The position numbers and the translations under genes were made by a program. DNA of 38,591 nt from SAR116 cluster bacterium AG-325-F22 (lineage in GTDB: Bacteria; Pseudomonadota; Alphaproteobacteria; Puniceispirillales; Marisalimonadaceae): NCBI GenBank assembly GCA_003282885.1, contig QBYJ01000012.1:1-38591 (forward strand), in the 5' to 3' direction. Shown here piece by piece: positions 1 to 38,591 of this stretch; within the stretch, counting starts at the first letter, position 1; every line of letters starts with the position of its first letter. The notes below the pieces were generated by a model, which was given only the letters and a program-made list of their open reading frames with translations, did not search any database and was not told the DNA's origin.

Positions 1-264
1 AGAATATTAGATCAATCTACTTCTGAAATAGTTAATACAGCAAGAAGAACTGGTGCCAAAATTCAAGGACCAATTCCATTGCCTACGTCTCTTAACAGAT
101 TTACGGTTCTTAGAGGACCCCACGTTGACAAGAAAAGCCGGGAGCAATTTGAAATGAGAACCCATAAACGTGTATTAGATATAATTGAACCCACCCCTCA
201 AACAGTAGATGCTCTCATGAAATTAGATTTGGCATCTGGTGTTGATGTTGAAATTAAGATTTAA
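1..264 (+). CDS. rpsJ: 30S ribosomal protein S10, 5'-truncated by window edge
   Basis: The frame is open from base 1 and translates from [20 protein letters not shown] onward to a TAA at 262-264. Hallmarks of S10 are GPIPLP, the [10 protein letters not shown] segment, RTHKRVLDI and the C-terminal [19 protein letters not shown]. About 15 N-terminal residues are outside the window. S10 sits in the 30S head and, as NusE, also binds NusB in antitermination complexes. It is the usual first gene of the S10 operon and is followed 11 bases later by rplC. An ATG at 79 is internal and not the true start. Confidence 0.97.
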
Positions 265-275
265 AGGATAAAATT

Positions 276-1046
276 ATGCGTTGTGGCGTGATAGCTAGAA
301 AATTAGGAATGTCGAGAATTTTTGACGATAAAGGCGAGCATGTTCCTGTAACTGTTTTGAGACTTGAGGATGTTGAAGTTTTATCTACAAAATCAATAGA
401 AAAAGATGGTTACATTGCTGTTCAACTAGGCTTTAACAATAAAAAATTAAAGAATATCAATAAGCCTTTAAAAGGTTTTTTTGCTAAAGCTAAATCTGAA
501 CCTAAAGAAAAAATAGTTGAATTTAGAGTTAGTGAAGACGCTTTATTAAATGTTGGTGATAAAATTGGTACTAACCATTTTGTTGCTGGTCAAAAAATAG
601 ATGTAATGGGAATTTCACAAGGCAAAGGTTTTGCAGGTTCAATGAAACGTCATAATTTTGGAGGTATGCAGGCATCACATGGAGTTTCTATCAGTCACAG
701 GGCTCATGGTTCAACCGGAAATAGCCAAGATCCAGGTAGAACCTGGAGAGGGAAAAAAATGGCAGGACAATATGGTAATGTTAGGGTTACAACTCAAAAT
801 CTTAAAATTGTAAAACTTCTCGAAGACGACAATTTGATTTTGGTAGAAGGTTCAGTTCCAGGGTCCAAAAATGGTATCGTAACTTTATCCGATGCTGTTA
901 AACATGACCTTCCTAAGGCAGTTCCTTTTCCTGCTGGCCTAAGAACGTCTGATAATACTAAAGATATCAAAGATACAACAATACCAGTTTCTGAAGATAC
1001 TAATGGTAAAATATCTGTGAACGAAGGAGCTAAAGTTGAAAATTAA
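276..1046 (+). CDS. rplC: 50S ribosomal protein L3
   Basis: L3 is an early-assembly 23S rRNA-binding protein whose central loop reaches towards the peptidyl transferase centre. The 256-residue product carries the L3 motif [10 protein letters not shown], the loop with [15 protein letters not shown] (its Gln matches the position methylated by PrmB in other bacteria) and GKKMAGQYG. It is longer than the 209-residue E. coli protein because of a C-terminal tail of about 45 polar residues, which is common in alphaproteobacteria. An AAAGGA Shine-Dalgarno at 263-268 supports the ATG at 276. Its last 11 bases overlap the start of rplD, suggesting translational coupling. Confidence 0.97.
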
Positions 1047-1653
1047 ATCTTTGAATTTAAATAATAAGTCAGGTAAAGAAATATCTCTTGACGTTAATAT
1101 TTTTGGAATATCTCCTAGACCTGATATTATGGCTAGAGTTATAAGATGGCAATTAGCCAAAAGGCGATTAGGCAACCACTCTGTTAAAACGCGAAGTGAA
1201 ATTAAAATGACTACAGCTAAAATGTATAAGCAAAAGGGTACTGGTAAGGCTAGACACGGTTCTGGTTCTGTTTCCCAGTTTAGAGGTGGTGGTATGGCTC
1301 ATGGCCCAGTTGTTCATTCTCATGTTCATAGCTTAAATAAAAAGGTAAGAAAATTAGGTTTAAAATCCGCTTTATCTGATAAATTCAAATTTGGAAAACT
1401 TATTATTTTAGATGGTTCAAAATGTGATGGAAAAACTTCTACTCTTAAGAAAAAATTAGATGAGATGGGGGTTGGTAAGACACTTGTTATTTCAGGTAGT
1501 GAGGTTGATACAAATTTTGTAAAAGCTGCAAATAATATTAAACATTTAGATGTTCTCTCGCACGAAGGCATTAACGTATACGATATTGTAAAAAAAGATA
1601 ATCTAATAATAATTGATGATGCTCTTAAATTCGTTGAGGAACGTTTGTCATGA
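1036..1653 (+). CDS. rplD: 50S ribosomal protein L4 (TTG start)
   Basis: L4 binds 23S rRNA near the exit tunnel and in enterobacteria also represses its own S10 operon. The 205-residue product shows the extended tunnel loop with [15 protein letters not shown] and [10 protein letters not shown], then a C-terminal domain ending in a helix. The start is TTG at 1036, inside the end of rplC. It is preceded by GAAGGAG at 1023-1029, 6 bases away, and gives [10 protein letters not shown], the expected L4 beginning. The 3' end overlaps rplW by an ATGA tetranucleotide. Confidence 0.96.
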
Positions 1654-1979
1654 GTGTACGGCCTAGAAAAAAATATAATAACGCAATTAGTATTAATAAA
1701 TCTTATCAGGTCATTTTAAATCCTTTGATTACAGAAAAAGCTACTCAAATGTCTGAATTTAATAAAATGGTCTTTTCAGTTCCACTTTCTGCAAATAAAT
1801 TTGATATAAAGTTATCAATTGAAAAAATTTTTTCAGTAAAAGTTAAGTCTGTTAATACTATTTTACGTAAAGGAAAGGAAAAAAGGTTTAAGGGAATTTT
1901 AGGTCGAAGGGTAAATACCAAAAAAGCTATAATAACTCTTGCCCCTGGTAATACGATAGATTTATCGGTGGGGGTATAA
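1650..1979 (+). CDS. rplW: 50S ribosomal protein L23
   Basis: L23 lies at the polypeptide exit and docks trigger factor and SRP. The 109-residue protein has the typical [10 protein letters not shown] segment near residues 25-34 and the [15 protein letters not shown] region. An N-terminal extension of about 17 residues ([11 protein letters not shown]...) precedes the conserved core. The ATG at 1650 overlaps the rplD stop (ATGA), indicating coupling. It is followed at once by rplB. Confidence 0.95.
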
Positions 1980-1980
1980 C

Positions 1981-2805
1981 ATGGCATTAAAACAATATAA
2001 ACCAAACACACCTGGACAAAGAGGATTGGTCCTTATAGATAAATCTGACTTGTATAAAGGCAAGCCTGAGAAAAGGCTAACTGAAGGTCTTAGCAAAAAT
2101 GGAGGAAGAAATCACTCTGGTAAAATTACAATGTGGCAAAGAGGTGGTGGGCACAAAAGACGTTACAGAATAATTGATTTTAAAAGAAATAAGTTTGATA
2201 TTAATGGATTTGTTGAACGTATAGAATATGATCCAAATCGCTCAGCCTATATAGCACTAATAAGATATGAAGATAATGAACTAAGGTATATAATAGCTCC
2301 TCAAAGACTAAATGTGAATGATAAAGTTATTTCTTCTAACAAGGCTGATATCAAGGCGGGAAATTGTATGCCACTTTCATCCGTTCCCGTTGGTACTATC
2401 ATTCATAATGTTGAGCTTAAACCAGGTAAAGGAGGTCAACTTGCTCGTTCAGCAGGATCTTATGTACAATTAATAGGAAAAGATTTGTCTTATTCAATTT
2501 TGCGATTAGTATCTGGAGAAGTTAGATTTGTACTTTCTTCTTGCCTATGCACAATTGGAGCTGTGTCGAATCCTGATAATCAAAACACTAATTTAGGAAA
2601 AGCTGGTAGGAATAGATGGCTTGGAAAAAGACCTTCTGTAAGAGGTGTTGCCATGAACCCAGTTGATCACCCTCACGGTGGAGGTGAAGGTAGAACGTCA
2701 GGAGGCAGGCACCCAGTTACCCCATGGGGGAAGCCTACAAAAGGATATAGAACAAGAAATAATAAAAGAACAGACAAATTAATAATTAGAAGAAGAAAAG
2801 CGTAA
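1981..2805 (+). CDS. rplB: 50S ribosomal protein L2
   Basis: L2 is a primary 23S rRNA-binding protein near the peptidyl transferase centre and an intersubunit bridge. The 274-residue length is normal. Visible family hallmarks are [15 protein letters not shown] at the start, [16 protein letters not shown], and the C-terminal [13 protein letters not shown] with the conserved functional histidine, ending in a basic IIRRRKA tail. It begins 1 base after the rplW stop codon. Nothing is unusual. Confidence 0.98.
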
Positions 2806-2815
2806 GGTTAACTCA

Positions 2816-3091
2816 ATGTCTAGATCTATATGGAAAGGTCCCTTTGTGGACGGGTATTTACTAAAAAAAGCTGACTTAGCAAGAGAGTCTGGTAGGAATG
2901 ACGTAATAAAGACTTGGTCGAGAAGATCTACAGTTATGCCTCAATTCGTTGGGCTTACATTTGGTGTTTACAACGGTAAAAAGTTTATACCTGTAACAAT
3001 CACTGAAACTATGGTGGGGCATAAATTAGGAGAATTTTCTCCTACAAGAACATACTATGGTCATACAGCTGACAAAAAGGCGAAGCGATAG
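2816..3091 (+). CDS. rpsS: 30S ribosomal protein S19
   Basis: S19 forms a complex with S13 in the 30S head near the A-site tRNA. At 91 residues it has standard length and shows [16 protein letters not shown], the [20 protein letters not shown] block and [16 protein letters not shown]. The gene lies 10 bases after rplB and 8 bases before rplV in the S10 operon. Confidence 0.97.
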
Positions 3092-3099
3092 AGGAAAAG

Positions 3100-3477
3100 A
3101 TGGGGAAAGAGAAAAATAAAAGAAGAGAATTAGACAACGAGGCTAAAGTTGTGTTAAAAAACATTAGGATTAGTCCGCAAAAACTTAACCTTGTAGCTCA
3201 AATGATTAGAAAGCAAAGCGCTTCTAAGGCTATTTCTATTTTACAATTTTCTAAACGAAGAATATCTAATGATGTAGAAAAGGCGCTTAGGTCTGCTATT
3301 GCCAACGCTGAAAATAATCATTCACTAGATATAGATAAACTTATTGTAAAAGAAGCTTACGTTGGCAAAGGATTGGTTATGAAACGTTTTCATGCTCGTG
3401 CAAGAGGTCGTGGTGCTAAAATCATCAAACCTTTTTCTCATTTAACAATTTTATTGTCCGAACAGGAAGGTAAATAA
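3100..3477 (+). CDS. rplV: 50S ribosomal protein L22
   Basis: L22 lines the exit tunnel through an extended beta-hairpin. The product has 125 residues with the conserved [17 protein letters not shown] segment, the hairpin containing [14 protein letters not shown], and a terminal SHLTILLSE strand. A GAGGAA Shine-Dalgarno lies just before ATG 3100. The N-terminus carries about 12 extra charged residues ([12 protein letters not shown]) compared with the short E. coli form. Confidence 0.96.
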
Positions 3478-3478
3478 T

Positions 3479-4180
3479 ATGGGTCAAAAAACACAACCAA
3501 TTGGATTTAGATTAGGTGTTAACCGTACTTGGGACTCTAGGTGGTTTGGTGGAAAATCTTATGCAGACTTGCTTCATCAAGATATAAATCTTAGGAAATA
3601 TTTGTTTGAAAAGCTTAAAGCTGCTGCAGTTAGTAAAATTGTAATTGAAAGACCTGCTGGAAGAGCGAAAATCTCTATATATGCCGGAAGACCCGGATTA
3701 GTTATTGGTAAAAAAGGTCAAGATATTGAAACTTTAAAAAATACATTAAGTAAGCAAATTGGTTCAGAAGTTAGTCTTAATATAATAGAAATAAGAAAGC
3801 CAGAGATTGATGCCAAATTAGTCGCTGACGGCATTGCTCAACAACTTGAAAGAAGAGTTGCATTCAGAAGAGCTATGAAAAGAGCTGTTCAAAGCGCAAT
3901 TAGGCTTGGAGCTGAAGGAGTAAGAATAAATTGTGCGGGTAGGCTTGGAGGTGCGGAGATTGCTAGAACTGAATGGTATAGAGAAGGTAGAGTTCCTTTA
4001 CATACTTTAAGGGCAGACGTTGATTATGGTGAAGCTACTGCATTTACGACTTATGGTACAACTGGAATAAAAGTATGGATTTTCAAAGGCGAAGTTATGG
4101 AACATGATCCTATGGCTCAAGATAAAAAAATGCAAGGTGCCGTAAAAAGTTCAAATATTAAATCTATGGATCAGGGGTAA
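3479..4180 (+). CDS. rpsC: 30S ribosomal protein S3
   Basis: S3 sits at the mRNA entry channel of the 30S subunit and contributes to helicase activity. The 233-residue protein starts [14 protein letters not shown], contains a KH domain whose GXXG loop reads IGKKGQD (about residues 76-82), and has the C-terminal block [20 protein letters not shown]. The last 20 or so residues are a polar tail. The gene is 1 base downstream of rplV, with an AGGAAGG ribosome-binding sequence inside the end of rplV. Confidence 0.97.
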
Positions 4181-4182
4181 AA

Positions 4183-4596
4183 ATGTTACAGCCCAAAAGA
4201 ACTAAATTTAGAAAAGCTCATAAAGGTAGGATTCACGGCTTAGCTAAAGGTGGAACTAAGCTTAATTTTGGATCATTTGGATTAAAAGCTATTGAGCCAG
4301 AAAGAGTCACAGCCAGACAAATAGAAGCTGCGAGAAGAGCTATAACAAGACATTTAAGGAGAGCTGGCAGGGTTTGGATAAGGATATTTCCTGATGTTCC
4401 AGTCTCAAGCAAACCAGCTGAAGTTAGAATGGGTAAAGGTAAAGGTTCTCCTGACTTTTGGATTTGTAGGGTTAAGCCCGGTAGAATAATGTTTGAACTT
4501 GACGGTGTTTCAGAAATTGCTGCAAAAGAAGCTTTGAGTTTAGCAGCTGCAAAACTTCCTATGCATACTAGAGTTGTTAAAAGATTAGGTGAATAA
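4183..4596 (+). CDS. rplP: 50S ribosomal protein L16
   Basis: L16 helps to shape the A-site region of the 50S subunit. The 137-residue product shows [16 protein letters not shown], the [15 protein letters not shown] segment and [13 protein letters not shown], including the arginine region that is hydroxylated in some bacteria. It starts 2 bases after the rpsC stop codon and precedes rpmC by 13 bases. The length is standard. Confidence 0.97.
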
Positions 4597-4609
4597 AAAA
4601 GAGGAATAA

Positions 4610-4816
4610 ATGGCAAAGTACAAGCCCAAAGATTTAAAAGTTAAAACTGATGATGAACTTAAAGAGCAGATAAAATTGTTAAGAAAAGAACAATTTAATC
4701 TCCGCTTTCAAGTATCAAATGGACAGAATGAAAATCCTGCCAGATTCAAGCAAATTAGAAAAGAAATAGCTTGTATAAAAACAATTTTAAACAATGTTGT
4801 ATCAACCAAAGTTTGA
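4610..4816 (+). CDS. rpmC: 50S ribosomal protein L29
   Basis: L29 is a small two-helix protein beside L23 at the tunnel exit, part of the trigger factor and SRP contact area. The 68 residues include [20 protein letters not shown] and the second helix with [23 protein letters not shown] sequence precedes the ATG at 4610. The reading frame ends TGA at 4814-4816, and this region also supplies the ribosome-binding site for rpsQ. Confidence 0.95.
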
Positions 4817-4827
4817 GGAATAGTTAT

Positions 4828-5055
4828 ATGCCAAAAAGAATTTTAACAGGTAAAGTTACAAGCAATAAATCAGATAAAACTATCACTGTTATAGTTGAGA
4901 GAAAGATTATGCATCCGATATACAAAAAATTTGTAACAAAATCTAAAAAATTCTCTGCTCATGATAGTAAAAATAAATTCAATATTGGAGATGTCGTAAG
5001 TATCAGAGAATGCACTCCCATTTCAAAAAATAAGCGTTTTGAAGTTGTATACTAA
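4828..5055 (+). CDS. rpsQ: 30S ribosomal protein S17
   Basis: S17 is an OB-fold primary binder of 16S rRNA. I place the start at ATG 4828 ([18 protein letters not shown]), because GAGGAA at 4815-4820 is correctly spaced and the family begins here. An in-frame ATG at 4771 would add 19 residues inside rpmC and has no family support. The resulting 75-residue protein has the [17 protein letters not shown] strand pair and the [21 protein letters not shown]-terminus typical of S17. Confidence 0.95.
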
Positions 5056-5080
5056 TTAGAATGTTTCTTGGAGATATAAT

Positions 5081-5449
5081 ATGATACAAATGCAAAGTAA
5101 TCTTGAAGTGGCCGATAACTCTGGTGCAAGAAGAGTTCAATGTATTAAAGTGCTAGGTGGATCTGGACGTACCTCCGCTGCTGTTGGGGATGTTATAGTT
5201 GTTTCAATTAAAGAAGCTATTCCTAGAGGTCGTGTGAAAAAAGGGGACGTTCATAGAGCTGTCATAGTAAGAACCTCGAAAGAAGTTAGAAGAAATGATG
5301 GCACTTGCATTAGATTTGACAAAAATGCTGCTGTTTTAGTCAATAAAAGTAACGAGCCAATAGGTACAAGAATCTTTGGCCCTGTTACTCGAGAATTACG
5401 CAGCAGAAAATTTATGAAAATAGTATCTCTAGCTCCTGAGGTTTTATAA
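5081..5449 (+). CDS. rplN: 50S ribosomal protein L14
   Basis: L14 contacts 16S rRNA across the subunit interface and is the site of RsfS binding. The 122-residue length is exactly standard. Conserved parts include [20 protein letters not shown], the [14 protein letters not shown] segment and the terminal [14 protein letters not shown]. It is the first gene of the spc-type block. The 25-base gap after rpsQ is too short for me to call a separate promoter. Its TAA shares one base with the ATG of rplX. Confidence 0.97.
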
Positions 5450-5769
5450 TGAATAAAAAGTTTAAAATTAAAAAAGGTGACTCAGTTATTGTAATTGCCG
5501 GAAAAGATAAAGGTAAGTCTGGTAACGTTTTGTCTATATTAAAAGACAAAGATAGAGTTGTAGTTCAAGGTGTTAATATTATTAAACGACACAGAAAAGC
5601 AACACAAGAAAGCCCAGGTAAAATTGAAGAAATAGAAGCCTCAGTTCATATTTCAAATGTTTCGCACGTGGATCCTGATAACGGTAAACCAACAAGAGTG
5701 AAGTTTGAGTTTAAAGATGGTGTCAAGAAAAGAATGTCTGTTGTATCAGGCTCTTTATTAGACAAGTAA
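5449..5769 (+). CDS. rplX: 50S ribosomal protein L24
   Basis: L24 is an assembly initiator that binds the 5' end of 23S rRNA. The 106-residue protein starts with a KOW motif, [20 protein letters not shown] (about residues 7-26), followed by the [14 protein letters not shown] strand and a small beta domain with [11 protein letters not shown]. The ATG overlaps the last base of rplN (TAATG), so reinitiation is likely. The gene ends 1 base before rplE. Confidence 0.96.
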
Positions 5770-5770
5770 A

Positions 5771-6328
5771 ATGGAGATTAAAGTGACTGTCCGATTACGT
5801 GAAAAATATAAAAAAGAAATTGCTAATACATTAAAAGAAAAATTCAATTATAAAAATGATTTAGAAATACCAAAACTTCAAAAGGTTGTAATTAACATGG
5901 GTGTTGGCGAAGCAGTTAAAGATAGTAAAAAAATTGAAATCGCTGTCAAGGAGTTAGCTGCAATAAGTGGCCAAAAACCTATAGTAACTAAATCAAAAAA
6001 AGCCAATGCGAGCTTTAAATTAAGAGAAGGGATGCCTATCGGAGTTAAAGTAACCCTTAGAAAAAATAAAATGTATGAGTTTGTGGATAGGTTTGTTAAT
6101 ATAGCGCTACCTAGAGTTAGAGACTTTAGAGGGGTTAATCCAAAGAGTTTTGATGGTAATGGTAATTACGCTCTTGGCTTAAAGGAACAATTTGTTTTTC
6201 CTGAAATTGAATATGATAACGTGGATTCTGTCAGAGGAATGGATATAATTTTTGTTACTTCAGCTAGATCAGATGATGAAGGAAAAGAATTGCTTAGCGG
6301 ATTTGATTTTCCATTCAATTCACAATAA
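5771..6328 (+). CDS. rplE: 50S ribosomal protein L5 (start ambiguous)
   Basis: L5 binds 5S rRNA in the central protuberance. The 185-residue product contains [44 protein letters not shown] and a terminal [12 protein letters not shown], all diagnostic. The start is not certain. ATG 5771 has no clear ribosome-binding site, whereas GTG 5783 in the same frame is preceded by GGAG at 5773-5776 with 6-base spacing and would give a 181-residue form. Family alignment does not decide, since L5 N-termini vary. Confidence 0.95.
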
Positions 6329-6345
6329 TTTATTAGGAGATATAG

Positions 6346-6651
6346 ATGGCCAAAAAAAGTGCTATACAAAAAAACTTAAATAAAGAAATACAAGTTAAAA
6401 AAAATAAATCAAGAAGAGATAGATTAAAAGCAATTTGTAGTAACAGATCTCTTCCTATTGAAGAACGTTTTGAAGCTCAACTAAAATTATCTGAAATGCC
6501 CAGAAATGGAGCAAAAATTAGGCTGAGAAATAGATGCCTAATTACAGGTAGACCTCGTGGCTATTATAGAAAAGTTAAAATGTCACGTATTGCATTAAGA
6601 GAATTAGCTTTATCTGGACAAATTCCAGGTATGGTTAAATCAAGTTGGTAG
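6346..6651 (+). CDS. rpsN: 30S ribosomal protein S14 (zinc-free type)
   Basis: S14 assembles into the 30S head next to S10 and S19. The product is 101 residues, the long form that lacks the paired CxxC zinc-binding cysteines of the short form. Conserved segments are [20 protein letters not shown] and [21 protein letters not shown] just upstream of ATG 6346 supports the start. Confidence 0.96.
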
Positions 6652-6664
6652 AAAGGTATTAATT

Positions 6665-7063
6665 ATGTCAATGAGTGATACGCTTGGAGATATGTTAACT
6701 AGAATTAGAAATGGTCAGTCAGCTAATAAAACAGTTGTAGAAGCCCCTGCATCACGGTTTAGAGCTAATGTATTAGATGTTTTAAAAAGGGAAGGATATA
6801 TTCGTAATTTTTCTAAATTTGAAAAAAGGCCTGGAATTCATGAGTTTAAAATAGAATTAAAATATTATGATGGCAAGCCTGTTATAAGTGAAATTAAAAG
6901 AGTATCAACCCCTGGTAGAAGAGTTTACTCGGGTATAAGCGATTTACCAAGAACATATAATGGTCTTGGAATATCAATATTATCAACTCCCAGAGGTGTC
7001 ATGAGTGATAATGAAGCAAGAGCTGCTCACGTTGGTGGTGAAGTTCTTTGCCAAGTATTTTAG
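6665..7063 (+). CDS. rpsH: 30S ribosomal protein S8
   Basis: S8 binds the central domain of 16S rRNA and, in E. coli, is the translational repressor of the spc operon. The 132-residue protein starts [18 protein letters not shown], which is typical. It has the C-terminal signature with [19 protein letters not shown] and [10 protein letters not shown]. The second ATG at 6671 is a less likely start because related proteins keep the MSMSD form. Confidence 0.97.
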
Positions 7064-7075
7064 GAGTATAATTAG

Positions 7076-7609
7076 ATGTCTAGAATCGGTCAGGCCATAA
7101 TCAAAATCCCAGATGGTATTGAAGTTAAGCATGAGGGTAATAATTTTTGGGCAAAAGGCCCAAAAGGTGAATTAAGAGCTCCTGTAAGTGAAACAGTTAA
7201 TGTTACAATAAAAGATAAAATAATATCAGTTCAACCAAAAAGCAGTGATTCAAGAAGCAAGGCGATTTGGGGTACAACTAGAGCTCTTATCAATAATTCT
7301 GTTTCAGGTGTTAGTGTTGGTTTTACAAAAGAAATGGAAATTGTAGGTGTCGGTTATAGAGGTACATTGCAAGGTAAAAAGTTATCTTTTAGTTTAGGTC
7401 TTAGTCACCCTGTTGAAATTGAAGTACCGGAAGGTATTTTGGTAAAGATGGATGGAAACACCAAATTTACAATTTCTGGCGCTGATAAACAAAAACTTGG
7501 TGAATTTGCAGCAATGATAAGATCGAAAAGACCTCCAGAACCATTTAAGGGTAAAGGAATAAGGTATGCGAACGAATTTATTTTACGTAAAGAAGGTAAG
7601 AAAAAATAG
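7076..7609 (+). CDS. rplF: 50S ribosomal protein L6
   Basis: L6 lies near the sarcin-ricin loop and the factor-binding site. The 177-residue protein has the expected two similar domains, with [17 protein letters not shown] at the N-terminus, the [16 protein letters not shown] segment and the family signature [19 protein letters not shown] near the C-terminus. It lies 12 bases after rpsH. Confidence 0.97.
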
Positions 7610-7617
7610 AGGTAATT

Positions 7618-7980
7618 ATGAATAAATCAATGTCTTTACATGATAGAAGAAAAAATAGAAATAGAAAAGCCTTGAAGGCTAAGTCATTCGGCAAACTAAG
7701 ACTATCTGTTTTCAGGTCAAGTAAACATATTTATGGACAAATAATTGATGACAACGAAGGTATTACGATTGCATCAGCATCAAGCCTTGAAACTAAGATA
7801 AAAAAACAATTTAAAAATTGTGGAAATAAAGAAGTTGCAACAGTTGTTGGTAAACTGATAGCTGAAAAAGCTTTAACAAAAGGTATAAAAAATGTTGTCT
7901 TTGATAGAGGTGGATATGTTTATCATGGCAGAGTAAAAAATCTAGCTGAAGCAGCTAGAGAAGGTGGATTAATATTTTAG
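7618..7980 (+). CDS. rplR: 50S ribosomal protein L18
   Basis: L18 binds 5S rRNA together with L5 and mediates its attachment to the 50S subunit. The product is 120 residues with a basic N-terminus ([12 protein letters not shown]), [18 protein letters not shown] and the terminal [20 protein letters not shown] block. GAGGTAATT precedes ATG 7618. Length and position between rplF and rpsE are standard. Confidence 0.96.
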
Positions 7981-7989
7981 GGGTTTGTA

Positions 7990-8556
7990 ATGGCGAGAAT
8001 AGATAAACAGGATAAAAAAAATTATAAAGATGATAGTGACTTAATAGATAAACTGGTTGGTATAAATCGTGTAGCCAAAGTTGTTAAAGGTGGAAGACGT
8101 TTTGGATTTGCCGCGCTTGTTGTCGTAGGTGACCAAAGAGGTAAAGTTGGCTTTGGCACCGGCAAAGCCAAAGAAGTACCCGAAGCCATAAAAAAAGCTA
8201 CTGACGATGCCAAAAAAAATATGGTTAAGGTTCCAATGAAGGAAGGTAGAACTTTGCATCACGATATGAAAGGTCATTACGGTGCCGGAAGAGTTGTATT
8301 AAGAACTGCTCCATCTGGAACGGGCATAATTGCAGGTGGGCCTATGCGAGCTGTATTTGAAACGCTTGGGGTTCAAGATGTTGTTGCAAAATCAATTGGA
8401 ACCTCAAACCCTCATAATATGATAAAAGCAACATTTGATGCTTTCAATTCTATGTATTCCCCAAGAAACATTGCTAATAAAAGAAGCAAAAAAGTAGCCG
8501 AAATTTTTGGAAACCAACCAAAATCAGATACAAATAAAAACTCTAAAGCTAGTTAG
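7990..8556 (+). CDS. rpsE: 30S ribosomal protein S5
   Basis: S5 contributes to decoding accuracy and lies near the mRNA entry. The 188-residue product has the double-stranded RNA-binding fold signature [17 protein letters not shown] and [20 protein letters not shown], then the C-terminal domain with [20 protein letters not shown] and [15 protein letters not shown]. The last 30 residues are a polar tail. AGGGGT lies just upstream of ATG 7990. Confidence 0.97.
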
Positions 8557-8564
8557 GTATTGTA

Positions 8565-8747
8565 ATGTTAGATAAGAACAAACTCGTTGTTACTCAAATC
8601 AAAAGTCCTATTGGTAGACAGTCAGACCAGAAAAAAACGTTAATAGGACTTGGTTTAAATAAAATTGGTAGAAGTAGGATTCTAAATGATACCCCTTCAA
8701 TTAGGGGTATGATTAATAAAGTCAAGCATCTGGTTGAAGTTAACTGA
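8565..8747 (+). CDS. rpmD: 50S ribosomal protein L30
   Basis: L30 is a small globular 23S rRNA-binding protein. The 60 residues show [20 protein letters not shown], then [20 protein letters not shown] and a terminal VKHLVEV, matching the whole bacterial family. It lies 8 bases after rpsE. No anomaly. Confidence 0.95.
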
Positions 8748-8779
8748 AGAACAAAATTGAACTGGATTAGGGGAAAACT

Positions 8780-9280
8780 ATGAATTTAAGTGAAATTAAA
8801 GATAACAAAAATGCTACAAGAAATAGAAAAAGATTAGGTAGAGGTATAGGTTCTGGAACAGGCAAAACTTCTGGAAAAGGACATAAGGGCCAAAAGGCAA
8901 GATCAGGAGTATCTATTAAAGGTTTTGAAGGTGGCCAGATGCCTATTCACAGAAGATTACCTAAAAGAGGATTTACTAACATTAATAGAAAGCCATTTGT
9001 TGTATTAAATTTTAGCAGAATTGAAAACCTAATTAATGATAGCAAAATTGATCCAAAAAAAATTATTAATTCTCAAACATTGTTAGATTTGGGTGTTGTA
9101 AAAAGTTTAAAGTCTAGAATTAAGCTTTTGGCTAAAGGTGAAATTAAAACTAAAATTAATATTGAAGTTTCTGCTGCTTCTATTTCAGCAAAAGATAGCG
9201 TGGAGAAGTTAGGTGGTTCAATTACTATTATTGAAAACCAGAAATCTTCTATTAAATCTTCTAAGAAATCTGGAGTCTAA
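8780..9280 (+). CDS. rplO: 50S ribosomal protein L15
   Basis: L15 is a late-assembly protein with a long basic N-terminal extension into 23S rRNA. The 166-residue product has GRGIGSGTGKTSGKGHKGQK, FEGGQMPIHRRLPKRGF and a C-terminal KINIEVSAASISAKDSVEKL domain, followed by a lysine- and serine-rich tail of about 15 residues. Its stop codon is 3 bases before secY, the usual L15-SecY linkage. Confidence 0.96.
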   Translation: MNLSEIKDNKNATRNRKRLGRGIGSGTGKTSGKGHKGQKARSGVSIKGFEGGQMPIHRRLPKRGFTNINRKPFVVLNFSRIENLINDSKIDPKKIINSQTLLDLGVVKSLKSRIKLLAKGEIKTKINIEVSAASISAKDSVEKLGGSITIIENQKSSIKSSKKSGV

Positions 9281-9283
9281 TTA

Positions 9284-10612
9284 ATGGCTAATGAAAGTAT
9301 GTTCGGGGTACTAGGACAGGCTACTGAACTGCGCCAAAGAATTATATTTACTCTTATTGCTTTAATCGTATACAGATTAGGAACGTATATACCTGTTCCT
9401 GGCATAAATGCTGTTGCTTTATCTGAGATTGTCAATAACGCTAATAATGGTGTTCTTGGAATGTTCAACATGTTTTCAGGTGGTGCTTTAGGTCGTATGA
9501 CAATTTTTGCTCTAACAATACTTCCATACATATCCGCATCAATAATAATGCAGTTAATGACATCCATTTCTCCACAGATGTCTCAATTAAAGAAAGACGG
9601 AGAATCAGGAAGAAAAACAATCAATCAATATACCAGATATCTTACTGTTTTACTAGCAACTGTTCAAGCTTATGGATTTGCAGTTGCTCTTGAAAGTACA
9701 ACAGGCGTGTCTGGATCACTAGTTAATAATCCGGGTGTTTTTTTTAAAGTAACTACTGTAGTTACTTTGGTTGGATCAGTAATGTTCTTGCTTTGGTTGG
9801 GAGAGCAAATTACTTCAAGAGGTATAGGTAATGGTGTTTCCTTAATTATTTTTTCTGGGATAGTTGCAGAACTACCAAGAGCTATAGCGCAAATTTTAGA
9901 ACAAGGTAGAACTGGTTCAATTTCCACATTCTTAATTATCGCTATATTAGTGCTTGCCATAGCTGTTATAATTTTTATTGTATTTATAGAGCGTTCTCAA
10001 AGAAAAATAATTGTACAATATCCAAAAAGACAAATGGGTAATAAAATGTTCGCAGGTGATTCTTCTCACCTGCCATTAAAAATCAATGTGCCGGGTGTTA
10101 TTCCACCTATTTTCGCCTCAGCTCTTTTGCTCCTGCCAACGTCATTATCTTCTTTTTCTGGTTTAGATAATAACAGCTCAGAATGGATCTTAACCTTGAA
10201 CTCGTATTTTGGAAGAGGTCAACCTCTATATTTAGCATTATACATAAGCTTAATCGTATTTTTTGCATTCTTTTATACAGCTATAGTTTTCAACCCTGAT
10301 GAAACTGCGGATAACTTAAAAAGGAATGGAGGTTATGTACCTGGAATAAGACCAGGTCCTCCAACAGCTGATTACTTAGATTTTGTGTTAACAAGATTGA
10401 CAGCAATTGGCGCCACATATTTAGCCGCAGTTTGTATTTTACCAGAAATTTTAATATCAAAATACTCAATTCCCTTTTATCTAGGTGGTACTAGTTTATT
10501 AATAGTTGTAACCGTTTCTATGGATACAGTTTCTCAGGCTCAATCACATTTAATTGCTCACCGATATTCAGGATTAATAAAAAAATCAAAGTTAAGAGGC
10601 AGTAGAAGGTAG
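9284..10612 (+). CDS. secY: Preprotein translocase channel subunit SecY
   Basis: SecY is the ten-helix channel of the Sec translocon in the cytoplasmic membrane. It exports unfolded proteins with SecE, SecG and SecA and inserts membrane proteins with SRP. The 442-residue protein begins MANESMFGVLGQATELRQRI. It has the periplasmic plug-region segment GGALGRMTIFALTILPYISA, the SecA/ribosome-contact loops with ERSQRKIIVQYPKRQMG, and the NLKRNGGYVPGIRPG segment of the following cytoplasmic loop. Hydrophobic stretches match ten spans. The stop codon abuts the ATG of adk without a gap. Confidence 0.97.
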   Translation: MANESMFGVLGQATELRQRIIFTLIALIVYRLGTYIPVPGINAVALSEIVNNANNGVLGMFNMFSGGALGRMTIFALTILPYISASIIMQLMTSISPQMSQLKKDGESGRKTINQYTRYLTVLLATVQAYGFAVALESTTGVSGSLVNNPGVFFKVTTVVTLVGSVMFLLWLGEQITSRGIGNGVSLIIFSGIVAELPRAIAQILEQGRTGSISTFLIIAILVLAIAVIIFIVFIERSQRKIIVQYPKRQMGNKMFAGDSSHLPLKINVPGVIPPIFASALLLLPTSLSSFSGLDNNSSEWILTLNSYFGRGQPLYLALYISLIVFFAFFYTAIVFNPDETADNLKRNGGYVPGIRPGPPTADYLDFVLTRLTAIGATYLAAVCILPEILISKYSIPFYLGGTSLLIVVTVSMDTVSQAQSHLIAHRYSGLIKKSKLRGSRR

Positions 10613-11176
10613 ATGAAGTTAATATTATTTGGGCCTCCAGGTGCAGGCAAAGGGACACAAGCTAAGATGTTAATTGATAAATTCAATATAGTTCAAATCT
10701 CTACGGGCGATATGCTAAGAGACGAGGTTCAATCTGAAACTGAATTAGGAAAAAGTGCTAAATTTATCATGGACAGAGGTGATTTGGTCTCAGATGATAT
10801 AATATTTGCTATGATTAAAAAAAGAATTCAAATGTCAGATTGTAATAATGGATTTATCTTGGATGGATTCCCCAGAACTTTAAATCAAGCTATCGGTTTA
10901 GAAGGATTATTAGAAGATTTAAAAATTGAAATAGAAAAAGTTATAGAAATTGAAGTTGATGAAAATTTATTGTTAGAAAGAATAAATAAAAGAGCTCTTG
11001 AAGATAAAAATACTAGAAATGATGATAATTCATTAATTCTAAAAAATCGCATAAACGTTTACAAAAAAGACACTGTCCCAGTTATAGAATATTATAAAAG
11101 TTTAAGAAGACTGAATACAATAAATGGGACACAAAGTATAGAAAAGGTGTTTCAAGATATTGTTAAGATTTTGTGA
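10613..11176 (+). CDS. adk: Adenylate kinase, short-LID form
   Basis: This enzyme interconverts ATP plus AMP and two ADP in the cytoplasm. The 187-residue protein has the P-loop GPPGAGKGT (residues 7-15), the AMP-binding STGDMLRDEV segment and DGFPRTLNQA. The LID region between LLERINKRA and NRINVYKKDT is short and without zinc cysteines. The protein is therefore shorter than the 214-residue E. coli form, a type usual in alphaproteobacteria. It begins immediately after the secY stop, which keeps it in the spc-type transcript. Confidence 0.96.
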   Translation: MKLILFGPPGAGKGTQAKMLIDKFNIVQISTGDMLRDEVQSETELGKSAKFIMDRGDLVSDDIIFAMIKKRIQMSDCNNGFILDGFPRTLNQAIGLEGLLEDLKIEIEKVIEIEVDENLLLERINKRALEDKNTRNDDNSLILKNRINVYKKDTVPVIEYYKSLRRLNTINGTQSIEKVFQDIVKIL

Positions 11177-11189
11177 TCTTTTAAAAATG

Positions 11190-11217
11190 TTGACTGTATC
11201 TTAGTTAAGATTATAAT
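11190..11217 (+). promoter_or_regulatory. Predicted sigma70 promoter ahead of rpsM (alpha operon)
   Basis: A -35 box TTGACT (11190-11195) and a perfect -10 box TATAAT (11212-11217) are separated by 16 bases in the 96-base gap between adk and rpsM. This is the largest gap in the ribosomal cluster. It would start a transcript near 11224, about 50 bases before the rpsM start codon. The call is from sequence only. Confidence 0.55.
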
Positions 11218-11272
11218 CCCGGATTTATTTGAGTTAGATAGATCCTTAATTTTGTTTAAAAAGGAGAAGCAT

Positions 11273-11641
11273 GTGGCACGAATTGCAGGAGTTAATGTAC
11301 CAACTAACAAAAGGGTTCATATTGCACTTACTTACGTTCATGGTATTGGTTTAACGGGATCAAAAAATATTTGTAAAAAAGTAGGAATAACGGAAGATAA
11401 AAGAATTAACACCTTATCCGAAGATGAACTTACTAAAATCCGAGATATAATAGATGCTGATTATCTAGTCGAAGGTGATTTAAGAAGAAAAACTTCTATG
11501 GATATAAAGAGATATTTAGATTTAGGTTGTTTAAGAGGCTTAAGACATAGAAAAAATTTGCCTGTTAGGGGTCAAAGAACTCATACAAATGCAAGAACTA
11601 GAAAAGGTCCAGCAAAAGCAATTGCAGGTAAAAAGAAATAA
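11273..11641 (+). CDS. rpsM: 30S ribosomal protein S13 (GTG start)
   Basis: S13 is a 30S head protein that contacts P-site tRNA and the 50S subunit. I choose GTG 11273, giving [19 protein letters not shown] as in the family. An AAGGAG Shine-Dalgarno at 11261-11266 stands 6 bases before it. An upstream in-frame TTG at 11252 would add 7 residues but lies ahead of that site. The 122-residue protein has the [16 protein letters not shown] motif and the C-terminal [20 protein letters not shown] block. Confidence 0.95.
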
Positions 11642-11665
11642 TTCTTATAAGGAGAATAAAATATT

Positions 11666-12061
11666 ATGGTTAAACAACCTTCTCAAACAAGAATACGACG
11701 TAAAGAAAAAAAGAACGTAACAAATGCAGTTGCTCATGTTAATTCATCATTTAATAATACAGTTGTCACTATAACTGATATACAAGGTAACGCAATTTCC
11801 TGGTCATCGTCCGGGAGCATGGGGTTTAAAGGTTCAAGAAAATCTACTCCATATGCAGCACAACTTGCCGCTGAAGATGCGGGAAAAAAAGCTTCTGAAC
11901 ATGGTGTAAAAACAGTCGACATTCAAGTTCAAGGTCCTGGATCTGGCAGAGAATCTGCTTTAAGAGCTCTTCAAACCATTGGATTTCAAGTAAACTCCAT
12001 AAGAGATGTGACACCTATACCACACAATGGTTGTAGACCAAAAAAAAGAAGAAGAGTTTAG
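11666..12061 (+). CDS. rpsK: 30S ribosomal protein S11
   Basis: S11 forms part of the 30S platform at the E-site. The 131-residue product contains [20 protein letters not shown], the [19 protein letters not shown] segment and the C-terminal signature [18 protein letters not shown]. An AAGGAGA sequence precedes ATG 11666. Here rpsK is followed directly by rpoA, with no rpsD between them, as in other alphaproteobacteria. Confidence 0.97.
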
Positions 12062-12115
12062 ACATTTTATCTAAAGCAAATACAAAACTTAGTTTTTAAT
12101 TTATAGAGAGTAATC

Positions 12116-13132
12116 ATGATTGAAAAGAATTGGAAAGAAATAATAAAGCCGTCTAAGCTAGAAGTGAGAGAAGAGAAAAATCCTGAGTATACTTCGACAA
12201 TAATAGCAGAACCTCTTGAAAGAGGCTATGGAGTAACTATTGGAAATGCACTTAGACGAATATTATTATCATCTTTACAGGGATCAGCCATTACATCAAT
12301 TCAAGTCCAGGGTGTACTTCATGAATTTTCATCAATACCCGGTGTAAGAGAAGATCTTACTGATATAATTTTGAATGTAAAAGGTATAAAAGTAAGAATG
12401 GATTTTGATGGAGTTAAAAAAATCAATTTAAATGTGGAAGGACCTTCAACTGTAACTGCAGCAATGATAGAATGCCCACCTGAAGTTGAAATAATGAATG
12501 CAGATCATGAAATATGTACTTTAGACCAAGGAGCTAAACTTAATATTGAGTTTACTGTAGAAAATGGAAAAGGATACGTTTCCTCTGCAATCAATAGGAA
12601 AGAAGATATACCAATTGGTGTAATTCCAATTGATTCGATTTTCAGCCCTGTTGTAAAAGTTTCGTATAATGTAGATAATGCTCGTGTTGGCCAACAAACT
12701 GATTATGATAAATTATCACTTATAGTTACTACTGACGGATCAGTTTCACCAGAAGATGCAGTCGCATTTTCTGCAAGAATTATGCAAGATCAATTAAATA
12801 ATTTTATTAATTTTGAGGAACCAGAAGAAGAAGAGGTGGCAGAAGTTTTAGAGGACTTACCTTTTAACAAAAACCTTCTTCGTAAGGTAGACGAACTTGA
12901 GCTTTCAGTTAGATCTGCAAATTGTTTAAAAAACGATAATATAGTATATATAGGAGATCTGGTCTTAAGATCAGAGCCAGAAATGTTACGAACTCCTAAT
13001 TTTGGTAGAAAAAGTTTGAATGAAATACGAGAAGTGCTAAAGGTGATGGGCTTAGAACTTGGAATGGATATAGAAAATTGGCCACCTGAGAACATCGAAG
13101 AGTTAGTTAAAAGAATTGAAGAACCATTCTAG
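12116..13132 (+). CDS. rpoA: DNA-directed RNA polymerase alpha subunit
   Basis: The alpha dimer nucleates RNA polymerase assembly and contacts UP elements and activators. The 338-residue protein has an N-terminal dimerisation domain with [20 protein letters not shown], then an acidic linker ([11 protein letters not shown], about residues 237-247). The C-terminal DNA-binding domain has [16 protein letters not shown] and [17 protein letters not shown], which contain the Arg and Asn residues known to contact DNA. Length and domain order are standard. Confidence 0.98.
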
Positions 13133-13160
13133 CTTTTAAAAAATTATTTAGGAAACAAAG

Positions 13161-13601
13161 ATGAAACACAAAATTAAAGGAAAAAAATTAAATAGAACTT
13201 CCTCTCATAGGAAAGCTTTATTTAAAAACATGGCTCAAGCCATTATTAAGCATGAGCAGATAATAACTACATTGCCAAAAGCCAAAACAATGAAGCCAAT
13301 AATAGACAAACTTATCACTTTGGCCAAAAAAGATAGTCTACATTCTAGAAGGCAAGCCTTTGCAAAGTTACGGGATAATAAAATGGTAACAAAACTATTT
13401 GAAATACTTGCTTCACGATATGCGGATAGAAAAGGTGGATATACGCGTGTTCTTAAGGCAGGCTATAGATATGGCGATTCTGCTGAAATGGCAGTAATAG
13501 AGTTAGTTGATCGTGATGAAGCGGCAAGAGGTATAGATAGTGGACCAGTTCAAAGTATAACGGAAAGTGCAGATGAACCTAAGGAAGCTACTGCTAGTTA
13601 A
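13161..13601 (+). CDS. rplQ: 50S ribosomal protein L17
   Basis: L17 lies near the polypeptide exit. The product is 146 residues: the core with [39 protein letters not shown] and [20 protein letters not shown], then a C-terminal tail of about 25 mostly polar and acidic residues typical of alphaproteobacterial L17. It is the last gene of the ribosomal cluster. Confidence 0.96.
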
Positions 13602-13629
13602 AAACAAATTAATTTATAATACCAACCGT

Positions 13630-13654
13630 TCTTTCATCAAAGACAGTTTTTTTT
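13630..13654 (+). terminator. Weak candidate terminator after rplQ
   Basis: A five-base-pair stem TCTTT/AAAGA (13630-13634 and 13639-13643) with a CATC loop is followed three bases later by eight T (13647-13654). It is placed just after the end of the ribosomal operon. The stem is short and AT-rich, so it may be chance in this composition. Confidence 0.25.
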
Positions 13655-13664
13655 GAAGTAAAAT

Positions 13665-14519
13665 ATGATTTTTGAAAATTATATCGGAATAGATTGGTCA
13701 GGTGATAAAAATAATTTTCAAAAAGGTATTAGTGTATCACTATGTAAAAATGGAATGGGTGCCCCCAAAATTATCAAACCAATAGAAAAATACTGGTCAC
13801 GCAGTACTTTAGTAAATTGGCTAAATAAAATATTAGTTAAAGAAAAATCACTTGTGGGATTTGACTTTGCATTTTCATATCCGTTTTATGATTTTTTTTC
13901 ATATTTTCCAGGTGTTAAAGATAGCCCGATTAATGCAAAAATTCTATGGTCAATGATCGATAAAATAAACCAAGAAAAAGTTAATTTATATGGAGGTGAA
14001 ATATGGAAAAAAAAACCATATCTCAACTTTTATAACGCTCCAAATTCAAGAGGTAACCTATATACCAGTAGAAGAAGATTAACTGAGGTTTATTCTAAAA
14101 ACAAAATACATTCACCTAGTCCAACTTTTAATTGTGTTGGTCCAGGCGCAGTCGGGACAGGTTCTTTGGCAGGAATGAGAATACTTAACTTATTTGAAAA
14201 GCGAGTCAATATATGGCCTTTTGATAATTGTGAAATGTCAAATAAAAGTGTTTTTGTAGAAATTTTTCCAACATATTATTTTAGACTTTCATCTGTGAAA
14301 CCTGTTAAAAATTATGGATATACGATTGAAAATATTAATAAAAGTTTGTGTTTTTTTAATTCAAAAGAACTTGATAAAAATAAAGAAATTGGTGGTCCAG
14401 ACCAAGATGATGCTGATGCAATTATTTCCTCAGCAGCTTTAAGATATTTTTCTTCTCGAAAAAATATATGGAATGTTCCAGATTTCTCTAAGAAAGAGGG
14501 TTGGATATTTGGTGTTTAG
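13665..14519 (+). CDS. DUF429-like protein, predicted RNase H-fold
   Basis: This 284-residue protein is not one I can name. Three acidic motifs suggest a DUF429-type RNase H-like fold: IGIDWSG at residues 7-13 (Asp10), VGFDFAFSYPF around Asp67, and DQDDADAI near residues 246-253. Their spacing fits the three metal-binding strands of that fold, for which nuclease activity is only predicted. Other conserved-looking parts are NAPNSRGNLYTSRR and a FNCVGPGAVGTGSLAGM glycine-rich segment. There is no signal peptide. It stands alone after the ribosomal operon and 34 bases before the pseudouridine synthase gene. Family assignment is by motif only. Confidence 0.75.
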   Translation: MIFENYIGIDWSGDKNNFQKGISVSLCKNGMGAPKIIKPIEKYWSRSTLVNWLNKILVKEKSLVGFDFAFSYPFYDFFSYFPGVKDSPINAKILWSMIDKINQEKVNLYGGEIWKKKPYLNFYNAPNSRGNLYTSRRRLTEVYSKNKIHSPSPTFNCVGPGAVGTGSLAGMRILNLFEKRVNIWPFDNCEMSNKSVFVEIFPTYYFRLSSVKPVKNYGYTIENINKSLCFFNSKELDKNKEIGGPDQDDADAIISSAALRYFSSRKNIWNVPDFSKKEGWIFGV

Positions 14520-14553
14520 ATAAATATTATGATCAAGGATGAAATAATTTAGA

Positions 14554-15558
14554 ATGAGAAATATTCAGGTCCCAATATCAGAAAATGGGTCAAGGTTTGA
14601 TAGATGTCTGAGAAGATTGTTAGGGTATATTAATCAATCAGTATTAGAAAAATCCTTGAGATTAGGACTGATTTTATTAGATAATAAAAAAGTAAAGTCA
14701 TCGGTTAAAGTTAAGTCAGGTCAAATAATATTTTATTCAACCGATATAAACTTTGACAAAAATGATACCAAGCAAGGTTTTGATAATCACACTGATATAT
14801 ATTATCGTAATCTTTATAAAAAAATCTTCATTAAAGAGACAAACGAATATATAGCTTTGAACAAACCCTCAGGACTTGCTGTCCAAGGTGGAAGTTTACA
14901 AAAATATCATATAGATGATATGTTAAAATATCTATTTAAAGACGCTAACGTTCCTAAACTTATTCATAGAATTGATAAAGATACATCTGGATTATTACTA
15001 GTAGCAAAAGACCAACAATCAGCTGTAAAATTTTCGAATTATTTTAAGAAACGAAAAGTAGTCAAGACATATTTAGCTATTGTTTCACCTTGTCCAAAAA
15101 CTGAAAATGGTGTTATTGAACTTCCAATAATTAAAGCTGGTATCAAGGGACAACTTAAAATGATTATTGATAATAATCGAGGAAAAAAAGCAATCACTGA
15201 ATATAAAGTTTTAGATCAAGTTAGTTCAAGAGTTGCCCTTATGGCTCTTTATCCAAAAACTGGTCGAACACATCAGTTAAGAGTTCACTTAGAATATATG
15301 AATTGTCCAATTGTTGGGGATAAGAAATACTCCGGTTCATTTGGTGTGTGTTCGTCTGACTATAATCTTATGGAACATGAAAATCTTTTTCAAATTAAAT
15401 GGCGTCACGAAGATATAAAGAGCTTACAATTACACGCTTATTCAATTAGAATGCCTTCAAATGAATTAATAGAGGCTGAAGTTTCAGATAATTTTAAAAA
15501 AAATCTCAATTTCCTCGGTTTAACAATACCGAAAAACATAAATAAAGTATTCACATAA
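14554..15558 (+). CDS. rluC: RluA/RluC-type 23S rRNA pseudouridine synthase
   Basis: Enzymes of this family isomerise uridines in 23S rRNA or tRNA to pseudouridine. The 334-residue protein has an N-terminal S4 RNA-binding region (about residues 10-65, with GSRFDRCLRRLLG), then the catalytic domain with LIHRIDKDTSGLLLVAK, whose Asp141 is the expected catalytic residue. The motif TGRTHQLRVHLEYMNCPIVG follows. Length fits RluC, which modifies three helix sites in large-subunit rRNA in E. coli, but RluA or RluD specificity cannot be excluded. The HAD phosphatase and ATP12-like genes follow closely, an arrangement seen in other alphaproteobacteria. Confidence 0.88.
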   Translation: MRNIQVPISENGSRFDRCLRRLLGYINQSVLEKSLRLGLILLDNKKVKSSVKVKSGQIIFYSTDINFDKNDTKQGFDNHTDIYYRNLYKKIFIKETNEYIALNKPSGLAVQGGSLQKYHIDDMLKYLFKDANVPKLIHRIDKDTSGLLLVAKDQQSAVKFSNYFKKRKVVKTYLAIVSPCPKTENGVIELPIIKAGIKGQLKMIIDNNRGKKAITEYKVLDQVSSRVALMALYPKTGRTHQLRVHLEYMNCPIVGDKKYSGSFGVCSSDYNLMEHENLFQIKWRHEDIKSLQLHAYSIRMPSNELIEAEVSDNFKKNLNFLGLTIPKNINKVFT

Positions 15559-15575
15559 CATTTGGAGGTATTCGA

Positions 15576-16247
15576 TTGTCCAAGGATTTGAAATTAGCTT
15601 TGTTTGACTATGATGGAACTATAGTAGATTCAGCAATTATGATAGTAGAAGGAGCAATTGCTGCTTTTAGAATGTGTGGTTTACCAGACCCTAACCCAAA
15701 AAAAGTAAGGGAAAATATAGGAAAACCACTTGCAACTGCGTTAGACGAATATATGCCTTCAGGTTATGAAGTGACACCAGAGCAAATCTCTGACGCATAT
15801 AGGTTATGGTATGCTGAACAAGGAAGGTTAGGGTTACAAAATGAACCTCTTTATCCTGGAGTAATTGATTTGTTACAAGAATTGAAAGCGAATGGTTGGT
15901 TGGTTGGAATAGCTACGAATAAGTCCCGTATAGGTTTGACTAATGGCTTAGCAAAGCATTATTTGACAGATTTTTTTGATATTACTCTAAGTACAGACGA
16001 GAATATTCCTAAACCTAATCCTGCTATGGCAATAAAAGCTATGAATGATTTAGGAGTAGACAATAAATTTTGTGTGATGATTGGTGATACAATAAATGAT
16101 ATTGGCTTGGGTGTGAATGCTGGTATTGTAAGTATAGGTGTAACTTGGGGGTACAATAGTAGAGAATTATTGACGTCTGCAGGGGCAACTCACTTGGTCA
16201 ATAATGCAAATGATTTAAGTAAATTAATGAAAACATTATTTGTTTAA
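15576..16247 (+). CDS. HAD-superfamily phosphatase, phosphoglycolate phosphatase-like (TTG start)
   Basis: The four HAD motifs are visible: DYDGT with nucleophile Asp11 and Asp13, ATNKS (motif II), the lysine in NIPKPNP (motif III) and MIGDTINDI (motif IV). A cap domain inserted after motif I makes it subclass IA. At 223 residues it resembles Gph-type phosphoglycolate phosphatases, but substrate is not decided by sequence. The start is TTG 15576 with GGAGG at 15564-15568, 7 bases upstream, giving MSKDLKLALFDYDGT. It precedes the ATP12-like gene by a single base if the latter starts at 16249. Confidence 0.88.
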   Translation: MSKDLKLALFDYDGTIVDSAIMIVEGAIAAFRMCGLPDPNPKKVRENIGKPLATALDEYMPSGYEVTPEQISDAYRLWYAEQGRLGLQNEPLYPGVIDLLQELKANGWLVGIATNKSRIGLTNGLAKHYLTDFFDITLSTDENIPKPNPAMAIKAMNDLGVDNKFCVMIGDTINDIGLGVNAGIVSIGVTWGYNSRELLTSAGATHLVNNANDLSKLMKTLFV

Positions 16248-16248
16248 A

Positions 16249-16947
16249 ATGAAAAAAATTTGGAAAACAGTACAAGTAAAAGAAAATTCAATCAATTCCT
16301 ATGAAATTTTATTAGATGATAATATTCTAAGAACTCCTTTGAAGAAAAAATTAATAATTTCAAATGCAAAAATAGCTGAAGAAATTTATAAGGAATGGAA
16401 CCAAGATACTAACTTAATAAATACAGACGACATGATTTTTTATGGTATTATATCTACATCCATTGATAAGATATACATTAATAGAAAATTATATATTGAT
16501 GAAATACTGAATTTCATTGATACAGATCTTATTTGTTATAGAGCAGAAAATCCTAATGATTTAGCTCAATGGCAAAGCAAAAACTGGAATCCAATTATAA
16601 CGAAAATTGAAAAATATATTAATAATAAGATAAATGTTTTTAATGGAATAATGCCTGTAAGACAAAACAAAGTAATTAAACATAAAATTAATAAATTTTT
16701 AACTAAATTCTCTGATCTAGAAATTGCAGTTATGCACAGAATTACAAATATAACAGGATCTATATTTTTAGCATTATGCGTTTTAAAAAATGATACAATC
16801 AAGAAAAATATTTTTGAATTATCGTATTTAGATGAATTGTGGCAAGCTCAAAATTGGGGTTATGAAGAAGAAGCTTCTAAAAAAAGAAAAAAAATAAATA
16901 ATGAGTTAAATAGAATTGTCTATTTTTTAGATTGTCTCAGGCAGTAA
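16249..16947 (+). CDS. ATP12-type F1-ATPase assembly chaperone
   Basis: ATP12 family proteins bind the F1 alpha subunit during ATP synthase assembly. The 232-residue product starts MKKIWKTVQVKE and has the typical early pattern YEILLDDNILRTPLKKKL, then IAEEIYKEWNQ. Later segments include DLICYRAENPNDLAQWQ, where family members carry a conserved Tyr-Arg-Ala motif, and LDELWQAQNWGYEEEA near the C-terminus. An in-frame TTG at 16240 would add three residues and overlap the HAD gene; ATG 16249 is preferred. This family is found in alphaproteobacteria and mitochondria, which agrees with the taxonomic call. Confidence 0.88.
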   Translation: MKKIWKTVQVKENSINSYEILLDDNILRTPLKKKLIISNAKIAEEIYKEWNQDTNLINTDDMIFYGIISTSIDKIYINRKLYIDEILNFIDTDLICYRAENPNDLAQWQSKNWNPIITKIEKYINNKINVFNGIMPVRQNKVIKHKINKFLTKFSDLEIAVMHRITNITGSIFLALCVLKNDTIKKNIFELSYLDELWQAQNWGYEEEASKKRKKINNELNRIVYFLDCLRQ

Positions 16948-16986
16948 CGTTAATTATTAACTAATTCAATTCAAAGCGATATCTAA

Positions 16987-17343
16987 ATGAACATACATGA
17001 TTATGTAAATTATTTAAATCCACAAAATAAAATTTTATTAGAAGAATATAAAAAAGCTAATCAAAATGAAATGTGGTTAACAACCATAATCTTATCATTA
17101 ACAATTATAGATAACATTTTATCAGATGAAAATAATTTAGACTATATAGATGGACTAGATATAAATCACTTTAAAAATTCACGAGACTTTCATTGGCTGA
17201 GATTTAGACGAAATCAAATATTACATTATGAAGGTCCAAAAGATGGGTTTTTAGGAAATAAAGATAGTGCTAATGTTTTAAAAAAAGATAGTTTGAGAGC
17301 TGATAAGATTATACAAAAATGTTTTGTGGATCTTTTCAAATAA
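16987..17343 (+). CDS. Small conserved-looking protein with HEPN-like RNxxxH motif
   Basis: I cannot name this 118-residue soluble protein. The middle is helical (EMWLTTIILSLTIIDNIL, residues 28-45), and a segment HWLRFRRNQILHYEGPKDG carries Arg75-Asn76-x3-His80. That is an Rx4H pattern like the RNxxxH active site of HEPN-domain RNases and nucleic-acid-binding helical bundles. No partner nucleotidyltransferase (MNT) is present next to it, as would be expected for a HepT-MntA pair. It lies 39 bases after the ATP12-like gene, on the same strand, and converges with lipB. The HEPN link is inference from one motif plus predicted helices. Confidence 0.7.
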   Translation: MNIHDYVNYLNPQNKILLEEYKKANQNEMWLTTIILSLTIIDNILSDENNLDYIDGLDINHFKNSRDFHWLRFRRNQILHYEGPKDGFLGNKDSANVLKKDSLRADKIIQKCFVDLFK

Positions 17344-17350
17344 TAAAAAT

Positions 17351-18001
17351 TCATTTAATACAAAATGAACCATTTTCTTCAAAAATTTTTTTGAAATATT
17401 TGTGAAGGGTATAATCTAGCTCTTGAAGTGAAATTTTCGCATTTAATCTGTGTAGACTGGTTACTCCTCCATCTTGAATCCCGCATGGTATAATATTTCT
17501 AAATTCTTCAAGATTAGGATTTAAATTTATGGATATACCGTGATAACTGATCCAACTTGAAATTCTAATACCTAATGCTGCAATTTTGTGAAATCCATTA
17601 TTATTCCTAACCCAGACGCCAGGTTGATTCTTTACTCTCATACCATTTATATTGAAATCACTTAAAGATGAAATAATAAGCTCTTCAAGAGCATATACAT
17701 ATGCTTTTATATCAGGTAGTCTGTTTTTAAGATTAAGCATTAAATAAACCACTCTTTGTCCTGGACCATGCCAAGTCCATTGACCTCCTCTTCCAGTATA
17801 TCGAATTTCTACTTTATTATTAATTAGATCTTCATTTTTTGCAGATGTTCCTGCTGTAAAAATAGATTTATGTTCCAAAAGCCAAACTAATTCTTTTTTA
17901 GAATTTCTTTTTATATCTAAAACTCTTTTTTCCATTTCTAAAATAGCAAAGTCATAATCTATCAACTCGTTAGATATTTTCCATTCAATTAAATCAGTCA
18001 A
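17351..18001 (-). CDS. lipB: Octanoyl-[acyl-carrier-protein]-protein transferase LipB (TTG start)
   Basis: LipB moves octanoate from acyl carrier protein to lipoyl domains, the first step of lipoate synthesis in the cytoplasm. Motifs are RYTGRGGQWTWHGPGQ (residues 67-82), the active-site lysine in HKIAALGIR (Lys139) and the catalytic cysteine in IIPCGIQ (Cys173). I start at TTG 18001, which gives a 216-residue protein of usual length with AGGA 8 bases upstream. The frame stays open upstream to 18178, but that extension is antisense to the tRNA gene. A companion lipA is not in the window. It ends 7 bases from the 3' end of the HEPN-like gene, so the two converge. Confidence 0.92.
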   Translation of the reverse strand: MTDLIEWKISNELIDYDFAILEMEKRVLDIKRNSKKELVWLLEHKSIFTAGTSAKNEDLINNKVEIRYTGRGGQWTWHGPGQRVVYLMLNLKNRLPDIKAYVYALEELIISSLSDFNINGMRVKNQPGVWVRNNNGFHKIAALGIRISSWISYHGISINLNPNLEEFRNIIPCGIQDGGVTSLHRLNAKISLQELDYTLHKYFKKIFEENGSFCIK

Positions 18002-18090
18002 TCTAATAATCCTAACTATATATTTGTTAATATAATATTTAACTTGCAATATGCATATTGTTTTGTTATCGCAAACATGATCTTTTATAT

Positions 18091-18177
18091 GCGGCTGTGG
18101 CGGAACTGGTAGACGCGCAGCGTTGAGGTCGCTGTGGGATAAAACCCGTGGAAGTTCGAGTCTTCTCAGCCGCACCA
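18091..18177 (+). tRNA. tRNA-Leu, anticodon GAG
   Basis: The 87-base gene folds as a class II tRNA. The acceptor stem GCGGCTG (18091-18097) pairs with CAGCCGC (18167-18173). The anticodon stem CAGCG/CGCTG encloses the loop TTGAGGT, with GAG at 18125-18127. A long variable arm and a T-loop with GTTCGAG follow. The 3' CCA is encoded (18175-18177). It reads CUC and CUU leucine codons. It is divergent from lipB. No clear terminator follows within 60 bases. Confidence 0.97.
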
Positions 18178-18317
18178 TTCTAAAAAATAACTCATTGTAA
18201 TTATTATATTTTTTCTATTTTAAATTAAAACTGTGAAACAAAGTGAGAAACATTTGGTGCAATATATGTTATGTTATTAATTAATCTTAAGGTAAATTAT
18301 GAGATTTTAAGAGTTAA

Positions 18318-18680
18318 ATGATGAGTAAATATTTAGGACTACTAATTTGCTTGTTTTTAGTAATGGGTGCATTATTCCAAATTGGTATTTTCTTGTATGT
18401 AGATATTAATAGTATTCTAATTGTTTTTGGTGGAGCATTTGGCTACTCTCTTATTCAGAATAAAAAAGAACATTATATAACCAATTTTGGAAAAGGAGCC
18501 ATTTTTTTTGGATGGTTGGGAATGTTAATTGGTTTAATTGCCTTGACTGGAGGAAAGTATGACAATTGGGGTGACATAGAAAAAATGGGTGCTGCACTTA
18601 AAGTTTTAATGCTTCCAGTTTTTTATGGTTATATGATAAAACTCATAACAATGCCATTTAATAATCAAAATAAGACATAG
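18318..18680 (+). CDS. Four-helix MotA-like mini membrane protein
   Basis: This 120-residue protein is almost entirely hydrophobic, with four likely spans at about 5-27, 31-47, 60-78 and 92-113. Residues 28-46 (VDINSILIVFGGAFGYSLI) look like the MotA/PomA segment with the pattern D-I-x-S-x-x-I-V-x-G-G. The last span, with LPVFYGYMIKLITMP, resembles MotA helix 4 and has a proline at residue 100. The cytoplasmic domain of about 100 residues that MotA has between helices 2 and 3 is absent; only about a dozen residues link them. No motB or flagellar gene is near. Either ATG 18318 or ATG 18321 may be used. Function unknown. Confidence 0.7.
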   Translation: MMSKYLGLLICLFLVMGALFQIGIFLYVDINSILIVFGGAFGYSLIQNKKEHYITNFGKGAIFFGWLGMLIGLIALTGGKYDNWGDIEKMGAALKVLMLPVFYGYMIKLITMPFNNQNKT

Positions 18681-18691
18681 CTGTGTAGATA

Positions 18692-19126
18692 ATGAATAGA
18701 ATATTTTCATTAATACTATTTATAGTAATTTCTAACAAGTCATTTGCATCTCTAGAAGGGGAGACATTAATTTGTGATAAAGATAAGAGAGGTTATAATT
18801 TCATATCTAGTGATCATGTTAAAATTTTAGGTATTAATTTAAATGAACTTCATATTTTTTCTGTAAATCATTCATACGAACTTACTGAAAATGTAATTTT
18901 TATTAATCAAACACTTAATGAAATTGATAAAGAAAAAACTCTAACACTTAGACCTATTGGTTGGATATTTAGAAGAACCTTAGACTATATATCGTTAGAC
19001 TATGTAAATGGTGATTGGACCAGAAGATTTTTATGGACATGTGAAATTACATCATCAAAACAATTAAAAATAAGAATAAAAAATACACTTAATAAATTAA
19101 TAAAAGCTAGTGACGAAAAACTTTGA
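18692..19126 (+). CDS. Predicted secreted hypothetical protein
   Basis: I do not recognise this 144-residue protein. Residues 1-19 form a clear signal peptide (short basic start, hydrophobic core LILFIVI, then KSFA before SLEG), so it is likely periplasmic after cleavage near residue 19. Two cysteines remain in the mature part (in LICDKD and LWTCEI) and may form a disulfide. Aromatic and basic segments such as RPIGWIFRRTLDYISLDYV suggest a beta-rich fold. It lies 11 bases after the MotA-like gene on the same strand and may be co-transcribed with it. Confidence 0.65.
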   Translation: MNRIFSLILFIVISNKSFASLEGETLICDKDKRGYNFISSDHVKILGINLNELHIFSVNHSYELTENVIFINQTLNEIDKEKTLTLRPIGWIFRRTLDYISLDYVNGDWTRRFLWTCEITSSKQLKIRIKNTLNKLIKASDEKL

Positions 19127-19312
19127 TACATATCCTAAACTTCTAAATTATACTAGAACTGCTATAAACGTATCTCATAAAGTTTTGTCTCTGATTAAAC
19201 TAACTTTGTTGTATTACTTGATGTATAAACTAAAAGGAGAATACTTTAAGTATAATATCTCGTTAGATTAGTATGTTTTTACTTAATATTTAAAATATCT
19301 ATAGGAGTAACA

Positions 19313-19681
19313 ATGCCATTAATTAGAATAGATTTACCTGAAGGAGTATCTACAGATATTAAAAAACAAATACACAGCAAAGTAAGAAAAGTTGTATTAA
19401 AAACATTAGCTCCCAAAGAAGTTAAATATGATTATGTTTCTATTAGAGAGGCTTTTGGCTTTATAGGTGATGGTCTTCCAGTTATTGACGTGGATTTGAG
19501 ACCCGGGAGAGATGCGAGCAGAAAAAAAGCTCTTGTTGACGGTATATCTGAAGTTCTCAAGGAAACACTAAATATTACTAAAGAAGATGTATATTGTCTT
19601 TTTAGAGAAACACCGGCACATAATCATTACACCGGAGGTGAACCTTTGCCAGAATGGGTGGCATCTGATGAATGTAAATAA
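19313..19681 (+). CDS. Tautomerase-superfamily protein
   Basis: The 122-residue protein begins Met-Pro, as in the 4-oxalocrotonate tautomerase superfamily, where Pro1 becomes the catalytic base after Met removal. The pattern MPLIRIDLPEG, a central helix, the VIDVDLRPGRDASRKKALV segment (arginine-rich, a likely substrate-carboxylate site) and a second beta-alpha unit fit the fold. The length is about twice that of short 4-OT monomers, so it may hold two beta-alpha-beta units. Substrate is unknown. A GGAG ribosome-binding sequence stands just before ATG 19313. Upstream, 186 bases (19127-19312) hold no gene I can support. Confidence 0.8.
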   Translation: MPLIRIDLPEGVSTDIKKQIHSKVRKVVLKTLAPKEVKYDYVSIREAFGFIGDGLPVIDVDLRPGRDASRKKALVDGISEVLKETLNITKEDVYCLFRETPAHNHYTGGEPLPEWVASDECK

Positions 19682-19733
19682 TGAAAGTAATAATCTATTA
19701 TTAAAATTGATTAATACATGTTAAGTACTAATT

Positions 19734-19865
19734 ATGAGAAAAGAACTAAAAATATTTTTATGTGTTGTAACATTTTTTATTTTGTTAAAGGGTTACATTT
19801 TCTTTTTTATTAGCCCTTCTATACTTACCAATCCAAATATGGGGTACCAATTTATAGTTAAATAA
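19734..19865 (+). CDS. Candidate 43-residue single-span membrane protein
   Basis: A short ORF encodes MRKELKIFLCVVTFFILLKG followed by another hydrophobic and aromatic stretch and a polar end. A single transmembrane span at about residues 7-27 with a positively charged N-terminus is predicted. There is no good Shine-Dalgarno before ATG 19734, so it could be a chance ORF in an AT-rich gap. If it is not real, the interval 19682-20026 contains nothing else I can identify. Confidence 0.4.
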   Translation: MRKELKIFLCVVTFFILLKGYIFFFISPSILTNPNMGYQFIVK

Positions 19866-20026
19866 ATAACATGATATATGCACTTATTGATGATTAAAAT
19901 CTTAAAGTATAATTATACACTAATGTTACGATTTATTTTTTAATAAAAATTAAATTAACATTTAAGTCATACCATATTTCAAATTTTAAAAATTGAAAAT
20001 ATTTATTGGTTGTCCTAAAGTTACTT

Positions 20027-20230
20027 ATGAACAGAAAACTGACAGAAAAAAAATTTACTAATTGGTGGAATGACGGAGAGAATAAATTTTCAAAGTTTAT
20101 ATATATATTTGTCAGTTGGTGGGATAATGGTAAAAACAAGTTTTTAAAAGCAATTTATTTTTCTATTTTTTTACATTTATTATTTGGCGCTTTTTGGTTG
20201 CTTAGTCTTGGCATTGGGTACATATTTTAA
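20027..20230 (+). CDS. Small membrane protein with internal WW-type duplication
   Basis: The 67-residue protein from ATG 20027 has two copies of a 15-residue unit with pattern [NS]WW[ND][ND]GxNKFxKxIY, at residues 12-26 and 30-44 (period 18 residues). A hydrophobic C-terminal span at about 42-66 follows. The N-terminal half is rich in Trp, Lys and Asp. I know no family for it. An in-frame TTG at 20006 would add seven residues; ATG is preferred, though neither has a strong ribosome-binding site. The conserved duplication argues that it is a true gene. Confidence 0.6.
   Translation: MNRKLTEKKFTNWWNDGENKFSKFIYIFVSWWDNGKNKFLKAIYFSIFLHLLFGAFWLLSLGIGYIF
20060..20158 (+). repeat. Two tandem 15-codon repeat units inside the WW protein gene
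   Basis: Unit one covers 20060-20104 and unit two 20114-20158, 54 bases apart. Both keep the TGGTGG tryptophan pair and the Gly-x-Asn-Lys-Phe codons, while the DNA has diverged elsewhere. That points to an old duplication held by selection on the protein rather than recent slippage. Confidence 0.5.
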
Positions 20231-20258
20231 TAACAATATTTTTTTAAAAGGACACAAA

Positions 20259-20369
20259 TTGAAAAAAAATGGAAAACCACACCCCTATATTTTTAAATGG
20301 TATGCTAGTGCATATATTATTTTAGCAATTATTGTAACCTATTTGGAATATGATAATTGGTTTAGTTGA
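20259..20369 (+). CDS. Candidate 36-residue small membrane protein (TTG start)
   Basis: From TTG 20259 the frame encodes a basic N-terminus (MKKNGKPHPYIFKWYAS) and a hydrophobic span YIILAIIVTYLEY, ending DNWFS. An AAGG at 20248-20251, 7 bases before the TTG, supports this start. The same frame is open upstream to a TTG at 20184, but that would overlap the WW protein by 47 bases and has no ribosome-binding site. It follows the WW protein by 28 bases and may share its transcript. Function unknown. Confidence 0.5.
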   Translation: MKKNGKPHPYIFKWYASAYIILAIIVTYLEYDNWFS

Positions 20370-20470
20370 AAATAATAATTATTACATTTCTTATTTGCCA
20401 AGCTATGCACAAATCAATAAATATTTATCTAAACTAATATTCTTAAAAGAATTTATATATAATGAGTTAA

Positions 20471-20501
20471 ATAAAAATTCTAAATTTTTTAAGTTAGAAT
20501 T
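20471..20501 (-). terminator. Candidate terminator after the 70-residue minus-strand gene
   Basis: On the minus strand, directly at the stop codon of the gene ending at 20500, an eight-base-pair stem AATTCTAA/TTAGAATT (20494-20501 with 20476-20483) encloses a ten-base loop and is followed by a T-rich tract. A further ATTCTAA at 20508-20514 gives an alternative stem. The stem is AT-rich, so strength is doubtful, but position fits. Confidence 0.35.
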
Positions 20502-20712
20502 ATACAGATTCTAATTTAACTTTAATGCAATTCTTGCTTATAACTGCTGGATAATTTATGACGTGTAATAACTCATTTTCCATTTCATTTATTCTTTTAT
20601 TACATTTAGCTTCTGTTGAATAGTAGCCTTTAGTATCCTCAATCCCAAAACATTCTTTTTCGTGGTGGATTAAGTTCATTGGCGAACATACTAACATAAT
20701 TGCAAAAAACAT
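20500..20712 (-). CDS. Small cysteine-containing exported protein, hypothetical
   Basis: The 70-residue product begins with a short hydrophobic stretch (MFFAIMLVCSPMNLIHH), likely a signal sequence or lipoprotein-like leader with Cys9. It continues with a polar part containing ECFGIEDTKGYYSTEAKCNK and NCIK, giving cysteines at 21, 37 and 62. Spaced cysteines in an exported protein suggest disulfides or metal binding. A GGAG sequence 8 bases upstream supports ATG 20712. I cannot assign a family. It is separated by 282 bases from the next minus-strand gene. Confidence 0.6.
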   Translation of the reverse strand: MFFAIMLVCSPMNLIHHEKECFGIEDTKGYYSTEAKCNKRINEMENELLHVINYPAVISKNCIKVKLESV

Positions 20713-20994
20713 ATTTATACTCCATGATCTTCCCCCATGGTTGGAATTATATTGAACAAAATTTGACGTATCTCAAAGTTTTTTTCAATACAAATTGGGT
20801 TTATGTAATTTATTTATGCAGAAACTATCGTTGTTATTAAAAATTAATCAATTTATATGAATTTTCTATAATTAAACAATATGTATCAGCTTAAAAATCT
20901 GACATATATTTATCAATTAAATATCTTTAACAATAATAATTATTATAAAAGGTTATCAAATAAATTTAAGTATTCGTATTACACAATATATTAA
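20713..20994. other. Intergenic stretch with no supported gene
   Basis: This very AT-rich interval separates two minus-strand genes. A TATAAT on the minus strand near 20750, with TTGAGA 19 bases further upstream, could be a poor promoter for the downstream small gene. A 37-codon plus-strand ORF at 20881-20994 has low-complexity Asn/Tyr/Lys content and is not convincing. I see no RNA gene or repeat. Confidence 0.4.
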
Positions 20995-21225
20995 TTAGCC
21001 TTTAGACTCTTTTTTAATTTTTTCTTCAAGATGACCTATTATAATTCTTCTCATATATTCAGCTCTTGCCAAGTCTGTAAAGGAGTACTCACGAATATCA
21101 TCTTGGCTAACTCTGATAGAAAAATTATAAAAAGCTCCAGTTTTTTTTATGCTAGACGCGCTACCTGCAGCAATTTTGCTTGTATTAACTAAGGTTCCAA
21201 ATTTTGTTTCAATTATATTTGTCAT
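20995..21225 (-). CDS. Small hypothetical protein, 76 residues
   Basis: The product is soluble, with a beta-rich N-terminal half (TKFGTLVNTSKIAAGS, then TGAFYNFSIRVSQDDIREY) and a charged C-terminal helix (LARAEYMRRIIIGHLEEKIK). A GGGGTG sequence stands shortly before ATG 21225. I recognise no family or motif. A dyad GTATGA-N2-TCATAC lies at 21262-21275, upstream of it and downstream of the next minus-strand gene, and might be an operator or a weak terminator. Confidence 0.6.
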   Translation of the reverse strand: MTNIIETKFGTLVNTSKIAAGSASSIKKTGAFYNFSIRVSQDDIREYSFTDLARAEYMRRIIIGHLEEKIKKESKG

Positions 21226-21321
21226 CTTTACACCCCCCCAAAGTATAAATAATTAAAACTAGTATGAACTCATACCTTTGAAAAAGTCAAAAAAATAATT
21301 TTAATTGTTATATTTTAAAGG

Positions 21322-21666
21322 TTAACAGTACTTATACATAAAATGAGACCTTTCGCTTGTATGTTGCCTTACGTGAGTACTCCATCGACCTTTTTCTACG
21401 GCTACAGACCATTCACTACTGTTAACTACATCTGGATTTTCTATTTCGTACATTGCTACAAACTTTTGACTTGAAGCATCCATTGACTTAGTTTTACCTC
21501 CAATAGATAACATAAAAGGAACACCTTGACCTCTTGTGACTTTATTTACTCCTGGCACTTCCAATAAATAAGGTATGTGTTCCTTGTCGTATACTTCATT
21601 AAAGAGACTTTCAAACTCTGACTTTACATTCATAGAAACTATAAAAACATATTTTGATTTAGACAT
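21322..21666 (-). CDS. Dimeric alpha/beta-barrel-like protein
   Basis: The 114-residue protein begins with a beta strand (KYVFIVSMNV), then a helix (FESLFNEVYDKEHIPYLLEV), then a strand with PGVNKVTRGQGV. This order is typical of ferredoxin-like dimeric alpha/beta barrels such as EthD or related monooxygenase-like proteins, with the helix histidine in a common position. Function is unknown. A strong GGGAG stands before ATG 21666, and the gene starts 16 bases after the GIY-YIG gene, so the two and the ABC ATPase are likely one transcript. Confidence 0.65.
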   Translation of the reverse strand: MSKSKYVFIVSMNVKSEFESLFNEVYDKEHIPYLLEVPGVNKVTRGQGVPFMLSIGGKTKSMDASSQKFVAMYEIENPDVVNSSEWSVAVEKGRWSTHVRQHTSERSHFMYKYC

Positions 21667-21682
21667 ATTTTCTCCCTTAAAG

Positions 21683-21931
21683 TTATTTTGCAGATTTTAT
21701 TAATAATTCTTTTTCTTTTTTCTTTAGTTTCTTTATTTCTATTTCTCTTTTACTAGCACTACTTCTATTTGAAAAATCTTCTTTATAAATCAATTTGACC
21801 GGTAATTTTCCTCTAAGATATTTGGATCCATTTCCTGACAGATGTGCTCCAATTCGTTTGTCTAAGTTATTAGTTATGCCAGTGTAGATTGAATTATCTC
21901 TACATCTTAACATGTAAACGAACCATATCAT
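21683..21931 (-). CDS. GIY-YIG domain protein, UPF0213/YhbQ-like
   Basis: The 82-residue protein is a single GIY-YIG nuclease-like domain. It has WFVYMLRCRDNSIYTGITNN (the GIY and YIG equivalents), the catalytic-type Arg in LDKRIGAHLSG, the GSKYLRGKLPVKLIYKEDF signature of the UPF0213 family, and a glutamate in KREIEIKKLKKKEK. Family members in E. coli are small and implicated in DNA damage handling, but the reaction here is unproven. The ATG at 21931 directly abuts the stop codon of the ABC ATPase gene. Confidence 0.85.
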   Translation of the reverse strand: MIWFVYMLRCRDNSIYTGITNNLDKRIGAHLSGNGSKYLRGKLPVKLIYKEDFSNRSSASKREIEIKKLKKKEKELLIKSAK

Positions 21932-22900
21932 TTATAATTTACGGTTGTTTTTGTTTGTCATATCAATGAAAATATCTTCAAGACTAACATCCTTGGTGGA
22001 TAAATCTATTATATCCAAGTTTGATTCATATAAGGTTTCAATGACTTTTTTTGTAGATATTTTATTAGGATTAATGTGCAATTCTACTTTATTTTCATGA
22101 ATTATTATTTGTCCAATATTTTTAAGAAAATTTTTATCTTTTATCGAAATTTCATTTTTACTTAATGTGATTTTAATGATTTTTTTGTTTGATTTTGTAA
22201 GAAGAGAATTTGTAGTTTCATTTGTAATAATTTCACCTTTATTAACAATAGCTATATGGTCACATAAATTTTCTGCCTCTTCTAAATAGTGTGTAGTTAA
22301 TATTATAGTAACACCTTGTTCATTCAATTTTTTAAAATATTTCCATAATTTTTGTCTTAACTCTATATCTACCCCTGCGGTAGGTTCGTCTAGTATAACA
22401 ATTGGTGGTGAATGTACCATTGCTTTAGCCACTAGTAATCTTCTTCTCATTCCACCAGATAATGTTCGGCTATAACTCGTAGCTTTATTACTTAAATCCA
22501 TTAATTTCAATAATTCATCTGTCCTCCAAGATTTTTTTGGAACATTAAACATACCAGAATGTAAGTTTAAAGTTTCTTGAGGAGTAAAAAAAGCATCAAT
22601 ATTTAACTCTTGTGGTACAACACCTATTGCTAGTTTTGATTGTTTTCTATGTTTATCAATATCATAACCCCACACTATCACATTGCCAGAACTTTTAATT
22701 ACCGCTCCAGAAATAATATTTATCAGAGTTGATTTACCTGCACCGTTAGGACCCAAAAGACCAAAAAAACTTCCAGCTGGAACATTTAAAGATACATTGT
22801 TTAATGCAATATTTTTTGTATCTCCATTATAGAATTTATTAAGATTTTTAATTTCTAACGCTAATTTATTATCTGGAATTTCCCAATAATTTTTATTCAT
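21932..22900 (-). CDS. ABC-2 type transporter ATP-binding protein
   Basis: The 322-residue protein carries Walker A GPNGAGKST, a Q-loop near VVPQELNID, the signature LSGGMRRRL, Walker B VILDEPTAGVD and the switch histidine in TTHYLEE. The C-terminal accessory region of about 90 residues ends in the SLEDIFIDMT pattern common in CcmA/NodI/YadG-like ATPases that pair with an ABC-2 permease. No permease gene is adjacent; the gene is followed by a GIY-YIG protein instead. Substrate is unknown. It diverges from polA across a 136-base gap. Confidence 0.92.
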   Translation of the reverse strand: MNKNYWEIPDNKLALEIKNLNKFYNGDTKNIALNNVSLNVPAGSFFGLLGPNGAGKSTLINIISGAVIKSSGNVIVWGYDIDKHRKQSKLAIGVVPQELNIDAFFTPQETLNLHSGMFNVPKKSWRTDELLKLMDLSNKATSYSRTLSGGMRRRLLVAKAMVHSPPIVILDEPTAGVDIELRQKLWKYFKKLNEQGVTIILTTHYLEEAENLCDHIAIVNKGEIITNETTNSLLTKSNKKIIKITLSKNEISIKDKNFLKNIGQIIIHENKVELHINPNKISTKKVIETLYESNLDIIDLSTKDVSLEDIFIDMTNKNNRKL

Positions 22901-22962
22901 TTATAATCTTTCTTATTATTTTTTCTCATATTTAAAAAAAAATATCAGATCTTTATGATTTA

Positions 22963-22990
22963 ATGACAATTACATCAATTTATTTATAAT
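22963..22990 (+). promoter_or_regulatory. Candidate promoter for polA
   Basis: ATGACA (22963-22968; one mismatch to TTGACA) and TATAAT (22985-22990) are 16 bases apart in the gap between the ABC ATPase gene and polA. A start near 22997 would leave a 40-base leader. AT-rich context makes chance TATAAT boxes common, so this is modest evidence. Confidence 0.38.
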
Positions 22991-23036
22991 ATAATATCAA
23001 TATAATAACTGTAATATTTTTTTAAAATAATCTTAA

Positions 23037-25883
23037 ATGAGCGATAATTTAAAACACACTAAAAGACCAGATATAAAAATGAATGACCCGAATAATTTAA
23101 TATTAATTGATGGTTCAGGTTATATTTTTAGAGCTTTTTATGGGTTACCCTCTATGACAAATGAAAATGGGGTGCCCGTCAATGCAGTGTTTGGTTACAC
23201 AAAAATGTTACTCAAGCTGATTGATGATTTTAAACCAATGTACTTAGCTGTTATATTTGACGTTGCAAGAAAAACATTTAGGAATGATCTTTACGATTTA
23301 TATAAAGCTAATCGATCTGATCCCCCGGAAGAATTAATTCCCCAATTTTCAATTATTAGAGAAGCAACTAATGCTATTGGCTTACCTGTTGTTGAAATGG
23401 AAGGTTTTGAAGCTGACGACTTAATAGCTACATATTCAAACATTGCCCAAAAAACAAATAAAAAAGTAATTATAATTTCTAGTGACAAAGATCTTATGCA
23501 ATTAGTCGATGATAATACAATATTATTTGATCCAATGAAACAATATTGGATCAATGATGAGCAAGTTTTTGAAAAATTTGGGGTTTATCCAAGTAAAGTG
23601 ATCGATGTTCAATCACTTGCAGGTGACAGCAGTGACAATATACCTGGAGTTCCTGGAATTGGTGTAAAAACAGCTGCGGAGTTAATAAATCAATACGGTG
23701 ATTTAGAACAACTGTTAACCAGAGCAACTGAAATAAAACAAAATAAAAGAAGGGAAAATTTAATAGAATATGCTGATCAAGCAAGATTATCTAGATCATT
23801 AGTAACCTTAAAAAAAGATGTACCAGTTAATTCAAACATTGATGAGTTCAAAATAAATTCTATTTTGGAACTTAATAAATTAATTCCTTTTTTAAAAGCG
23901 CACGGATTTAAAAGTCTATTAAATAAATATGAAAATATTGAGAAAGAAGAAATCAAAGAAGAATCAAAAGTTTCAAATATAAATATTATTAAACACGATC
24001 AGGAATTTAAATCTATTTCAAAAAATTATTATTTAATTGAAAATTTGTCAGATTTAAAACTTTTTATAGATAGATGTTATAATAAATCTACTATTGCCGT
24101 AGATTGTGAAACAGACTCTTTAAATGCCAAAAATGCTAACTTAGTTGGTTTATCATTATCTTTTGAAGAAGGTGAGGCTTGTTATATACCCCTTAGACAT
24201 GGGATAAATTTGGAAAACAACCAGTCGGGTTTTATTTTTGACGATGTAAAATCATATAAACAAATTCCATTCGATGATGCAATTTGCTTAATTAAACCAC
24301 TTCTAGAAGATAGTTCAATTTTAAAAATTGGTCATAACATTAAATACGATTCATTAGTAATGAAACAAGAACATAATGGTAGTATTAACTTAAATCCTGT
24401 TGGTGATACTATGTGTATTTCATATGTTGTTGATCCAGGAAGAGTAGATAGTCACAAATTAGATGCTTTGGCATTACGTGAATTGAACCATGATACCATA
24501 AAATATGATGATATTTGTGGAAAAGGAAAAAATAAAATTTCATTTAATCAATTATCTCCTTTAGATGCTCTAAATTATGCAGCTGAGGATGCTGACATAA
24601 CTTTATCAATTTATAACAGAGTTTTACCAAGAATAATAAATGATAAAAAGTTTACAGTTTATAAAAGACTAGAAAATCCATTGATAAATGTATTATTAGA
24701 AATGGAAAATAAAGGAATTATAATTAATAAAAAAAAACTAAGTCAAATTTCTAAAAACTTGTCAAGTCAGATTAATAAATTGGAAGAGCAAATATTCAAA
24801 TTGAGTGAAATTAATTTCAATATAGGTTCTCCTAAACAGTTAGGAGAAATTTTATTTGATAAGATGAAAATTGAAGGTGGCAAACGTTCAAAAAATGGCT
24901 CCTGGCAAACAAGCGTTGAAATATTAGAAAAAATATCTGATATGGGATACGAAATCGGAGAATTTATCTTGAGTTGGAGACATTTTTCTAAACTTAAAAG
25001 CACTTATACAGATGCATTAGTTGAACAAATAAACTCTAAAACACATAGAGTACACACTAACTATTCTATGGTTGGAGCAAGTACAGGAAGACTTTCCTCT
25101 TCCAATCCAAATTTACAAAATATACCAATTAGAACAGAAGAGGGGAGATTAATTAGAACAGCCTTTGAGCCAAAGGAAGGCTTTAAATTAGTTTCAATGG
25201 ATTATTCTCAAATTGAATTAAGGTTGATTGCTCATATTGCAGATGAAAATAACATGTTGGATGCGTTTAATGATGATTTAGATATCCATGCAGATACTGC
25301 CTCTAAAGTTTTTGGTATACCAATAAAAGAAATAACTTCAGAGTTTAGAAGAAAGGCAAAGGCAATAAACTTTGGAATTATCTATGGTATTTCTGCATAT
25401 GGTCTTGCAAAGCAGTTGAAATGTTCTGTAAATGAAGCAAAGGATTTTATCAGTTCATACTTTTACAGGTTTCCAAGAATTAGAGATTATATGGAAGAAA
25501 TTAAGTCTAATTTAGATACTGATGGGTATGTAGAAACCTTATTTAATAGACGTATTTATATCAGAGATAGTGATTCTAAAAACCAAAAGCTAAGAGGGTT
25601 TGCAGAAAGGCAAGCTATTAATGCTCCTATTCAGGGTACTGCTGCAGACATTATTAAGTTTGCGATGATTAAAATTCATAAACAGTTATTGAATAAAAAA
25701 GAAATTTCTATGTTGATGCAAGTTCATGATGAGTTGGTATTTGAAATAAAAGACAAAAATATTGAAGAATTTACAAACGTTATTGTACCCATAATGGAAA
25801 CAGCTAATCTACCAATGGTACCTTTGAAAGTTAACTTAAAAGTAGATGTAGGTGTTGGAAATAATTGGGCTGAAGCTCATTAA
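23037..25883 (+). CDS. polA: DNA polymerase I
   Basis: DNA polymerase I fills gaps and removes RNA primers in replication and repair. The 948-residue protein has all three domains. The 5' nuclease is at about 20-310, with LILIDGSGYIFRAFYG and SLAGDSSDNIPGVPGIGVKT. The 3'-5' exonuclease is at about 330-550 and keeps DCET (Asp356, Glu358), IGHNIKYD and the YAAEDAD motif, so proofreading looks intact. The polymerase has SMDYSQIELR (Asp722), RRKAKAINFGIIYG and VHDELVF (Asp898). ATG 23037 adds 14 residues ahead of Met15 (ATG 23079); neither has a clear ribosome-binding site. Confidence 0.97.
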   Translation: MSDNLKHTKRPDIKMNDPNNLILIDGSGYIFRAFYGLPSMTNENGVPVNAVFGYTKMLLKLIDDFKPMYLAVIFDVARKTFRNDLYDLYKANRSDPPEELIPQFSIIREATNAIGLPVVEMEGFEADDLIATYSNIAQKTNKKVIIISSDKDLMQLVDDNTILFDPMKQYWINDEQVFEKFGVYPSKVIDVQSLAGDSSDNIPGVPGIGVKTAAELINQYGDLEQLLTRATEIKQNKRRENLIEYADQARLSRSLVTLKKDVPVNSNIDEFKINSILELNKLIPFLKAHGFKSLLNKYENIEKEEIKEESKVSNINIIKHDQEFKSISKNYYLIENLSDLKLFIDRCYNKSTIAVDCETDSLNAKNANLVGLSLSFEEGEACYIPLRHGINLENNQSGFIFDDVKSYKQIPFDDAICLIKPLLEDSSILKIGHNIKYDSLVMKQEHNGSINLNPVGDTMCISYVVDPGRVDSHKLDALALRELNHDTIKYDDICGKGKNKISFNQLSPLDALNYAAEDADITLSIYNRVLPRIINDKKFTVYKRLENPLINVLLEMENKGIIINKKKLSQISKNLSSQINKLEEQIFKLSEINFNIGSPKQLGEILFDKMKIEGGKRSKNGSWQTSVEILEKISDMGYEIGEFILSWRHFSKLKSTYTDALVEQINSKTHRVHTNYSMVGASTGRLSSSNPNLQNIPIRTEEGRLIRTAFEPKEGFKLVSMDYSQIELRLIAHIADENNMLDAFNDDLDIHADTASKVFGIPIKEITSEFRRKAKAINFGIIYGISAYGLAKQLKCSVNEAKDFISSYFYRFPRIRDYMEEIKSNLDTDGYVETLFNRRIYIRDSDSKNQKLRGFAERQAINAPIQGTAADIIKFAMIKIHKQLLNKKEISMLMQVHDELVFEIKDKNIEEFTNVIVPIMETANLPMVPLKVNLKVDVGVGNNWAEAH

Positions 25884-25943
25884 TGGTGTTGTTTAACATA
25901 AATTAACTTAATTTAGCCTTGAATAAACCTAAATTTTCTCATC

Positions 25944-25971
25944 AAATAATTATATAATTAATTATTTTTTT
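25944..25971 (+). terminator. Candidate AT-only hairpin terminator after polA
   Basis: A nine-base-pair inverted repeat AAATAATTA/TAATTATTT (25944-25952 and 25959-25967) around TATAAT runs into a string of T to 25971, about 60 bases after the polA stop and just before chvI. With no G or C in the stem, its stability is low. Confidence 0.3.
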
Positions 25972-25987
25972 AAATATAGGTGAAATA

Positions 25988-26677
25988 ATGAGTGAAAAGA
26001 TAATTCTTGTCGATGATGATAGTAATATTTTAGCTTCTGTTTCCCTTGCCTTAAGAGCAGAAGGTTGGTCAGTTGAAACTTATAATGATAGTGAACAAGG
26101 ACTTGTTGCATTACAGAGAAACTCTCCAGATATAGCTATATTAGATATTAAAATGCCAAAAATGGATGGTATGGAACTTTTAAAACGGCTAAGGGTTTCT
26201 AATGATGTGCCAGTTATCTTTTTAACTAGTAAAGATGATGAAATTGATGAGGCAATTGGTCTTAGAATGGGTGCTGATGATTATATAACTAAGCCATTTT
26301 CGCAAAAACTATTAATAGAAAGAATAAGAGCAGTTCTTAGAAGGACTTTATTTAAAAATTCAGATTCATCAGATAAAATGATCCAAAGAAATGATTTGTC
26401 CCTTGATCCAGACAGGCATCTTTGTAAGTGGAAAGGACAAGAGATTAGACTGACTGTGACAGAGTTTTTAATACTTTATACATTGGCACTTAGACCAGGA
26501 TTAGTAAAAAATAGAGATCAACTCATAGACACAGCATATGGAGAAACTATATATGTAGATGATAGAACTATTGATAGTCATATAAAGAGAATGAGAAGAA
26601 AATTTAGAGTTTTTGATAAAGATTTTGATTGTATTGAGACTTTGTATGGTGTTGGGTATAGGTATAGAGATGTATGA
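25988..26677 (+). CDS. chvI: ChvI-type OmpR-family response regulator
   Basis: The 229-residue protein has an N-terminal receiver domain (ILVDDDSNI; phosphoacceptor Asp53 in [20 protein letters not shown]; Lys in DDYITKPFS) and a C-terminal OmpR-type winged helix ([18 protein letters not shown], then [16 protein letters not shown]). In alphaproteobacteria ChvI controls envelope and acid or osmotic stress responses with its kinase ChvG. The sensor kinase gene follows after 3 bases, so co-expression is clear. The symbol rests on family, pairing and the alphaproteobacterial setting. Confidence 0.9.
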
Positions 26678-26680
26678 AAA

Positions 26681-28279
26681 TTGAGAAAACTTTTTAGAAT
26701 TATAAAGAAATTTCACTTTCCTCTCAAAATGAGAATATTATTTATAATTCTATTGCCGGTTTTATTATATCCCATCATTATTATTTATTTCAACAAGTAT
26801 CAAGACATTTTAATTGAATCTGAGTTTGCAGCTATAGAAAGGCAAGGCCTTACTCTTACAAAAGCACTTGCGTTGGCAGAAAATCAATATGGCTTAATTC
26901 AAAACAATCAAATTTCAAGTCCTGCGTTACAAAGTCTTATTCCTAAAGTTAATTACGGATCTAATATAAGAGCAAGACTTTTTAATATATATGGAAACTT
27001 AATAGCCGATACAAAAGCAAGCATGAAATATAGTCCATTTGTTAAAGTGAGCCCTTTACCATCCGTAGACAAGGATTTTTCTTTAAAAAATTATTTCACA
27101 GACTTTGTATTTTTATTTTCAAATATTATATCAAAACCACTAAATCTTCCATTATATGTTGATAATAGAAAATTTTCATTTGAAGATTTTCCAGAAGTTA
27201 TTATGGCTCTCAAGGGTAAAAACACAAAAGTTCTCAGACAAGATAAAAGTGGAAATTTATTTTTATCAGTTGCAATTCCTATTAAGAACATTCGTATGGT
27301 AAGAGGTGCAGTCCTTCTATCAGTTTCAGGTGATAAAATAGAAAAAGAATTAGTGGGCTTGGAAACTGAACTTTTTAAGGCATTTGGCTTAATTTTACTA
27401 GCGACTATAACTCTTGCTCTTTATTTTGGAAAATCAATTACTAACCCGATAGTAAAGTTATCAAATGAGGCAGATAAAATAGCAGAAGACAAAATGATGA
27501 AAACTTTTAATTTAAGTGAATTTAGATTTAGAAAGGACGAAATAGGTAAACTAGCTAGATCGTTTTTTAAAATGACTAATGAATTACAAAAAAGAATAGA
27601 CCATATAGCACAATTTGCTGCGGATGTCGCACATGAATTAAAAAATCCTATAACATCGGTGAGGTCTGCTTCAGAAACAATTAGTAAAGTCAGAAGTGCA
27701 AGTGAACGGAAAAATTTAATTAAAGTTATCCAAAATGATGTTGAGAGAATTGATAGATTAATAAATGATATTTCAGCAGCGTCAAGACTAGATTCAGAAT
27801 TATCTAGAATAAAAATGAAAAAAATAAATATTTCAAATCTACTTCAAACTCTGATTGATATAAGATCATCTACGATTAATTGTAATATAAACTTTTTAAA
27901 GTATTCCAAAGATATTTATATTTTTGGTAATGAAAATAAGATTGCGCAGGTTTTTGATAATTTAATACAAAATGCAGCTTCTTTTTCAAATGATAAACAA
28001 ATTATAAATATACGTTTAGAAAAAAATTCAGAGTCTATAATTGTCCTAGTTGAGGATAATGGTCCAGGATTCAGAGATGGAACTTTAAACAAAGTTTTTG
28101 ATAGATTTTATACAGATAGACCGAGGAATGAAAAATTTGGCAATCATTCTGGTTTGGGTTTATCCATTTCAAAACAAATAGTTCTTGCGCATGGTGGTAC
28201 TATTGAAGCTTTAAATAGATTTAACCAAAATAACGAATGTGTTGGAGGTATTGTAAAGGTAAGTTTTCTAAAAATTTAA
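26681..28279 (+). CDS. chvG: ChvG-type sensor histidine kinase
   Basis: The 532-residue membrane kinase has a first span near residues 18-38 (ILFIILLPVLLYPIIIIYF), a periplasmic sensor region of about 190 residues, and a second span near 231-245. A HAMP segment follows, then the HisKA box FAADVAHELKNPITSV with His318 as the phosphorylation site, and an ATPase domain with FDNLIQNAASFS, EDNGPGF and SGLGLSISKQ. The start is TTG 26681; an ATG at 26729 would remove 16 basic residues. It autophosphorylates and passes phosphate to ChvI. No hprK or phosphotransferase genes follow, unlike the usual order in larger alphaproteobacterial genomes. Confidence 0.9.
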   Translation: MRKLFRIIKKFHFPLKMRILFIILLPVLLYPIIIIYFNKYQDILIESEFAAIERQGLTLTKALALAENQYGLIQNNQISSPALQSLIPKVNYGSNIRARLFNIYGNLIADTKASMKYSPFVKVSPLPSVDKDFSLKNYFTDFVFLFSNIISKPLNLPLYVDNRKFSFEDFPEVIMALKGKNTKVLRQDKSGNLFLSVAIPIKNIRMVRGAVLLSVSGDKIEKELVGLETELFKAFGLILLATITLALYFGKSITNPIVKLSNEADKIAEDKMMKTFNLSEFRFRKDEIGKLARSFFKMTNELQKRIDHIAQFAADVAHELKNPITSVRSASETISKVRSASERKNLIKVIQNDVERIDRLINDISAASRLDSELSRIKMKKINISNLLQTLIDIRSSTINCNINFLKYSKDIYIFGNENKIAQVFDNLIQNAASFSNDKQIINIRLEKNSESIIVLVEDNGPGFRDGTLNKVFDRFYTDRPRNEKFGNHSGLGLSISKQIVLAHGGTIEALNRFNQNNECVGGIVKVSFLKI

Positions 28280-28365
28280 AAGCATGAAATTAAAATGCGT
28301 TGAATTCATAGTTTTCAAAAGATAGTTAAGGTGCTATAGAAGTATAAATATTAATAAGGATTATT

Positions 28366-29757
28366 ATGAAAGATTATTCAATATCGGATATCAATCTTTC
28401 CGAGTGGGGAAGAAAAGAAATATCAATTGCTGAGACAGAGATGCCTGGATTAATAGCTTGTAAAGAATTGTATGCAAAAGATCAACCACTAAAAGGGACT
28501 CGAATTGCAGGCTGTTTACATATGACAATACAAACAGCGGTATTAATTGAAACTTTGGTAAGTCTTGGAGCTACTGTTAGATGGGCTAGTTGTAATATAT
28601 TTTCAACACAAGATCATGCTGCATCGGCTATAGCTATACAAAATATTCCAGTTTTTGCTAAAAAAGGTGAAACTTTAAAAGAGTATTGGGAGTATGTTGA
28701 TAAAATATTCACATGGTCTGAAGATAAGTTTGCTAATATGATACTAGATGATGGTGGAGATGCTACACTTTACATTATTTTGGGAGCTAAAGCAGAAAGT
28801 GGAGAAAGAGTGCTTGCTTCACCAGCTAATGAAGAGGAAGAGGCGCTTAAAGGTCAAATAATGTATAGACTTAAATCTTCTCCAGGTTGGTTTACAAAGG
28901 TAAAGAACAGTATTAAAGGAGTAACTGAAGAAACAACAACAGGTGTTTTAAGATTATATCAAATGGCTGAAAAGGGTGATCTTCCCTTTCCTGCTATAAA
29001 TGTCAATGACTCAGTTACAAAGTCTAAATTCGACAATTTATATGGATGTAGAGAATCTTTAGTTGATGGCATTAGGAGGGCTACAGATGTAATGTTATCT
29101 GGTAAAGTAGCTGTAGTAGCGGGATTTGGTGATGTTGGTAAAGGTTCAGCAGCTTCTCTTCGTCAGGGTGGAGCAAGAGTAATTGTAACAGAAATTGACC
29201 CAATTTGTGCATTGCAAGCTGCAATGGAAGGCTATGAAGTATGTTCAATGGAAGAAGCTTGTCCAAGAGGAGATATTTTTGTAACCGCCACTGGAAATAA
29301 AGATGTTATTACAGTTGATCACATGAGAGAAATGAAAGATAGAGCTATAGTCTGTAATATAGGTCATTTTGATTCTGAGATACAAGTTGAATCATTACAA
29401 AATATGAAATGGTCAGAAGTTAAACCTCAAGTCGATGAGGTTGAATTTCAAGATGGTAAGCGTTTAATTGTATTAGCAAAAGGAAGGTTAGTTAACTTAG
29501 GTTGTGCAACTGGCCATCCAAGCTTCGTAATGAGTGCTTCATTTACCAATCAGGTTTTAGCACAAATTGAAATTTGGCAAAATTCTAAAAATTATGAAAA
29601 TAAGGTTTATACATTACCAAGACATTTAGATGAAAAAGTTGCTACATTACATTTGGAAAAAGTAGGTGCAACTTTATCTAAATTATCAAATGAGCAAGCT
29701 GATTATATTGGTGTTCCAGTTCAAGGTCCTTTCAAGTCTGATAATTATAGATATTGA
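28366..29757 (+). CDS. ahcY: S-adenosyl-L-homocysteine hydrolase
   Basis: The enzyme splits S-adenosylhomocysteine into adenosine and homocysteine, removing the inhibitory product of methyltransferases. The 463-residue protein has [19 protein letters not shown], the [10 protein letters not shown] segment, the NAD-binding glycine motif [12 protein letters not shown] and NIGHFDSEI. It ends in the conserved KSDNYRY, whose Lys and Tyr contact the cofactor of the partner subunit. Length is standard for the bacterial form with an insertion of about 40 residues. An 86-base leader (28280-28365) shows no convincing riboswitch. It is followed by tsaE with overlap or near-overlap. Confidence 0.97.
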
Positions 29758-29759
29758 GT

Positions 29760-30259
29760 ATGAAAGTATTATCAGAAATAATTGTCAAATCTGAAAATGA
29801 AATGAAAAATATTGGCGGTTTGATATCAAGATTATTAAAATCAAACGATCTAATTACTTTTGAAGGTGATTTAGGAGTTGGTAAGACTTTTCTTTGTAAG
29901 TCAATTATAAATAATATTACAAATATAAAAGAAGTACCAAGCCCCACATTTAATCTCGTTCAGACTTATCCTTTAAATAAGGTGACAGAAATATGGCATT
30001 GTGATTTTTATAGAGTTAGTAACTTTGAAGAAGTTGAAGAAATTGGTGTTTTTGAAGATTTAAAAAAAAAATTATTTTGCTAGAATGGCCAAGATTTAAT
30101 TTAGAAATTAAAAATTTTGATCCCCTAAACATTACTATTTCTTTTGTTGGTGATAATGATAAGCAATTTTCAGAGTGCAGAAAAATATCATTATTTGGGT
30201 CCGTAAATTGGTCTAATAGGTTAAAAGACAAGACTATAAAATTGGATATGAGTAAATAA
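29760..30259 (+). CDS. tsaE: TsaE, tRNA threonylcarbamoyladenosine ATPase; frame broken at A10
   Basis: TsaE is the ATPase of the TsaB-TsaD-TsaE complex that makes the t6A37 modification of ANN-decoding tRNAs. Frame one from ATG 29760 (or TTG 29754, overlapping ahcY) has Walker A GDLGVGKTF, SPTFNLVQTY and HCDFYRV. It ends at a TAG at 30081-30083, after a run of ten A (30062-30071). The remainder lies in the -1 frame from 30071, IILLEWPRFNLE to the TAA at 30257-30259, and includes the family's EWP motif. Joining at the A run restores a contiguous product of about 166 residues, the usual length. Both halves look conserved, so this is a sequencing error, slippage or a very recent mutation rather than an old pseudogene. 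Confidence 0.85.
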
Positions 30260-30261
30260 CT

Positions 30262-31671
30262 ATGAATTTTATTTTTTATGATTTGGAAACTACAGGTAGA
30301 AATTCAACTTGGGATCAAATTATTCAAGTCGCAGCAATTTTAGTTGATAAGAACTTTAATGAACTAGAAAGATTTGAAGATAGATGTCGTTTAAGATCAG
30401 GTTTGGTTCCTGAACCTGCTGCATTATTAGTTAATAAAACATCAATAGATATGTTAAATAATGTCAATTTATCACATTATGAATTGATAAAAAAACTTTA
30501 CTATAAATTTAAAAAATGGTCTCCAGCCATATTTATCGGATATAATATTATTTCTTTTGATGAAGAGTTTCTTAGAAAAACTTTTTTTAAATTACTTCTA
30601 GAACCTTATACAACTCAATATAATGGAAATAAAAGAGCAGATGTTTTGGGAATTACAAGAACATCTAAATATTATTATCCGGAATGTTTAGAAATTGGCA
30701 TGAATGAAAAAGGGAATCAAATATTTAAATTAGATAATTTAACTGAATTGAATAAGATCTCTCATAATGCTCATGATGCAATGGGTGATGTAGAGGCTAC
30801 TATAGAAATTACCAAAATTTTACAAAATAAGGCGAATACAATTTGGAATTCTGCTTTGAATAGCAGTAACAAAATTGATGTTGATAACTTTTTAATTAAT
30901 AATCATGTAGTTTGTATGGACGAATATCATTTCGGTAAATTTAATACTCATGTAGTTACTTACTTATGCAAAAACCATTTTAATTACCCTCAGTGTTTTG
31001 ATTTGCTTCATGATCCTCTTGACTATTTTGATATGTCAATAAAGGATTTGAAAATTAAAATTAAACAAAGACCGAAACTAATAAGAGAAATAAAAAATAA
31101 TAAAAATCCTGTGTTATTGGACTCAGGCCATATTGAAAAAATACCTCTTTATAAATCTATAGGTATTGAAGTTCTTCATGAAAGAGCCGAGATGATTAAA
31201 AATAATTCAGATTTTAAAAATAAAATTCAAAGAATATTATTTGAAGAAAATGAGGAAAGAGAGATTACTAAATCTCAAATGGATTTGGAACCTGAAGATA
31301 GCCTGTATTTTGGAGGATTCCCAGATAAAAATGATAAATCAAAAATGTTTGATTTTCATAAAGCTGATTGGGAAGAAAAGTTTTATATATCAAACCAATT
31401 TAGAGATCAAAGATATAAATATTTTTCTCAAAGATTAATCTATGAGGAAGCACCTTTAGTACTTCCTAAATCTGATTATAATATTATACATAAAATTATT
31501 GCAAAACAAATTTTAAGTACTGATAATGAGAAATGGAATACAATACCAAAATCATATCATGAGTTAGATACTTTAAGAGAACAATATGAAATTCACGGTG
31601 ATGACGAAAAACTTTTATTTTTAGAAGACTTAGACAAGTTTCTTCAAAATCTTGAAAAAAAGTATCAATAA
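30262..31671 (+). CDS. sbcB: Exonuclease I (SbcB)
   Basis: Exonuclease I degrades single-stranded DNA from the 3' end and acts in recombination and mismatch repair. The 469-residue length equals that of the E. coli protein. The DnaQ-like catalytic domain has FYDLETTGRN (Asp and Glu), FIGYNIISFDEEF and NAHDAMGDVEATI (His, Asp). The following SH3-like and C-terminal helical parts have KLDNLTELNKISHN and ISNQFRDQRYKYFSQ-type segments of the family. The ATG at 30262 comes 2 bases after the end of tsaE. In many alphaproteobacteria this interval instead holds amgK, murU, addB and addA. Confidence 0.9.
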   Translation: MNFIFYDLETTGRNSTWDQIIQVAAILVDKNFNELERFEDRCRLRSGLVPEPAALLVNKTSIDMLNNVNLSHYELIKKLYYKFKKWSPAIFIGYNIISFDEEFLRKTFFKLLLEPYTTQYNGNKRADVLGITRTSKYYYPECLEIGMNEKGNQIFKLDNLTELNKISHNAHDAMGDVEATIEITKILQNKANTIWNSALNSSNKIDVDNFLINNHVVCMDEYHFGKFNTHVVTYLCKNHFNYPQCFDLLHDPLDYFDMSIKDLKIKIKQRPKLIREIKNNKNPVLLDSGHIEKIPLYKSIGIEVLHERAEMIKNNSDFKNKIQRILFEENEEREITKSQMDLEPEDSLYFGGFPDKNDKSKMFDFHKADWEEKFYISNQFRDQRYKYFSQRLIYEEAPLVLPKSDYNIIHKIIAKQILSTDNEKWNTIPKSYHELDTLREQYEIHGDDEKLLFLEDLDKFLQNLEKKYQ

Positions 31672-31704
31672 TTAAAAATCAACAAAGAAAGTTAGGAGAA
31701 AAAA

Positions 31705-32025
31705 ATGGCCACCAATAAAACCAGTGATCAAAAATTTAAAGAAGATGTTTTAGAATCAAAGGAGCCAGTTTTAGTCGATTTTTGGGCAGAATGGTGTGGC
31801 CCTTGTAAAGCTATTGGTCCCTCTCTTGAGGAATTATCAGAAGAAATGGCTAATAAACTAAAAATAGTGAAGATAAATGTCGACGAGAATCCATCAACTT
31901 CCCAAGCTTACGGTATAAGAAGCATACCTGCTCTAATGATTTTCAAAGATGGTAAAAAAGTTTCCGAAAAAATGGGCGCATTACAAAAGTCAGCTCTTGA
32001 ATCTTGGGTTAATGAGACGATTTAA
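31705..32025 (+). CDS. trxA: Thioredoxin
   Basis: Thioredoxin is the general cytoplasmic protein disulfide reductant, re-reduced by thioredoxin reductase. The 106-residue protein has the WCGPCK active site (Cys31 and Cys34) in DFWAEWCGPCKAIG and the cis-proline in IRSIPALMIF. AGGAGA precedes ATG 31705. Its TAA (32023-32025) overlaps by bases the stop of folC on the other strand (shared TTAA). Confidence 0.96.
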   Translation: MATNKTSDQKFKEDVLESKEPVLVDFWAEWCGPCKAIGPSLEELSEEMANKLKIVKINVDENPSTSQAYGIRSIPALMIFKDGKKVSEKMGALQKSALESWVNETI

Positions 32026-33254
32026 TTAATTTTTGTTTGATTAAATCTTAAAGTGTATCCTGCCAAATAAAGTGAACCTGTAATTAGAAGAGGCACTTTT
32101 CTATCAGCAAGTTTTAGAGCATTTTCTAAATTTTTAGCAGGATGCACTTGTAACCCTGATTTTTTTAATTTCGCAATTATTTGATCAGGCGAATATGAGT
32201 TTTCTATTTCTGGTATAGAAACTGCAAACACTTTATTAATGTGATTTTTAAATATATTTACAAAATCTTTAACGTTTCTATTTTGTAACATGCCAATTAT
32301 TAAATTCCATTTACCTAAAGATTTTTTATGTAGGTATTGATCCAAAACATATGCGCTATCTTCGTTATGTGCACCGTCCAAGATTGTAATATTCTCTCTA
32401 TAGTTAATAATTTTACCTTGTCCTAACTGATGAACTCTTCCTGGCCAAGTTGTTTGTTTTAGTGCCAGATTAGTCTTTGGTAAGGATATCAAGGGTATTA
32501 ATTTTTTTGCAGCAGTATAAGCTGTAGATGCATTCTCGTATTGATGGTCACCTCTTAATCCTAGCAATGTATTTGAGGAAATATCTTCAACATCAATTAT
32601 TTCACTTTTTAACCTATTTGCACATTCTATTAATGTTTTATGCGCCGTCTTATTTTTTTGTTTTGCTATAATGACAGGAACATTCTTTCTTAAAATTCCA
32701 GCTTTTTCTAGTGCTATATCTCTAATCTTGTTTCCAAGAAACTCAATATGATCAAAACCTATTTTAGTTATAATAGATAGTTTTTTATTTTCTATAATAT
32801 TTGTGGCGTCTAATCTACCTCCCAATCCTGTTTCAATAATATTCACATCACTAGGATTTCTATTAAAGGCAACTATTGCTGCTGCTGTGGTTATTTCAAA
32901 GAATGTAATTGGGAGACTCTTATTTTTCATTTCTAATTCTTCTAAAATTTCTACTAATTTATCTTCTGGAATTAGTTTATTTTTTATTCTTATGCGTTCA
33001 TTAAAATTTATTAAATGAGGTGAAGTATATAAATTCACTGTTAGATTATGATATTCAAGTATCTCCTTGAGAAAAGAAGCTGTTGAACCTTTGCCATTAG
33101 TGCCTGCAATATGAATTACATTTTGTAAACTATTTTGAGGATTATTTAATTTTTTCATTAATAATTTCAACCTAGAAAGATTAAAGTCAATTAACTTTGG
33201 GTGAAGTGAAAACATTCTACGTAATGTATGTGATAACTTATTTTCTGATGTCAT
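32022..33254 (-). CDS. folC: Bifunctional folylpolyglutamate/dihydrofolate synthase
   Basis: FolC joins glutamate to dihydropteroate and lengthens the folate polyglutamate tail, using ATP. The 410-residue Mur-ligase-like protein has the P-loop HIAGTNGKGSTAS, the segment ETGLGGRLDATNII, a TKIGFDHIEFLG loop, and the C-terminal domain motif LDGAHNEDSA. It is the last gene of the minus-strand run rpsA to folC, 27 bases after accD, and its stop codon overlaps the trxA stop. Confidence 0.94.
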   Translation of the reverse strand: MTSENKLSHTLRRMFSLHPKLIDFNLSRLKLLMKKLNNPQNSLQNVIHIAGTNGKGSTASFLKEILEYHNLTVNLYTSPHLINFNERIRIKNKLIPEDKLVEILEELEMKNKSLPITFFEITTAAAIVAFNRNPSDVNIIETGLGGRLDATNIIENKKLSIITKIGFDHIEFLGNKIRDIALEKAGILRKNVPVIIAKQKNKTAHKTLIECANRLKSEIIDVEDISSNTLLGLRGDHQYENASTAYTAAKKLIPLISLPKTNLALKQTTWPGRVHQLGQGKIINYRENITILDGAHNEDSAYVLDQYLHKKSLGKWNLIIGMLQNRNVKDFVNIFKNHINKVFAVSIPEIENSYSPDQIIAKLKKSGLQVHPAKNLENALKLADRKVPLLITGSLYLAGYTLRFNQTKIN

Positions 33255-33281
33255 TTTATTAAAGAATATTAATCTGTGTTA

Positions 33282-34136
33282 TCAGTTAATATAAAAAGTT
33301 AAAGCTTTTAATAAATCTGAAATTTTCTGTTTTTGTTCAGATCTAGGAATGACGATGTCTATCATACCGTGAGATTTCAAATATTCGGCTGTTTGAAAAT
33401 TTTCTGGAAGTTTTTCTTTAACAGTTTCTTCAATTACTCTTCTCCCAGCAAATCCAACTATTGCTCCTGGTTCAGCTATATGTACGTCTCCTAGCATTGC
33501 AAAACTTGCAGTAACGCCTCCAGTTGTAGGATTGGCTAGTAAAACAATATAGGGTAATTTAGATTCCTTAACTCTATTAATTGCAATAGTAGTTCTTGGC
33601 ATTTGCATTAATGAAAAAATACCCTCCTGCATTCTTGCTCCACCCGAGGACGGCACTACGATTAAAGGGCACTTTCTCTTTATTGCTTCTTCAGCAGCTA
33701 TAATTAATCCATCTCCAACATATCTCCCCATAGATCCAGCCATAAATGAAAAATCAAAACAAGCCAAAATAACTGGTATTTTATTGATATAACCATAACT
33801 TACCAGCAATGCATCTTCTAGTTTTGTTTTGTATTGTGCATCTTTTACACGATCAATATACTTTTTTTTATCTCTAAAATTAAGAGGATCTAATTTTGGT
33901 TTTGGTATCGTAATATCTTCTATAGTTTTTTGTTCTAATAGAAAATTAATTCTTTCCCTTGCAGATAGATGATCATGAAAACCACACGATTTACAAACAT
34001 TATTGCTTTCATGAAATTCTTTATGAAATATCATCTGAGAACATGATTTACATTTAATCCATAAAATTTCCTCTGGCTCTTTTATTTTAACAAAAGCCTT
34101 AAACTTAGGAAGTACTGTTTCTTTAATCCAGTTCAA
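33282..34136 (-). CDS. accD: Acetyl-CoA carboxylase carboxyltransferase beta subunit
   Basis: AccD with AccA transfers carboxyl from biotin to acetyl-CoA to make malonyl-CoA for fatty acid synthesis. The 284-residue protein has an N-terminal zinc ribbon (Cys29, Cys32, Cys48, Cys51) and a crotonase-like domain with FDFSFMAGSMGRYVGDG, VPSSGGARMQEGIFSLMQM and NPTTGGVTASFAMLGD. Location between trpA and folC is the common alphaproteobacterial order. Nothing is unusual. Confidence 0.96.
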   Translation of the reverse strand: MNWIKETVLPKFKAFVKIKEPEEILWIKCKSCSQMIFHKEFHESNNVCKSCGFHDHLSARERINFLLEQKTIEDITIPKPKLDPLNFRDKKKYIDRVKDAQYKTKLEDALLVSYGYINKIPVILACFDFSFMAGSMGRYVGDGLIIAAEEAIKRKCPLIVVPSSGGARMQEGIFSLMQMPRTTIAINRVKESKLPYIVLLANPTTGGVTASFAMLGDVHIAEPGAIVGFAGRRVIEETVKEKLPENFQTAEYLKSHGMIDIVIPRSEQKQKISDLLKALTFYIN

Positions 34137-34173
34137 TTTAAATCACCTTTTCAACCTAACTTAATAATAAGGC

Positions 34174-34992
34174 TTAATTATGTTTAACGCCTTCCGACAA
34201 TTCGCTTATAAAATCTAAACATGACTCAAGTGTATGTTTTGTAGCATTATTATCACTATCTAATGATGACTTTATTAAGTCAACTACTGCAGAGCCTACA
34301 ACTATACCATCCGAAATGTTAGACATTAAAGATGCTTGTGACGGTGATCTAATCCCAAATCCTATAATTACTGGAAGATTTGTGACAGACTTTATTTTCT
34401 TTAGATTTTTTGAGACATCTTCTATATTTGGAGCTTGTGTACCCGTTATCCCTGTTATTGAAACATAGTATACAAACCCAGTTGCATTCAATAAAATTTT
34501 ATTTAATCTTTTAATATCAGTCGTAGGTGTAACTAGTCTAATTATGCTCAGTTTATTTTTTTCAGCCTCAATATAGAACTCTTCATCTTCTTCTGATGGC
34601 AAATCAACAATAATTAAACCATCAACTCCACAATCAAGGCATTTTTGTATAAATCTTTCTTTGCCGTATCTGTATATGGGATTGTAGTATCCCATCAAAA
34701 TAATTGGTGTTTGATAATTTTTTTTTCTAAAGTTTTTTACTAAAGATAAACATTTTGTCAAGTTCATACCTGATTTAAGAGCTCTTTGACTTGATTGTTG
34801 TATTGAAGGACCGTCAGCCATTGGATCAGAAAATGGCATTCCAATCTCAATAAAATCTACCCCGTTATTAGGCAATTTTTGTATCAGATTAAAAGAGCTT
34901 GTAAAGTCAGGATCCCCGGCAGTTAAAAAAATTCCAAAAGCTTTTTTATTATTATTTTTAAGTTGATCGAAAGTTTCTTTAATGCGGTTCAT
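34174..34992 (-). CDS. trpA: Tryptophan synthase alpha chain
   Basis: The alpha subunit cleaves indole-3-glycerol phosphate and channels indole to TrpB. The 272-residue TIM barrel keeps both catalytic acids, Glu49 and Asp60, in FIEIGMPFSDPMADGPSIQ, and the flexible-loop TPTTD and GFVYYVSITGITG segments, with phosphate-binding glycine loops at GFGIRSP and DGIVVGSAVV. It follows trpB by 6 bases, consistent with coupled synthesis of the two chains. Confidence 0.96.
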   Translation of the reverse strand: MNRIKETFDQLKNNNKKAFGIFLTAGDPDFTSSFNLIQKLPNNGVDFIEIGMPFSDPMADGPSIQQSSQRALKSGMNLTKCLSLVKNFRKKNYQTPIILMGYYNPIYRYGKERFIQKCLDCGVDGLIIVDLPSEEDEEFYIEAEKNKLSIIRLVTPTTDIKRLNKILLNATGFVYYVSITGITGTQAPNIEDVSKNLKKIKSVTNLPVIIGFGIRSPSQASLMSNISDGIVVGSAVVDLIKSSLDSDNNATKHTLESCLDFISELSEGVKHN

Positions 34993-34998
34993 CTGCTT

Positions 34999-36219
34999 TT
35001 AAAAATTTTCTTTGTTCATTATTAACGGTAATACAGATGTTAAATCTTTATCTCCTCTGCCACACATATTCATGATTATAATCTGTCCCTTTCTTTCAGC
35101 AGCAAGTGTGCCAGTTATATGTAGAGCATGAGCTGGTTCAAGTGCAGGTATAATTCCTTCTAATCGACTACATAGCTTGAAAGCTACTAAACTTTCTTCA
35201 TCCGTTGTTGATAAGTATTTTATTCTTCCTATATCATGTAACCAAGAATGCTCGGGACCTATCCCAGGATAGTCTAAGCCAGCAGAAATTGAGTGTGCAT
35301 CATTTATTTGTCCGTCATTATCTTGAAGCAAATAAGTTCTGTTACCATGGAGTATGCCTGGTGTTCCAGCTGAAAGAGATGCTGCGTGTAAGTCAGTTTT
35401 TAGACCTTCGCCAGCAGCTTCAACTCCAAAAATTTCTACCTCTTTATCATCAAGAAAAGGGTGAAATAATCCTAAAGCGTTTGAGCCACCACCAATACAA
35501 GCAACTAAAACATCAGGTAATCTATTTTCTTTTTCTAAAATTTGTTTTTTTGCCTCTTCTCCTATTACAGATTGGAAATCTCTAACCATCTTTGGATAAG
35601 GATGAGGTCCTGCAGCCGTGCCTATAATATAAAAATGAGTATTTGCGTTGGATACCCAAAATCTTAAGGCATCATTCATTGCATCTTTTAAAGTGCCGGT
35701 TCCTGATGTTACAGGGTTAATTTTAGCGCCTAATAATTGCATTCTTTGAACATTTGATTTTTGTCTTTCAATATCTAATGCACCCATAAAAACTTCACAT
35801 TCAAATCCAAACAGCGCGCATGCAGTTGCTGTTGCTACACCATGTTGGCCTGCACCTGTTTCTGCAATTATTTTATTTTTACCCATTTTTTTAGCTAATA
35901 AGATTTGTCCTATTACGTTATTAATTTTATGCGCCCCAGTATGGTTAAGCTCATCTCTTTTTAAATAGATTTTAGCACCACCAAAATGATTAGTTAATCT
36001 TTCTGCGAAATATAGAGGGCTAGGTCTTCCTATATAATCTCTCCTATACATTTCTAATTCATCAATAAAACATTGATCTTTAATTGCTTTTTCATATGAT
36101 TTTTCCACTTCAAGAATAAGCGGCATTAATGTTTCTGCAACAAACCTTCCACCATAAATTCCAAATTTACCATTTGAATCAGGTCCTTTTTTCAAGGTAT
36201 TTAAATTAATCTCTGACAT
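34999..36219 (-). CDS. trpB: Tryptophan synthase beta chain
   Basis: TrpB condenses indole with serine using pyridoxal phosphate. The 406-residue protein has the cofactor lysine Lys98 in [11 protein letters not shown], the [13 protein letters not shown] segment and the phosphate-binding glycine loop [10 protein letters not shown], typical of TrpB1-type enzymes that pair with TrpA. It lies 10 bases after trpF. No leader peptide or attenuator is visible in this run. Confidence 0.97.
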
Positions 36220-36229
36220 TATTGATCCA

Positions 36230-36871
36230 TTATAAATTTCTACATTTCAAAACAAAATTTTTAATTAACTCTGGATCTTTGACACCCTTTTTAATCTCAA
36301 GTCCAGATGAAATATCTACTGCAGGTGGTTTGGCAATGTCAATGGCGATGTTAATATTTTTAATATTCAATCCTCCTGCAAGCATCCATTTTTTTTGTGA
36401 TTTATAATTTTTTAAAATTTCCCAATTAAATTTTTCTCCATTTCCTCCAGGTAATTCATTTGACGGTGCATCTAGAATTAAAATATCACATGTTTCCTCA
36501 TATGGTTTAACAATTTTTTTTAAATTCATGCCGTTTTCTACACCAATCCCTTTTATTATTGGAATATTAAATTTTTCTCTAATGTTTTTACATCTAATTG
36601 GAGATTCTTCTCCATGGAGTTGTATAAAGTCTGGTTTTATATTTTCTTTGATCTCAAATAAAAAGTCATCGTCAGGATTTACAGTTAGTGCTACTATTTT
36701 AGACTTTTCAAGTCTATCTTTTGCAAGTAACTTAGCGTTTATAATTGATAAATTTCTTGGAGATTTATGATAAAAAACTAAACCTATGTAATCAACGCCA
36801 ATATCTATAGCAGCATCCATTGAAACTTGATCATTTATCCCACAAATCTTAATCTCAAATAAGTGTTTCAT
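36230..36871 (-). CDS. trpF: Phosphoribosylanthranilate isomerase
   Basis: TrpF performs the Amadori rearrangement of phosphoribosyl anthranilate, a middle step of tryptophan synthesis. The 213-residue TIM barrel has the catalytic cysteine in IKICGINDQ (Cys9), [10 protein letters not shown], the acid in [13 protein letters not shown] and the phosphate-binding WMLAGGLN segment. It precedes trpB and lies 36 bases after ihfB. The remaining trp genes are not in the window, as is common in this group. Confidence 0.94.
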
Positions 36872-36907
36872 TATATAAATTTAGTTAATAAATAGATCTA
36901 ATAAATA

Positions 36908-37186
36908 TCAATTATTGATACGATCTTTCATTAATTTACCCATTCTAAAAAAAGGAATATGTTTTGCGGGGACTGCAACAATAGATCCATTTTTAGGATT
37001 TCTGGCAATACGAGCCTCCCTTTTTTTAATGTCGAATACCCCAAACCCTCTTAATTCAATTCTTTCATTTTTAACTAGTGCTGTGCTTATAGTATCAAAA
37101 AAAACGTTAACTATTTTAGTTGCATCTTTTTGAAACAATTCAGGATTAAATCTGGCAATTTTTGTAATTAAATCTGACTTATTCAA
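36908..37186 (-). CDS. ihfB: Integration host factor beta subunit
   Basis: IHF bends DNA sharply and helps in transcription, replication and recombination. The 92-residue protein starts MNKSDLITKIA, has ERIELRGFGVF and the DNA-intercalating proline in ARNPKNG (Pro64). A histidine in AKHIPFFRMGK, where HU proteins have other residues, favours IhfB over HU. It lies 25 bases after rpsA, the classic rpsA-ihfB linkage. Confidence 0.93.
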   Translation of the reverse strand: MNKSDLITKIARFNPELFQKDATKIVNVFFDTISTALVKNERIELRGFGVFDIKKREARIARNPKNGSIVAVPAKHIPFFRMGKLMKDRINN

Positions 37187-37211
37187 AATTATATCCTTTT
37201 AATGTATTTTA

Positions 37212-38591
37212 TTAAGAACTTGATTCTTTTTTAGCTAATGCAGCACCCAAAATATCGCCTAAACTTGCACCACTATCAGATGATCCATATTCAGCCATTG
37301 CTTTTTTTTCTTCTTCTATCTCTCTTGCTTTAATTGAAAGTGCAATTTTTTTAGCTTTTTTGTCAATATTTGTAACAGTAGCATCAACCTTGTCACCCAC
37401 ACCATATCTATCAGTTTTTTGATCTGCTCTTTCACGTGATAGGTCGCTTTTCTTTATGAAACCTTTGATATTGTCTCCAACATTTACTTCAAGACCATTA
37501 TCTGTAATATTGGCTATAGTACATGTAACTGTTGAACCTTTTCTAATGTTACCTATTTCTGATGCTGTGACGTCTTCAGTTAATTGTTTTATACCTAAAG
37601 AGATTCGCTCTTTTTCTACATCGATGTCTAAAATTTTAGCTTTTACTGAATTTCCCTTTGCATAAGTTTTAATTAATTCATCACCATTTCCATCCCAACT
37701 TAAATCTGATAAATGTACTAAACCATCTATATCTTCACTAAGTCCTATAAATAAACCGAATTCAGTTATATTCCTAATTTCTCCCTCAATCGCATCTCCA
37801 ACTTTGTTTTTTGACTTATACTCTTCCCAAGGGTTATCAATACATTGCTTTATACCTAGAGATATTCTTCTTTTTTCAACATCAATTTCTAAAACCATTA
37901 CTTCAACTTTTTCAGAAGTCGATACTATTTTTCCAGGATGGACATTTTTTTTGATCCAACTCATCTCAGAGACATGAACAAGACCTTCAATACCATCTTC
38001 TAACTCTACAAATGAACCGTAATCTGTAATGTTAGTTACTATACCCGACATTTTTGCACCAACAGGGAACCGTTCAAAAACTTTTAGCCAAGGATCTTCA
38101 GTAAGTTGTTTTATTCCTAATGAAATTCTTTGTGTTTCGTTATTGAATTTTGTAACCTTGACCTGAACAGATTCGCCTATTTGCAAAGCTTCAGATGGAT
38201 GGTTTATCCTTTTCCAGGAAATATCTGTTACATGTAATAACCCATCTACACCACCCAAATCAACAAAAGCTCCATAATCAGTAATATTTTTAATTACACC
38301 TTGCAAAACTTGCCCTTCTTGAAGATTTGCAACTAGTTCAGTGCGTGCCTCAGCTCTACTATCTTCTAAAACAGCTCTTCTAGATACTACGATATTACCT
38401 CTTCTTCTATCCATTTTCAAAATTTGAAATGGTTGAGGAGTGCCCATTAAAACGCCTAAATCTTTGATAGGTCTAATATCAACTTGACTTCCAGGCAAAA
38501 AAGCAGTTGCTCCTTCGAGGTCAACTGTAAAGCCACCTTTGACTTTACCAAATATAACGCCATTAACTCTCTGTTGTTTTTCAAGAGCTTT
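37212..38591 (-). CDS. rpsA: 30S ribosomal protein S1, 5'-truncated by window edge
   Basis: S1 binds mRNA and helps initiation on structured or weak ribosome-binding sites. The frame is open to the window edge, giving 459 residues from KALEKQQRVNGVIFGKVKGG. About 100 N-terminal residues lie outside. Five S1 OB-fold domains are visible, equivalent to domains 2-6: FLPGSQVDIRP, then VDLGGVDGLLHVTDISW, EDGIEGLVHVSEMSW, SEDIDGLVHLSDLSW and the degenerate NIKGFIKKSDLS. Repeated ISLGIKQLTED-type linkers follow domains 3, 4 and 5. A TTG at 38498 is internal, not a start. Confidence 0.96.
   Translation of the reverse strand, partial: KALEKQQRVNGVIFGKVKGGFTVDLEGATAFLPGSQVDIRPIKDLGVLMGTPQPFQILKMDRRRGNIVVSRRAVLEDSRAEARTELVANLQEGQVLQGVIKNITDYGAFVDLGGVDGLLHVTDISWKRINHPSEALQIGESVQVKVTKFNNETQRISLGIKQLTEDPWLKVFERFPVGAKMSGIVTNITDYGSFVELEDGIEGLVHVSEMSWIKKNVHPGKIVSTSEKVEVMVLEIDVEKRRISLGIKQCIDNPWEEYKSKNKVGDAIEGEIRNITEFGLFIGLSEDIDGLVHLSDLSWDGNGDELIKTYAKGNSVKAKILDIDVEKERISLGIKQLTEDVTASEIGNIRKGSTVTCTIANITDNGLEVNVGDNIKGFIKKSDLSRERADQKTDRYGVGDKVDATVTNIDKKAKKIALSIKAREIEEEKKAMAEYGSSDSGASLGDILGAALAKKESSS

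Follow-up and report, generated by a model that had tools for sequence, protein, structure and literature searches.

A WW-repeat single-span small protein of SAR116 bacteria, a candidate accessory membrane component encoded with two other tiny membrane proteins

The 38,591-nucleotide stretch of the SAR116 cluster bacterium AG-325-F22 that we analysed (the window; source genome assembled into 88 contigs, 1.6 Mb in all) contains a gene, B, that encodes a 67-residue protein with two tandem WW-containing units ahead of one membrane span, and that is conserved under purifying selection in related genomes beside two other tiny membrane protein genes, A and C (Table 1). We propose, with a probability of about 0.4, that B is a bitopic inner-membrane interface protein that plays an accessory or regulatory role in a three-protein module with C and usually A. 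The membrane-interface half of this proposal comes from prediction, and the half that has B working with C and A comes from gene company.

Table 1. Features in and around gene B, in window coordinates
Feature	Position	Strand	Evidence
A (KGYIFF family): single-span protein of 43 aa encoded upstream of B, multi-copy in the genus	19734..19865	+	
B: 67-aa WW-repeat single-span membrane protein	20027..20230	+	ORF (ATG at 20027, TAA ending at 20230), homologues, dN/dS
B unit 1, residues 10-27	20054..20107	+	internal repeat score
B unit 2, residues 28-45, continuing into the predicted membrane helix	20108..20161	+	repeat score and model helix 38-66
B predicted long helix with membrane span, residues 38-66	20138..20224	+	AlphaFold2 model and hydropathy peak 45-63
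C: single-span protein of 36 aa encoded downstream of B, with a TTG start	20259..20369	+	homologues, start codon, dN/dS, upstream AAAAGGA
70-aa conserved neighbour, also near B in G026	20500..20712	-	72 % identical copy at L151, 0.2 kb from B
76-aa conserved neighbour, also beside the one-unit B of genus g12	20995..21225	-	85 and 82 % identical copies at L080 and L081

The two units of B stand back to back, each 18 residues long (FTNWWNDGENKFSKFIYI and FVSWWDNGKNKFLKAIYF), with WW pairs at residues 13 and 31, and they follow the pattern F-x-x-W-W-x-[DN]-G-x-N-K-F-x-K-x-I-Y. The internal repeat reached a BLOSUM62 score of 67, a value attained by none of 5000 shuffles (best 48, mean 16), and a single span follows it, with a 19-residue hydropathy peak of 2.02 at residue 45. 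These two results bear out the original prediction that two WW copies precede one membrane span. The 18-residue spacing of the WW pairs given in that prediction also holds, but its 15-residue unit must be extended to 18 residues, and its motif, WW-[ND]-G-x-N-K-F, is right overall except that two residues, and not one, separate WW from G (WW-x-[DN]-G-x-N-K-F). Units 1 and 2 are identical at 10 of 18 residues and at 34 of 54 bases; Trp aside, five of the eight identical residues (G, N, K, K and I) use different codons and three use the same one, so that it was fair to say that the codons had diverged while the protein pattern was kept. Among 15 two-unit members from the genus, unit 1 has invariant WW, D, G, N and K, while unit 2 has invariant WW, G, K and K.

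The selection that had been implied from this codon divergence proved to be purifying, at a dN/dS of ~0.17-0.19 between homologues (pooled values of 0.168 for the nine sequences of the window clade and of 0.187 for the 17 of a sister clade), with variable sites at 32, 19 and 42 of 52 codons for the first, second and third codon positions, respectively. Homologous DNA was free of frameshifts in all 28 loci that were read, where the frame of B ran uninterrupted from its first WW pair as far as the stop codon, and the other five frames across B were closed in 28/28. Two loci, L026 and L090, were left out of both clade groups in the dN/dS and locus comparisons, and the alignments took in a part of the homologues (15 of the 26 B proteins in one, 13, 11 and 17 sequences in others, and the window plus eight in another). 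The consulted part of a study of the low-GC SAR116 subclade gives a median dN/dS of 0.09, measured differently from our values (PMC8547437), and by this yardstick the constraint on B may be somewhat weaker than that on a typical gene of the subclade.

Counting matches as convincing at E below 1e-6, and thereby excluding weaker rows (E 0.009 to 0.63), we found B in 36 of the 136 order genomes, all within one low-GC SAR116 family: 28/40 in the window's genus, 1/3 in genus g11, 5/13 in g13 and 2/2 in g12. Since genomes of the window's genus with and without B have similar mean completeness (~74 % and ~77 %, respectively) and since even genomes that are 99 and 100 % complete can lack B, some of the absences are real. 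In a draw of 385 genomes of the class, only the window's own genome (G000) matched, together with three weak matches (E 0.005-0.008) that we take as chance. The weak rows in G010 and G001 were rejected as B because they proved to lie, in a different frame, over a long conserved ORF, which we take for a TRAP-type transporter gene.

Counting the repeat units of the relatives, as had been suggested, gave two in most B proteins and one in genus g12, whose 45-residue form consists of one WW unit and a span. The sequence similarity of these one-unit proteins to B is weak (E 3e-7 and 3e-8). Close to their genes, however, on the opposite strand, lies a homologue of the window's 76-residue neighbour with 82-85 % identity, and this conserved company supports common descent of the one-unit and two-unit forms. 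Across two-unit proteins, unit 1 is mostly nearer to unit 1 of other taxa than to unit 2 of the same protein, and unit 2 behaves likewise (identities out of 15 positions of 7-12 between first units, 7-13 between second units and 7-9 within proteins). Because same-numbered units resemble each other across taxa more than the two units do within a protein, the doubling probably took place before the genera diverged.

Neither these one-unit relatives nor the two tiny membrane genes that flank B had been noticed in the original prediction. With a cut-off of E below 1e-10, C was present in 35 of the 136 order genomes, namely in the same 28 of 40 genomes of the window's genus and in seven others, one of which belongs to another family; among the 385 class genomes, it matched only G000, plus three weak hits (E 0.003-0.010) taken as chance. 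Its start codon is TTG in 26 of 28 loci, mostly preceded by an AGG-type site, and its dN/dS was 0.016 and 0.156. In the window's genus, B and C are thus both present in 28 genomes and both absent from 12, and the similar mean completeness of the two sets shows that poor assembly does not explain the joint absences. Still, the two genes are adjacent, so that their joint presence is a single event and no independent proof of a link. In genus g13, B and C lie apart, and in the genomes of g12 neither A nor C was found. A was intact in 19 of the 25 loci with enough upstream sequence and broken in the other six, where B and C were intact, showing that A cannot be essential to B.

The order A-B-C is kept though the surroundings differ, the trio lying behind a tautomerase gene in the window clade and behind xseA in many sister-clade genomes, and other neighbours from the window persist beside B in G026 and g12. 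In all 11 sister-clade loci with an intact A, a single base separates the stop of A from the ATG of B, a spacing that resembles the one seen in translational coupling; in the window clade, the two genes stand 77-161 bases apart. The only likeness of A, B and C to each other is that they are tiny, have a single span and carry basic residues at their start. A promoter scan was uninformative (15 sites, with 15.5 expected by chance), and its one terminator-like site lies on the opposite strand (19635-19613).

Several other genes accompany the trio. The product of the 70-residue neighbour contains Cys and has no family match; the copies close to B in the window clade and in G026 show 72-99 % conservation. 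Further upstream, 18318-18680 (+) encodes a 120-residue membrane protein that matches PHROG 29102 (7.7e-06) over nearly its full length, and this gene and 18692-19126 are near the trio in the sister-clade loci L018 and L023 too.

The AlphaFold2 model of B, made from nine near-identical sequences (87-99 % identity), predicts helices at residues 3-15, 20-33 and 38-66 with turns between them (mean pLDDT 78.1), while at a pTM of 0.42 the mutual placement of the helices is untrustworthy. In this model, WW[ND] closes each helix and a [DN]G turn comes next, so that the 18-residue period would correspond to one helix plus one turn; this turn role of DG had also been missed before. The helices are mostly hydrophobic on one face, and the helical moment is 0.53-0.54 in the stretches of 18 residues that begin at residues 7 and 9, both of which cross a predicted turn. 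Interfacial amphipathic helices that would lie on the membrane, as originally suggested, fit the modelled helices and this moment, and the original interpretation is thus supported in part. With 67 residues, one hydropathy peak and one long helix, B has the single predicted span in fewer than 100 residues that is expected of a small bitopic accessory or regulatory membrane protein.

In our proposal, the positively charged N-terminus would most likely be cytoplasmic, and the two helix-turn units would run along the membrane on its cytoplasmic side or be pressed against it. Placed where the helices end, the WW pairs would act as interface anchors, [DN]-G-x-N would form a tight turn, and the second unit would pass directly into the single span. 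B, C and usually A would then form a small membrane module that serves a larger membrane protein as an accessory or regulatory component; no partner protein of B was found in our analysis. The WW units might instead form a surface on which a soluble cytoplasmic partner or nucleic acid docks, held in place by a span that is a mere anchor. We regard this as possible, if doubtful: the differentiation of units 1 and 2 across taxa is what distinct binding surfaces would show and the invariant Asp, Asn and Lys residues would suit such a role, but no known binding motif was matched and the hydrophobic face of the helices speaks against it.

Searches of family libraries were consistent with the original remark that no family could be recognised. 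B had no match in Pfam at E up to 1 or in NCBIfam and PADLOC at 0.1, 17 B members gave only six weak Pfam matches of one member each (best 0.022), and Foldseek with the B model returned no PDB match at E up to 10, with a further fold comparison giving two poor viral matches only (E 8 and 9.4). Among the sequences of solved structures, the best E values were 0.62 for B and 0.92 for C, and a literature search gave no paper on protein B among the matches listed. In PHROGs, no convincing match covered most of the protein: the best (E 0.00075) was to phrog_3750, which has 347 positions, with 8 of the 17 members, and 10 of the 17 matched phrog_2946 (best 0.03), while no viral locus was confirmed in the viral contigs. 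Viral contigs yielded 29 matching stretches with B, 13 with the B alignment and 54 with C as query, none of them confirmed; a plasmid search for B gave none, and tblastn against phages gave nine mycobacteriophage tape-measure records, all at E 0.1 or worse. A viral, phage or plasmid origin of B was rejected on these grounds. Measured against the libraries searched, B represents a new family, though the kind of protein is a familiar one.

These searches also bear on whether A, B and C might be a set of membrane-active peptides, such as a small toxin, a holin-like protein or a leaderless bacteriocin, whose Trp/Lys-rich helices, encoded by adjacent tiny genes, would disturb membranes. Size, charge, paired Trp and one hydrophobic helix would all suit such peptides, as would the tandem tiny genes and their patchy presence in 28 of 40 genus genomes. 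We nevertheless hold this to be unlikely, considering that no antitoxin, immunity, export or lysis gene was recognised in the ORF lists as a recurring neighbour across loci, that Pfam, PADLOC and NCBIfam gave no match for B, that none was confirmed in viral contigs and none found in plasmids, that B is intact over an old divergence and that an Rfam scan of 19300-21300 showed no known element, a scan that a novel antisense RNA would escape.

A second cassette of similar layout is present in many SAR116 genomes (L120, L123, L127, L128, L135, L136, L141-L147 and L150). It consists, at nearly fixed spacing, of B-prime (48 aa, MIQNYINWEKKQIDWWKEKLG..., with WW before one span), A-prime (37 aa, of the A type) and often C-prime (39 aa, single span, TTG start), the last being an ORF that lies 2-3 bases further on at several sites. 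When 35 sites with A-type genes outside the trio were tallied (weak rows excluded), a B-prime gene lay within 500 bases at 15 of them; conversely, an A-type gene was present at 15 of the 20 sites with a strong B-prime match. The cassette differs from the trio in its gene order (B-prime, A-prime, C-prime) and in that B-prime has no tandem repeat. Homology of B and B-prime was not found (hhalign probability 0.4 % over 7 columns, a weak test given the shallow B-prime alignment), nor was that of C and C-prime by profile comparison; what these proteins share is their layout alone. A tentative and rather improbable generalisation is that low-GC SAR116 bacteria have interchangeable membrane modules of three proteins, each combining a WW single-span protein, a shared A-type subunit and a TTG-started tiny third subunit, with B as the WW part of one of them and A as a common part that would pair with non-homologous WW proteins.

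Related observations concern other tiny genes. A 73-residue Cys-rich (zinc-ribbon-like) ORF precedes the second cassette in several loci, and the window's own genome has a second A-type gene (G000:C18:21340-21447, L118) that adjoins neither B nor C. A wide SAR116 family of ~46-residue single-span proteins (MINKFKAWHIDLIEKVQKITGLSNYQIIWISFAEGLIIGL...; L161, L162 and L165-L170, for example 1406-1561 in L168) is weakly related to B-prime and has no PHROG or NCBIfam match. In window-clade genomes, B-prime remnants lie behind a long conserved ORF (L154 and L158, in G000:C22 and G016:C10), and those of G016, G031 and G067 contain in-frame stops.

Such remnants, the relocation of the trio between clades and the A-type genes at 35 other sites are what would be expected if the trio were a selfish or freely dispersing cassette without a function for the cell. 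Against this stand the kept A-B-C order and purifying selection, ORF lists in which no mobility gene was recognised beside the trio, and host genomes that the consulted part of PMC8547437 describes as streamlined, making this explanation quite improbable. That B is a spurious ORF in AT-rich DNA, as its shortness and lack of an annotated family might have suggested, is refuted by its conservation (homologues in 36/136 genomes, a repeat beyond 5000 shuffles, purifying selection and closed other frames).

The consulted part of the same source presents the low-GC SAR116 subclade as abundant, without cultures and streamlined, with spacers of ~18 bases (PMC8547437). That three tiny membrane genes are kept under purifying selection in such genomes suggests a use that is worth testing. 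B also provides a concrete repeat-based family of small proteins, absent from the libraries searched, in which the number of units varies naturally between one and two; we find it moderately interesting for its module and for this variation.

Two resemblances to known proteins were set aside. Mycobacteriophage tape measure proteins, which are tail proteins far longer than B, share 44-50 % identity with its residues 9-42 (34 residues) at E 0.1-0.5, which we take as chance or convergence. The T4 lysozyme segment around RWYNQTPNRAKR, a helix-turn-helix, gave a weak profile match to the WW turn of B (best E 0.6); lysozyme is a soluble enzyme and no relation is claimed. The accessory membrane protein that we propose has closer counterparts among small bitopic accessory or regulatory proteins of bacteria, which include MgrB, DltX, KdpF and CydX. 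B differs from such proteins in that no Pfam family matches it at E up to 1, and to our knowledge none of these four carries tandem WW helix-turn units. Like B, these proteins are very short, have one span and are conserved within a lineage, and some of them are encoded in short gene groups.
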